From positions 1 through 52,440 of the forward strand of contig JAPLQI010000028.1 of the NCBI GenBank assembly GCA_026399755.1: a DNA stretch of 52,440 bases, written 5' to 3'. The notes under the pieces are model-generated. The model saw nothing but the letters and a program-made list of their open reading frames with translations, did not search any database and had not been told where the DNA came from. The translations under genes and the position numbers were made by a program. This DNA is from Pseudomonadota bacterium. GTDB taxonomy: Bacteria > Pseudomonadota > Gammaproteobacteria > Burkholderiales > Chitinibacteraceae. Numbering within the stretch: the first letter of the stretch is position 1; each line of letters opens with the position of its first letter. Below, piece after piece: positions 1 through 52,440 of the stretch.

Positions 1-68
<68 letters not shown>

Positions 69-109
69 ATCGCTTGGTATATTTTCAAGTTCTCGAGATA
101 GGAAATATC

Positions 110-1300
110 ATGGCAAAAGAAAAATTTACGCGCACTAAGCCACACGTTAACGTTGGTACTATTGGTCACGTTGATCATGGTAAAACCACATTAACAGCGG
201 CTATTTCGACCATTTTGTCGAAGAAATTTGGTGGCGAAGCAAAAGATTATTCGCAGATTGATAGTGCGCCTGAAGAAAAGGCTCGTGGTATTACGATTAA
301 TACCTCGCACGTTGAGTACGAAACAGAAACGCGTCACTATGCCCACGTGGATTGCCCGGGTCACGCAGATTACATTAAGAACATGATTACCGGTGCAGCG
401 CAGATGGATGGCGCGATCTTGGTTTGTTCTGCTGCTGATGGCCCGATGCCGCAAACTCGTGAGCATATCTTGTTGGCTCGTCAGGTTGGTGTTCCCTACA
501 TCATTGTTTACCTGAATAAAGCTGACTTGGTCGATGACGCAGAATTGCTTGAATTGGTGGACATGGAAGTTCGTGAGCTGCTAAGTAAATATGATTTCCC
601 TGGTGATGACACGCCAATTATTGTTGGTTCTGCTCGTATGGCGCTGGAAGGTGATCAGTCTGAGCACGGCGAGCCTTCGATTTTCCGTCTTGCAGATGCC
701 TTGGATTCATACATTCCATTGCCAGAACGTGCTGTTGACGGCGCGTTCCTGATGCCGGTTGAGGATGTATTCTCAATCTCTGGTCGCGGTACTGTTGTGA
801 CTGGTCGTGTTGAGCGCGGTGTTGTTAAGGTTGGTGAAGAAATTGAAATCGTTGGTATTACACCAACGGTTAAGACGACCTGTACTGGTGTTGAAATGTT
901 CCGTAAGTTGCTTGATCAAGGTCAGGCTGGTGATAATATCGGCGCATTGCTTCGTGGTACTAAGCGTGAAGATGTTCAGCGTGGTCAAGTTCTGGCGAAG
1001 CCAGGTTCGATCACTCCGCACACAAAGTTTGAAGGTTCAGTGTACGTTTTGTCGAAAGATGAGGGTGGTCGTCACACTCCATTCTTTAATGGCTACCGTC
1101 CACAGTTCTTCTTCCGTACTACAGATGTAACGGGTTCGGTTGATTTGCCAGAAGGTACCGAAATGGTGATGCCTGGTGATAATGTCGAAGTTACCGTTAG
1201 TCTGATTGCTCCGGTTGCGATGGAGCAGGGTCTGCGCTTCGCGATTCGTGAGGGTGGCCGTACGGTTGGTGCTGGTGTTGTTGCAAAAGTTATTGAATAA
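110..1300 (+). CDS. tufA: Elongation factor Tu, copy 1
   Basis: GTPase that delivers aminoacyl-tRNA to the ribosomal A site. The protein is 396 residues, full length for the family. G motifs are visible: GHVDHGKT at 19-26, DCPGH at 81-85 and NKAD at 136-139, followed by the two beta-barrel domains. I start at the ATG encoding [10 protein letters not shown], which matches the second tuf copy exactly; an upstream in-frame start would add 12 unrelated residues. It lies between tRNA-Thr and tRNA-Trp. The protein differs from the second copy at five positions (D196E, P252T, S364T, I395L, E396V), although the DNA has diverged at many synonymous sites. Confidence 0.99.
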
Positions 1301-1348
1301 AAGAGGTTTACAAAAGAGGGTTGAATTGTTATAGTTCTGCCCTCCCGT

Positions 1349-1424
1349 AGGCGAGTAGCTCAATTGGTAGAGCACCGGTCTCCAAAACCGGGGGTTGGGG
1401 GTTCGACACCCTCCTCGCCTGCCA
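1349..1424 (+). tRNA. tRNA-Trp (CCA anticodon)
   Basis: Complete cloverleaf. The acceptor stem AGGCGAG pairs with CTCGCCT, the anticodon stem CCGGT/ACCGG closes loop CTCCAAA (anticodon CCA), and the T-arm is followed by discriminator G and an encoded CCA. It lies 48 bp after tuf and ahead of secE, as in many beta-proteobacteria, and is probably processed from the tuf transcript. Confidence 0.97.
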
Positions 1425-1437
1425 CGGTTTAGACATC

Positions 1438-1470
1438 AGAGCCGTTTCCGTAGGGAACGGCTCTGTTTTA
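1438..1470 (+). terminator. Hairpin after tRNA-Trp, probable terminator or attenuator
   Basis: AGAGCCGTT (1438-1446) pairs with AACGGCTCT (1456-1464). The stem extends by one G-U and two G-C pairs to a three-base loop and is followed by GTTTTA. It lies between the tRNA/tuf unit and secE-nusG, so it could end the tuf transcript or limit read-through. The U-run is short, so termination may be partial. Confidence 0.6.
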
Positions 1471-1492
1471 TCCAAGTTTCCGAATCGGACAA

Positions 1493-1846
1493 ATGGTTAG
1501 CATCGACAAAATCAAGATCGCAGCATCATTGCTGCTGGTTGCATTGGGTGTTACTGGGTTTTACCTGGTTCCAACTGATCAAGGGGTCGTTCGTTCATTG
1601 CCTGTAGTGCTTAGTTTGGCACTTGCAGGTTTTGTGCTATGGTTTTCGGGTCCAGGTCGTGCGTTTGTAGATTACGCGCGCGACTCGATCAAAGAAGCGC
1701 AGAAGGTTGTGTTTCCGACTCGCAAAGAAACCTGGCAGATGACGGGCGTTGTATTCCTGTTTGTAGGGGTGTTGTCTCTCTTTATGTGGGGCGTCGACTC
1801 TGGTCTGACATGGGTATTCTATGATCTGATTTTAGGTCGTGGCTAA
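1493..1846 (+). CDS. secE: Preprotein translocase subunit SecE
   Basis: Small membrane subunit that clamps SecY in the SecYEG channel. The 117-residue protein has three hydrophobic stretches at about 9-26, 37-52 and 85-112, like the three-helix SecE of E. coli. The conserved cytoplasmic amphipathic segment with the KEAQKVVFPTRKE motif lies at about 67-79, just before the last, essential helix. The ribosome-binding site is weak. It is followed 26 bp later by nusG, the conserved secE-nusG pair. Confidence 0.97.
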   Translation: MVSIDKIKIAASLLLVALGVTGFYLVPTDQGVVRSLPVVLSLALAGFVLWFSGPGRAFVDYARDSIKEAQKVVFPTRKETWQMTGVVFLFVGVLSLFMWGVDSGLTWVFYDLILGRG

Positions 1847-1872
1847 AAGTAAACGGGAAGCGGAGTATCTGA

Positions 1873-2406
1873 ATGTCTATGCGTTGGTATGTGGTACACG
1901 CCTATTCCGGCTTTGAAAAAAGTGTGCAAAAGGCGCTGATTGAGCGGATTGAACGTGCTGATATGCAGCACTTGTTTGGTCAGATCTTGGTGCCTGTTGA
2001 AGAAGTGATGGAAGTGAAGGCCGGCACTCGTAAGCTGACCGAACGGAAACTCTTCCCGGGTTATGTATTTGTTGAAATGGAAATGGGTGATGAAACCTGG
2101 CACTTAGTTAAGAGTACAGCTAAGGTTAGTGGTTTCATCGGTGGTGTGGGTAATCGTCCTACGCCTTTGCCTGAGCGTGAAGTTAAATCTATGCTTCAGC
2201 AAGTTCAAGAAGGGGTTGAGAAACCTCGTCCGAAAATCTTGTTTGAAGTGGGTGAAGAGCTTCGTGTTACAGAAGGCCCGTTTGCTGATTTCAATGCAAC
2301 TGTTGTTGATGTCGATTATGACAAGAGCCGGATTAAAGTGTCTGTGCTTATTTTTGGTCGCGCAACACCTGTTGAAGTCGATTTTGCACAGGTCGAAAAA
2401 ACCTGA
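1873..2406 (+). CDS. nusG: Transcription termination/antitermination factor NusG
   Basis: NusG binds RNA polymerase through its N-terminal NGN domain, and Rho or ribosomal S10 through its C-terminal KOW domain. The 177-residue protein begins [15 protein letters not shown], the classic NGN start, and carries the FPGYVFVEM core near residue 60. The KOW domain lies at about 125-175 ([13 protein letters not shown]). It is full length, with normal secE-nusG-rplK context. Confidence 0.98.
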
Positions 2407-2488
2407 TCTGTGTAGTGTAATGCCTTAGGGCATTTTGGTAGGGGAGCGAGTTTTTTGCTCGCGTTTGACCCGAATTTAGGAGTTTTAA
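2407..2488 (+). promoter_or_regulatory. Structured rplK leader
   Basis: Two hairpins lie between nusG and rplK: AATGCC-ttag-GGCATT (2419-2434) followed by TTTGG, and GCGAG-ttttttg-CTCGC (2446-2462). An AGGAG ribosome-binding site follows, seven bases before the rplK ATG. In E. coli, L1 represses rplKA by binding this leader. A similar role here is inferred from position only; I did not match the L1 motif base by base. Confidence 0.4.
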
Positions 2489-2920
2489 ATGGCTAAGAAA
2501 ATCATTGGCTATATCAAGCTGCAAGTTCCAGCTGGTAAAGCAAATCCATCACCACCGATTGGTCCAGCTCTGGGTCAACGTGGTCTGAATATTATGAATT
2601 TTTGTAAGGAATTCAACGCGGCTACTCAAGGTATCGAGCCAGGTCTGCCAATTCCTGTAGTAATTACTGCTTTTGCAGACAAATCATTCACCTTCGTGAT
2701 GAAGAGCCCACCAGCAACGATCTTGCTGAAAAAGGCTGCTGGTATCACTAAGGGTAGCGCTAAGCCACATACTGACAAAGTTGGTGTTGTGACTCGTGCT
2801 CAGCTTGAAGAAATCGTTAAGACCAAGAATGCTGACTTGACTGGCTCTGATATTGACGCAGCAGTGCGCACTATCGCTGGTTCCGCTCGTTCGATGGGTC
2901 TGACCGTGGAGGGTGTGTAA
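2489..2920 (+). CDS. rplK: 50S ribosomal protein L11
   Basis: L11 binds 23S rRNA at the GTPase-associated centre and helps factor-dependent GTP hydrolysis. The 143-residue protein has the N-terminal proline-rich [11 protein letters not shown] segment (the thiostrepton/RelA-response face) at about 21-31. The C-terminal rRNA-binding domain includes a KTKNADLTG motif near residue 112. Its stop codon directly abuts the rplA start, so the two are translationally linked. Confidence 0.98.
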
Positions 2921-3616
2921 ATGGCTAAGCTATCTAAGCGCCTGAAGGCACTGAACGCAACTGTTGATTCTAACAAGCTGTACGCTATTGACGAAGCGAT
3001 TGCGCTCGTTAAAGCTGCTGCAACTGCTAAATTCAACGAATCGATCGACGTTTCTGTTAATTTAGGTATTGACGCACGTAAGTCGGACCAAGTGGTTCGC
3101 GGCGCTGTTGTATTGCCTAAAGGTACTGGTAAGTCAGTTCGCGTAGCTGTATTCGCACAAGGTGCAAATGCTGAAGCTGCTCGTGCTGCTGGTGCAGAAA
3201 TCGTTGGTTTCGAAGACTTAGCTGAATCGATCAAAGCCGGTAATATGGACTTCGATGTTGTTATTGCTTCTCCAGATGCAATGCGCGTTGTTGGTCAATT
3301 AGGTCAGATCTTAGGTCCACGTGGTCTGATGCCTAACCCGAAAGTCGGTACTGTAACTCCGAACGTTGCTGAAGCAGTTAAAAATGCTAAAGCCGGTCAA
3401 GTTCAATACCGTACTGACAAGGGTGGTATCGTTCACGCTACTCTGGGTCGCGCAACTTTCGAAGCTGCTGATCTGAAAGAAAACTTGTTGGCGCTGGTTG
3501 ATGCGCTGCAAAAAGCTAAACCAGCTTCTTCAAAAGGTGTATACCTTAAGAAGATCGCTGTATCGAGCACTATGGGTGTAGGCGTTCGCGTCGAAACCGC
3601 TTCGGTAGTAGCTTAA
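2921..3616 (+). CDS. rplA: 50S ribosomal protein L1
   Basis: L1 forms the mobile L1 stalk next to the E site and, in known systems, represses its own operon. The 231-residue protein matches family length. It contains the signature around [15 protein letters not shown] near residue 128-142 and ends in the usual beta-rich second half ([14 protein letters not shown]). It starts immediately after the rplK stop codon, without a gap. Confidence 0.98.
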
Positions 3617-3687
3617 GTATTTATGGGGTCAGTCTGATGACTGATCCCGTCGACTTTGGGCTTGGCGGAATATTGCCAAGGTTGTCA

Positions 3688-3765
3688 AAGACCGTAGGTG
3701 CCATGAGTTTTCTTGTGGCTTAATCCGGCTCCCAAAAGCCAGCCTACGCAGACGGTGCGCCCGAA
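3688..3765 (+). ncRNA. L10-type ribosomal leader (kink-turn element) upstream of rplJ
   Basis: CCGTAGG (3692-3698) can pair with CCTACG (3743-3748), after which come CAGACGG and TGCGCCC. This resembles the conserved kink-turn core of the L10 leader, which binds the L10-(L12)4 complex and represses rplJL translation. Two further hairpins lie upstream: GGGTCAGT/ACTGATCCC, and CTTGGC/GCCAAG at 3661-3680. The assignment rests on recalled consensus and position. A covariance-model hit to the L10 leader family would confirm it. Confidence 0.7.
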
Positions 3766-3890
3766 TCTATAGGCTCTAAATGCATGGCTCCAGTAGCAAT
3801 GTTGTTAGCAAGTCTCCTGAAGCAAAGGTCGCCGTTTGATTGGGTGGTGTGATTTATTCGCACTGAACTACTAACCAATGGAGGTAGACC

Positions 3891-4433
3891 TTGAGTCTCA
3901 ATCTTGAAGACAAAAAGGCGGTAGTCGCTGAGATCGCAGCAGAAGTTGCTACAGCTCAAACGATTATTATCGCTGAATACCGAGGTATCGGCGTTGCAAG
4001 CATGACTGTACTGCGCAAACAAGCGCGTGAGTCAGGCGTGTACCTGCGTGTTCTAAAGAACACACTGGCACGTCGTGCGGTTGCAGGAACTCCGTTCGCT
4101 GAGTTGGCAGACCAAATGGTTGGCCCACTGGTGTACGGTATTTCCGAAGACCCAGTTGCTGCGGCAAAAGTTTTGAACACATTCGCAAAGAAAGACGCGA
4201 AGATCGTGATCAAGGCTGGTTCTTATGATGGTAAGGTAATGAATGCAGAAGAAGTAGCTGTTCTTGCATCTATTCCAAGCCGTGAAGAACTGTTGTCCAA
4301 GCTGCTGTACGTTATGCAAGCACCGATTGCTGGTTTCGCACGTGGCCTTGCCGCGCTGGCAGCGCAGAAGTCCGAAGGCATCGCCGCTCCGGTGGAGGCT
4401 GCAGAAGCCCCAGCCGAAGAAGCGACCGCTTAA
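3891..4433 (+). CDS. rplJ: 50S ribosomal protein L10, TTG start
   Basis: L10 is the base of the L7/L12 stalk and, with L12, a translational repressor of its own operon. The start is a TTG with a strong GGAGGT site (3880-3885) five bases upstream; it yields [14 protein letters not shown], the conserved N-terminus. No ATG lies nearby in frame. The protein is 180 residues, longer than the 165 of E. coli, because of an Ala/Glu-rich C-terminal tail (about 160-180). A rare start codon in a highly expressed gene may add to autogenous control. Confidence 0.96.
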
Positions 4434-4493
4434 GCGACAACTTAAACACGATTGTTGTATTAAAACAGACAAGATTTTCAGGAGTATTAATAA

Positions 4494-4862
4494 ATGGCTC
4501 TGACTAAAGACGATATCCTCGAAGCAGTATCCGCTTTGACCGTAATGGAACTGAATGAGCTGGTTAAGGCATTCGAAGAAAAGTTTGGCGTTTCTGCTGC
4601 TGCTGTTGCAGTTGCTGGCCCAGCTGCTGCTGGTGCAGCAGTTGAAGAAAAGACAGAATTCGACGTAATTCTGACTGGCGCTGGCGCTAACAAAGTTGGC
4701 ACAATTAAGATCGTTCGCGAATTGACAGGTCTTGGCCTGAAAGAAGCGAAAGACTTGGTTGACGGCGCTCCTAAGCCAGTGAAAGAAGGCATTTCTAAAG
4801 CTGACGCTGAAGCTATGTTGAAAAAACTCGTTGAGGCTGGTGCAACAGCTGAGATGAAGTAA
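4494..4862 (+). CDS. rplL: 50S ribosomal protein L7/L12
   Basis: Multicopy stalk protein that recruits translational GTPases. The 122-residue protein has the N-terminal dimerisation/L10-binding region (1-33), an Ala/Gly/Val-rich hinge (about 36-52), and the globular C-terminal domain with [15 protein letters not shown] near 82-96. The spacing to rplJ is 60 bp, which leaves room for its own ribosome-binding site (AGGAG) and fits the higher L12 dosage needed. Confidence 0.98.
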
Positions 4863-4885
4863 GCATCCCTTAGGATGTAGTGAAG

Positions 4886-4914
4886 GCAGGCGGAGGAATC
4901 CGCCTGCCCTTTTG
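4886..4914 (+). terminator. Attenuator/terminator between rplL and rpoB
   Basis: A perfect 10-bp stem, GGCAGGCGGA/TCCGCCTGCC, with loop GGAA is followed by CTTTT. In E. coli a partial terminator at this position lowers rpoBC transcription relative to the ribosomal genes. The same role is likely because no other terminator precedes rpoB. Confidence 0.8.
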
Positions 4915-5082
4915 CGTTTGTGTCTATTGCTTAGCTTACAGCTGATCCCGATATTTGTCGGTTAGCGGAATCCAGCTTGTGTTCTTTTGCAAGCAGTTGT
5001 CAAACCGGAAACCGCTCACAAACACGTTGGCGGGCGTTTGCGGTTTGTCCTTTGCGCCCCACTCCATGGAGAGTTTATGAGT

Positions 5083-8000
5083 ATGAAATACTCGTTCACT
5101 GAGAAAAAACGCATTCGTAAAAGTTTTGCGAAACGGAAGAGCGTCCTTGAGGTGCCATTCCTGCTCGCAACGCAGATCGATTCTTATAGTGAATACCTGC
5201 AGCTAGGGGTTCCGGCCGATTCGCGCCGGATGATCGGTTTGCAAGCTGCGTTTAATTCGATTTTCCCTATCGTCTCTCATAACGAAAACGCTCGATTGGA
5301 GTTTGTGCATTACTCCCTCGGCGATCCTGCGTTTGATGTGCTCGAGTGCCAGCAGCGAGGAATTACCTTCGCGGCTCCACTGCGTGCGCGTGTACGCCTC
5401 GTGATCATGGATCGTGAAGCGTCTAAGCCAACGATCAAAGAAGTTAAAGAACAAGACGTTTACTTTGGCGAAGTGCCATTGATGACACGCACTGGTTCTT
5501 TCGTGATCAACGGTACAGAGCGCGTTATCGTTAGCCAGTTGCATCGTTCTCCTGGCGTGTTCTTTGAGCACGACAAGGGTAAAACTCATTCTTCAGGCAA
5601 GCTCTTATTCTCGGCACGGATTATTCCGTATCGCGGCTCTTGGCTGGATTTTGAGTTTGATCCAAAAGATCTGTTGTTCTTCCGTATCGACCGTCGTCGC
5701 AAGATGCCGGTAACCACGCTGCTGAAAGCCTTGGGTTATAACCCAGAGCAAATTCTGGCTGGTTTCTTCGATACTGATACTTTCCTGATGGACGAAGATG
5801 GCCTGTGCTTAGAGCTGGTGTCAGAACGTCTGAAGGGTGAAATCGCCAAGTTCGATATCGTTGCTGATAATGGCACCGTACTAGTACAGAAAGATAAGCG
5901 TATTACCGCTAAAACCATTCGCGATATTAACGCGTCTGGCTTGAAGAAAATCCCTGTGCCTTTGGATTACTTCTACGGTCGTATTTTGGCACATAACGTT
6001 GTTGATCCATTAACCGGCGAAGTGCTGGCTAAGGCCAACGAAGAAGTGACCGAAGATCTGGCTGCTAAGCTGGATATGGCCGATGTAAAATCCGTCAATG
6101 TGCTGTATGTAAATGATCTAGATCAGGGCGCGTTCCTGTCTATGACATTGCGTTCAGACGATGTGGCTGATCAGTATGGTGCTCGCGTTGCAATCTATCG
6201 CATGATGCGCCCTGGTGAGCCGCCGACCGAAGATTCGGTTGAAGCGCTGTTTAAGGGCTTGTTCTTCGCACCTGAGCGTTACGATCTATCTGCTGTTGGT
6301 CGCATGAAGTTTAACCGCCGTGCTTACCCAGATCGCTTAGAAGAAAAAGCGCCGGGTTGGATGCGTCGTTTCTACGAAGAAGCGGGTCCGCGTGGTGTTG
6401 AAGGTGCAGGCATTCTGTGCACCGCCGACATTATTGCTGTGATCGGTATCCTCTTAGAATTGCGTAATGGCCGTGGCGATATCGATGATATCGATCACTT
6501 GGGTAATCGTCGTGTGCGCTCGGTAGGTGAGTTGGCTGAAAACCAATTCCGCGCTGGTTTGGTTCGTGTAGAACGCGCTGTTAAAGAGCGTTTGTCACAA
6601 GCAGAATCAGACAACCTGATGCCGCATGATTTGATTAATGCCAAGCCTGTTTCAGCGGCAATCAAAGAATTCTTCGGTTCTTCCCAGCTGTCGCAGTTTA
6701 TGGATCAAACCAATCCATTGTCAGAAATCACGCACAAGCGTCGTGTTTCTGCTTTGGGACCAGGCGGTTTGACTCGTGAGCGCGCTGGCTTTGAAGTTCG
6801 TGACGTGCATCCGACGCATTACGGTCGTGTTTGCCCGATCGAAACACCGGAAGGTCCAAACATTGGTCTGATCAATTCGCTTTCTTGCTATGCGCGTACC
6901 AATAGCTACGGCTTCTTGGAAACACCGTATCGCAAAGTGATCGATTGTAAGGTAACTGATGAAATTGAATACTTGTCCGCGATTGAAGAGGGCAAGTACG
7001 TTGTAGCTCAGGCGAATGCCGAGTTCGACGAAGAAGGTCGTTTGACTGACGAGTTAGTGACTTGTCGTTCTAATGGCGACACGATTGTTGTAACGCCTGA
7101 TCGTGTGCAGTACATGGATGTGGCTCCTAGCCAGATCGTATCGGTTGCAGCATCTCTGATTCCATTCTTGGAACACGATGACGCCAACCGTGCGTTGATG
7201 GGCGCCAACATGCAGCGTCAAGCTGTGCCTTGCTTACGTGCACAAGCGCCGTTTGTAGGTACGGGTATTGAACGCACATGTGCAACTGACTCGGGTACAG
7301 CAGTCACTGCTTTACGCGGCGGTGTGGTTGATTATGTTGATGCAGCTCGTGTGGTTATTCGTGTAAACGATGACGAAGCGATTGCGGGTGAAACAGGTGT
7401 AGATATTTACAACCTGATTAAATTTACTCGTTCTAACCAGAACACCAACACCAATCAGAAGCCAGTAGTTATTCGTGGCAGCATTATTGCCAAGGGTGAC
7501 GTTATTGCTGACGGCGCGTCAACTGACTTGGGCGAAATGGCTCTGGGTCAGAATATGACTATCGCATTTATGCCATGGAACGGTTTCAACTTCGAAGATT
7601 CGATTTTGATCTCGGAAGATGTCGTATCTAACGATCGTTATACTTCGATTCACATCGAAGAACTGAACGTGATGGCACGTGATACTAAGCTGGGCGCTGA
7701 AGAAATTACTCGTGATATCTCCAATCTGTCCGAGCGTATGCTGGGTCGTCTGGATGAGTCTGGTGTGGTTTACATCGGTGCTGAAGTAGAAGCGGGCGAT
7801 GTATTGTGCGGTAAGGTAACGCCTAAGGGTGAAACCCAGCTGACTCCTGAAGAAAAGCTCTTACGTGCGATCTTCGGTGAAAAAGCTTCCGACGTTAAAG
7901 ATACTTCGCTGCGTGTACCGTCTGGCATGGTGGGTACGGTTATTGACGTGCAAGTGTTTACTCGTGAAGGTGTTGAGCGCGATCGTCGTGCCCAGTCCAT

Positions 8001-9261
8001 CATTGATGATCAATTGCGTCGTTACCGCCAAGATCTGAACGATCAATTACGTATTGTACAAAGCGATTTGTTCGAACGTATTGAACGTATGATCGTGGGC
8101 AAAGTAGCCAACGGCGGCCCAATGAAGTTGGCTAAGGGCGTTGAAATCACCAAAGAATACTTGCTTGGCTTGCCAGCAAAGATTGATTGGTTTGATATCC
8201 GCTTAGCAGACGAAGAGTCCGCTCGCCAGCTAGAAGCCATGAAAGACCTGATTGGTCAGATGCGTACTGAGTTTGATCTGCGTTTTGAAGATAAAAAACG
8301 CAAGTTAACTCAAGGTGACGAATTGCCACCTGGCGTGATCAAGATGGTTAAGGTGTATGTGGCGGTTAAACGTCGCTTGCAGCCTGGCGATAAGATGGCC
8401 GGCCGTCACGGTAATAAGGGTGTTGTTTCTAAGATTCTGCCGATTGAAGATTTGCCATATATGGCAGATGGTACAACTGTAGATATCGTTCTGAACCCAT
8501 TGGGCGTACCTTCGCGTATGAACATTGGTCAGATTCTGGAAATGCACTTAGGTTGGGCAGCTAAGGGTATTGGTCAGCGTATTGACGCTATGTTGCGCGA
8601 GCAACGTAACGGCATGCTGGTTGATATGCGTGCTTACTTGAACAAAATTTATAACACCAGTGGCAAGACCGAAGATATCGACGGCCTCACTGATGAAGAA
8701 TTGATCGAGTTAGCCAACGGCCTGCGCAACGGTATGACTTTTGCAAGCCCGGTATTTGACGGTGCGAAAGAGTCAGAAATCTATCAGATGCTGGACTTAG
8801 CTTACCCAAGCGAAGATCCACACACCGAATTACTGGACTTCAACAGCAGCAAGACACAAATGCAGCTGTTTGATGGTCGTAATGGTGAGCCATTTGAGCG
8901 CAAAGTTACGGTTGGTGTCATGCACTACCTGAAACTGCATCACTTGGTAGACGATAAGATGCATGCTCGTTCCACTGGTCCTTACTCACTCGTTACGCAA
9001 CAACCACTGGGCGGTAAAGCTCAGTTTGGTGGTCAGCGCTTCGGGGAGATGGAAGTTTGGGCGTTGGAAGCATACGGTGCAGCTTACACCTTGCAAGAAA
9101 TGTTGACCGTGAAGTCTGATGATGTGAACGGTCGTACTAAGGTGTATGAAAACATCGTGAAGGGCGATCACCGGATTGATGCGGGTATGCCGGAATCCTT
9201 CAATGTACTTGTGAAGGAAATTCGCTCACTCGGTATCGATATCGATCTGGAAACGTATTGA
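5083..9261 (+). CDS. rpoB: DNA-directed RNA polymerase subunit beta
   Basis: Catalytic-core subunit of RNA polymerase. I start at the ATG giving [15 protein letters not shown], which fits the family N-terminus and sits nine bases after GGAGAG. An ATG two codons earlier is possible, and a farther upstream in-frame start adds unconserved residues. The product is 1392 residues. The rifampicin pocket ([13 protein letters not shown], then [11 protein letters not shown]) is present with none of the common resistance changes. Thr replaces the Asn of E. coli position 518, probably natural variation. The C-terminal [21 protein letters not shown] block that packs on beta' is intact. Confidence 0.99.
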
Positions 9262-9327
9262 TTCGAGGGGTAGTAGATGGCGGGCAGAGTGCCCGCCATA
9301 CCCCGAACGCCTCACTGGAGTCAAAGA

Positions 9328-12300
9328 ATGAAAGGCTTACTCGAACTCTTCAAGCAAGTTGCTGCAAATGAAGAATTTGATGCGATTAAGATCGGTCTGG
9401 CATCGCCAGAAAAAATCCGCTCTTGGTCGTTCGGCGAAGTAAAAAAGCCGGAAACCATTAACTACCGTACATTTAAGCCAGAACGTGATGGCTTATTTTG
9501 CGCGCGTATTTTTGGCCCAATCAAAGATTACGAATGCCTGTGCGGTAAGTACAAACGCCTGAAGCATCGTGGTGTGATCTGCGAGAAGTGCGGTGTGGAA
9601 GTGACCCTGTCTAAGGTTCGTCGCGACCGCATGGGACACATCGAGCTGGCTAGCCCGGTTGCACACATCTGGTTCTTGAAATCCCTGCCATCGCGCTTGG
9701 GTATGGTGCTTGATATCCCATTGCGTGATATCGAACGCGTACTTTACTTCGAAGGTTTTGTGGTGATTGAGCCAGGCATGACGCCGCTGACACGTGGCCA
9801 ATTGCTGACTGAAGAAGATTACTTCAATAAAGTTGAAGAGTACGGTGACGAATTCGTAGCCCTGATGGGCGCGGAAGCGGTGCGTGAACTCTTGAAGAGC
9901 ATGGATGTAGAAGACCAAATCACCACCTTGCGTGCTGAATTGTCCTCCACCGGCTCTGAAACCAAAATCAAGAAGATTTCCAAGCGCCTGAAAGTGCTGG
10001 AAGCCTTCCAACGTTCCGGCATCAAGCCAGAATGGATGGTTTTGGAAGTTCTGCCTGTATTACCGCCAGAATTACGTCCTCTCGTACCATTGGATGGTGG
10101 TCGTTTCGCTACGTCAGATCTGAACGATCTGTATCGTCGCGTGATTAACCGTAATAACCGTCTGAAACGTCTTTTAGAATTGCGCGCGCCTGAAATTATC
10201 GTGCGTAATGAAAAGCGTATGTTGCAAGAAGCGGTTGATTCCTTGCTCGATAACGGCCGTCGCGGTAAAGCGATGACTGGTGCGAACAAGCGTCCTCTTA
10301 AATCCTTGGCCGATATGATCAAGGGTAAGGGCGGTCGTTTCCGTCAGAACTTGTTGGGTAAGCGCGTAGATTATTCTGGTCGTTCGGTTATTACCGTTGG
10401 CCCGACACTGCGTCTGCATCAGTGCGGCTTGCCAAAACTGATGGGTCTGGAGCTGTTCAAGCCATTTATTTTCCACAAGCTAGAAGTGCTTGGTCTTGCG
10501 ACCACCATTAAAGCGGCGAAGAAAATGGTTGAAGCCCAAGATCCAGTGGTTTGGGACATCTTGGAAGACGTGATTCGCGAACATCCGATTCTCTTGAACC
10601 GTGCGCCAACACTGCACCGCTTGGGTATTCAAGCGTTTGAGCCAGTGTTGATCGAAGGTAAAGCGATTCAACTGCATCCACTCGTCTGCGCGGCATTCAA
10701 TGCCGACTTCGACGGTGACCAGATGGCTGTTCACGTTCCACTGAGCCTTGAGGCACAGATGGAAGCACGTACCTTGATGCTGGCTTCTAACAACGTATTG
10801 TCGCCAGCTAACGGCGAGCCAATTATCGTTCCTTCGCAGGATATCGTGCTGGGTCTGTATTACATGACTCGTGAGCGTATCAATGCCAAGGGTGAGGGCA
10901 TGTACCTGATCGACGTAAGCGAAGCAATGCGCGCTTATGCGAGCAAGGAAGTGACCTTGCAAACTCGTGTTGATATCCGTTTGAAAGAATGGGTAAAAGA
11001 CGAAGACGGCGAATGGCATAGCCAGATGGTGCGTCGTAACACCACAGTGGGTCGTGCGATCTTGTCTGAAATTCTGCCTAAGGGCTTGGACTTCAGCCAT
11101 ATCGACAAGGCGCTGAAAAAGAAAGAAATTGGTAAGCTGATTAACGCTTCATTCCGCCGTTGTGGCTTGAAAGATACCGTTATTTTTGCTGACCAACTGA
11201 TGTATACCGGTTTTGCTTATTCGACACGCGGCGGTATTTCGATTTGCGTTGACGATATGGTTGTACCAGATAAAAAGGTTCAGCTCTTGGCTGAATCCTA
11301 CGCTGAAGTACGCGAGATCGAGCATCAGTACAGCTCTGGTCTGGTGACTCAGGGTGAACGTTATAACAAGGTTGTGGATATCTGGGGCCGTGCCGGTGAT
11401 CAGATTGCCAAAGCGATGATGGATCAGCTCGGTAAAGAGAAGGTCATCAACCGCGAAGGCGTTGAAGTCGATCAAGACTCGTTCAACTCAGTATTTATGA
11501 TGGCCGATTCCGGTGCCCGCGGTTCTGCAGCGCAGATTCGTCAGCTGGCCGGTATGCGGGGTTTGATGGCTAAACCGGACGGTTCGATTATTGAAACGCC
11601 GATTACCACCAACTTCCGTGAAGGCTTGACCGTTCTTCAGTACTTTATCTCCACTCACGGTGCACGTAAGGGTCTGGCAGATACGGCGCTGAAAACAGCG
11701 AACTCGGGTTACCTGACTCGTCGTCTGGTTGACGTAACGCAAGACTTGGTTGTGATCGAAGACGATTGCGGCACCAAGAACGGCGTGGTCATGAAGGCGG
11801 TTGTACAGGGTGGTGATGTGATTGAAGCCCTGCGTGACCGTATTCTGGGTCGCGTGGTTGTGCTCGATGTGATCGATCCTGTTACACACGAAACAGTGTT
11901 CCCAGTGGGGACATTGCTGGGTGAAGACGAAGTTGAAGAAATCGAACACCTTGGTGTTGACGAGGTTAAGGTTCGTACTCCGTTGTCTTGCGAGACACGT
12001 TATGGCCTATGTGCCGCGTGTTACGGTCGTGACCTTGGTCGTGGTCATCTGGTGAATACCGGTGAAGCAGTGGGTGTAATCGCTGCTCAGTCGATTGGTG
12101 AGCCAGGTACACAGCTGACCATGCGTACCTTCCACATCGGGGGTGCGGCTTCTCGTGCGGCTGCAGCAACACAAGTAGAGTCGAAATCCAGCGGTAATAT
12201 CGCGTACAGCCCTAATATGCGCTACGTGACCAATGCTAAGGGTGATCCAGTAGTAATTGCTCGTTCTGCTGAAGTGATTGTTGTTGATGACAATGGTCGT

Positions 12301-13527
12301 GAGCGTGAACGTCACAAAGTGCCGTACGGTGCAACACTGACCGTGAAAGATGGCGATAGTATTAAAGCCGGTGGCGTACTGGGTACGTGGGATCCGCACA
12401 CTCGTCCAATTATCTCGGAATACGCCGGTCAGGTGAAATTCGATAATGTGGAAGAGGGCCAGACCGTAATGAAGCAGGTCGATGATGTGACCGGTCTTTC
12501 GACCTTGGTTGTTATCGATCCTAAGCGCAAAGCGGGTAAAGCAACTGGCGTACGTCCAATGGTTAAGTTATTGGATGAACGCGGTGGCGAAGTTAAAATG
12601 GCGGGTACAGATACCACCGTTATGATCGGTTTCCAAGTGGGTTGTATTATCACGGTGAAAGATGGTCAAGTGGTTGGTGTCGGTGATGTATTGGCGCGTA
12701 TTCCACAAGAATCCGCTAAAACTCGCGATATTACTGGGGGTCTGCCACGCGTAGCTGAGTTGTTTGAAGCACGTATTCCGAAAGATCCAGGTATGTTGGC
12801 TGAAATTACCGGTACAGTTTCATTCGGTAAAGAAACCAAGGGTAAGCAGCGTCTAGTCTTAACAGACTTGGAAGGTGCACCGCACGAATACCTGATCTTG
12901 AAAGAAAAACACGTACTGGTTCACGATGGTCAAGTAGTTAACCGTGGTGAAAGCATTGTTGACGGTGCGATTGATCCGCACGACATCTTGCGTTTGCAAG
13001 GTATCGAGGCGTTATCACGTTATGTCGTGCAAGAAGTGCAAGAAGTGTATCGTTTGCAGGGTGTGAAGATTAACGATAAGCATATTGAAGTAATTCTTCG
13101 TCAAATGTTGCGTCGTGTTGTGATCTCCGATTCTGCGGATTCTGCCTTCATCCAAGGTGAGCAAGTAGAGCGTGCTGAAGTACTTACTGTGAACGATCGC
13201 TTGATTGCTGAGGGTAAGTTACCAGCAAGCTACGATAATGTTCTGTTAGGTATTACCAAAGCATCGCTGTCTACAGATTCGTTTATTTCAGCGGCTTCCT
13301 TCCAGGAAACCACGCGTGTACTGACTGAAGCAGCCATCATGGGTAAAATTGATGACTTGCGCGGTTTGAAAGAAAACGTAATCGTTGGACGCTTGATCCC
13401 AGCAGGTACTGGTTTAGCTTACCACCGTAATCGTAAGCGTCAGGCTCCGGTAGTTGATCAATTGTCTGATATTTTTGCACCATCTGCAGAGGTTGAAACC
13501 GCTGCAAGTGGTGAAGTCGGGGTCTAA
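9328..13527 (+). CDS. rpoC: DNA-directed RNA polymerase subunit beta'
   Basis: Largest catalytic subunit. The start [21 protein letters not shown] follows an ACTGGAG site seven bases upstream; an in-frame extension from 9277 is not family-like. The product is 1399 residues. Visible motifs are the zinc site CLCGKYK...CEKCG near residues 70-90, the Mg-binding [12 protein letters not shown] near 460, the bridge/trigger region, and the second cysteine cluster ([21 protein letters not shown]). It lies 66 bp after rpoB and ends before a strong terminator. Confidence 0.99.
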
Positions 13528-13584
13528 CGATCATCAGCTTGTCTTGACGACAAGCACTTGATTTCAATAGAATCCTGTACTTTT

Positions 13585-13628
13585 ACACAACGCTCAGCTT
13601 AGCTGGGCGTTGTGTACTTCTTTTTTTG
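13585..13628 (+). terminator. Intrinsic terminator of the rpoBC transcript
   Basis: ACACAACGCTCAGCT (13585-13599) pairs with AGCTGGGCGTTGTGT (13601-13615), with one G-U pair; the top pairs must open to form the loop. ACTTC and an eight-base T-run follow. It separates rpoBC from the str operon. Confidence 0.9.
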
Positions 13629-13657
13629 ATGTGGTTACACCCGTTTTATTGGCCTTA

Positions 13658-13851
13658 AAACTAAAGAAATGAGCTCGTGGTGGTTAGCGATAAGCAGGAC
13701 TGATAACGGACTTAATGCTTTGATTTTATTGTGAATAAAAAGGGCACCTCATCAAGTAAAGAAGTAATTGTGAGTGGTAGTCCGCAGTAAAACAAAGAAA
13801 CAAACATGTGGTGGCCGGCGTAAGCTGACTGATAATATGTTTAATGCTTTG
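13658..13851 (+). repeat. Imperfect direct repeat upstream of rpsL (two copies of about 62-65 bp)
   Basis: The 383-bp gap between rpoC and rpsL holds the rpoC terminator and this repeat. Copy 1 (13658-13722) and copy 2 (13790-13851) share in order AAAC..AAAGAAA, GTGGTGG, GCG..AAGC, GACTGATAA and TTAATGCTTTG, about 132 bp apart. Copy 1 is followed by AGGGCAC and copy 2 by its complement GTGCCCT. Such a duplicated segment just before the str operon may carry promoter or leader elements. I could not identify a convincing -35/-10 pair in it. Confidence 0.65.
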
Positions 13852-13910
13852 TCTAAATATGAAGAAGTAGTAAGTGCCCTACGGGGATTTTTAACCTAAG
13901 GAAGTAATCA

Positions 13911-14285
13911 ATGCCAACGATTAACCAGCTCGTCCGTAAAGGTCGTGTGCAGGAAAAAGCAAAGAGCAAAGTTCCAGCTCTTGAGTCTTGCCCGCAAAAA
14001 CGTGGCGTATGCACTCGTGTATACACAACCACTCCTAAGAAGCCTAACTCAGCGCTTCGTAAAGTTTGTAAAGTTCGCTTAACCAACGGTTTCGAAGTTA
14101 TTTCGTACATCGGTGGTGAAGGCCATAACCTGCAGGAACACAGCGTTGTGCTGATCCGCGGTGGTCGTGTTAAGGATTTGCCGGGTGTGCGTTACCACAC
14201 AGTACGCGGCTCCTTGGATACTGCTGGCGTTAAGGGTCGTAAACAGTCGCGTTCCAAGTACGGTACTAAGCGTCCTAAGGCTTAA
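13911..14285 (+). CDS. rpsL: 30S ribosomal protein S12
   Basis: Decoding-centre protein. The 124-residue sequence has [12 protein letters not shown] with Lys43, and [12 protein letters not shown] with Lys88 and Asp89 (the usual methylthiolation site). The residues whose change gives streptomycin resistance are therefore wild type. It is preceded by an AAGGAAG site. It is the first gene of the str operon rpsL-rpsG-fusA-tuf. Confidence 0.98.
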
Positions 14286-14395
14286 TTGCCACTGGACGGT
14301 CGGCGAGTCCCATTTGGGCCGTCGAGTAAGTGGTCGTCTTGATGGGCGGCCGAGGGGGAAACCCCGACTGAATGAAATATTAAGGATAGAGAATT
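14286..14395 (+). promoter_or_regulatory. Structured rpsL-rpsG intercistronic region, candidate S7 site
   Basis: The 110-bp spacer is GC-rich and foldable. GACGG (14295-14299) pairs with CCGTC (14319-14323), and GGGG (14355-14358) pairs with CCCC (14362-14365) across AAA, before the AAGGA ribosome-binding site of rpsG. In E. coli, S7 represses rpsG and fusA by binding this intercistronic region. The same role is inferred from position and structure. Confidence 0.45.
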
Positions 14396-14866
14396 ATGCC
14401 TAGACGCAGAGAAGTACCGAAACGTGACGTTTTACCGGATCCAAAATTTGGTAGCCAAGAACTGACCAAGTTCATGAACGTTGTAATGATGGATGGCAAG
14501 AAAGCGGTTGCAGAGCGTATCGTTTACGGTGCACTTGTACAAATCGAGAAAAAAACTGGCAAGTCACCGCTAGAAGTATTCTCCGCTGCAATCGGTAATG
14601 CTAAGCCAATGGTTGAAGTTAAAAGCCGTCGTGTTGGTGGTGCAAACTATCAAGTACCAGTCGAAGTCCGTCCTAGCCGTCGTTTGGCATTGGCGATGCG
14701 TTGGGTTCGTGATGCGGCTCGTAAACGTGGTGAAAAGTCGATGGATCTGCGTCTAGCAGGCGAACTCCTCGATGCGGCTGAAGGCCGTGGTGGCGCTATG
14801 AAGAAGCGTGACGAAGTACACCGCATGGCAGAAGCGAATAAAGCGTTCGCTCACTACCGCTTCTAA
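14396..14866 (+). CDS. rpsG: 30S ribosomal protein S7
   Basis: Primary 16S rRNA-binding protein that nucleates assembly of the 30S head and lines the E site. The 156-residue protein starts [19 protein letters not shown] and contains the conserved [14 protein letters not shown] segment near 78-91 and the ALRWL-like helix ([15 protein letters not shown]). The length is typical for beta-proteobacteria, shorter than the K-12 form. Confidence 0.98.
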
Positions 14867-14893
14867 TCGCGTTACTCGGACAAGGAATATCCC

Positions 14894-16993
14894 GTGGCAC
14901 GTAAGACTTCTATTGAGCGTTACCGTAATATTGGTATCTCTGCTCACATCGACGCCGGTAAAACGACGACGACCGAACGCGTTCTGTTCTACACCGGTGT
15001 AAACCACAAGATCGGTGAAGTGCATGACGGCGCTGCAACAATGGACTGGATGGAGCAAGAGCAGGAGCGTGGTATCACGATTACTTCTGCTGCGACAACT
15101 ACGTTCTGGAAAGGCATGGCGCAACAGTACCCAGAACACCGCATTAACATCATCGACACCCCAGGTCACGTTGACTTCACTATTGAAGTTGAGCGCTCAA
15201 TGCGCGTTCTGGATGGTGCTTGCATGGTTTACTGCGCTGTGGGTGGTGTTCAACCTCAGTCTGAAACCGTATGGCGTCAAGCTAATAAATACAAAGTTCC
15301 ACGTCTTGCTTTCGTAAACAAGATGGACCGTCAAGGTGCTAACTTCTTCCGCGTAGTAGAGCAGATGAAGATTCGCCTGAAAGCTAATCCAGTGCCAGTA
15401 GTTATTCCTGTTGGCGCTGAAGATGGCTTTACTGGTGTGGTTGATTTGATCAAGATGAAGTCCATCTTGTGGGATGAAGCTTCGCAAGGTATGAAGTTTG
15501 AGTATGGTGAGATCCCTGCAGAATTGGTAGAGACCGCTAATACTTGGCGTGAAAACATGATTGAAGCCGCTGCTGAATCATCTGAAGAGATGATGAACAA
15601 ATACCTTGAAGAAGGTGATTTGAGCGAAGCTGATATCATTGAAGGTCTGCGTATCCGTACTTTGGCGTGCGAAATTCAGCCTATGCTGTGTGGTAGTGCG
15701 TTCAAGAACAAGGGTGTGCAACGCATGCTCGACGCAGTGATCGACTTTATGCCATCGCCGGTTGAAGTTGCTGCGATCACTGGTGTAAACGAGAAAGAAG
15801 AAAATATCACTCGTGAAGCTTCTGATACAGCGCCATTCTCTGCCTTAGCATTTAAGCTGATGAGCGATCCTTATGTTGGTCAGTTGACCTTCTTCCGCGT
15901 TTACTCCGGTATCGTGAAGTCTGGCGATACCGTTTTGAATTCGGTTAAAGATAAGAAAGAGCGAATTGGCCGTATCGTGCAAATGCACGCAAACGATCGT
16001 CAAGAAATTGATGAAGTTTATGCTGGTGATATCGCTGCTGCGATTGGCTTGAAAGATGTAACGACTGGCGAGACTTTATGTGCGCCGAGTGACTTCATTA
16101 TCTTGGAACGCATGGTGTTCCCTGAGCCGGTGATTCACGTTGCTGTTGAGCCTAAGACAAAGCCAGACCAAGAGAAGATGGGTATTGCCCTGAATCGCTT
16201 GGCGAAAGAAGACCCTTCTTTCCGTGTGCGTACTGACGAAGAAACCGGCCAGACTATTATGTCTGGTATGGGTGAGTTGCACTTAGAAATTCTGGTTGAC
16301 CGCATGCGTCGTGAATTTGGTGTAGAAGCGAACGTGGGTGCTCCGCAAGTTGCATACCGCGAAACCATTACCCGTATCGCTGCCGATGTTGAAGGTAAGC
16401 ACGCGAAGCAGTCTGGCGGTAAAGGTCAGTACGGTCATTGCGTGATTACGGTTGAGCCAGCTGGTGAAGGCAATGGTTACTCCTTCTCTGACGAAGTTAA
16501 GGGTGGTTCGATTCCTCGTGAATTTATCCCTTCGGTGGATAAGGGTATCCAAAACACATTGAAAGCTGGTGTGTTGGCTGGTTTCCCAGTGGTTGACGTT
16601 AAGGTTCGCCTGACGTTTGGTTCGTACCATGATGTTGACTCTTCACAACTTGCGTTTGAACTTGCGGGTTCGATTGCATTTAAAGAAGCGATGCGTCGTG
16701 CTGGTGCCGTTATTCTTGAGCCGATGATGGCCGTAGAAGTCGAAACACCAGAAGAGTACATGGGCGACATCATGGGCGATATCTCGTCCCGCCGTGGCAT
16801 CTTGCAAGGTATGGATGATAATCCTGCTGGCGGCAAGATGGTTAAGGCTGAGTTGCCTCTTTCCGAGATGTTTGGTTACTCGACTCGCTTGCGCTCAATG
16901 TCGCAAGGTCGTGCAACTTACTCTATGGAATTCAAGCACTACTCCGAAGCGCCGAAGCATGTGGCTGACGCGATTATTGCGAACAAAAAATAA
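14894..16993 (+). CDS. fusA: Elongation factor G, GTG start
   Basis: Translocase GTPase of translation, also used in ribosome recycling. The 699-residue protein has the P-loop AHIDAGKT at 18-25, DTPGHVDFT near 88 and [10 protein letters not shown] near 141, followed by domains II-V. The start is GTG, seven bases after AAGGA, and gives [17 protein letters not shown], the family N-terminus. It lies between rpsG and the second tuf gene in the normal str order. Confidence 0.99.
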
Positions 16994-17019
16994 TCATATA
17001 ATTTAAAGGATCTATAGCA

Positions 17020-18210
17020 ATGGCAAAAGAAAAGTTTACGCGCACAAAGCCACACGTTAACGTTGGTACAATTGGTCACGTTGACCATGGTAAGACCACA
17101 CTGACAGCGGCAATTTCGACTATCTTGTCGAAGAAATTCGGTGGCGAAGCGAAAGATTACTCGCAAATCGATAGCGCTCCTGAAGAAAAAGCACGCGGTA
17201 TTACTATTAATACTTCACACGTTGAGTATGAGACAGAAACACGTCACTACGCTCACGTTGACTGCCCAGGTCACGCGGATTACATCAAGAACATGATTAC
17301 TGGTGCTGCGCAGATGGATGGCGCGATCTTGGTATGTTCAGCAGCTGATGGTCCTATGCCACAAACTCGTGAGCACATCTTGTTGGCTCGTCAAGTTGGC
17401 GTTCCATACATCATTGTTTACCTGAACAAGGCTGACTTGGTTGATGATGCTGAATTGCTTGAATTGGTAGACATGGAAGTTCGTGAACTACTGAGCAAGT
17501 ATGACTTCCCTGGTGACGACACTCCAATTATTGTTGGTTCTGCTCGTATGGCCCTGGAAGGTGATCAGTCTGAGCACGGCGAGCCATCGATTTTCCGTCT
17601 TGCTGAAGCGCTTGATTCTTACATTCCGTTGCCAGAGCGTGCTGTTGATGGCGCGTTCCTGATGCCAGTTGAAGATGTATTCTCGATCTCAGGTCGCGGT
17701 ACTGTTGTGACTGGTCGTGTTGAGCGCGGCGTTGTTAAAGTCGGCGAAGAAATCGAAATTGTTGGTATCACTACAACAGTTAAGACAACGTGTACTGGTG
17801 TTGAAATGTTCCGTAAACTGCTTGACCAAGGTCAAGCTGGCGATAACATCGGTGCATTGCTTCGTGGTACTAAGCGTGAAGATGTTCAGCGTGGTCAAGT
17901 ATTGGCTAAGCCAGGTTCGATTACTCCGCACACTAAGTTCGAAGGTTCTGTATACGTACTGTCGAAAGATGAAGGTGGTCGTCACACTCCATTCTTTAAC
18001 GGCTACCGTCCACAGTTCTTCTTCCGTACAACTGACGTAACAGGTTCAGTTGATTTGCCAGAAGGTACTGAAATGGTGATGCCAGGTGATAACGTTGAAG
18101 TTACCGTTACCCTGATCGCTCCAGTTGCTATGGAACAAGGTCTACGCTTCGCTATTCGCGAAGGTGGTCGTACTGTTGGCGCTGGTGTAGTTGCCAAAGT
18201 CCTCGTTTAA
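17020..18210 (+). CDS. tufB: Elongation factor Tu, copy 2 (str operon)
   Basis: Second EF-Tu, in the str operon behind fusA, with an AAAGGA site upstream. It is 396 residues with the same GTPase motifs as copy 1. Five residues differ between the copies, including the final two (LV here, IE there). Over the first ~310 bases I counted about 35 nucleotide differences by eye, all synonymous, which is high for a gene pair usually homogenised by gene conversion. Confidence 0.99.
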
Positions 18211-18222
18211 AGGCTTGTGAAA

Positions 18223-18534
18223 ATGCAAAACCAAAAAATTCGTATCCGTCTGAAAGCTTTTGACTACGCTTTGATCGATCGTTCGGCGCAGGAAATTGTT
18301 GATACGGCTAAGCGTACTGGTGCTGTTGTTAAGGGCCCAGTTCCGCTACCTACTAAGATTGAGCGTTTTGACATTCTGAGCTCTCCACACGTTAATAAAA
18401 TGGCGCGTGATCAGATGGAAATTCGTACGCACCTGCGTTTAATGGATATTGTCAATCCAACAGACAAAACCGTTGATGCGCTGATGAAGCTGGATCTTCC
18501 AGCTGGCGTAGACGTAGAAATCAAGCTGCAGTAA
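18223..18534 (+). CDS. rpsJ: 30S ribosomal protein S10 (NusE)
   Basis: Head protein of the 30S subunit and partner of NusB/NusG in antitermination and transcription-translation coupling. I choose the ATG giving [19 protein letters not shown], 103 residues, identical in length to E. coli S10 and nine bases after AAAGG; a GTG two codons earlier is less likely. The gene begins only 12 bp after tuf, so it belongs to the str transcript. No room exists for an S10-type leader in front of it. Confidence 0.97.
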
Positions 18535-18574
18535 TCGACAAACAAAGTTTTTTTCTGTAATGCACGCTAAGTGC

Positions 18575-18603
18575 TTGCGGTAAAAGGAAAACTTTGCTAA
18601 AGT
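18575..18603 (+). promoter_or_regulatory. Candidate promoter for rplC and downstream S10-operon genes
   Basis: TTGCGG (18575-18580), a 17-base spacer and TAAAGT (18598-18603) form a plausible sigma-70 promoter between rpsJ and rplC. Matches to consensus are moderate (3/6 and 4/6). The predicted start would fall near 18610, inside the 5' arm of the adjacent hairpin. Confidence 0.45.
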
Positions 18604-18607
18604 CGCG

Positions 18608-18639
18608 GGCTTGCCACTTAAGGGTGGCAAGCCTTTTTT
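18608..18639 (+). terminator. Strong hairpin with U-run between rpsJ and rplC
   Basis: GGCTTGCCAC (18608-18617) pairs perfectly with GTGGCAAGCC (18624-18633) across TTAAGG, and six Ts follow. It looks like a complete intrinsic terminator inside what is normally one S10 operon. It probably ends the str-rpsJ transcript, or acts as a regulated attenuator of rplC-rpsQ. Confidence 0.85.
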
Positions 18640-18689
18640 ACTTTAGGTTTAGCCGGTCAATCGTAATCGGCCCTGAAAGGGATATAACT

Positions 18690-19334
18690 ATGAGCTTAGG
18701 ACTTGTCGGACGTAAAGTCGGCATGACCCGCGTTTTTGCTGAGGATGGTGCTTCCATTCCGGTAACAGTGCTGGACATGTCTGCTAATCGCGTTACGCAA
18801 ATCAAGACGCTGGAAACTGATGGCTATACAGCTGTTCAGGTAACTTTCGGCGCAAAGAAAGCTAGTCGTGTTAACAAGGCTCAAGCTGGCCACTTTGCGA
18901 AAGCAGGCGTGGAAGCAGGTTTGGGTTTGGTTGAGTTTGATGTCACTGCTGAGAAATTAGCAGAATTGAAGGCTGGTGATCAGCTTTCAGTTGAGATGTT
19001 TGCGACTGGTTCTTATGTTGATGTAACTGGTACAACTCTGGGTAAGGGTTTTGCTGGTGTAATTAAACGTCACCATTTCTCTTCCAATCGTGCCTCCCAC
19101 GGTAACTCGCGCTCGCATAATACGCCGGGTTCCATTGGTCAAGCGCAAGATCCAGGTCGCGTTTTCCCTGGTAAGCGCATGGCAGGTCAACTGGGTAACG
19201 TTCAACGTACTACCCAGAACTTGGAAATCGTCCGTGTCGATGCCGAACGTCAATTGCTGTTAGTTAAGGGCGCTGTTCCTGGCTGCAAAGGCAATGACGT
19301 GGTTGTTCGTCCGAGTGTGAAGGCAGGTGCGTAA
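18690..19334 (+). CDS. rplC: 50S ribosomal protein L3
   Basis: Early-assembly 23S-binding protein near the peptidyl transferase centre. The start [16 protein letters not shown] follows GAAAGGG; a longer in-frame reading from 18594 crosses the terminator hairpin and is rejected. The product is 214 residues. The central loop [20 protein letters not shown] includes the Gln normally methylated by PrmB. The stop overlaps the rplD start by one base (TAATG), which suggests coupling. Confidence 0.97.
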
Positions 19335-19954
19335 TGGATCTTAAAGTCATCAATGCTGCCGGCGAGGCGCAAGCCGCTGTCGCTGGTTCAGATGCACTGT
19401 TCGCACGCGAATTCAACGAAGCGCTGGTTCACCAAGTTGTGACAGCTTACTTCGCGAATGCTCGTAGCGGCAATCGTGCTCAAAAAGGTCGTGACAACGT
19501 AAGTCACTCGACCAAAAAGCCTTGGAAGCAGAAGGGTACAGGCCGTGCTCGTGCTGGTATGAGCTCCTCCCCGCTATGGCGTGGTGGTGGTCGTGCTTTC
19601 CCGAATAGCCCGGATGAGAACTTCTCACAAAAGGTTAACCGTAAGATGTTCCGTGCTGGTATCGCGACCATTCTGTCGCAACTGGTTCGTGAAGAGCGTC
19701 TTGTGGTGGTGGAAAGCTTTACCGCTGAAACACCAAAAACTAAGGCTTTCGCACTGCAATTGGCTGCTATGCAGTTGGATTCCGTGTTGATTATCACCAA
19801 AGAGCTGGATGAAAACTTGTACCTTGCGTCGCGAAATCTTGCGCACGTTCTGGTGCTTGAGCCATCGCAAGCTGATCCAGTGAGCCTCGTTCGTTTTAAG
19901 AAAGTGGTTATCACTCGTGAAGCACTGCAAGCTTTTGAGGAGTTGTACGCATGA
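19334..19954 (+). CDS. rplD: 50S ribosomal protein L4
   Basis: L4 lines the exit-tunnel constriction and, in E. coli, regulates the S10 operon by attenuation and translational repression. The 206-residue protein has the tunnel loop region [25 protein letters not shown] at about 57-81. It overlaps rplC by one base and rplW by four. Any L4 feedback here would have to act at the hairpin before rplC rather than before rpsJ. Confidence 0.98.
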
Positions 19955-20256
19955 TGCAATTCTCTGAAAATCGTCTGCTTCAAGTTCTTTTGGCACCTAT
20001 CGTGTCAGAAAAGACCACTTTTGTGGCTGAAAAGAATGATCAAGTTGTTTTCCGTGTATCTACGGACGCTACTAAGGCAGAAATCAAGGCCGCTGTTGAG
20101 CTTCTCTTTAAGGTGAAGGTTGAAGGCGTGTCGACATTGAATGTCAAGGGCAAGGGCAAGAAATTTGGTCGTACCGTAGGTCGTCGCAAGGACTGGAAAA
20201 AGGCTTACATTAGCCTTGCTGCAGGCCAAGAACTCGACCTCGCGGCAGCGCAGTAA
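19951..20256 (+). CDS. rplW: 50S ribosomal protein L23
   Basis: L23 sits at the tunnel exit and is the docking site for trigger factor and SRP. The 101-residue protein reads [21 protein letters not shown], with the conserved VSEKTT motif near 19. Two adjacent ATG codons are possible starts. I use the first, which overlaps the rplD stop (ATGA) and is seven bases after GAGGAG. Confidence 0.97.
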
Positions 20257-20268
20257 AGGAGACTGAAA

Positions 20269-21105
20269 ATGGCATTGGTAAAAGTAAAACCGACGTCCCC
20301 CGGTCGCCGCGCCGTCGTCAAGGTTGTGACCCCAGATCTACACAAAGGTGCGCCGTACGCTCCTTTGCTCGAGTCGCAAAGCAAGACAGCTGGTCGTAAC
20401 AACCGTGGTGTGATTACAACCCGTCATATGGGTGGTGGTCACAAACAGCATTATCGTCTAATTGACTTTAAGCGTAATGATAAAGACGGTATCGTAGCTC
20501 GTGTAGAGCGTCTTGAATACGATCCTAACCGTACTGCTAACATCGCCTTGCTTTGTTACACAGACGGCACACGTCGCTACATTATCGCTCCTAAAGGCCT
20601 TAAGGCTGATATGACCGTGATTTCTGGCTCGGATGCGCCGATTAAGGTGGGTAATACCCTTCCTATCCGCAATATTCCAGTTGGTTCGACGATCCATTGC
20701 ATTGAAATGCAGCCAGGTAAAGGCGCGCAAATTGCTCGCTCCGCTGGTGCTGGTGTTCAGTTGCTGGCTCGCGAAGGTGCTTACGCTCAATTGCGTCTGC
20801 GCTCTGGCGAAATCCGCAAGGTTCACGTTGATTGCCGCGCAACAATCGGTGAAGTAGGTAACGAAGAGCATAATCTTCGCTCCTACGGTAAAGCAGGTGC
20901 TAAGCGTTGGTTGGGTATTCGTCCAACCGTACGTGGTACTGCTATGAACCCGGTTGATCACCCGCACGGTGGTGGTGAAGGTCGTACTGGTGAAGGTCGT
21001 GTTCCAGTAAGTCCATGGGGCCAGCCTGCTAAGGGCTATCGCACTCGTCGCAATAAGCGCACAAGCAACATGATCGTGCGTCGTCGTCCCGCGAACAAGA
21101 GGTAA
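20269..21105 (+). CDS. rplB: 50S ribosomal protein L2
   Basis: Universally conserved protein needed for subunit joining and peptidyl transferase activity. The 278-residue protein has the OB-fold RNA-binding domain, the SH3-like domain, and the conserved tail [18 protein letters not shown] with the His near residue 230. It lies 12 bp after rplW with a GGAG ribosome-binding site. Confidence 0.98.
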
Positions 21106-21110
21106 TGTAA

Positions 21111-21386
21111 ATGGCACGTTCTATTAAAAAAGGCCCATTCGTTGACCTGCACCTGATCAAAAAGGTGGAAACTGCCCGCGCGGCGAACGACAAGCGTCCA
21201 GTGAAAACTTGGTCACGCCGTTCTACTGTGTTGCCAGACTTCGTTGGTCTGACAATTGCAGTTCATAATGGTAAGCAGCACGTTCCAGTTTATGTGAACG
21301 AAAACATGGTTGGACACAAGTTGGGTGAGTTTGCACTTACCCGCACGTTCAAAGGCCATGCTGCGGACAAAAAAGCCAAGCGATAA
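21111..21386 (+). CDS. rpsS: 30S ribosomal protein S19
   Basis: Head protein that contacts S13 and the A-site finger region. The 91-residue protein starts [14 protein letters not shown] and contains the signature [17 protein letters not shown] at about 69-85. It lies five bp after rplB, in the standard S10-operon place. Confidence 0.98.
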
Positions 21387-21395
21387 GGTGAAGAC

Positions 21396-21725
21396 ATGCA
21401 AGTATCTGCTGTATTAAGCAACACTCGCCTCTCCGCCCAAAAAGCGCGGCTGGTCGCTGACCTAGTCCGTGGCAAGCCGGTAGAGCAGGCGTTGAACATC
21501 TTGGCCTTCTGCCCTAAAAAGGGTGCTGTATTAATTAAGAAGGTTCTGGAATCCGCTATTGCCAATGCTGAGCACAATGAAGGCGCCGATATCGACGCAC
21601 TCAAAGTGACCACAATTTTTGTGGATAAGGGACCTTCTCTTAAGCGTTTCAGCGCACGTGCCAAAGGCCGTGGCAATCGTATCGAGAAGCAAACTTGCCA
21701 CATCACATTGATTGTTGGCGATTAA
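21396..21725 (+). CDS. rplV: 50S ribosomal protein L22
   Basis: L22 reaches from the subunit surface into the exit tunnel through a long beta hairpin. The 109-residue protein has [18 protein letters not shown] near 18-35 and the hairpin/tip region around residues 80-95 ([18 protein letters not shown]). No deletion of the loop, as in macrolide-resistant mutants, is visible. Confidence 0.97.
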
Positions 21726-21734
21726 GGAGCGACT

Positions 21735-22442
21735 ATGGGTCAGAAAGTTCATCCGACGGGTTTTCGTCTCGCCGTCACTAAGAACTGGGCTTCGCGTTGG
21801 TACGCCAACAGTAGCAATTTTGCCGGTATGCTCAATGAAGATATCGCAGTACGCGATTATCTGAAAAAGAAACTGGCCAGTGCTTCAGTGAGTCGTGTCG
21901 TTATCGAGCGTCCAGCTAAGAATGCCAAAATCACTATTTTTACGGCTCGTCCGGGTGTGGTGATTGGTAAAAAAGGTGAGGATATTGAGCAGCTTAAGAA
22001 AGCGCTGCAAAAGATCCTGAATGTGCCTGTGCATGTAAACATCGAAGAAGTGCGTAAGCCTGAAATCGATGCACAAATTATTGCCGATAGCATTTCTGCG
22101 CAGCTTGAAAAGCGCGTTATGTTCCGTCGTGCTATGAAGCGTGCTATGCAAAATGCGATGCGTCTTGGTGCCCAAGGTATCAAGATTATGTCGTCTGGTC
22201 GCTTGAACGGCATCGAAATTGCACGTTGTGAGTGGTATCGTGAAGGTCGTGTGCCTTTGCATACACTTCGTGCTGATATCGATTACGCGACTTCTGAAGC
22301 CAAAACCACCTACGGTATCATTGGTATCAAGGTTTGGGTTTACAAAGGCGAAATGAAGCCGGGCGAAAAGGCTGCTGAACCAGCGCCTGAAGCTCAGAAG
22401 AAAAACGCACGGAAGGGGCCTCGTAATGCTGCAGCCAACTAG
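21735..22442 (+). CDS. rpsC: 30S ribosomal protein S3
   Basis: Part of the mRNA entry helicase with S4 and S5. The 235-residue protein has the N-terminal [11 protein letters not shown], a KH domain with GKKG loop at 78-81, and the C-terminal domain [22 protein letters not shown] (residues ~155-176), followed by a basic/Ala-rich tail. The 3' end overlaps rplP by 17 bases. Confidence 0.98.
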
Positions 22443-22845
22443 ACTTAAGTATCGCAAGGTCCAGAAGGGCCGTAACACGGGTATCGCTACTCGTGGTAAC
22501 AGCGTTGCTTTTGGTGTGTTTGGGCTCAAGGCCACTAGTCGTGGTCGTCTGACTGCTCGTCAGATCGAATCCGCTCGTCGTGCAATCACACGTTATATTA
22601 AACGTGGTGGTCGTGTGTGGATTCGTACGTTCCCAGATAAGCCAATCTCTACCAAGCCCGCTGAAGTGCGAATGGGTAATGGTAAGGGTAGCCCAGATTA
22701 CTGGGTTGCTGAGATTCAACCAGGCAAAGTATTGTATGAGTTGGATGGTGTTGATGAAGCAGTTGCACGTGAGGCTTTCCGCCTTGCTTCTGCTAAGTTG
22801 CCATTCGCGACTACCTTTGTCACTCGTCAGGCGGGACAACGATGA
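22426..22845 (+). CDS. rplP: 50S ribosomal protein L16
   Basis: L16 contacts the A-site tRNA elbow. It begins [17 protein letters not shown], matching the family start, so the ATG inside the last codons of rpsC is right despite the 17-base overlap. The 139-residue product is close to the E. coli length of 136. Arg81, a hydroxylation site in E. coli, lies in the [12 protein letters not shown] region, whose surroundings are conserved. Confidence 0.97.
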
Positions 22846-23030
22846 AAGCTGCTGAACTACATCAGAAATCTGTTGAAGAGCTGAAGGCTGAGTTGACCGC
22901 ATTGTTGAAGGCGCAGTTTAGCTTGCGTATGCAGCATGCGACGGGTCAACTGGCGAAGCCAAGCGAACTCAACCGTGTGCGCAAAGATATTGCGCGCGTT
23001 CATACCATCATGGCTCAGAAGGCGGCGTAA
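22842..23030 (+). CDS. rpmC: 50S ribosomal protein L29
   Basis: Small helical-hairpin protein by the tunnel exit, next to L23. The 62-residue sequence is almost wholly alpha-helical, with [10 protein letters not shown] near 9-18 and the conserved [11 protein letters not shown] near 46-56. It overlaps rplP by four bases (ATGA). Confidence 0.97.
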
Positions 23031-23032
23031 CG

Positions 23033-23293
23033 ATGTCTGAAGCTAAACTGAAGCGCGAACTGACAGGCCGTATCGTCAGCGACAAAATGGACAAGACTGT
23101 TACCGTGTTGGTAGAGCGTTTGGTTAAACACCCGCTCTACGGCAAGATGATGCGTCGTTCCAAAAAATACCATGCACACGACGAAAGCAATCAATATCAC
23201 GAAGGTGATTTGGTTACGATCCAAGAAATTCGTCCACTCTCCAAGACTAAAAATTGGGCTGTGACGACGCTGGTAGAAAAAGCCCGTAATTAA
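23033..23293 (+). CDS. rpsQ: 30S ribosomal protein S17
   Basis: OB-fold protein that binds 16S rRNA early. The 86-residue protein has [27 protein letters not shown] at about 12-38 and ends VEKARN. It is the last gene before a 186-bp break with hairpins and a promoter, so it probably closes the rplC-rpsQ transcription unit. Confidence 0.97.
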
Positions 23294-23307
23294 TATTTAA
23301 TACGTGC

Positions 23308-23336
23308 TTGCGCGGGTATTGTGCTTTATGTACAAT
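23308..23336 (+). promoter_or_regulatory. Candidate promoter for the spc operon (rplN onward)
   Basis: TTGCGC (23308-23313), exactly 17 bases, then TACAAT (23331-23336). The -10 box matches consensus at five of six positions. It lies between rpsQ and rplN and overlaps the neighbouring hairpin arms. Predicted transcription starts near 23343. Confidence 0.6.
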
Positions 23337-23347
23337 GCCCGCTTTCT
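23312..23347 (+). terminator. Hairpin after rpsQ, terminator-like, overlapping the rplN promoter
   Basis: GCGGGTATTGT (23312-23322) pairs with ACAATGCCCGC (23332-23342), with one G-U pair and a nine-base loop, followed by TTTCTT. It would end the S10-operon transcript, while its DNA also carries the -35 and -10 elements of the next unit. Confidence 0.6.
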
Positions 23348-23413
23348 TATCCATATATAACACCTTGTTGTGTATGGAGTTCTTCCCTACGGGATCCAAA
23401 ACTAGCTGCTAAT

Positions 23414-23447
23414 GCTCGGTTTTGCCGAGCGACTCGGTTTTGCTGAG
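23414..23447 (+). promoter_or_regulatory. Twin hairpins in the rplN leader
   Basis: Two nearly identical stem-loops lie in tandem: GCTCGG-ttttg-CCGAGC (23414-23430) and CTCGG-ttttg-CTGAG (23433-23447). They lie about 30-65 bases before the rplN start, which has a strong GGAGG site. They share loop and stem, so they look like a duplicated protein- or ribosome-responsive element. Function unknown. Confidence 0.5.
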
Positions 23448-23479
23448 ATGATGGCGGAAAAAGTTGGAGGTTTGTTTCA

Positions 23480-23848
23480 ATGATTCAAATGCAAACTAGG
23501 CTTGAAGTTGCTGACAACACTGGTGCACGTTCTGTTATGTGCATTAAGGTTCTTGGTGGTTCCAAGCGTCGCTACGCTTCGGTGGGCGATATTATTAAAG
23601 TTGCCATTAAAGATGCAGCCCCTCGCGGCCGTGTTAAAAAAGGTGATGTTTATAGCGCCGTAGTGGTTCGCACCGCTAAGGGCGTACGCCGTGCTGATGG
23701 TTCGCTTATCAAGTTTGATGGCAACGCTGCAGTTCTCCTTAACGCCAAGCTTGAGCCTATTGGTACCCGTATTTTTGGGCCAGTGACTCGTGAGCTGCGC
23801 AATGAACGGTTTATGAAAATCGTTTCACTTGCGCCAGAAGTGTTGTAA
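23480..23848 (+). CDS. rplN: 50S ribosomal protein L14
   Basis: Interface protein forming bridge B8 and the binding site of RsfS. The 122-residue protein starts [20 protein letters not shown], the family signature, and has the usual [16 protein letters not shown] near 49-64. It is the first gene of the spc operon, preceded by GGAGG. Confidence 0.98.
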
Positions 23849-23858
23849 GGGGACGGGC

Positions 23859-24179
23859 ATGAACAAGATTCGCAAAGGCGATGAAATCATCGTTATCACA
23901 GGCAAGGACAACGGCAAGCGCGGTACAGTGCTGCGCGTAATCCCGGCTGAAGATCGTGTCGTGGTTGAGGGCGTGAATGTGGTGAAAAAACACCAAAAGC
24001 CTAATCCAATGCGCGGTGTACAGGGCGGTATTGTCGAAAAGACTATGCCGGTTCACATTTCTAATGTTGCCTTGTTTAACACTGCAACGGGCAAGGCTGA
24101 TCGCGTTGGCATTAAGACTCTAGAGGATGGCCGTAAGGTTCGTTTCTTTAAGTCTAGTGGCGAAGTGGTTGGCGGCTAA
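23859..24179 (+). CDS. rplX: 50S ribosomal protein L24
   Basis: Assembly-initiator protein with a KOW motif. The 106-residue product starts [24 protein letters not shown], with the KOW signature at about 6-24; an in-frame extension starting inside rplN was rejected. GGGG lies upstream of the ATG, 10 bp after rplN. Confidence 0.97.
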
Positions 24180-24192
24180 GGGGTGATGAAAA

Positions 24193-24732
24193 ATGGCACG
24201 TCTGCAAGAGTTTTATAAAGATCAAGTAATTCCGAAGCTGGTTGAACAGTTCGGTTACAAATCCATCATGCAAGTTCCACGCATCGACAAAATCACCATT
24301 AACATGGGTGTTGGCGAAGCGATTGCGGACAAGAAAGTGATGGATCATGCTGTTGGTGATTTGGTGAAGATTGCTGGTCAAAAGCCGGTTGTTACTGTAG
24401 CTAAAAAGTCGATTGCTGGTTTTAAGATTCGTGAAGGTTATCCGGTTGGCTGCAAAGTGACTTTGCGCCGCGAACGCATGTTCGAATTCTTGGATCGTCT
24501 GGTAACGATTGCTCTGCCACGTGTACGCGACTTCCGCGGCGTGAGTGGTAAATCGTTTGACGGTCGTGGTAATTTCAATATGGGCGTACGTGAGCAAATC
24601 ATTTTCCCAGAAATCGAATACGATAAGATTGATGCTTTACGTGGTATGAATATTACGATTACCACTACAGCTAAATCTGATGAAGAAGCGCGTGCTTTAC
24701 TCGCTTGCTTCAAATTCCCATTCAAGAGTTGA
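24193..24732 (+). CDS. rplE: 50S ribosomal protein L5
   Basis: L5 binds 5S rRNA and contacts the P-site tRNA. The 179-residue protein matches the family length and has [13 protein letters not shown] near 32-44 and the [21 protein letters not shown] segment near 115-135. It lies between rplX and the disrupted rpsN. Confidence 0.98.
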
Positions 24733-24739
24733 GGCAACC

Positions 24740-25091
24740 ATGGCTAAAGTCGCAGTGATTAAGCGTGAGGAAAAGCGTCGTGCAACCGTCGCCAAGTACG
24801 CCGCCAAGCGTGAAAAGCTGATGGCGGTCATCAATGACCAGAAACGCCGCCAAGCGTGAAAAGCTGATGGCGGTCATCAATGACCAGAATGCATCTGACG
24901 AAGAGCGTTTTGCTGCTCGTTTGCAATTCCAGCAGCTTCCGCGTAATGCAAGCCCAGTACGTCTAGTAAATCGTTGTTCGATTACTGGTCGTGGTCGTGG
25001 CGTGTATCGCAAATTCGGACTCGGCCGTATCAAGCTACGTGAACTCGCCTTTAAGGGTGAAGTTCCTGGCATGGTCAAGGCTAGCTGGTAA
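24740..25091 (+). pseudogene. rpsN: 30S ribosomal protein S14, frame broken by a 46-bp tandem duplication
   Basis: S14 is a head protein at the decoding side, normally 101 residues and essential. The first frame reads [20 protein letters not shown] but stops after 39 residues (TGA at 24857). The rest ([20 protein letters not shown]..., to ...VPGMVKASW) continues in the +1 frame. The cause is an exact 46-bp direct repeat; removing one copy restores a perfect 101-residue S14 of the zinc-free type. A restart at ATG 24834 (85 aa) or 24867 (74 aa) could translate the C-terminal part. It is either an assembly/sequencing artefact, or a real lesion with restart, frameshifting or another S14 gene elsewhere. 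Confidence 0.93.
24798..24889 (+). repeat. Exact 46-bp tandem duplication inside rpsN
   Basis: Bases 24798-24843 and 24844-24889 are identical (each begins ACGCCGCCAAGCGTG and ends GACCAGAA). The unit length is one more than a multiple of three, so it shifts the reading frame. The bases flanking the repeats differ, so the copies are exactly 46 bp. The repeat encodes the [14 protein letters not shown] segment of S14. Confidence 0.99.
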
Positions 25092-25106
25092 TAGGAGAGA
25101 TAAAAC

Positions 25107-25499
25107 ATGGCAATGCATGATCCTATCGCCGATATGCTAACCCGTATTCGCAACGCACAACGTGCGGACAAGGCGCAAGTTACAATGCCGTCGTCCACAC
25201 TGAAGTTAGCAATTGCTGGCGTGTTGCAAGATGAAGGTTATATCGAATCGTTTGAAGTCGCAGGTGAAGTTAAGCCTGTTCTGACCATCGAACTCAAGTA
25301 CTACGCTGGTCGTCCGGTTATCGAGCGTTTGGACCGCGTGTCCAAGCCGGGTCTGCGCATCTACAAAGGTGCAACAGAAATCCCAACGGTGATGAACGGT
25401 CTGGGTGTGGCTATTTTGTCCACCTCCAAAGGCGTAATGACAGATCGCAAAGCACGTGCCAATGGTATTGGTGGCGAGCTTCTGTGCGTCGTCGCTTAA
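25107..25499 (+). CDS. rpsH: 30S ribosomal protein S8
   Basis: Central-domain 16S-binding protein and, in E. coli, the translational repressor of the spc operon acting at the rplX-rplE mRNA. The 130-residue protein has [17 protein letters not shown] at the start and ends with the conserved [19 protein letters not shown]. It lies 15 bp after rpsN, with an AGGAGAG site. Confidence 0.98.
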
Positions 25500-25511
25500 A
25501 GAGGTGAATCG

Positions 25512-26045
25512 ATGTCTCGCGTAGCAAAAAACCCAGTAGTTATCCCAGCAGGCGTAGAAGTTAATTTCGCTGCTGGTGAAATCGTTGTGAAGGGCCCGCA
25601 CGGCACAATGACGCAAACTCTTTGCGTTGATGTGGACGTTAAGGTTGAGGACAATGCAGTTCAATTTGCCGCTAAGAGTGCATCTAAGCATGCTCGCTCT
25701 ATGTCCGGTACTTTGCGCGCGTTGGTAAACAACATGGTAAACGGCGTTTCTAAAGGCTTTGAGCGTAAGCTCTTGCTGGTTGGCGTTGGTTACCGTGCTC
25801 AAGCTCAAGGCGATGTCTTGAACTTGACCCTCGGCTTTTCTCACCCAGTTGCGCATACAATGCCAGCGGGTGTGAAGGTGGAAACTCCGACACAAACCGA
25901 AATCGTCCTTAAGGGCGCCGACAAGCAACTGGTTGGTCAAGTTGCAGCCGAAATTCGTGAATATCGTAAACCAGAGCCATATAAAGGCAAGGGCGTACGC
26001 TATTCCGATGAGGTTGTCGTATTGAAAGAAACCAAGAAGAAGTAA
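25512..26045 (+). CDS. rplF: 50S ribosomal protein L6
   Basis: Two-domain protein near the sarcin-ricin loop and factor-binding site. The 177-residue product has VKGPHGTM near 33-40 and the C-terminal signature [14 protein letters not shown] near 155-168. Standard spc order and spacing (12 bp). Confidence 0.98.
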
Positions 26046-26058
26046 TCGAGGCTGAATC

Positions 26059-26412
26059 ATGGACAAGAACCAAGCTCGACTCCGCCGCGCACGTAAAACC
26101 CGTGCAAAGATTTCGGAGCTCAAGATGTTGCGTCTGTCGGTGCACCGCACCAACAGTCACATTTACGCCCAGATCATCGACGAAACCGGTAGCAAAGTAC
26201 TGGTTTCTGCTTCAACTCTTGAAGCAGATGTTCGTGGCCAAATCAAGAATGGCGGCTCTGTTGATGCCGCAGTCGTGATTGGCAAGCGTATCGCAGAAAA
26301 AGCGAAAGCTGCAGGTGTCGAAACGGTTGCATTTGACCGTTCCGGCTTCAAATATCACGGCCGTGTTAAGGCCTTAGCTGATGCCGCTCGTGAGGGCGGC
26401 CTCGTCTTCTAA
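26059..26412 (+). CDS. rplR: 50S ribosomal protein L18
   Basis: 5S rRNA-binding protein of the central protuberance. The 117-residue protein has a basic N-terminal arm ([16 protein letters not shown]) and the conserved [25 protein letters not shown]-terminus. It lies 13 bp after rplF. Confidence 0.98.
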
Positions 26413-26432
26413 TTGAGTTTGGAGTTGATATA

Positions 26433-26948
26433 ATGGCTAAGAACGATATGGAAGAACGCGGCGACGGCCTTCGTGAAAAGATGGTCGCTGTAAATCGCGT
26501 TACCAAGGTCGTCAAGGGTGGTCGTATCCTTGGTTTCGCCGCACTGACAGTAGTTGGTGATGGTGATGGCGGCGTTGGTATGGGTAAGGGCAAATCGAAA
26601 GAAGTGCCTGTAGCCGTACAGAAAGCAATGGAAGAAGCTCGTCGTAAGTTGCAGAAAGTTACTTTGCGCAACGGCACGATTCACCACACAGTATTTGGTA
26701 AACATGGCGCTACTACAGTGTTCATGCAGCCTGCTGCAGATGGTAAGGGTATTATTGCTGGTGGTCCAATGCGCGCTGTGTTCGAAGTTATGGGTATCCA
26801 TAATATTTCGGCTAAGTGCCATGGTTCTACTAACCCGTACAACATCGTACGTGCAACTTTAGATGGTCTTTCTAAGCTTCATACGCCAGCAGATATTGCT
26901 GCGAAGCGTGGTAAGTCTGTTGAAGAGATTCTAGGAGCGGCTAAATGA
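26433..26948 (+). CDS. rpsE: 30S ribosomal protein S5
   Basis: Works with S3/S4 in mRNA unwinding and decoding fidelity. The 171-residue protein has the N-terminal double-stranded RNA-binding fold, with [18 protein letters not shown] near 12-29, and the [13 protein letters not shown] loop near 50-62. The stop overlaps the rpmD start by four bases. Confidence 0.98.
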
Positions 26949-27130
26949 GCGACTCTAAGAAATTCAAAGTAACTTTGGTTAAAAGTCTGATTGGACGTCT
27001 AGAAGCTCACAAGGCATGCGCCCGTGGCTTAGGTCTCCGTCGTCTTAATAGTAGCTCTGAAGTGATCGATACCCCAGAAAACCGTGGTATGGCGAACAAG
27101 ATCAGCTACCTACTGAAGGTGGAAGGCTAA
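26945..27130 (+). CDS. rpmD: 50S ribosomal protein L30
   Basis: Small 23S/5S-contacting protein of 61 residues, with the family core [26 protein letters not shown] at about 9-34. It overlaps rpsE by four bases, and its stop codon abuts the rplO start, giving rpsE-rpmD-rplO tight coupling. Confidence 0.97.
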
Positions 27131-27565
27131 ATGGAACTTAATAACCTGAAACCAGCTGCTGGTTCTACTCACGCTAAGCGTCGTGTAGGCCGCGGTATTG
27201 GCTCTGGCTTAGGCAAAACGTCTGGTCGTGGTCACAAAGGTCAGAAATCACGTACTGGTGGTTTTCACAAGGTTGGTTTTGAAGGCGGTCAAATGCCTTT
27301 GCAACGTCGCCTGCCAAAACGTGGTTTTGTTTCGCTCACACGTGGTGATACCGCTGAAGTTCGCTTGTCGGACATCAATGATTTGCCATTAGACGAAATT
27401 ACCTTTGAAGCACTGCTTCAAGCTGGTGTGGTATCTCAGCATGCTTTGCGCGGGAAAGTTGTACTTTCTGGCACTATCGAGCGTGCAGTTGTACTCAAGG
27501 GCTTGGCTGTAACTAAGGGTGCCCGTGCTGCTATTGAAGCAGCTGGCGGCAGCATCACCGAGTAA
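27131..27565 (+). CDS. rplO: 50S ribosomal protein L15
   Basis: Late-assembly 50S protein. The 144-residue protein has the Gly/Arg-rich N-terminal extension ([21 protein letters not shown] at ~17-37) and the [18 protein letters not shown] segment near 49-66. It begins at the base after the rpmD stop and precedes secY, as usual. Confidence 0.98.
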
Positions 27566-27591
27566 TTCGGTAAACTGAGGATAAGGCAGTA

Positions 27592-28896
27592 ATGGCAAAT
27601 CCCGCTCTGGCTAGTTCTGCAAACAAGTTTGCAGATCTTAAAAGCCGGATTTGGTTCCTCATCGGGGCGCTGATCGTATATCGAATCGGCGCACACATCC
27701 CGGTGCCAGGCATCAATCCAGCTGAACTGGCAAAATTGTTTGAGTCGTCGCAAACCGGTTTGTTGAACATGTTCAATATGTTTTCCGGTGGTGCCCTCTC
27801 TCGCTTTACCGTGTTCGCTATCGGGATCATGCCTTACATCTCGGCATCGATTATTTTACAGCTCGCTGCCGAGGTGCTGCCATCTCTGAAGCAGATGAAA
27901 AAAGAGGGAGAAGCAGGTCGTCGTAAAATTACGCAATATACGCGTTATGCGACGCTGCTTCTTGCTACTGCACAGAGCTTTGGTATTGCGATGATGCTGT
28001 TCAAGCAGCCGAATTTGGTAGTTGTGGCACAAACTCAGTTTGTGTTTACTACCATTGTGACGCTGGTGACTGGCACCATGTTCTTGATGTGGTTGGGTGA
28101 GCAGATCACCGAACGAGGTATCGGTAACGGTATTTCAATTTTGATCTGTTCTGGTATTGCTTCTGGTTTGCCTTCGGCAATCGGTAAGACATTATCACTG
28201 GCCAATCAAGGCGCTTTACCTATTTTGCTTGTGTTGTTCCTCTTTGTTGGTGTCGTGCTCTTAACTGCGGCGGTTGTGTTTGTTGAACGCGGCCAGCGCA
28301 AGGTTCCTGTACATTATGCGAAACGCCAAGTTGGCAATCGCATGATGCAGGCACAAAGCACGCACCTTCCACTGAAACTGAATATGGCGGGCGTGATCCC
28401 TCCGATTTTTGCCTCTTCAATTATTTTATTTCCTGCGACATTGCTGTCGTGGACTGGTAATAGCGATAAATTGTCTTGGTTGAAGTCGATCGGTGACATG
28501 CTGCATCCTGGTCAGCCGCTCTATGTGCTGTTATATGCGACTGCGATCATTTTCTTCTGCTACTTCTACACTGCGCTGGTCTTCAATCCGAAGGAAACCG
28601 CAGATAATTTGAAGAAGAGTGGGGCAATGATTCCGGGCTACCGCCCGGGTGATCACACTGCGAAATACATCGAAAAGTTGATTTTAAAACTCACATTGAT
28701 CGGTGCTGTCTATATCACTGTAATTTGCTTGATTCCAGAGTTTTTGATCCTGAAGTGGAATGTTCCATTCTATTTTGGCGGTACATCTCTGTTGATTCTG
28801 GTAGTTGTGACAATGGACTTTATGTCGCAGATGCAGTCATACGTGCTCTCACATCAGTACGAGAGTCTGCTCAAGAAAGCTAACTTCAAGGGCTAG
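27592..28896 (+). CDS. secY: Preprotein translocase subunit SecY
   Basis: Channel-forming subunit of SecYEG in the inner membrane. The 434-residue protein has about ten hydrophobic segments. It starts with [20 protein letters not shown], followed by the first helix ([22 protein letters not shown]). The [18 protein letters not shown] segment of helix 2 and the cytoplasmic loops that bind SecA/ribosome are intact. It lies between rplO and infA in the spc operon; its partner secE is at the left of the window. Confidence 0.98.
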
Positions 28897-28908
28897 GCGT
28901 AACAGGCT

Positions 28909-29127
28909 ATGGCGAAAGACGAAGTCATTCAGATGCAGGGCGAAGTCCTGGAAACGTTGCCAAATGCAACGTTTAAGGTCAAGCTCGAAAACGGACATGT
29001 GGTTCTTGGTCATATTTCTGGTAAGATGCGGATGCATTATATCCGTATCCTGCCTGGAGATAAGGTCACAGTGGAGTTAACTCCCTATGATCTGACCAAG
29101 GCTCGCATTGTATTCCGAGCCAAGTAA
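28909..29127 (+). CDS. infA: Translation initiation factor IF-1
   Basis: S1/OB-fold protein that blocks the A site during initiation. The 72-residue sequence has [20 protein letters not shown] near 4-23 and [18 protein letters not shown] near 33-50, full length. The placement between secY and rpmJ is shared by beta-proteobacteria and Gram-positives but not by E. coli, where infA is elsewhere. Confidence 0.98.
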
Positions 29128-29162
29128 TAGCTCGGATTTAATTTTGATCGAAAGGAAAGACG

Positions 29163-29276
29163 ATGAGAGTTCAAGCGTCGGTCAAGAAAATTTGCCGCAA
29201 TTGTAAAATCGTACGCCGCAACCGTGTTGTGCGTGTGATTTGCACCGACCCGCGGCACAAGCAGCGCCAAGGCTGA
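29163..29276 (+). CDS. rpmJ: 50S ribosomal protein L36
   Basis: Very short 50S protein that binds near helices 42 and 97 of 23S rRNA. The 37-residue sequence starts [19 protein letters not shown]. Zinc ligands Cys11, Cys14, Cys27 and His32 are all present, so it is the zinc-binding (C+) form. It is preceded by GAAAGGA and lies between infA and rpsM. Confidence 0.97.
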
Positions 29277-29340
29277 TTGTTGCGACAATCAGTTTCTGGT
29301 GTTAACATGCAAAGCTTTTTGAACCTGGGGTAAGAAAAGT
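29273..29340 (+). promoter_or_regulatory. Hairpin leader between rpmJ and rpsM
   Basis: A perfect eight-pair stem, CTGATTGT-tgcg-ACAATCAG (29273-29292), includes the rpmJ stop codon, followed by TTTCTGG. In E. coli, S4 represses the alpha operon by binding the leader before rpsM. A comparable role is possible, but I do not see the E. coli pseudoknot. It could also be a weak terminator. Confidence 0.35.
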
Positions 29341-29703
29341 ATGGCCCGTATTGCTGGGGTTAATATCCCGAATCATCAGCATACTGTGATCGGCCTTCAG
29401 GCTATTTTCGGTATTGGTCGCACTCGCGCCTATGCCGTCTGCGCAGCTACAAGCGTAGAGCCTACAAAAAAGGTTAAAGATCTCAGTGATGCTGAGCTAG
29501 ATATGCTGCGTGAAGAACTTGGCAAATATACTGTCGAGGGTGATTTGCGCCGCGAAGTGACCATGAGCATCAAGCGTCTTATGGACCTTGGTTGCTACCG
29601 TGGTTTCCGTCACCGCAGAGGACTTCCATGCCGCGGTCAGCGCACTCGTACCAATGCGCGTACTCGCAAGGGTCCGCGTAAGTCTATCGCTGGCAAGAAG
29701 TAA
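29341..29703 (+). CDS. rpsM: 30S ribosomal protein S13
   Basis: Head protein forming bridges B1a/B1b and contacting P-site tRNA with its tail. The 120-residue product starts [25 protein letters not shown] and ends in the conserved [14 protein letters not shown] tail. It is the first gene of the alpha operon. Confidence 0.98.
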
Positions 29704-29719
29704 TCCAAGGAATTGAAGA

Positions 29720-30112
29720 ATGGCTAAAGCAAACACAGTACGTGTACGGAAGAAAGTCAAAAAGAGTGTGTCTGAAGGGGTTGTGCACGTTCACGCTTCT
29801 TTCAATAACACAATCATAACCATCACTGATCGCCAAGGGAATGCACTGTCTTGGGCTACCTCGGGCGGTGCTGGTTTTAAAGGCTCTCGGAAAAGTACAC
29901 CTTTTGCAGCTCAAGTAGCTGCAGAGGCTGCTGGTAAAGTTGCCCAAGAATACGGTGTAAAGAACCTCGAAGTTCGTATCAAGGGTCCGGGTCCGGGTCG
30001 TGAGTCCGCTGTGCGTGCATTGAACGCCCTCGGCTTCAAGATCACGAGCATTTCGGATGTTACGCCGATTCCGCATAACGGTTGTCGTCCGCCGAAGAAG
30101 CGTCGTATCTAA
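29720..30112 (+). CDS. rpsK: 30S ribosomal protein S11
   Basis: Platform protein near the E-site codon. The 130-residue protein has [28 protein letters not shown] near 21-48, and the C-terminal [17 protein letters not shown], near the Asn-Gly that can form isoaspartate in E. coli. It lies 16 bp after rpsM with AAGGA. Confidence 0.98.
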
Positions 30113-30126
30113 TCCCGGAGTAAGTT

Positions 30127-30759
30127 ATGGCTCGTTATATTGGACCCAAGTGCAAACTTGCACGTCGTGAGGGTACGGATCTTTTCCTAAAGAGCGCTCG
30201 TCGTTCTTTGGATAGTAAGTGCAAATTAGAACAAGCTCCTGGTCAGCACGGTGTGAGTGGCGGTAAGAAGCCATCACGTCTATCTGACTACGGTGTTCAT
30301 TTGCGTGAAAAGCAAAAGATTCGTCGCATTTACGGCGTATTGGAACGTCAGTTCCGTCGTTATTTTGAAGAAGCTAGCCGACGTAAAGGTTCTACAGGTG
30401 AAAACCTGCTGAAGCTTCTTGAATGTCGTCTGGATAACGTTGTTTATCGTATGGGTTTTGGCTCTACACGTGCTGAAGCTCGTCAACTTGTTTCCCACAA
30501 AGCTATTGTGGTAAACGGTAGTGTTGTGAATATTCCTTCCTACTTGGTTAAAGCTGGCGACGTTGTTTCCGTTCGCGATAAATCGAAAACTCAGGCACGT
30601 ATCCAAGAAGCTGTTTCCTTGGCTGAGGGTATCGGTTTTCCGAGCTGGGTACAGGTAGATTCTAAGAAGCTTGAAGGTGTGTTTAAAAACATGCCAGAGC
30701 GTTCCGATCTGTCCAGCGACATCAACGAAGCGCTGGTTGTGGAATTCTACTCCAAGTAA
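30127..30759 (+). CDS. rpsD: 30S ribosomal protein S4
   Basis: 16S assembly initiator, mRNA-entry helicase component and repressor of the alpha operon in E. coli. The 210-residue protein starts [18 protein letters not shown] and has the S4 RNA-binding domain at about 97-160 ([23 protein letters not shown]). It is slightly longer than the 206 of E. coli. It is followed 34 bp later by rpoA. Confidence 0.98.
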
Positions 30760-30793
30760 TATTCTGACCCGGCTAGCCAAGGGATACTGACTT

Positions 30794-31777
30794 ATGCAAA
30801 TCAACGCGAATGAGTTGCTCAAGCCGCGCATCATTGATGTGCAGGCTTTAAACGCTGCCCAGGCGAAGGTCGTGATGGAGCCGTTCGAGCGCGGTTACGG
30901 CCATACGCTCGGCAATGCTCTACGCCGCATCCTTCTTTCATCGATGTCTGGTTTTGCGCCAACAGAAGTGAAAATTGAAGGTGTGGTTCACGAGTATTCC
31001 GCACTGGATGGCGTACAGGAAGATGTAGTCGATATCTTGCTGAACCTCAAAGGCGTTGTGCTCAAGCTGCATGGTCGGGACTCGGTCGTTCTCACCCTCT
31101 CAAAAGAGGGTGAGGGCGTCGTTAAAGCGTCCGATATTCAGCTGTCACACGATGTTGAGGTGATCAATCCAGATCATGTGATTGCCCATCTGTCTGCTGG
31201 TGGCAAGCTTAATATGGAAATTACGGTTGAAAAAGGTCGTGGCTATCAGCCTGCACCTAACCGTCTGGCTAAAGATGAAAACCGTACTATCGGTAACATC
31301 ATGCTTGACGCGTCTTTCAGCCCAATTCGCCGTGTTAGCTACCACGTAGAAAGCGCGCGTGTAGAGCAACGCACTGACCTTGATCGTTTGATTATTGACA
31401 TTGAAACCAATGGCGTAATTGAACCTGAAGAAGCGGTGCGCCAGGCTGCGCGTATGCTAATTGACCAGCTCGCCGTGTTCGCTGATCTTGAAGGCACTCC
31501 CGTAGAGGAAGAACAACCACAGGCTCCGCAGATCGATCCGATTCTGTTGCGTCCGGTTGATGACCTCGAACTGACTGTCCGTTCGGCTAACTGCCTGAAG
31601 GCAGAGAACATTTATTATATCGGCGACCTGATCCAGCGTACCGAGACTGAGCTTTTGAAGGCACCTAATCTTGGGCGTAAATCGCTTAATGAGATCAAGG
31701 AAGTTCTTGCCTCTAAAGGCCTCTCGCTGGGCATGCGCCTTGAAAACTGGCCGCCTGCTGGCTTAGAAAAGCCGTAA
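30794..31777 (+). CDS. rpoA: DNA-directed RNA polymerase subunit alpha
   Basis: Assembly platform of RNA polymerase and target of activators and UP elements. The 327-residue protein has the N-terminal dimerisation domain (to ~230; [19 protein letters not shown] near 33-51), a Glu/Gln-rich linker, and the C-terminal domain with [15 protein letters not shown]. That motif holds the Arg equivalent to E. coli R265, which contacts the DNA minor groove. It lies in the alpha operon between rpsD and rplQ. Confidence 0.99.
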
Positions 31778-31801
31778 TAGTGGGCAAAAGGAAATCGACA
31801 A

Positions 31802-32191
31802 ATGCGTCACCGTCAATCTAATCGCAAATTAAATCGTACGACGAGTCATCGTCTGGCGATGTTGCGCAATCTTGCGAATTCGTTGCTTCGTCACGAAGTC
31901 ATCAAGACCACTTTACCTAAAGCAAAAGAACTGCGCCGTGTTGCAGAGCCTTTGATCACTTTGGGTAAAAAGCCTTCGCTTGCGAACCGCCGTCTGGCGT
32001 TCAATCGCACTCGCGATCGCGATATGGTGGTTAAGTTGTTCGACGTGCTCGGCCCGCGTTATGCTGCCCGTAATGGTGGCTATCTTCGCATTCTGAAATG
32101 CGGTTTCCGTCAAGGCGACAATGCTCCTATGGCATTCGTTGAGCTTGTAGACCGTCCGGAAGAAGCGGAAGCGGTTGAAGCAGCTGAGTAA
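31802..32191 (+). CDS. rplQ: 50S ribosomal protein L17
   Basis: Protein by the exit-tunnel rim. The 129-residue product begins [20 protein letters not shown] and has [23 protein letters not shown] near 31-53. A short acidic tail ([10 protein letters not shown]) ends it. It is the last gene of the ribosomal cluster, followed by a terminator. Confidence 0.98.
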
Positions 32192-32222
32192 TCAGTTGTT
32201 TTGAAGCTATTCGTAGTAAAGT

Positions 32223-32252
32223 AAAAAAGCCAACCGTAAGGTTGGCTTTTTT
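32223..32252. terminator. Bidirectional terminator after rplQ
   Basis: Six As, GCCAACC-gtaa-GGTTGGC, then six Ts. It can end the alpha operon on the plus strand and the HDOD gene on the minus strand. Confidence 0.93.
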
Positions 32253-32266
32253 ATTGCCTGAATTTT

Positions 32267-33154
32267 TTACAGATGCTGTGGCAATCCTGTTGCTACAGGC
32301 AATACAGCGAACCATTGCCATTCACGAGCCACTTTGACACTCACATTTCTTATGAGTGAATAGGCATAGTCAGTGTCGCAGGAAAGAAGATCTGCAATAT
32401 TTTGGTAGTCATCTGGTAGGGCAGGGTCTTGCCAGCCATTTGCGAGGTGACGTGCAGTTGAGGTGGCGATGGTGACTGTTCTGACGCGTGGTTCGTCAAT
32501 GTAGCGCTCATCCATAAGGTGGGTTAGCAGATTTGGCAGCCCCCATTTTTGTGCTAGTTCTGTTTGTAATTCGTTTAAGGTAAAGCCAAGAACTTGTTTT
32601 TGTGCTTCGTTGCTTCGCATGCCAGGATTGAGTTTCATATTTTGTGATATTTGTTCTGCCAGCTCTGGGGCTGTCAGACAGAGTAGTATTTCTGCTAAGT
32701 CATGTAATAAAGAAGCGGTTGTTACTTCGATGGGGTCTACATCGTGCCGCTGGCCACCTAGGCTATCTGCAATAACTGCTGCTAAATAGGCGCGGGAAAT
32801 CAGTTTTCTAATTCTAAGTTGTGCTTCCGGATTTGTAGCTAAGGATTTTTCGATACTATCCATTTTTCCGAATTCTCGGAAAAACCCGCCTAGTCCTATC
32901 ATTAATAGCACGCGATCAATTGTGTTTACATCTGTGTGTTGCGCTGCGCTTCTACGTGATTGCTGGTAGCGTATGATCCTTAGTGTAAGCAGCGGGTCGT
33001 GCCTGATTAACTGGGCAATATCTCTGATACTAATTTCATCACTTTTACTCTGCATATTCAGCATTTGATCAAGCGTATACTGAAGGGCAGGTAAATCGAT
33101 GGCGCTTAATTTAGCAATCCAGTCATGAATATCAAGTCGTTTATTTGCAATCAT
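32267..33154 (-). CDS. HDOD-domain signalling protein
   Basis: A 295-residue protein whose central and C-terminal parts resemble the HDOD domain (a catalytically degenerate HD-like fold found in signalling and stress proteins). Visible features are an N-terminal segment IRDIAQLIRHDPLLTLRIIRY near 43-63 and a helix with HDLAEILLCL near 151-160. No GGDEF, EAL, PilZ or receiver domain is fused to it, and there is no signal peptide. It faces the ribosomal cluster tail-to-tail and is divergent from apaH across 60 bp. Substrate and function are unknown. Confidence 0.7.
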   Translation of the reverse strand: MIANKRLDIHDWIAKLSAIDLPALQYTLDQMLNMQSKSDEISIRDIAQLIRHDPLLTLRIIRYQQSRRSAAQHTDVNTIDRVLLMIGLGGFFREFGKMDSIEKSLATNPEAQLRIRKLISRAYLAAVIADSLGGQRHDVDPIEVTTASLLHDLAEILLCLTAPELAEQISQNMKLNPGMRSNEAQKQVLGFTLNELQTELAQKWGLPNLLTHLMDERYIDEPRVRTVTIATSTARHLANGWQDPALPDDYQNIADLLSCDTDYAYSLIRNVSVKVAREWQWFAVLPVATGLPQHL

Positions 33155-33214
33155 GGTCTATATTCTTTTGGCCAAATGGTTGTGTTTTTATTTTAGCTGT
33201 TAAATGGATGAGTT

Positions 33215-34036
33215 ATGCCACGATATGCAATTGGTGATATTCAAGGTTGTCATGCAGAGCTAATGACCCTAGTCGACAGTATGGCTTTTAATCCACTGAA
33301 TGATCAAATTTTCCTTGTTGGAGATTTAGTTAATCGAGGTCCGTCATCTTTAGCGACACTACGTTGGGCGGCTCAAACCCAAGGTGTTTCGATTGTATTG
33401 GGGAATCATGATCTGCATTTATTAGCTATGTTTGCGGGGTTCTCTGAGGCCAAGCTAGGGGATACTCTTCAGGAAGTTTTAGATGCGCCTGATGTTGATA
33501 TTTTGATGGAATGGCTGCGGAAACAGTCCCTATTAATTGATTTGGGCGATTTCGTTATCACACACGCTGGGATTAGCCCTAGTTGGTCACTTGATATGGC
33601 AAAAAATGCTGCTATAGAGGTTGAGGCTGCATTGGGGGGGGGGGATTGGAAAGGCTTTTTGGCCGTGATGTACGGAAATCAGCCTGTACAATGGACTGCA
33701 GACATGTCTGAAATGGATAGATTGCGTTTCACTGTGAATTGTTTAACGAGAATGCGCTTTGTAACATCAGAAGGGGCTTTGCAACTGAAATATAAGGGAG
33801 AGCGGGATCAAGCACCTGTCGGAGTTATTCCTTGGTTTGAGGCTAAAGATCGCTTACCACTTGGGCGTAAAGTGGTGTGTGGTCATTGGTCTGCGCTTGG
33901 CTTAATGCTCAGAGATGATGTATGGGCATTAGACACAGGCTGCGTATGGGGTGGCGCATTAACTGGGATCTGTCTAGATAGTGGCCGTTTGTATCAGGTA
34001 TCCGCCCAAAGTGAGTATCAGGCATTGCTGGATTGA
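33215..34036 (+). CDS. apaH: Symmetrical diadenosine tetraphosphatase ApaH
   Basis: Hydrolyses Ap4A to two ADP and also decaps NpnN-capped RNA in E. coli. The 273-residue metallophosphatase has GDIQG (7-11), GDLVNRGP (36-43), GNHD (63-66) and THAG (115-118), all metal-binding or catalytic signatures. An 11-base G tract spans codons for Leu139 to Asp143 in a poorly conserved region, and could slip. The 3' end overlaps the convergent acyltransferase gene by 19 bp. Confidence 0.96.
   Translation: MPRYAIGDIQGCHAELMTLVDSMAFNPLNDQIFLVGDLVNRGPSSLATLRWAAQTQGVSIVLGNHDLHLLAMFAGFSEAKLGDTLQEVLDAPDVDILMEWLRKQSLLIDLGDFVITHAGISPSWSLDMAKNAAIEVEAALGGGDWKGFLAVMYGNQPVQWTADMSEMDRLRFTVNCLTRMRFVTSEGALQLKYKGERDQAPVGVIPWFEAKDRLPLGRKVVCGHWSALGLMLRDDVWALDTGCVWGGALTGICLDSGRLYQVSAQSEYQALLD
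33634..33644 (+). repeat. Poly-G tract (11 G) within apaH
   Basis: Eleven consecutive Gs within the coding sequence; the current length keeps the frame open. A change of one or two bases would truncate ApaH. It is the longest G homopolymer I noticed in the window. Confidence 0.97.
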
Positions 34037-34791
34037 GCATTAAGTGCATGATGAGCTGTGCAGATTCGAGCTTCCACAAATTGAGTTAATGTGCGTCGAT
34101 TTGCATGCTCTGTCGGAAAAGGGGCCAAAAAGTTAATTTCTGCGTGTAGTGATCTGGTGCCTAGTATTCTCCAAACAGATTGAGCAATCGTCATGTCGCC
34201 AATATAGGTGGCTGCATCCGAGTATTTTCCTTCTGAATCTGTATAGCGTAAATAGACAGGCTGTATGGTTGCCCGCCCATCAATTGCGGCCTGCAAAAGG
34301 GAAGAGCGGAAGGGAAGTAGCTGCCGACCACAGCCCGTTGTCCCTTCGGGGAACACCGTTACACAATGTCCTTCGTTGAGTGCGGCCACGATGGCTTCAT
34401 TAACTCTCGCTGTATCCCGCTTCCTATCTCGTTCAATAAACAATGTGCCTGAGCCTATGCATAGCCTGCCAATGACCGGCCATGATCTGAGTTCTGCTTT
34501 TGCAACAAAACGAGAAACAGTGACTGAATCTAATACGAAAATATCAAGCCAAGAAATGTGGTTTGCTAGCAACATGTGCTGGCCAGGGTATTGCCCAGGT
34601 TCAATGCCTTGAATGCGCAGCTTTACACCTAAAATGTGCGTTAGCTGTTTTGACCATTTTTGGATGTAGTTCACCCTCTCTTCCAGCGAAAAACTTGGAA
34701 AGCGGAACGTAACCTTGATCAGGCCTTTAGCAAAATGGCTAATTAAGCGGCACAAGCGACTAAGACGTAGGCATAACAATGGAGTGCGCAT
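34018..34791 (-). CDS. olsA: Lyso-ornithine lipid / 1-acylglycerol-3-phosphate O-acyltransferase (PlsC family)
   Basis: Membrane-associated acyltransferase of the PlsC fold. Motif I NHISWLD (His-x4-Asp), motif II GTLFIERDRKRD and motif III FPEGTT are visible, with hydrophobic stretches before them. Directly behind olsB, it most likely adds the second, ester-linked fatty acid to lyso-ornithine lipid; a general PlsC role cannot be excluded. I use the start MRTPLLCLRLSRL (257 aa, family-like). An earlier ATG at 34899 would give 293 aa and overlap olsB by 23 bp. Confidence 0.82.
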   Translation of the reverse strand: MRTPLLCLRLSRLCRLISHFAKGLIKVTFRFPSFSLEERVNYIQKWSKQLTHILGVKLRIQGIEPGQYPGQHMLLANHISWLDIFVLDSVTVSRFVAKAELRSWPVIGRLCIGSGTLFIERDRKRDTARVNEAIVAALNEGHCVTVFPEGTTGCGRQLLPFRSSLLQAAIDGRATIQPVYLRYTDSEGKYSDAATYIGDMTIAQSVWRILGTRSLHAEINFLAPFPTEHANRRTLTQFVEARICTAHHALNAQSSNA

Positions 34792-34876
34792 GCAGCTAAA
34801 ATTCTGTAGGAATATTCTTAATGCTGTGAGTTTAGCTGTTTCTTGGCTCTTGAGCCAATCCCCTTCGGTGTGAAGA

Positions 34877-35620
34877 TCACCGCATGAAATGTTTGGCATA
34901 GCGCATATCCAAATTTTGCATGGGGAGTAGGATAAATAAATCAGCAGTATTAAAGTCAGGGTCCCAAGCTGGCTCACCACAAATTAAAGCCCCTGCACGA
35001 AGATATCCTTTAATCAACGGAGGGATTTCTGTTTCTAAACGATGATTAAGGGTGGTGATAGGAAGAGGGCAGCGAGGAAATACACGCCACTCAACAGGTG
35101 CTAATTTGTCTTTTGCTAGTTTGCGGTAAAGGCTGGCGGCAACATGTCCACCATCTGCGATGGAGACGCTAGCGCAGCCAATCAGATAGTTGTATTGGTT
35201 CTTGCGCATGTATTCAGCAAGGCCTGCCCAGAGCAGGGTAATGGTGGCTCCAGAGCGATAGTCAGGATGCACACATGATCGGCCAATTTCTACCAACTGC
35301 TCACGTAAATGAGCTAAGCGGGTTAGGTCAAATTCTGTATCGGCATAGTAGCTACCGAGTTTTCTGGCTTGGTGTGGGGGTAGGATGCGATAAGTACCAA
35401 CCACTTCACCTGTTTCATCGTCTTGAACCAGCAGATGGTCGCAGTAAGCATCAAAAAGATCACGATCAATGCCGGGCTCACGGCAGACAATGCGCGCACC
35501 CATTTCTTCAACAAAAACCCGATAGCGTAGTGCTTGTGCAGCACGAATTAACTCATCGTTGTGAGCAATACATACAGAGAGTTTGCGTTTGCGGCTTGGG
35601 GTAATCTGAGTTTGAAGCAT
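34877..35620 (-). CDS. olsB: L-ornithine N(alpha)-acyltransferase (ornithine-lipid synthesis, first step)
   Basis: A 247-residue GNAT-fold enzyme that transfers a 3-hydroxyacyl chain from acyl-ACP to the alpha-amino group of ornithine. It closely follows the OlsB pattern: ALRYRVFVEEMGA near 26-38, FDAYCDHLLV near 56-65, VEIGRSCVHPDYRSGATI near 110-127, GCASVS near 147, PPLIKGYLRAGA near 200-211, and GEPAWDPDFNTAD near 214-226. It precedes olsA and follows a four-repeat Pho box, so induction by phosphate limitation is likely. The start ATG has a strong GGAGGA site that can be masked in a hairpin. Confidence 0.88.
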   Translation of the reverse strand: MLQTQITPSRKRKLSVCIAHNDELIRAAQALRYRVFVEEMGARIVCREPGIDRDLFDAYCDHLLVQDDETGEVVGTYRILPPHQARKLGSYYADTEFDLTRLAHLREQLVEIGRSCVHPDYRSGATITLLWAGLAEYMRKNQYNYLIGCASVSIADGGHVAASLYRKLAKDKLAPVEWRVFPRCPLPITTLNHRLETEIPPLIKGYLRAGALICGEPAWDPDFNTADLFILLPMQNLDMRYAKHFMR

Positions 35621-35622
35621 TG

Positions 35623-35646
35623 GTTTCCTCCTGAGTAAGAGGAAAC
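35623..35646 (-). promoter_or_regulatory. Hairpin covering the olsB ribosome-binding site
   Basis: In the olsB mRNA, GUUUCCUC pairs with GAGGAAAC across an eight-base loop. The 3' arm is the GGAGGA Shine-Dalgarno itself, two bases before the AUG. The stem could restrict translation until it opens. Confidence 0.55.
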
Positions 35647-35659
35647 TTAATGCTTGTAG

Positions 35660-35699
35660 ATGACGCTGCGATGACGATTAAATGAAGCTGGAATGACAG
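35660..35699 (-). promoter_or_regulatory. Double Pho box (PhoB operator) upstream of olsBA
   Basis: Read on the minus strand: CTGTCAT, GCTTCAT, TCGTCAT and GCGTCAT, each separated by four bases, so four repeats at an exact 11-bp period. The PhoB consensus half-site is CTGTCAT with four- to five-base AT-rich spacers; the first repeat matches perfectly. Ten bases downstream lies TAAGTT, a possible -10 box, the usual geometry for a PhoB-dependent promoter. It sits between yacG and olsB. Confidence 0.82.
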
Positions 35700-35710
35700 T
35701 GAAAAAATAT

Positions 35711-35902
35711 TTAATGCAGCAAGTGATCGATGTCATCAGCAGGAGCGATAGGTGCAGGGATGGCATATTCTTCATTGGCCCAACGCCCTAAATCGATCTG
35801 TTTGCATCGTTCTGAGCAAAAAGGTCGATTTGGGTTTTTTGTGGAATATGTATGTTGTTTTCCACAACTTGGGCATTTAGTTTGAAACGTAGGCGTGGTC
35901 AT
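35711..35902 (-). CDS. yacG: DNA gyrase inhibitor / zinc protein YacG
   Basis: A 63-residue protein with the YacG zinc motif: Cys10-P-S-Cys13 and Cys29-S-E-R-Cys33, followed by [15 protein letters not shown] and an acidic tail. In E. coli YacG binds GyrB and inhibits gyrase. Its start overlaps the zapD stop by four bases (ATGA), and it ends the pilBCD-coaE-zapD-yacG gene string. Confidence 0.95.
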
Positions 35903-36657
35903 AGATTACAGTAGCCAAGACTGAAGTCGACATCGGCATCGATCACCTTGGCCCTCTCTCCGCTGGTTGAGGGGATGACAAAACGAACATTAATGGCGTA
36001 GCGGTTAGCTGAAAGCTCAGGAACTGCTGCTAAATCAGCAGGTAGGCTGACCCTTAATAGTTGGACCGTTTTACCACCAGACATTTGCTGGAAATTGCCA
36101 TTTTTTGCGGTGTAGTTATTTTCTCGCATGCTGTCACGCAGTAAACGAAGCACAATATCTAAGCCTTGCTTAATAGGCAGCAAGGGATTAAACCAACCAT
36201 CAATATCCATTCTTCGATATTCAGGCGTTTGTTGCTGCCAATAATGGTAGGAGGGGAGGTCAAATGCGCAGGCGCCACCAGGGATGGTTACGCGTTGCTT
36301 AATGGCCATCAGCCATTCATTTTCACGTAGAGCCTGGCCAAATTTCCCCGTCATATTGAGCATTCTGCAATGAGTTTCTTCAATATCCACTAAGACGCGT
36401 TCAAGTGCATCTTCTGAAATCTGTGGATTATTGCGTAGCGCAGAGAGTGATTGCCGCTGACGTTCTAATTCTTGCAGTAAGTCTGATTTCATATCAGCAC
36501 GGCTGGCGACTTCCATGATTTCAAAAATGCCCAAAAGGGCGGCGTGGTGATCAGCCGCAGAGTCGCTCACCACATATTGAATGGTGCGGTTATATAAGTT
36601 TTCGAGTCGCAAAAGAGTGCGAATGCGCTCGTTAATAGGGAATTCGTAGCTAATCAC
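35899..36657 (-). CDS. zapD: Cell division protein ZapD, GTG start
   Basis: Cytoplasmic Z-ring-associated protein that cross-links FtsZ filaments. The GTG start gives [21 protein letters not shown], the family N-terminus, and 252 residues, against 247 in E. coli. A longer in-frame reading to 36717 adds 20 unconserved residues. The [16 protein letters not shown] segment and the LLRDS helix are characteristic. It couples to yacG by a 4-bp overlap. Confidence 0.9.
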
Positions 36658-36717
36658 GATGCGTCTAACCGGCGAAGATATTCGATTTTGCAGCAAAAAA
36701 TGGCTTATGAGAACCAA

Positions 36718-37329
36718 TTACGTAAACCGACATGTTTGATCCTGATATTGCTGGTGGAGTGTTTTCACGCAGGATTGTAAATGAGCCAGAGTAGTATCAT
36801 TCAAAATAATATCATTAGCGAGTTGTATTCGTGTTTTTCTTGGGCATTGATTTGCAATAATTGCTTCAATTTCGCTCGTATTGAGTCCATTTCGAGCTTG
36901 TACTCGTGCAATCTGCTGCTCGATCGAGCAATCTACTAGTAAGCTTCGGTCGATTGCCGATGCATAACTCCCTGTCTCAAAGAGTAAGGGTACTGCGAGC
37001 AGTGCATAAGGAGTGTTCTCTGGTAGCTCATCTAGCTTGCGTAGCGCAATCTCTTTAATTAATGGATGAAATATCTTTTCAAGTTTGGATTTCTCTCCAG
37101 GGTGAGCATAGATATGCTTACGCATTCGTGTTCGATTTAGCGATCCATTTACTTGTAGATAGTCTTCCCCAAACTGCTGAGCAATTTGCACTAAGGCTGG
37201 TGAAGGTGGGCTGCTCAGTGCATGAGCAATTTCATCTGTGTCGATAACTGGCGCACCCAGCTCAGAAAACAGCGCCGCCACCGTGGACTTTCCACTGCCA
37301 ATGCCACCAGTCAGCCCAATAATACGCAT
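36718..37329 (-). CDS. coaE: Dephospho-CoA kinase
   Basis: Catalyses the last step of coenzyme A synthesis, phosphorylating the 3'-OH of dephospho-CoA. The start MRIIGLTGGIGSGKST gives 203 residues with the P-loop at 8-16, followed by PVIDTDEIAH near 32-41. A GTG five codons earlier overlaps the pilD stop (GTGA) and is an alternative start. It lies between pilD and zapD, as in Neisseria and Pseudomonas. Confidence 0.95.
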   Translation of the reverse strand: MRIIGLTGGIGSGKSTVAALFSELGAPVIDTDEIAHALSSPPSPALVQIAQQFGEDYLQVNGSLNRTRMRKHIYAHPGEKSKLEKIFHPLIKEIALRKLDELPENTPYALLAVPLLFETGSYASAIDRSLLVDCSIEQQIARVQARNGLNTSEIEAIIANQCPRKTRIQLANDIILNDTTLAHLQSCVKTLHQQYQDQTCRFT

Positions 37330-37340
37330 TCCATCCGCTC

Positions 37341-38210
37341 TCACGGCGCAACACTACTGAAGAGTAGTTGCTGCAGGCTGCTCCCAAAAATCAGTGTAAG
37401 CCAACCTGCAATACCCAAGTAGGGGCCAAAGGGCATTGGTTTACTCATGCCTCGTTTGGCAAGTACACCAAGGGCAATACCAATGACTGCTCCGCTGATT
37501 GAGGACAGCAAAATAATACTGGGAAGTGCTTGCCAACCAAACCAAGCACCGAGTGCGGCGAGTAGTTTAAAGTCGCCATAGCCCATGCCTTCTTTGCCTG
37601 TCACTAATTTGAATACCCAATACACGCTCCAGAGCATTAAGTAGCCAGCAACCGCACCGATTACCGCTTGATCGAGCGGAACAAATACATTGTTTAAATT
37701 AAATAACAAACCTAGCCAAAGCAGAGGCAGGGTAATGCTATCAGGCAATAGATAGGTGTCAGCATCAATAAATACCAAGGCAATCAAACACCACGTCAGC
37801 ATAATGGCCGCGATTGCCGCAATCGTTACTCCAAAATGTAAACCTGCTAAGGCCGTCAGTGTTGCGCAAAGAAGCTCGACGAGTGGGTAGCGAGGGCTGA
37901 TTTTTACACTACAGCCTTTGCAGCGACCACGTAAAAAAAGATAGCTGATGACAGGGATGTTCTCGATGGCGCTAATGGCGTGGCCACAGCTTGGGCAGGC
38001 CGAGCGTGGAACGATCAAGTTATAGCGTGCAATAGGTGGCATGGGCGCATCGATAGGTGCGTCAATGAGCTGACACTCCAGCTTGAATTGCTGCTCCATC
38101 ATCTTTGGGATGCGGTGGATCACCACATTTAAAAAGCTACCCACTAATAAACCCAGCGCAAATAAAAACCCACCAAATAGGGCTGGGCTATCCAAAAACA
38201 ACTCAATCAT
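37341..38210 (-). CDS. pilD: Type IV prepilin peptidase / N-methyltransferase PilD
   Basis: Inner-membrane aspartyl protease that cleaves and methylates prepilins and related pseudopilins. The 289-residue protein has several membrane segments, the cytoplasmic zinc module with CPSC and CKGC pairs (residues ~74-102), and catalytic aspartates in DADTYLLPD and GMGYGDFKLL. It overlaps pilC by one base (TAATG). Confidence 0.96.
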   Translation of the reverse strand: MIELFLDSPALFGGFLFALGLLVGSFLNVVIHRIPKMMEQQFKLECQLIDAPIDAPMPPIARYNLIVPRSACPSCGHAISAIENIPVISYLFLRGRCKGCSVKISPRYPLVELLCATLTALAGLHFGVTIAAIAAIMLTWCLIALVFIDADTYLLPDSITLPLLWLGLLFNLNNVFVPLDQAVIGAVAGYLMLWSVYWVFKLVTGKEGMGYGDFKLLAALGAWFGWQALPSIILLSSISGAVIGIALGVLAKRGMSKPMPFGPYLGIAGWLTLIFGSSLQQLLFSSVAP

Positions 38211-39433
38211 TAACCGACAACCTCGCCCATTTTGAAAATTGGTAGATACATTGCAACGACCAAGCCGCCGATAAGCGTGCCCAATACCACCATAATAACG
38301 GGTTCCATTAAGCTAGATAGCGCCTCAACTGCGTTATCTACCTCTTCTTCGTAATAATCTGCGACTTTACCTAGCATGGAGTCTAGTGCGCCAGATTCCT
38401 CACCAATTGCAACCATTTGCATCACCATATTGGGAAACATGTTTGTGCTTTGCATGGCTAAAGTGAGGCTAGTACCTGTGCTGACTTCAGTTTGGATTTT
38501 TTTCGTTGCCAATTTATAAAGATAATTACCTGCAGCACCTCCCACAGAATCCAGAGATTCAACTAGCGGAACCCCTGCAGCAAACATGGTCGCCAAGGTT
38601 CTACACCAACGGGCAATGGTGGCGTCTAACATGATCTTGCCAATAATTGGAATTTTGAGTAATAAGCGATCCATGACGATCTGAATGGCCTCAGATTTTT
38701 TCCAAGCTTTTAAAAAGCTCCAAATGCCGCCAAAAATGCCACCAAAAATGAGCCACCAATAGGTAACAAAAACATCCGAAATCGCCATGACGATTAGGGT
38801 AGGCGTTGGTAGGTTGGCACCAAAGCTAGAAAACAATTCTTTAAAAGCAGGGATCACAAAAATCATAATTACGGCGGTAATCACAAACGCGGCCACAATA
38901 ACGGCTGTTGGATAGAACAGCGCGGATTTGATTTTCTTTTTAACGCCTAGTGTTTTTTCTTTGTAAGTGGCTAGCCGAGCGAGTAAGGCATCCAAAATAC
39001 CCGCTTGCTCACCCGCTTGGATCAAGTTGCAGTAAAGCGCATCGAACTCATTTGGGTGTTTTCTGAATGCCTGCGTAAGCGAAGAGCCGGTTTCAATATC
39101 ATTCTTAATGTCCATCAGTAGTTTAGTTACAGATGGATTGCTATGTCCTTTGGCAACGATATCAAAAGAGGTTAGTAGTGGTACCCCAGATTTGAGCATG
39201 GTGGCTAATTGCCGAGTAAACATGGTGATGTCTTCGTCGGTAATCTTCTTACCTGAGCCCATCCTTTGTTTTTTTACTTTTAATACATTAATGCCTTGGC
39301 GGCGAAGGGTGTTTTTAACGATGTGCTCACCACCGGCACGCATTTCGCCCTTGACTATTTTGCCGCCGCGATCTTTACCTTCCCAGATAAAAGTAAACTC
39401 TTTTACTTTTAGAGTTTTAGCTGCTAGAGCCAT
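38210..39433 (-). CDS. pilC: Type IV pilus inner-membrane platform protein PilC
   Basis: Polytopic platform protein that couples the PilB/PilT motors to pilin assembly. The 407-residue protein has two T2SF domains (about 74-195 and 275-400), each with a GxLD/GALDSML-type signature (QAGEQAGILDALLAR, AIGEESGALDSMLGK), and three membrane segments near 172-195, 222-245 and 375-400. It lies between pilB and pilD. Confidence 0.96.
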   Translation of the reverse strand: MALAAKTLKVKEFTFIWEGKDRGGKIVKGEMRAGGEHIVKNTLRRQGINVLKVKKQRMGSGKKITDEDITMFTRQLATMLKSGVPLLTSFDIVAKGHSNPSVTKLLMDIKNDIETGSSLTQAFRKHPNEFDALYCNLIQAGEQAGILDALLARLATYKEKTLGVKKKIKSALFYPTAVIVAAFVITAVIMIFVIPAFKELFSSFGANLPTPTLIVMAISDVFVTYWWLIFGGIFGGIWSFLKAWKKSEAIQIVMDRLLLKIPIIGKIMLDATIARWCRTLATMFAAGVPLVESLDSVGGAAGNYLYKLATKKIQTEVSTGTSLTLAMQSTNMFPNMVMQMVAIGEESGALDSMLGKVADYYEEEVDNAVEALSSLMEPVIMVVLGTLIGGLVVAMYLPIFKMGEVVG

Positions 39434-39454
39434 GACATCGCTCCTTGTTGGTTT

Positions 39455-41164
39455 TTATTCATTAGTAACAGCCATAATCTCTTCTAAGGAGGTTAGCCCT
39501 TGTTTTACTTTGCGTAAGCCTGACCCTCGTAAGTCTCGTACGCCATCTCGTTTTGCTTGATCTGCAATGTCGATAGCATTACCGTTGGTCATGATAATAC
39601 GGTTCATTGCATCGGTAATCGGCATGACTTGATAAATGCCGACTCGGCCCTTGTATCCTGAACCCTTACAAATATCACACCCCACTGGTTTATAGGGCGA
39701 CCAAGTACCATCAAGATCTTCCTCGGAAAAGCCCGCATCAAGCAGTGCTTGGTGTGGGATATCAATGGCGGTTTTACAACTGCATAGTTTTCTAGCTAAA
39801 CGTTGTGCGGTAATTAAAATCACCGAAGAAGCAATATTAAAGGGTGCGATCCCCATATTAAGCATACGTGTTAGCGTGGTAGGGGCATCGTTGGTGTGCA
39901 GAGTAGAGAACACCATATGCCCAGTTTGCGCAGCCTTAATTGAAATATCTGCCGTGCCTAAGTCGCGAATCTCCCCAACCATAATGATGTCAGGATCTTG
40001 GCGCAGGAAGGCTTTAAGAGCCACCGCGAATGTTAGCCCTGATTTTTCATTTACATTAACTTGGTTCACACCAGGCAAGTTAATTTCACAAGGATCTTCC
40101 GCCGTCGAGATATTGATGCCTGGCTGATTCAAGATATTGAGGCAGGTATAAAGCGATACGGTTTTGCCTGAGCCTGTTGGGCCTGTAACTAAAATCATCC
40201 CATAAGGGCGCTGGATGGCCTCTAGTAGGATTTCTTTTTGATCCGGATCGTAACCCAAGGCGTCAATACCCAAAGTGGCCGAGGACGGATCTAAAATCCG
40301 CATACAAATTTTCTCACCATGCATGGTGGGCATGGTGGATACCCGAAAATCGATTGCTCGGCTTTTGGATAGCACCAGCTTCATACGTCCATCTTGCGGC
40401 ACGCGCTTTTCTGAAATGTCGAGCTTGGAAATAACCTTAATACGCGAGGCGAGCTTATCTTTAATGGCCAATGGAGGTTGAGCGACTTCACGCAGCACAC
40501 CATCTAGCCGGTAGCGGATGCGGAAGAACTTTTCGTAAGGCTCAAAGTGGATATCTGATACGCCAGCATTAATGGCATCTAAGAGTATTTTTTGTAGGTA
40601 TTTGACAATAGGCGCATCGTCTACTTCTAATGCGGCAGCATCGTTTTGGCTAGTGTCTTCTTCACTTGCACCCATTTCTAAATCAACATCATCTAGCGCC
40701 ATATTGCTTAAATTGGCACCTGTTGATTCAATGAGTTTCTCAAGTAAAGTAATCAACTTACTATCTTCAACAACCAGTGGCTGAACTTGCAGGCCAGTTT
40801 GAAAGCGGACTTCTTCAAGGGCTTGTAAATTAGTAATGTCAGAAAGCCCAATAAACAACTTGGTACCGCGTTTAAATAGCGGCACGATGCGTTGTATTTG
40901 CATCACTTTATTATCTAATACGCCTTGCGGAATGTAGCTGGGATCAAGATGGTCAAGATCTAGTAAGGGGTAACCAAATGCCTGTGATGAAAACTCAGCC
41001 ACATCTCTGGCGGTCATTTTATGGCTACGGATTAATTGTTCAATGAAGAGGGTTTTGCTGCTGGCAGCCGTTGCCTGCAAAGCCTCTGCATCTGCTTCAA
41101 TTAATCGACCATGCTGAACCAGCAGGCGGGCAAGACCAGATACAGGAGAGTTAGGTGCGGACAT
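39455..41164 (-). CDS. pilB: Type IV pilus extension ATPase PilB
   Basis: Hexameric motor that powers pilus extension. From MSAPNSPVSGLARLLVQHG the protein is 569 residues; a TTG three codons earlier is less likely. Visible are the N-terminal MshEN-type domain, Walker A GPTGSGKT, the Asp-box around DPDIIMVGEIRD, the His-box TGHMVFSTLHTND, and a C-terminal tetracysteine zinc site (CSC... and CDICKGSG). All are intact. No pilT or pilin gene is in the window. Confidence 0.96.
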   Translation of the reverse strand: MSAPNSPVSGLARLLVQHGRLIEADAEALQATAASSKTLFIEQLIRSHKMTARDVAEFSSQAFGYPLLDLDHLDPSYIPQGVLDNKVMQIQRIVPLFKRGTKLFIGLSDITNLQALEEVRFQTGLQVQPLVVEDSKLITLLEKLIESTGANLSNMALDDVDLEMGASEEDTSQNDAAALEVDDAPIVKYLQKILLDAINAGVSDIHFEPYEKFFRIRYRLDGVLREVAQPPLAIKDKLASRIKVISKLDISEKRVPQDGRMKLVLSKSRAIDFRVSTMPTMHGEKICMRILDPSSATLGIDALGYDPDQKEILLEAIQRPYGMILVTGPTGSGKTVSLYTCLNILNQPGINISTAEDPCEINLPGVNQVNVNEKSGLTFAVALKAFLRQDPDIIMVGEIRDLGTADISIKAAQTGHMVFSTLHTNDAPTTLTRMLNMGIAPFNIASSVILITAQRLARKLCSCKTAIDIPHQALLDAGFSEEDLDGTWSPYKPVGCDICKGSGYKGRVGIYQVMPITDAMNRIIMTNGNAIDIADQAKRDGVRDLRGSGLRKVKQGLTSLEEIMAVTNE

Positions 41165-41193
41165 GGTCTTCAATATGTAATCGAAAAGAGAGC

Positions 41194-41212
41194 AAGATAA
41201 GATTGTTATCTT
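41194..41212. promoter_or_regulatory. Inverted repeat upstream of pilB
   Basis: AAGATAA-gattg-TTATCTT is a perfect 7-bp inverted repeat with a five-base centre, 30 bp before the pilB start in the 128-bp gap to the CorB-like gene. It could be an operator or an mRNA hairpin. No -35/-10 pair was convincing. Confidence 0.3.
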
Positions 41213-41292
41213 ACATGTTGTTGTAGTTTAGTAAATACCTTATAACCTTGCACTTTCTTTCCATTTGAAATATATCTAAATCAAAAAACAGA

Positions 41293-42555
41293 CTAAATGT
41301 CTTGAGCATATAAGCGAATAACACGAATACTGCGATCTTGTGTTTGAACAATCTCAATTCGTTGTCCTGCTAAAACAAGGCAAGTGCCTGCATCAGGAAT
41401 ATCTTCAAAGTGTTCAAGTATGAGTCCATTTAATGTTTTAGGCCCATCTACAGGAAATGCTAGGCATAATTTTCTATTGAGCTCACGCAAACTCGATGCA
41501 CCATCCAGTAAAATACTGCCATCGGGCTGGCGCAGAGCTTTAGCGCCTTGCACAGGCGCGTTTGTTGTGAATTCTCCAACAACTTGTTCAAGTATATCTT
41601 CTAGCGTGACCAGTCCTTGCATTTCACCGTATTCATCCACAACAACGGCAATTCTTCGTTTGTTTTCTTGGAAGTTTTGTAGTTGAGTAAAAAGAGGCGT
41701 GCTTGAAGGAATAAAGTAAGGAGGGCGCATCACCTCTCGCAGGCGTATTTGATCAATCTCATCTTCTTTCAAAGACAAAATTTTACGGATATGCAAAATA
41801 CCGGTGATATTGTCTGGATTGCCTGAATAAACAGGGAGTCGTGTGTGATGGCAGGTAAAGATTTGTTTGCGAATTTCATCAGTAGGCGCATCTAAATCAA
41901 TACTTTCGATTTGATGACGGGGTGTCATTACATCATCAACCGTAATGCTTCCTAACTCAAATAAATTAAGCAAAATAGTGTGATGTTTTTTCTCGATATA
42001 ACGCCCTGATTCTAAAACTAATAGGCGTAACTCTTCTGGCGAGAGAGCATGTTGATTTTCATTGTTTTTTTTAAGGTGTAAAACTTTAATTAAGCCACTC
42101 ACAAATAGATTAACTAGCCATACTGCCGGATAGAGAATACGTAGCAAAATAAGGAGAGGGAAGGACGCTTTATAAGCAAAAGACTCTGAATAGTTAGCGG
42201 CAAGAACCTTGGGTGTGGCTTCAGAAAAAATAAGGATAGCCAAAGCAACAAGCAATGTTGCGGCACCCAACGCAAAGTTATTGCTGGCAAAAAGTCGGTG
42301 TGCAATCAGGGTTGAAAGGGTGGCGGATGCCGTATTAATGAGCGTATTGCCAATCAAAATCACGGACAATAGCTGATCTGTTTGCTTTAGTAGCTTTTGG
42401 GTGCGTATAGCGGCGAGATGGCCTAATCGTGCTTTACTGGCTATTTTATAGCGGTTGACGGCCATCATGGCTGTTTCTGCACCAGAGAAAAAAGCAGAAG
42501 TGGCTAGGCATAATGCAAGCGCCATATAAAGATAGGGTAGTGAGATTTGTTCCAA
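41293..42555 (-). CDS. CNNM/CBS-domain membrane protein (CorB/YfjD family)
   Basis: A 420-residue HlyC/CorC-family protein linked to Mg2+/Co2+ transport or resistance. The N-terminal CNNM membrane domain has about four hydrophobic segments within residues 7-165. It is followed by a CBS pair (VMTPRHQIESID near 209 to VDEYGEMQGLVTLEDILEQVVGE near 314-336) and a C-terminal CorC/TerC-like domain. It is next to ypjD and ffh, as yfjD is in E. coli. I cannot tell its ion. Confidence 0.88.
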   Translation of the reverse strand: MEQISLPYLYMALALCLATSAFFSGAETAMMAVNRYKIASKARLGHLAAIRTQKLLKQTDQLLSVILIGNTLINTASATLSTLIAHRLFASNNFALGAATLLVALAILIFSEATPKVLAANYSESFAYKASFPLLILLRILYPAVWLVNLFVSGLIKVLHLKKNNENQHALSPEELRLLVLESGRYIEKKHHTILLNLFELGSITVDDVMTPRHQIESIDLDAPTDEIRKQIFTCHHTRLPVYSGNPDNITGILHIRKILSLKEDEIDQIRLREVMRPPYFIPSSTPLFTQLQNFQENKRRIAVVVDEYGEMQGLVTLEDILEQVVGEFTTNAPVQGAKALRQPDGSILLDGASSLRELNRKLCLAFPVDGPKTLNGLILEHFEDIPDAGTCLVLAGQRIEIVQTQDRSIRVIRLYAQDI

Positions 42556-42606
42556 GGTCGTTGCAATGTCCGTAAAGGATGAGCGAGTCTGCTGTACTGT
42601 AAATGT

Positions 42607-43452
42607 TTACAAAGAGCGATGTAGTAAGGCCTCAAGGACAAAACGACTACCTATATATCCCAAAAAGAGTAGTGAAAAGCCAAAGAGAGTCCAGTTAGCC
42701 GCGAATTGCCCTCGCCAGCCACGCTGCCATCTACCCCAGAGTAAAGTGCCAAAAACTAACCATGCAGCAATGGACAAGATGATTTTGTGTGAAAATACAA
42801 GGCCATGACCGAATACTTGCTCGGCAAAAAAGATGCCGGATAGTAGGGCTAAAGTCAGTAAAATAAAGCCTAGTCCTACGCAAGCAAACATAAGCCGCTC
42901 AAGCGTCATGATAGGTGGCAGCGTGCGAATAAGGGAGCCTGCTTTCGCTTGGTGGAGGGTGTGATCAGCAAAACGCATAAGAATAGCCACGCCAGCCGCA
43001 TTTAAGAGCATGCCGTGAGCGAACATTGCTAATAAAAAATGCCCTCTAGATAATGCGCTGAATGGATAAGTAATAGGATGTCCGTGAGGCAATAGCTGTG
43101 ATATCAGTAAAAATAGGGCCGTAATGCCTAACATGGGCGGTTGCAATCCGTCCATTTTCCAGAAAAGTTGCCCGCATAAATAAATGCACAGTGTGGCAAA
43201 GGCGCTGAGTGATAATGCTTCTGCCGCGCCAAAGTGGAGTGTGTTTGACCATAGCAAGGGCGGGAAGAGTGCGAGGGCGTGCAAAGTTAAGCCACTAAGT
43301 AAAAGTATTTGCTCAATAAGTGGGCTAATTGGGCTCTTAGGGCGAGCAGACGCTAAACGGCTACGGCAAAAATGCCAGCCAAGCAGTAGATAAATGGTTA
43401 ATGCCAGCAGCGCTAAATAAGTCGCAGGGCTAACTTCAGGTAAAATGGTCAT
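42607..43452 (-). CDS. ypjD: CcsA/CytC-assembly-like integral membrane protein YpjD
   Basis: A 281-residue protein with roughly eight membrane segments and a cytochrome-c-assembly (CcsA-like) domain; GRGHFLLAMFAHGMLLNAAG near 128-147 and FSHKIILSIAAWLVFGTLLWGRWQRGWRG near 217-245 are typical. Its biochemical role is unknown in any bacterium I can recall. It is divergent from ffh across 58 bp, the same neighbour relation as in E. coli. Confidence 0.88.
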   Translation of the reverse strand: MTILPEVSPATYLALLALTIYLLLGWHFCRSRLASARPKSPISPLIEQILLLSGLTLHALALFPPLLWSNTLHFGAAEALSLSAFATLCIYLCGQLFWKMDGLQPPMLGITALFLLISQLLPHGHPITYPFSALSRGHFLLAMFAHGMLLNAAGVAILMRFADHTLHQAKAGSLIRTLPPIMTLERLMFACVGLGFILLTLALLSGIFFAEQVFGHGLVFSHKIILSIAAWLVFGTLLWGRWQRGWRGQFAANWTLFGFSLLFLGYIGSRFVLEALLHRSL

Positions 43453-43510
43453 TGTATAAGTCTATCAGAGCGAGGTCCCTCTTGGGGCAGTCGCCAAGCA
43501 AAGGATACTC

Positions 43511-44863
43511 ATGTTTGAAAATCTTTCTAGTCGTCTTTCTGGTGTTGTCAAAAATCTGCGGGGTCAGTCTCGCCTGACGGAAGACAATATTCAAGACGCA
43601 ATGCGTGAAGTACGCATGGCCCTACTTGAGGCTGACGTCGCTTTGCCAGTCGTTAAGCAGTTTATTAATGATGTCAAAGTCAGAGCGCAAGGCCAAGAAG
43701 TTATTGGTAGTCTTACACCGGGTCAAGCCGTCATTGGTGTTGTGCATGAAGAATTAACCAAGCTGATGGGCTTGCAAAATGACGCGTTGAACTTGGCCGC
43801 AGTGCCACCTGCCGTGATTTTAATGGCGGGTTTGCAAGGTGCTGGTAAGACAACGACATCAGGTAAGCTGGCAAAATTACTCAAAGAAACGCAAAAGAAG
43901 AAAGTTTTACTGGTCTCTACCGACGTTTATCGCCCCGCTGCGATTGAACAGCTAAAAATGTTGGCTGGGCAATTGGAAGTTGAGTGGTTTCCTTCTGATG
44001 TCGGGCAAAAGCCGGTTGATATTGCCCTCGCTGCTCATGATTACGCCAAAAAACATTTTCATGATGTGCTGATCGTTGACACGGCAGGCCGTTTGGCAAT
44101 TGACGAAGCCTTGATGGCTGAAATTAAAGCCCTGCATGTGGCTGTAAATCCTATTGAAACCCTTTTCGTCGTTGATGCGATGCAGGGGCAGGATGCGGTG
44201 AATACAGCAAAAGCATTTAATGAGGCACTTCCTTTAACGGGGGTGATTCTCACCAAGATGGATGGTGACTCACGTGGTGGTGCGGCATTGTCGGTGCGGC
44301 ACATCACAGGTAAGCCGATTAAATTCTTGGGCACGGGCGAAAAGCTCACAGGCTTAGAACCATTCCACCCCGATCGCATGGCTGGCCGCATTTTGGGCAT
44401 GGGCGATGTGCTTTCCCTGATTGAAGATGTGCAAAATAGCGTCGATCAGGAAGAAGCGCTCAAGATGATGAAGAAAGTTAAATCCGGTAAAGGGTTTGAC
44501 TTGGAAGATTTTAAAACTCAAATTCAGCAAATGAAAAAAATGGGCGGCATGAGTGCGCTGATGGACAAGTTACCAGGGCAAGTGAGCCAAATGGCCAATA
44601 GCCAAGTAACAGATAAATCCGTGGCACGTATTGAAGGTATTATTAATTCGATGACACCAGAAGAGCGTCGTAAACCTGAGCTACTTAAAGCCAGCCGCAA
44701 GCGTCGTATCGCCGCAGGTGCCGGTGTTCAGGTTCAAGAAGTAAACCGCCTACTGAAGCAATTTGAAGAAACGCAAAAAATGATGAAGCAGTTCTCCAAG
44801 GGTGGTATGGCTAAGTTGATGCGTGGCATGAGCGGCATGAAGGGTATGTTGCCGGGTATGTAA
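43511..44863 (+). CDS. ffh: Signal recognition particle protein Ffh
   Basis: GTPase that binds 4.5S RNA and signal sequences and targets ribosomes to SecYEG via FtsY. The 450-residue protein has the N domain (1-90), P-loop GLQGAGKT at 107-114, DTAGR at 190-194 and TKMDGD at 248-253. A methionine-rich M domain (about 325-450) ends MRGMSGMKGMLPGM. Full length. The AAAGGA site lies seven bases before the ATG. Confidence 0.98.
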   Translation: MFENLSSRLSGVVKNLRGQSRLTEDNIQDAMREVRMALLEADVALPVVKQFINDVKVRAQGQEVIGSLTPGQAVIGVVHEELTKLMGLQNDALNLAAVPPAVILMAGLQGAGKTTTSGKLAKLLKETQKKKVLLVSTDVYRPAAIEQLKMLAGQLEVEWFPSDVGQKPVDIALAAHDYAKKHFHDVLIVDTAGRLAIDEALMAEIKALHVAVNPIETLFVVDAMQGQDAVNTAKAFNEALPLTGVILTKMDGDSRGGAALSVRHITGKPIKFLGTGEKLTGLEPFHPDRMAGRILGMGDVLSLIEDVQNSVDQEEALKMMKKVKSGKGFDLEDFKTQIQQMKKMGGMSALMDKLPGQVSQMANSQVTDKSVARIEGIINSMTPEERRKPELLKASRKRRIAAGAGVQVQEVNRLLKQFEETQKMMKQFSKGGMAKLMRGMSGMKGMLPGM

Positions 44864-44950
44864 GGTGTGAGGCTGTTTCGTTGATTCGTTTTAAATTGTT
44901 GTGGGCCAATGCCCCATTTACTTGTGTTTTGTATATAAAATTCGCACCTG

Positions 44951-45013
44951 ACCGGCTGCCGAATATCACGTTAGGCTTTACAACGTGATTGTTTTTGCTG
45001 TACTTTTGCCGGT
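44951..45013 (+). promoter_or_regulatory. Structured rpsP leader, with a terminator-like inner hairpin
   Basis: ACCGGC (44951-44956) can pair with GCCGGT (45008-45013). Inside it, ATCACGTT (44965-44972) pairs with AACGTGAT (44982-44989), followed by TGTTTTT. The 223-bp gap between ffh and rpsP therefore holds a nested structure that could terminate or attenuate transcription into rpsP-rimM-trmD-rplS. A TATATAAAA box at 44932 may be a -10 element, without a clear -35. Confidence 0.45.
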
Positions 45014-45086
45014 TATTCTTGCGGGGTTTGGCTATTTGTTTCATAATCAGACCCCTTTAGTAATCTCCATTACTGGGTTTAATGCC

Positions 45087-45347
45087 ATGGTTGTTATTCG
45101 TCTTTCCCGCGGCGGTGCTAAAAACCGTCCGTTTTACAATGTTGTTGTAACCGACTCCCGTAATCGTCGTGATGGTCGCTTTGTTGAGCGTCTTGGCTTT
45201 TACAACCCACTCGCTAAAGATGGCGAAGAAGGCGTGCGTCTAGCTATGGACCGCGTAAGCTACTGGGTAGGCGTTGGTGCGCAAGCTTCTGATTCCGTTG
45301 CTAAGCTGCTGAAAAACTACAAGCCAGCTGCTGTAGCTGCTGCTTGA
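45087..45347 (+). CDS. rpsP: 30S ribosomal protein S16
   Basis: Early 30S assembly protein. The start [21 protein letters not shown] is the family N-terminus and gives 86 residues; an in-frame upstream reading from 44985 adds 34 hydrophobic residues from the leader and is rejected. [15 protein letters not shown] near 28-42 is diagnostic. It is the first gene of the rpsP-rimM-trmD-rplS operon. Confidence 0.97.
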
Positions 45348-45355
45348 TTCAAGCC

Positions 45356-45889
45356 GTGACTACGCAAAAGCGGGCTTCGCTGCCTGTACCTGATGATCTT
45401 TTGATTATGGGCTACGTGAGTGGGGCTTTTGGAGTTCATGGCTGGATTAACTTGGTTGGTGATACCGAAAATGCCGATAGTCTTTTTGACTTCGACACTT
45501 GGTGGATCGGTCGAGATGGTCAATGGCAAGCGTATACGCTTGTTGAAGGTCAAGTTCATACAAAGAAGCTGGCAGCTCGACTTGAAGGTGTAGATGGACG
45601 CGATGCGGCATTTGCGCTGAAAAGTTGTAAAATTGCAGTTTCCCGTAGCCTGTTGCCAGCCCCTGCTGCTGATGAATATTACTGGGTCGATTTAATCGGC
45701 TTAGATGTCATCAATGTGCAAGGTGAAAAGCTTGGTGTTGTGGATAACTTGTTTGAAACCGGCGCTAACGATGTGATTGTTGTAAAAGATGGCCAGACCG
45801 AGCGTCTGCTACCTTTTGTGGCCCATGTTGTGCTCAAGGTTGATCTTGCTGCTAAAACAATCTCTGTGGATTGGGGCCTTGATTACTGA
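45356..45889 (+). CDS. rimM: Ribosome maturation factor RimM, non-ATG start
   Basis: Binds S19 and helps 30S head maturation. The product is about 177 residues, with the N-terminal [16 protein letters not shown] (conserved GxxGxxG) and the C-terminal PRC-barrel ([12 protein letters not shown], then [11 protein letters not shown]). No ATG exists near the start. I use GTG at 45356; TTG at 45344, overlapping the rpsP stop (TTGA), would add four residues. Neither has a clear Shine-Dalgarno, which suggests translational coupling to rpsP. Confidence 0.92.
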
Positions 45890-46670
45890 GGCTGAAGTAC
45901 ATCACTTCGATGTGATTACTTTATTTCCAGAGATGTTTGAGGCAATCACTCGCTACGGTATTACGCGGCGAGCGGTTGAGTTAGGTTTGTTTGAACTAAG
46001 CAGTTGGAATCCACGTGATTTCACCGTAGACAAACATCGTACAGTGGACGACCGGCCTTATGGTGGTGGCCCAGGTATGGTGATGTTGCCAGAGCCGCTT
46101 GAAAGCGCGCTTGAAGCAGCTAAAAATAGGCAGCGTGAGGCTGGTGTTGCTATAACGCATACCGTCTACTTATCTCCCCAAGGGGCGACATTGACGCATG
46201 ACAAAGTGCTTGAACTGGCTCAAAAACCAGGTCTGATTTTGCTATGTGGTCGTTACGAAGGTGTAGATGAGCGCTTGCTGGATCGCCAGATCGACGAAGA
46301 AATCTCGGTCGGCGATTATGTACTCTCAGGTGGAGAGTTGCCTGCAATGGTTTTGATGGATGCCATCATTCGCCAATTGCCAGGTGTACTTAATACTGCA
46401 GCGAGTGCAGAAGAAGATTCATTTGTGGATGGGTTGCTGGATTGCCCGCATTATACCCGTCCCGAAAATTATCTAGGTATGAGCGTACCGGAAGTCTTAC
46501 TTTCAGGAAATCATGCATTGATACGGCGCTGGCGCTTAAAACAGTCCTTAGGTCGAACGCTATTGCGTAGACCTGACTTGTTAAAAAAGCGACAGCTATC
46601 AAAAGATGAGGCTCGTCTTCTGGCCGAATTTAAGGCGGATCTGGCGATAAGCCAAGATCAGGTGGTTTGA
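45879..46670 (+). CDS. trmD: tRNA (guanine-37-N1)-methyltransferase TrmD, TTG start
   Basis: Methylates G37 next to the anticodon using S-adenosylmethionine, preventing +1 frameshifting. From a TTG inside the last codons of rimM the protein is 263 residues: [17 protein letters not shown], then [13 protein letters not shown] near 57-69, and the trefoil-knot motifs [15 protein letters not shown] and [19 protein letters not shown] precedes the TTG. The 11-bp overlap with rimM implies coupled translation. Confidence 0.94.
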
Positions 46671-46710
46671 CCACCTTTGAAGGAACAAGCTTCACATTGG
46701 AGTAATACCC

Positions 46711-47094
46711 ATGAATTTGATTCAAATACTTGAGCAAGAAGAAATCGCTCGCTTAGCTAAGACTCTTCCAGAATTCGCCCCTGGCGATACCGTGATCGTT
46801 CAGGTCAAGGTTAAGGAAGGTACACGTGAGCGTCTGCAGGCTTATGAAGGCGTTGTGATTGCCAAGCGTAATCGCGGCCTGAATAGCTCCTTTATCGTGC
46901 GTAAAATTTCCGCAGGTATGGGTGTTGAGCGTACTTTCCAAACTTACTCGCCACTGGTGGCTGGTATTGAAGTGAAGCGTCGCGGCGATGTACGTCGTGC
47001 TAAGCTTTACTACCTCCGTGATCGTTCAGGTAAATCTGCACGTATTAAGGAAAAATTGCCAGCACGTAAGATTGTTGCTAAAGCTGCTGCTTAA
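46711..47094 (+). CDS. rplS: 50S ribosomal protein L19
   Basis: Interface protein near bridge B8. The 127-residue sequence has [29 protein letters not shown] at about 22-50 and [17 protein letters not shown] near 72-88. It is the last gene of the rpsP operon, followed by a strong terminator. Confidence 0.98.
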
Positions 47095-47115
47095 TTTTTT
47101 AAGCAAACAGTATTT

Positions 47116-47146
47116 AAACGCGGGCCGAGTGCCCGCGTTTTCGTTT
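47116..47146 (+). terminator. Intrinsic terminator of the rpsP operon
   Basis: AAACGCGGGC (47116-47125) pairs with GCCCGCGTTT (47131-47140) around loop CGAGT, followed by TCGTTT. Confidence 0.85.
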
Positions 47147-47166
47147 CCATAACATCTGGATTTGTT

Positions 47167-47652
47167 ATGCGTATCGAAAATTTAGATTCTTACGCTGTTA
47201 TCTCTAGCCCTGTTGGCCATCTGGGCCTTGCTACGCGTAATGAGCATCTCGTTTTAGTCGAATTTCTCCCTAGCTCCTCTTCTTTGCAGATGGCGACAAG
47301 CCCTCTGTTGCAAGATGCTGCCTGTCAGTTGGACGCTTATTTTCAAGATCCTTTGTTTGTCTTTAATTTACCGTGGGCTTTGTCGGTAACCGAGCATCAG
47401 AAGAAAGTTCTGGATGCCATTGCGGCAATTCCTGTTGGCCAGTTGAAAACCTATGCAGATATTTCACAATGCATTTCTTCTAGTCCTCGTGCCGTTGGCG
47501 GTGCTTGTGGGCGCAATCCTTTGCCATTGCTGATTCCTTGTCATCGGGTGGTGGCGGCTACGGGCTTAGGTGGATTTAATGCCGGTCGAAATGGGGTGGA
47601 CTGGCTGCCGATTAAGCGTTGGCTCTTAAACCATGAAGGTGTTGAGGTATGA
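47167..47652 (+). CDS. ogt: Methylated-DNA-[protein]-cysteine S-methyltransferase
   Basis: Suicide repair enzyme that moves the alkyl group from O6-alkylguanine to its own cysteine. The 161-residue protein has the active-site PCHRV with Cys125, the RAVGGA segment (108-113) that holds the intercalating Arg, and the TYADIS helix near 95-100. There is no Ada N-terminal zinc domain, so it is the constitutive Ogt type. The stop overlaps xerD by four bases. Confidence 0.95.
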   Translation: MRIENLDSYAVISSPVGHLGLATRNEHLVLVEFLPSSSSLQMATSPLLQDAACQLDAYFQDPLFVFNLPWALSVTEHQKKVLDAIAAIPVGQLKTYADISQCISSSPRAVGGACGRNPLPLLIPCHRVVAATGLGGFNAGRNGVDWLPIKRWLLNHEGVEV

Positions 47653-48572
47653 GTCAAGGTTTGATGGATGAACAGCTAGTGTTGATTGATGAATTTTTAG
47701 ATGCGGTTTGGCTGAGTGATCAGCTGTCTAAAAATACCATTGATAGTTATCGCCGTGATTTGCTGATCTGGGCTCATTGGCTAATCGTGGAGCGTAGTTG
47801 CGATTTATTGGCAGCAGATCGTGAGTGCGTACAAGCTTTTTTAGCCAGACAAGCTCGGGATATGAAAGCGGCGACTTTAGCGAGACGCATGGCTAGCTTG
47901 CGTAAGTTTTACCGACATTGGATCTTATCTGGGCAAGCCACCTTTGATCCAACCGCAGAGCTGACTGCACCCAAGCGAGTGAGGCCTTTACCGAAAGCAT
48001 TGGGCGAGGATCGCATCGAGGCGCTCTTGCTTGCCCCTGAGGTGGATCAGGCTGGGGGCTTAAGAGATAGAGCAATGCTAGAGTTAATGTATGCAACAGG
48101 CATGCGTGTTACTGAGTTGGTGACTCTGCCCTTAGGTCAAATCAAATTGCGTGAACGGTATGTGCAGATCTTGGCAGGCAAGGGCGGTAAGCAACGTTTG
48201 GTGCCTATGGGCGAAGTTGCTGCAGATTGGGTCGAGCAATATCTGGCCAATTCCCGCCCATCCTTGGTCGGTACACATCAGGTGGCGGAAGCATTTGTGA
48301 ATCAACGTGGGCATCCACTTACACGGCAAGGTTTCTGGTACATAATCAAGCAGTACGCAGTCGCAGCGGGGATTGATGCCAGTCATTTAAGTCCGCACGT
48401 TTTGCGGCACGCATTTGCAACGCATTTGTTGAATCATGGTGCTGATTTACGTGTAGTGCAAATGTTGCTGGGCCACGCGGATATTACAACCACCCAAATT
48501 TACACCCATGTGGCAACAGCACGTTTGAAATCGTTGCATAAAGAACACCACCCACGTGGTTCTCGTTCATAA
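47649..48572 (+). CDS. xerD: Site-specific tyrosine recombinase XerD
   Basis: With XerC, resolves chromosome dimers at dif under FtsK control. The 307-residue protein has an N-terminal SAM-like core-binding domain (about 8-92) and a catalytic domain with Arg153 (ATGMRVTEL), Lys178, His250 and Arg253 (HVLRHAFATH), His276 and the nucleophile Tyr285. The start overlaps ogt (ATGA); an internal ATG five codons later is an alternative. Length and lack of linked phage genes support the housekeeping XerD role rather than a phage integrase. Confidence 0.94.
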   Translation: MSQGLMDEQLVLIDEFLDAVWLSDQLSKNTIDSYRRDLLIWAHWLIVERSCDLLAADRECVQAFLARQARDMKAATLARRMASLRKFYRHWILSGQATFDPTAELTAPKRVRPLPKALGEDRIEALLLAPEVDQAGGLRDRAMLELMYATGMRVTELVTLPLGQIKLRERYVQILAGKGGKQRLVPMGEVAADWVEQYLANSRPSLVGTHQVAEAFVNQRGHPLTRQGFWYIIKQYAVAAGIDASHLSPHVLRHAFATHLLNHGADLRVVQMLLGHADITTTQIYTHVATARLKSLHKEHHPRGSRS

Positions 48573-48635
48573 AAATTATCTCCATATGCTAATCTCATAA
48601 TCGATCCGCCATTTGGTGGTTTGGGGAGATATAGA

Positions 48636-49460
48636 ATGGATGCAACGTGGGCTCAGAAATATCAAGAACTTGCCATGGGCTATGTGGCTGAATTTGGCGT
48701 AAAGATTATCGCAGCAATTGCTTTTTGGGTGATTGGTCGTTGGTTGATTGGCTTTGCTGTGCGTTTGGTGCAAAGCTCTTTGGGTAAGCAGCAAGTAGAT
48801 CCAACCGTTTTACGTTATGTCGGCTCTGTGATTACCGTTACGCTGAATATCTTATTAGTGATCGGTATTCTGGGTTATTGCGGCATTCAAACTACAACAT
48901 TTGCGGCTTTAATAGCGGCCGGTGGTATTGCCATTGGAATGGCTTGGTCTGGCTTATTAGCTAATTTTGCTGCTGGTGCATTTATCATTGTATTGCGTCC
49001 ATTTAAGGTGGGGGATTTCGTTGCTGTTGCAGGGATTGTGGGTACGGTGAGCGAAATTGGCTTGTTTTCAACCATGATTAATACACCTGATAATGTGATG
49101 ACTCTGGTCGGAAATAATAAGATTTTTTCCGATAATATCCAAAACTTCACTTTAAATCCTTTTCGCCGTGTTGATTTAAAGGCGCAATTGGCAGGTAGCG
49201 CGGATCATGTTGCGGCGATGCAAGTGTTGCGTGACAAAATTGCTGCGATTCCTAATGTGTTGACTGATCCTAAAGTCGATGTGGAAATTTTAGAGTTTAA
49301 TTTGGTTGGGCCCGTTTTAGTGGTGCGCCCTTATTGCCATAATGATCATTATTGGCAAGTTTATTTTGATACGAATCGCACGATTAAAGAAAGCTTGGCA
49401 GCCGCTGGTTTCCCTGTGCCTATGCCTGCGCAGACAGTGCTGGTTCAGCAACAGACTTAA
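48636..49460 (+). CDS. mscS: Small-conductance mechanosensitive channel (MscS family)
   Basis: Inner-membrane channel that opens on hypo-osmotic shock. The 274-residue protein (286 in E. coli MscS) has three hydrophobic helices near 20-45, 62-84 and 88-118. The pore helix carries the Gly/Ala pattern GIAIGMAWSGLLANFAAG and then LRPFKVGDFV, and the beta domain and C-terminal cytoplasmic part follow. The ATG lies seven bases after GGGGAG; a TTG start at 48621 is less likely. It precedes a terminator. Confidence 0.93.
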   Translation: MDATWAQKYQELAMGYVAEFGVKIIAAIAFWVIGRWLIGFAVRLVQSSLGKQQVDPTVLRYVGSVITVTLNILLVIGILGYCGIQTTTFAALIAAGGIAIGMAWSGLLANFAAGAFIIVLRPFKVGDFVAVAGIVGTVSEIGLFSTMINTPDNVMTLVGNNKIFSDNIQNFTLNPFRRVDLKAQLAGSADHVAAMQVLRDKIAAIPNVLTDPKVDVEILEFNLVGPVLVVRPYCHNDHYWQVYFDTNRTIKESLAAAGFPVPMPAQTVLVQQQT

Positions 49461-49486
49461 TATGATGTAAATAAAGTTTTATCGCG

Positions 49487-49524
49487 CAAAAAAAAGCCCC
49501 ACTTTATGAAGGTGGGGCTTTTTT
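49487..49524. terminator. Bidirectional terminator between mscS and clpA
   Basis: Eight As, GCCCCAC (49496-49502), a nine-base loop, GTGGGGC (49512-49518) and six Ts. It serves both convergent genes. Confidence 0.92.
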
Positions 49525-49538
49525 GTTGGGCTTGTAAA

Positions 49539-51803
49539 TTAAGCGGGAATGGCTTCTTTGTTTGGAATTTCCAAACTAACTTTTCCATCATCATCAATAT
49601 CGATTGTGACTTCACCACCATGGATTAAGCGGCCAAACAATAATTCATCGGCTAAAGCTTTGCGGATTGTGTCCTGAATTAACCTTGCCATTGGCCTTGC
49701 ACCCATTAGCGGATCGAAGCCTTCGGCGGCAAGATGTGTTTTTAAAGCAGGAGTAAAGTGCGCTTCTACTTTTTTATCTTGCAGCTGTACTTCAAGTTGA
49801 ATCAGGAACTTATCCACAACTTGCATAATAATTTCATGCGAGAGCGGTGCAAAAGGAATAATGGCATCCAAGCGGTTACGGAATTCCGGAGTGAACATGC
49901 GCTTAATTTCTTGCATTTCATCGCCCGTTTGCTTGGTATTGGTAAAGCCAATGACCGATTTTGTAAGCGTTTCAGCACCGGTATTGGTGGTCATCACTAT
50001 AACTACATTTCTGAAGTCTGCTTTACGCCCGTTATTATCTGTAAGCGTGCCGTGATCCATTACTTGCAACAGCACGTTAAAGATATCCGGATGCGCTTTT
50101 TCGATTTCATCGAGTAGCAATACCGAGTAAGGGTGTTTGGTGATGGCTTCAGTGAGTAAACCACCTTGCTCAAAGCCAACGTAGCCCGGGGGGGCGCCAA
50201 TTAAGCGGCTAACCGCATGGCGTTCCATATACTCAGACATATCAAAGCGCAGCAGCTCAATCCCCATGGTGTAAGCGAGCTGGCGAGCCACTTCGGTTTT
50301 GCCAACTCCTGTCGGGCCACTAAATAAGAAGGCGCCGATTGGTTTTTGCGGATTGCCTAAGCCTGCCCGTGCCATTTTGATAGAGGTGGCGACCGATTCA
50401 ATCGCTTTCTCTTGACCAAATACCACGTGCTTGAGGTCGCTTTCCAGGGTCTTTAGCGTATTTCTGTCGTTAGTCGACACACTCTTTGGTGGAATGCGCG
50501 CAATTTTGGCGACGATCTCTTCGATTTCATGCTTGTTAATAGTTTTCTTTTGCTTGGATTTTGGCAAAATCTTTTGCGCCGCACCAGCCTCGTCGATCAC
50601 ATCAATGGCTTTATCAGGCAAATGACGGTCATTTATATATTTTGCAGAAAGCTCGGCTGCCGTTGTGAGTGCCGCCAAGGTGTATTTCACCCCATGGTGT
50701 TGCTCAAACTTATCTTTCAAACCCTTGAGGATTTCAATCGTTTGTTCAACGGTTGGCTCAGGTACGTCAATTTTTTGGAAGCGCCGTGATAAGGCATTAT
50801 CTTTTTCAAAGATGCCTCGGTATTCGCTGTAAGTGGTCGCACCAATGCACTTTAAAGAGCCATTAGAAAGAGCCGGCTTTAATAAGTTAGATGCGTCTAG
50901 CGTTCCGCCTGAGGCCGCGCCTGCACCGACTAGGGTGTGAATTTCATCGATAAACAGGACGGCATTGCGTTCTTCTTGCAGCTGTTTGATGACGGCTTTT
51001 AGGCGTTGCTCAAAATCACCACGATATTTGGTGCCAGCTAAGAGCGCCCCCATATCTAAACCATAAACAGTGGCATCTTTTAGGACGTCAGGGACGTTTC
51101 CTTCGACGATGCGACGTGCTAGCCCTTCGGCAATGGCTGTTTTACCTACGCCTGCTTCACCGACTAGCAAGGGATTGTTTTTACGGCGACGGCAAAGGGT
51201 TTGAATAACGCGCTCTAACTCGTGTTCACGGCCTATGAGCGGGTCAATCCGCCCGGCAATGGCCTGTTGATTTAAGTTTTCAGTAAAGCTACTGAGTGCG
51301 CCGCCAGTGCTTGATTCTTCTTCGTGCTCTTCGTTTTGCTCGGTGCGTGGAATTGGTTGCTGGGCATTGGCTGATTTTGCGATGCCATGGGCAATAAAGT
51401 TCACTACATCTAAGCGTGTAATGGCTTGTTGGTGCAAATAGTACACTGCATGACTATCTTTTTCGCCAAAAATGGCAACCAAGACATTGGCGCCAGTGAC
51501 TTCTTTTTTGCCTGATGATTGCACATGCAAAATGGCTCGCTGTATCACGCGTTGAAAGCCAATGGTTGGTTGGGTTTCAACTTCGCCATCGCCAGATACG
51601 ACAGGCGTATGCTCTTTTACAAAATCACCAAGCTGACGGCGTAGCTCATCCATATGTGCGCCGCAAGCACGTAGTACTTCGGCCGCTGATGGATTATCCA
51701 GCAGCGCAAGTAAAAGATGTTCCACGGTAATGTACTCGTGGCGTTTTTGCCTCGCATCCGTAAAGGCCATGTGGAGGCTTACTTCAAGTTCTTGGGCAAT
51801 CAT
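49539..51803 (-). CDS. clpA: ATP-dependent Clp protease ATP-binding subunit ClpA
   Basis: AAA+ unfoldase that feeds substrates to ClpP. The start [19 protein letters not shown] lies seven bases after GGAGGT and gives 754 residues (758 in E. coli); seven extra upstream residues are rejected. It has the N domain for ClpS (1-150) and two AAA+ modules with Walker A GEAGVGKT near 213 and GPTGVGKT near 490. The IGF loop (SVIGFTN) near 610 docks on ClpP. Its start overlaps clpS by four bases. Confidence 0.98.
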
Positions 51804-52111
51804 TCGTTCACCTCCATTGTGCATTGCAGTGGCTGCTGATGTTGCCTGGAATACTGGCTGACCTCTGCGACCTTTGTGGACGCAATGTCCTTAGGGAATA
51901 TCCCACACATTCCGCGCCCCTCTGTGTGAACTTTAAGCATAACTTGCGTTGCTCGTTCACGGTTCATTCCAAAAAATTTTTCTAGTACATTGATGACAAA
52001 ATCCATCGGTGTAAAGTCATCGTTTAATAGAAGTACACGCCATAAAGCGGGTGGTGGTGAGAGGGTCGATTGCTGATTAAGTTCGGCATCGGTTTGATGC
52101 TGTGCAGGCAT
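51800..52111 (-). CDS. clpS: ClpAP adaptor ClpS
   Basis: N-degron adaptor that delivers proteins with bulky hydrophobic N-termini to ClpAP. The 103-residue protein has a flexible N-terminal tail and the conserved [21 protein letters not shown] near 27-47 with the Asn-Asp-Asp binding pocket. The [19 protein letters not shown] segment near 59-77 carries the pocket His. It forms a clpS-clpA operon with a 4-bp overlap and faces a cold-shock gene across 310 bp. Confidence 0.97.
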
Positions 52112-52263
52112 TTTTCTACCATTTCATGTGGTTTACAATCATTTTGGTCCGCCCTCGCTCTTTTTCAAGCTCTGATCTGCATCAACGTGGGTGGATGGTG
52201 TGTTTATTGTTTTTCAGCTGTGGTTTTTTTATTGAGTAAATCCATCTATTTTTAGAATTTTAC

Positions 52264-52421
52264 TTGACCTGCGGTGTAAAAGTCGCGTAAAAAGGTGGCT
52301 CGAGTTTGATGTACAAGTTTCTGCAGTACCGGTTTGGCCGTTTTGCTGGTCTTGGACCTCAAACCTCATGGTGCCTCTTCGAGGCGGTTCATGTTTTACA
52401 AGTTGATAGGAAAGACCCCAA
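52264..52421 (+). promoter_or_regulatory. Candidate promoter and long 5' leader of a cold-shock gene
   Basis: The 310-bp gap between clpS and the cold-shock gene holds TTGACC (52264-52269), an 18-base spacer and TAAAAA (52288-52293). Transcription from near 52300 would leave a 5' leader of about 120 bases with a GCCTC-ttc-GAGGC hairpin (52373-52385) and AGGAAAG before the ATG. Long structured leaders are common in cold-inducible csp genes. The clpS promoter should lie between 52112 and 52260, but I could not place it. Confidence 0.4.
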
Positions 52422-52440
52422 ATGGCTCTGGGCACTGTTA
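52422..52440 (+). CDS. Cold-shock protein, first six codons only
   Basis: The open frame starts ATG and reads M-A-L-G-T-V up to the window edge, the usual start of CspA/CspD-type single-stranded nucleic-acid-binding proteins (expected to continue KWFN). It has a ribosome-binding site and a divergent clpS-clpA neighbour, the classic csp-clpS-clpA arrangement. Only 19 bases are present, so the identity rests largely on context. Confidence 0.6.

Follow-up and report, generated by a model that had tools for sequence, protein, structure and literature searches.

The window, i.e. the whole stretch of 52,440 bases that was analysed, corresponds to all of contig 56 in a draft assembly of 145 contigs and 4,946,219 bases, which was scored as 100% complete and 1.47% contaminated. 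The gene encoding the ribosomal protein S14, rpsN, is located on the forward strand within a ribosomal protein operon, between rplE (L5; 24193..24732) upstream and rpsH (S8; 25107..25499) downstream, on the same strand and both intact according to their frames and family matches. As described in the initial annotation, rpsN was found to be split into two frames. The N-terminal frame (24740..24859) starts at the ATG at 24740 and encodes 39 residues before the stop codon TGA at 24857-24859, and the C-terminal part lies in the +1 frame, where 85 residues are encoded from the ATG at 24834 (24834..25091). Both pieces were compared with the NCBIfam model NF006477 (30S ribosomal protein S14, 101-residue form), which has a curated cut-off of 77 bits. 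The N-terminal piece aligns with positions 1-37 of 101 at 30.5 bits, which is below the cut-off, and the C-terminal piece aligns with positions 18-101 of 101 at 122.4 bits, which is above it. No single open frame matches the full model, which is divided over the two rpsN frames. The C-terminal frame also holds positions 2-54 of the 54 positions of PF00253, and a common peptide of 14 residues, previously said to be shared by the two fragments, was indeed found in both.

The split coincides with an exact tandem repeat of 46 bp in two copies. The unit at 24798..24843 is followed, without any spacer, by an identical copy at 24844..24889, both on the forward strand, and a tandem-repeat scan bore out this duplication, as first described, with a 100% match. 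The two copies meet at 24843/24844. Junction homology is 0 bp, given that the matching run is 46 for a period of 46 and that neither edge extends the match; junction homology beyond chance, by which a slippage duplication would be recognised, is thus absent at rpsN. The repeat is more than would be expected by chance: when the window was simulated 20 times with a third-order Markov model, no exact tandem repeat with a period of at least 25 was obtained. Apart from this repeat, the window contains a single tandem array, which spans 29 bp and has a 12-bp unit.

With regard to related genomes, the comparison with sister strains that had been proposed in the initial annotation gave a uniform answer, as a single copy of the 46-bp unit and a 101-residue S14 are present in all eight genomes of the same genus that were compared. 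In each of them, a 381-bp query matched over its full length but spanned 335 bp, exactly 46 bp less, and the alignment showed a gap of 46 bases. The DNA flanking the rpsN repeat is 95.0-99.5% identical to that of these eight genomes. In seven of the eight, S14 agrees at every residue with the 34-residue N-terminal piece followed by the 67-residue C-terminal piece; in the remaining one (L009), this holds for the N-terminal piece but not for the C-terminal piece. A wider search gave matches in 47 of 61 genomes, the copy number being read one by one within the genus only.

We also searched for a second S14 gene, which had been put forward as one way in which the cell could do without an intact rpsN. 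A PF00253 profile search of the genome returned one match, at the rpsN locus, in the readable DNA, 10 of the 107 pieces taken from the genome being wholly N and thus outside the reach of the search and without countable bases. The same search gave matches in all 14 control genomes. A DNA search with the 1.2-kb rpsN region likewise returned one match in the draft and no second version with one copy of the unit. The option of a second S14 gene is thus not borne out in the readable DNA, and since there is only one S14 match in the genome, a real break would strike the sole copy seen.

The ends of the contigs carry the signature of the way in which the draft was assembled. The overlap test, which took in 133 ends of 97 contigs, showed that facing contig ends overlap exactly in ten cases, by 141 bases in eight of them and by 102 and 69 bases in the other two. 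The contig studied here is itself concerned, as its last 141 bases (52300..52440) are identical to the end of contig C89 (L201). De Bruijn assemblers typically leave end overlaps of a fixed length, that of the largest k, and the 141-base overlaps are characteristic of a graph built with k = 141. The default largest k of MEGAHIT is 141, which suggests this program as the assembler of the draft. Names of the k141 type are carried by two related records among the best 80 of 370 relatives. An alternative graph of k = 47, in which contig ends would overlap by 46 bp, was rejected, since the overlaps are of 141 bases and the duplications in the draft have eight different lengths. In PMC7111523, scaffold end overlaps are described as equal to the largest k-mer, n, for IDBA-UD, or n-1 for metaSPAdes. 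Apart from these overlaps, an identity of 93-94% was found for the contig pair L171/L117, over 3.4 kb, as well as for L120/L137 and L138/L143 at their ends, such pairs spanning 0.6-3.4 kb. They suggest that more than one related strain was present in the sample.

The rpsN repeat is not the only one of its kind in this draft. The scan for exact tandem repeats with a period of at least 25 covered 1.594 Mb of the 4.946 Mb, for the most part the initial 20 kb of contigs. It yielded 14 rows, six of which were dropped (five from a hexamer array in L193 and one from a low-complexity repeat in L180), leaving eight duplications, each with two exact copies of a non-simple unit of 29-92 bp. In addition to the 46-bp unit of rpsN, which shifts a protein-coding frame, they comprise an 86-bp unit at L112 (9494-9666, contig C1), which also shifts the frame and is present in one copy at L125 (55-140, contig C10); a 60-bp unit at L119 (469-589) and a 69-bp unit at L174 (4803-4941), both in protein-coding frames; a 56-bp unit between genes at L146 (7398-7509); a 70-bp unit at L165, within an array of tRNA-Leu-like repeats (1150-2060), where it spans the beginning of one tRNA; a 29-bp unit at L178 (319-376, contig C66), which shifts the frame of a motB-like gene; and a 92-bp unit at L198 (3231-3414), which shifts the frame of a vgrG-like gene. 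The kinds of genes at these loci were judged by eye. Six of the eight duplications thus fall within protein-coding frames; the lengths of four of them (46, 86, 29 and 92 bp) are not multiples of three and shift the frame. Junction homology is 0 bp in five duplications and 1 bp in the other three, which is about the level of chance, and five of the eight lie more than 600 bp from any contig end. The 70-bp duplication at L165 may be natural.

At two of the eight loci, a break or a branch of the assembly coincides with the duplication (L112 with C10, and L178 with C98); the rpsN repeat is located mid-contig. At L112, contig C1 ends in the order A-U-U-B, in which U is the 86-bp unit. Contig C10 opens with the same 142 bases, namely A-U and two more, and continues with one copy only; the branch therefore lies at most two bases from the repeat junction. 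The identity between C1, from its second copy on, and C10, from its single copy on, is only 96%, for which reason a second strain truly carrying the duplication is, strictly speaking, conceivable at this locus. At L178, the overlap of contig C98 with the start of C66 is imperfect and extends over 347 columns; C98 terminates exactly where the first copy of the 29-bp unit has its last base. The genomes of the same genus were also inspected at five of the other loci. One copy was found in all eight at L178, where they are 28-29 bases shorter, in all seven that match at L119, in four of the five that match at L112 (the fifth covers one half) and in three of the six that match at L174, the other matches being partial. 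At L146, where the unit is 56 bp, the relatives are 36-50 bp shorter in four full-length matches.

No such duplication was observed in the control DNA, which comprised 0.400 Mb of G008, a single-contig genome of the same genus, 0.487 Mb from L032-L111 and 0.095 Mb from L003-L031. At the rate found in the draft, 2.0 duplications would be predicted in the G008 sample, the chance of finding none being approximately 0.13, and 4.9 over all controls (0.98 Mb), with a chance of none of approximately 0.007, although the 0.58 Mb of L003-L111 is mostly ribosomal-operon DNA, in which real duplications would be selected against. Given this composition of the sets other than G008, the control supports an assembly artefact without proving it.

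Taken as a whole, the draft is an assembly of the k = 141 type. It contains several exact two-copy duplications, all below k in length, and at least two of these coincide with breakpoints. The duplicated unit at rpsN is well below the k of the assembler (46 against 141 bp), and comparable events recur in unrelated loci, with eight in 1.594 Mb. As there are other such repeats in the draft, two of them at contig ends or branches, the break in rpsN is most likely an assembly mistake, and we estimate at roughly 93% the probability that the second 46-bp copy originated in the assembler. In such a scenario, one sequence would have ended with the unit and the next would have begun with it, their overlap of 46 bp being shorter than k. 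The two ends would then have been joined head to tail, and the overlap would have been kept twice instead of being merged. Such a join would probably have been made in a stretch of thin coverage or at a point of divergence between two related strains of the sample. In that case, one ordinary rpsN of 101 residues would lie between rplE and rpsH in the cell. Against this explanation, the repeat is located mid-contig, 24.8 kb into 52.4 kb, five of the eight duplications are likewise more than 600 bp away from contig ends, the draft is without a second version of the rpsN region with one copy, and the control is weak, as the absence of duplications in G008 has a chance of approximately 0.13. Between the two possibilities raised in the initial annotation, a wrong sequence or another way of making S14, the former is now the best supported; nothing that we found calls for a restart within the repeat, for +1 frameshifting or for repeat contraction. 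The split rpsN is most likely not a real feature, and the biological options for S14 are not needed. Taken at face value, the sequence would suggest that one of the essential ribosomal genes of a free-living bacterium is broken. As a probable assembly error, the case is a warning that drafts scored as 100% complete can hold exact duplications that are shorter than the k of the assembler and that break genes. A cheap check is to tally the exact two-copy tandem repeats of a draft and to see whether contigs end at the repeat junctions.

A real duplication, with the sole S14 gene split and S14 made by low-level +1 shifting, as two fragments or by a minority of cells with a contracted repeat, is very unlikely indeed. 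Should the duplication be recent, it could be restricted to the culture or to a subpopulation and be unstable; its reversion to one copy, through recombination or slippage, would then allow a sufficient number of cells to make S14. Fresh duplications are expected to appear as exact two-copy repeats, such as the one seen here, and several related strains seem to be present in the sample, as the 3.4 kb of L171/L117 at 93-94% identity suggests. Nevertheless, the presence of one copy only in all eight relatives and the junction homology of 0 bp argue against such an event, and a single rare mutation would leave seven similar events, two of them at breakpoints, without explanation. We therefore regard an unstable real duplication as very unlikely.

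A fixed duplication would require S14 to be produced by +1 frameshifting in the overlap of the two frames (24834-24859), or as two fragments with a restart at the ATG at 24834. The frames do overlap, and the C-terminal frame encodes the whole PF00253 domain (2-54 of 54) and exceeds the cut-off of the S14 model (122.4 against 77 bits). However, no known slippery stop of the prfB type, i.e. CUU UGA, was seen in the frame overlap, only a weak GGCGG precedes the ATG at 24834, and the arrangement is absent from all eight relatives. Because the same N-terminal piece is encoded in all eight relatives, the overlap stretch is no adaptation. A fixed duplication of this kind is exceedingly unlikely. It is barely credible that rpsN is a dead copy and that another S14 gene serves the ribosome. 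Some bacteria possess a second S14 gene (type Z paralogues), but the PF00253 search, which was positive in 14 of 14 controls, gave one match in the readable DNA of a genome scored as 100% complete.

Among known systems, programmed +1 frameshifting of the prfB type is similar in that a +1 shift would join the two rpsN frames, but no shift site was seen at rpsN and the arrangement is found in no relative. Short tandem duplications arising by replication slippage resemble the repeats described here in being exact head-to-tail copies; the latter differ in that their junction homology, 0-1 bp in all eight cases, does not exceed chance, that there are many in one draft and that two are located at contig breakpoints. 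A further parallel is provided by local assembly errors, in which overlapping sequence ends are joined but not merged. PMC7111523 describes scaffold joins with overlapping flanks, in which the duplicate sequence needs to be removed. The draft resembles these cases in that overlaps of 29-92 bp are present in duplicate and contig ends share 141 bases. In the cases presented in that paper, which concern IDBA-UD and CLC, Ns stand between the duplicate flanks, whereas the joins in the draft are without Ns.

Two minor observations can be added. L193 contains, near a contig end, a perfect (GCTTTT)n array of 113 bp (6349-6461). The genome is presumably that of an Iodobacter, given that, among the best 80 of 370 relatives, a set from which records of the genome itself may be missing, the three closest named loci are titled Janthinobacterium sp. 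(MAG), Iodobacter sp. (MAG) and Iodobacter sp. BJB302.
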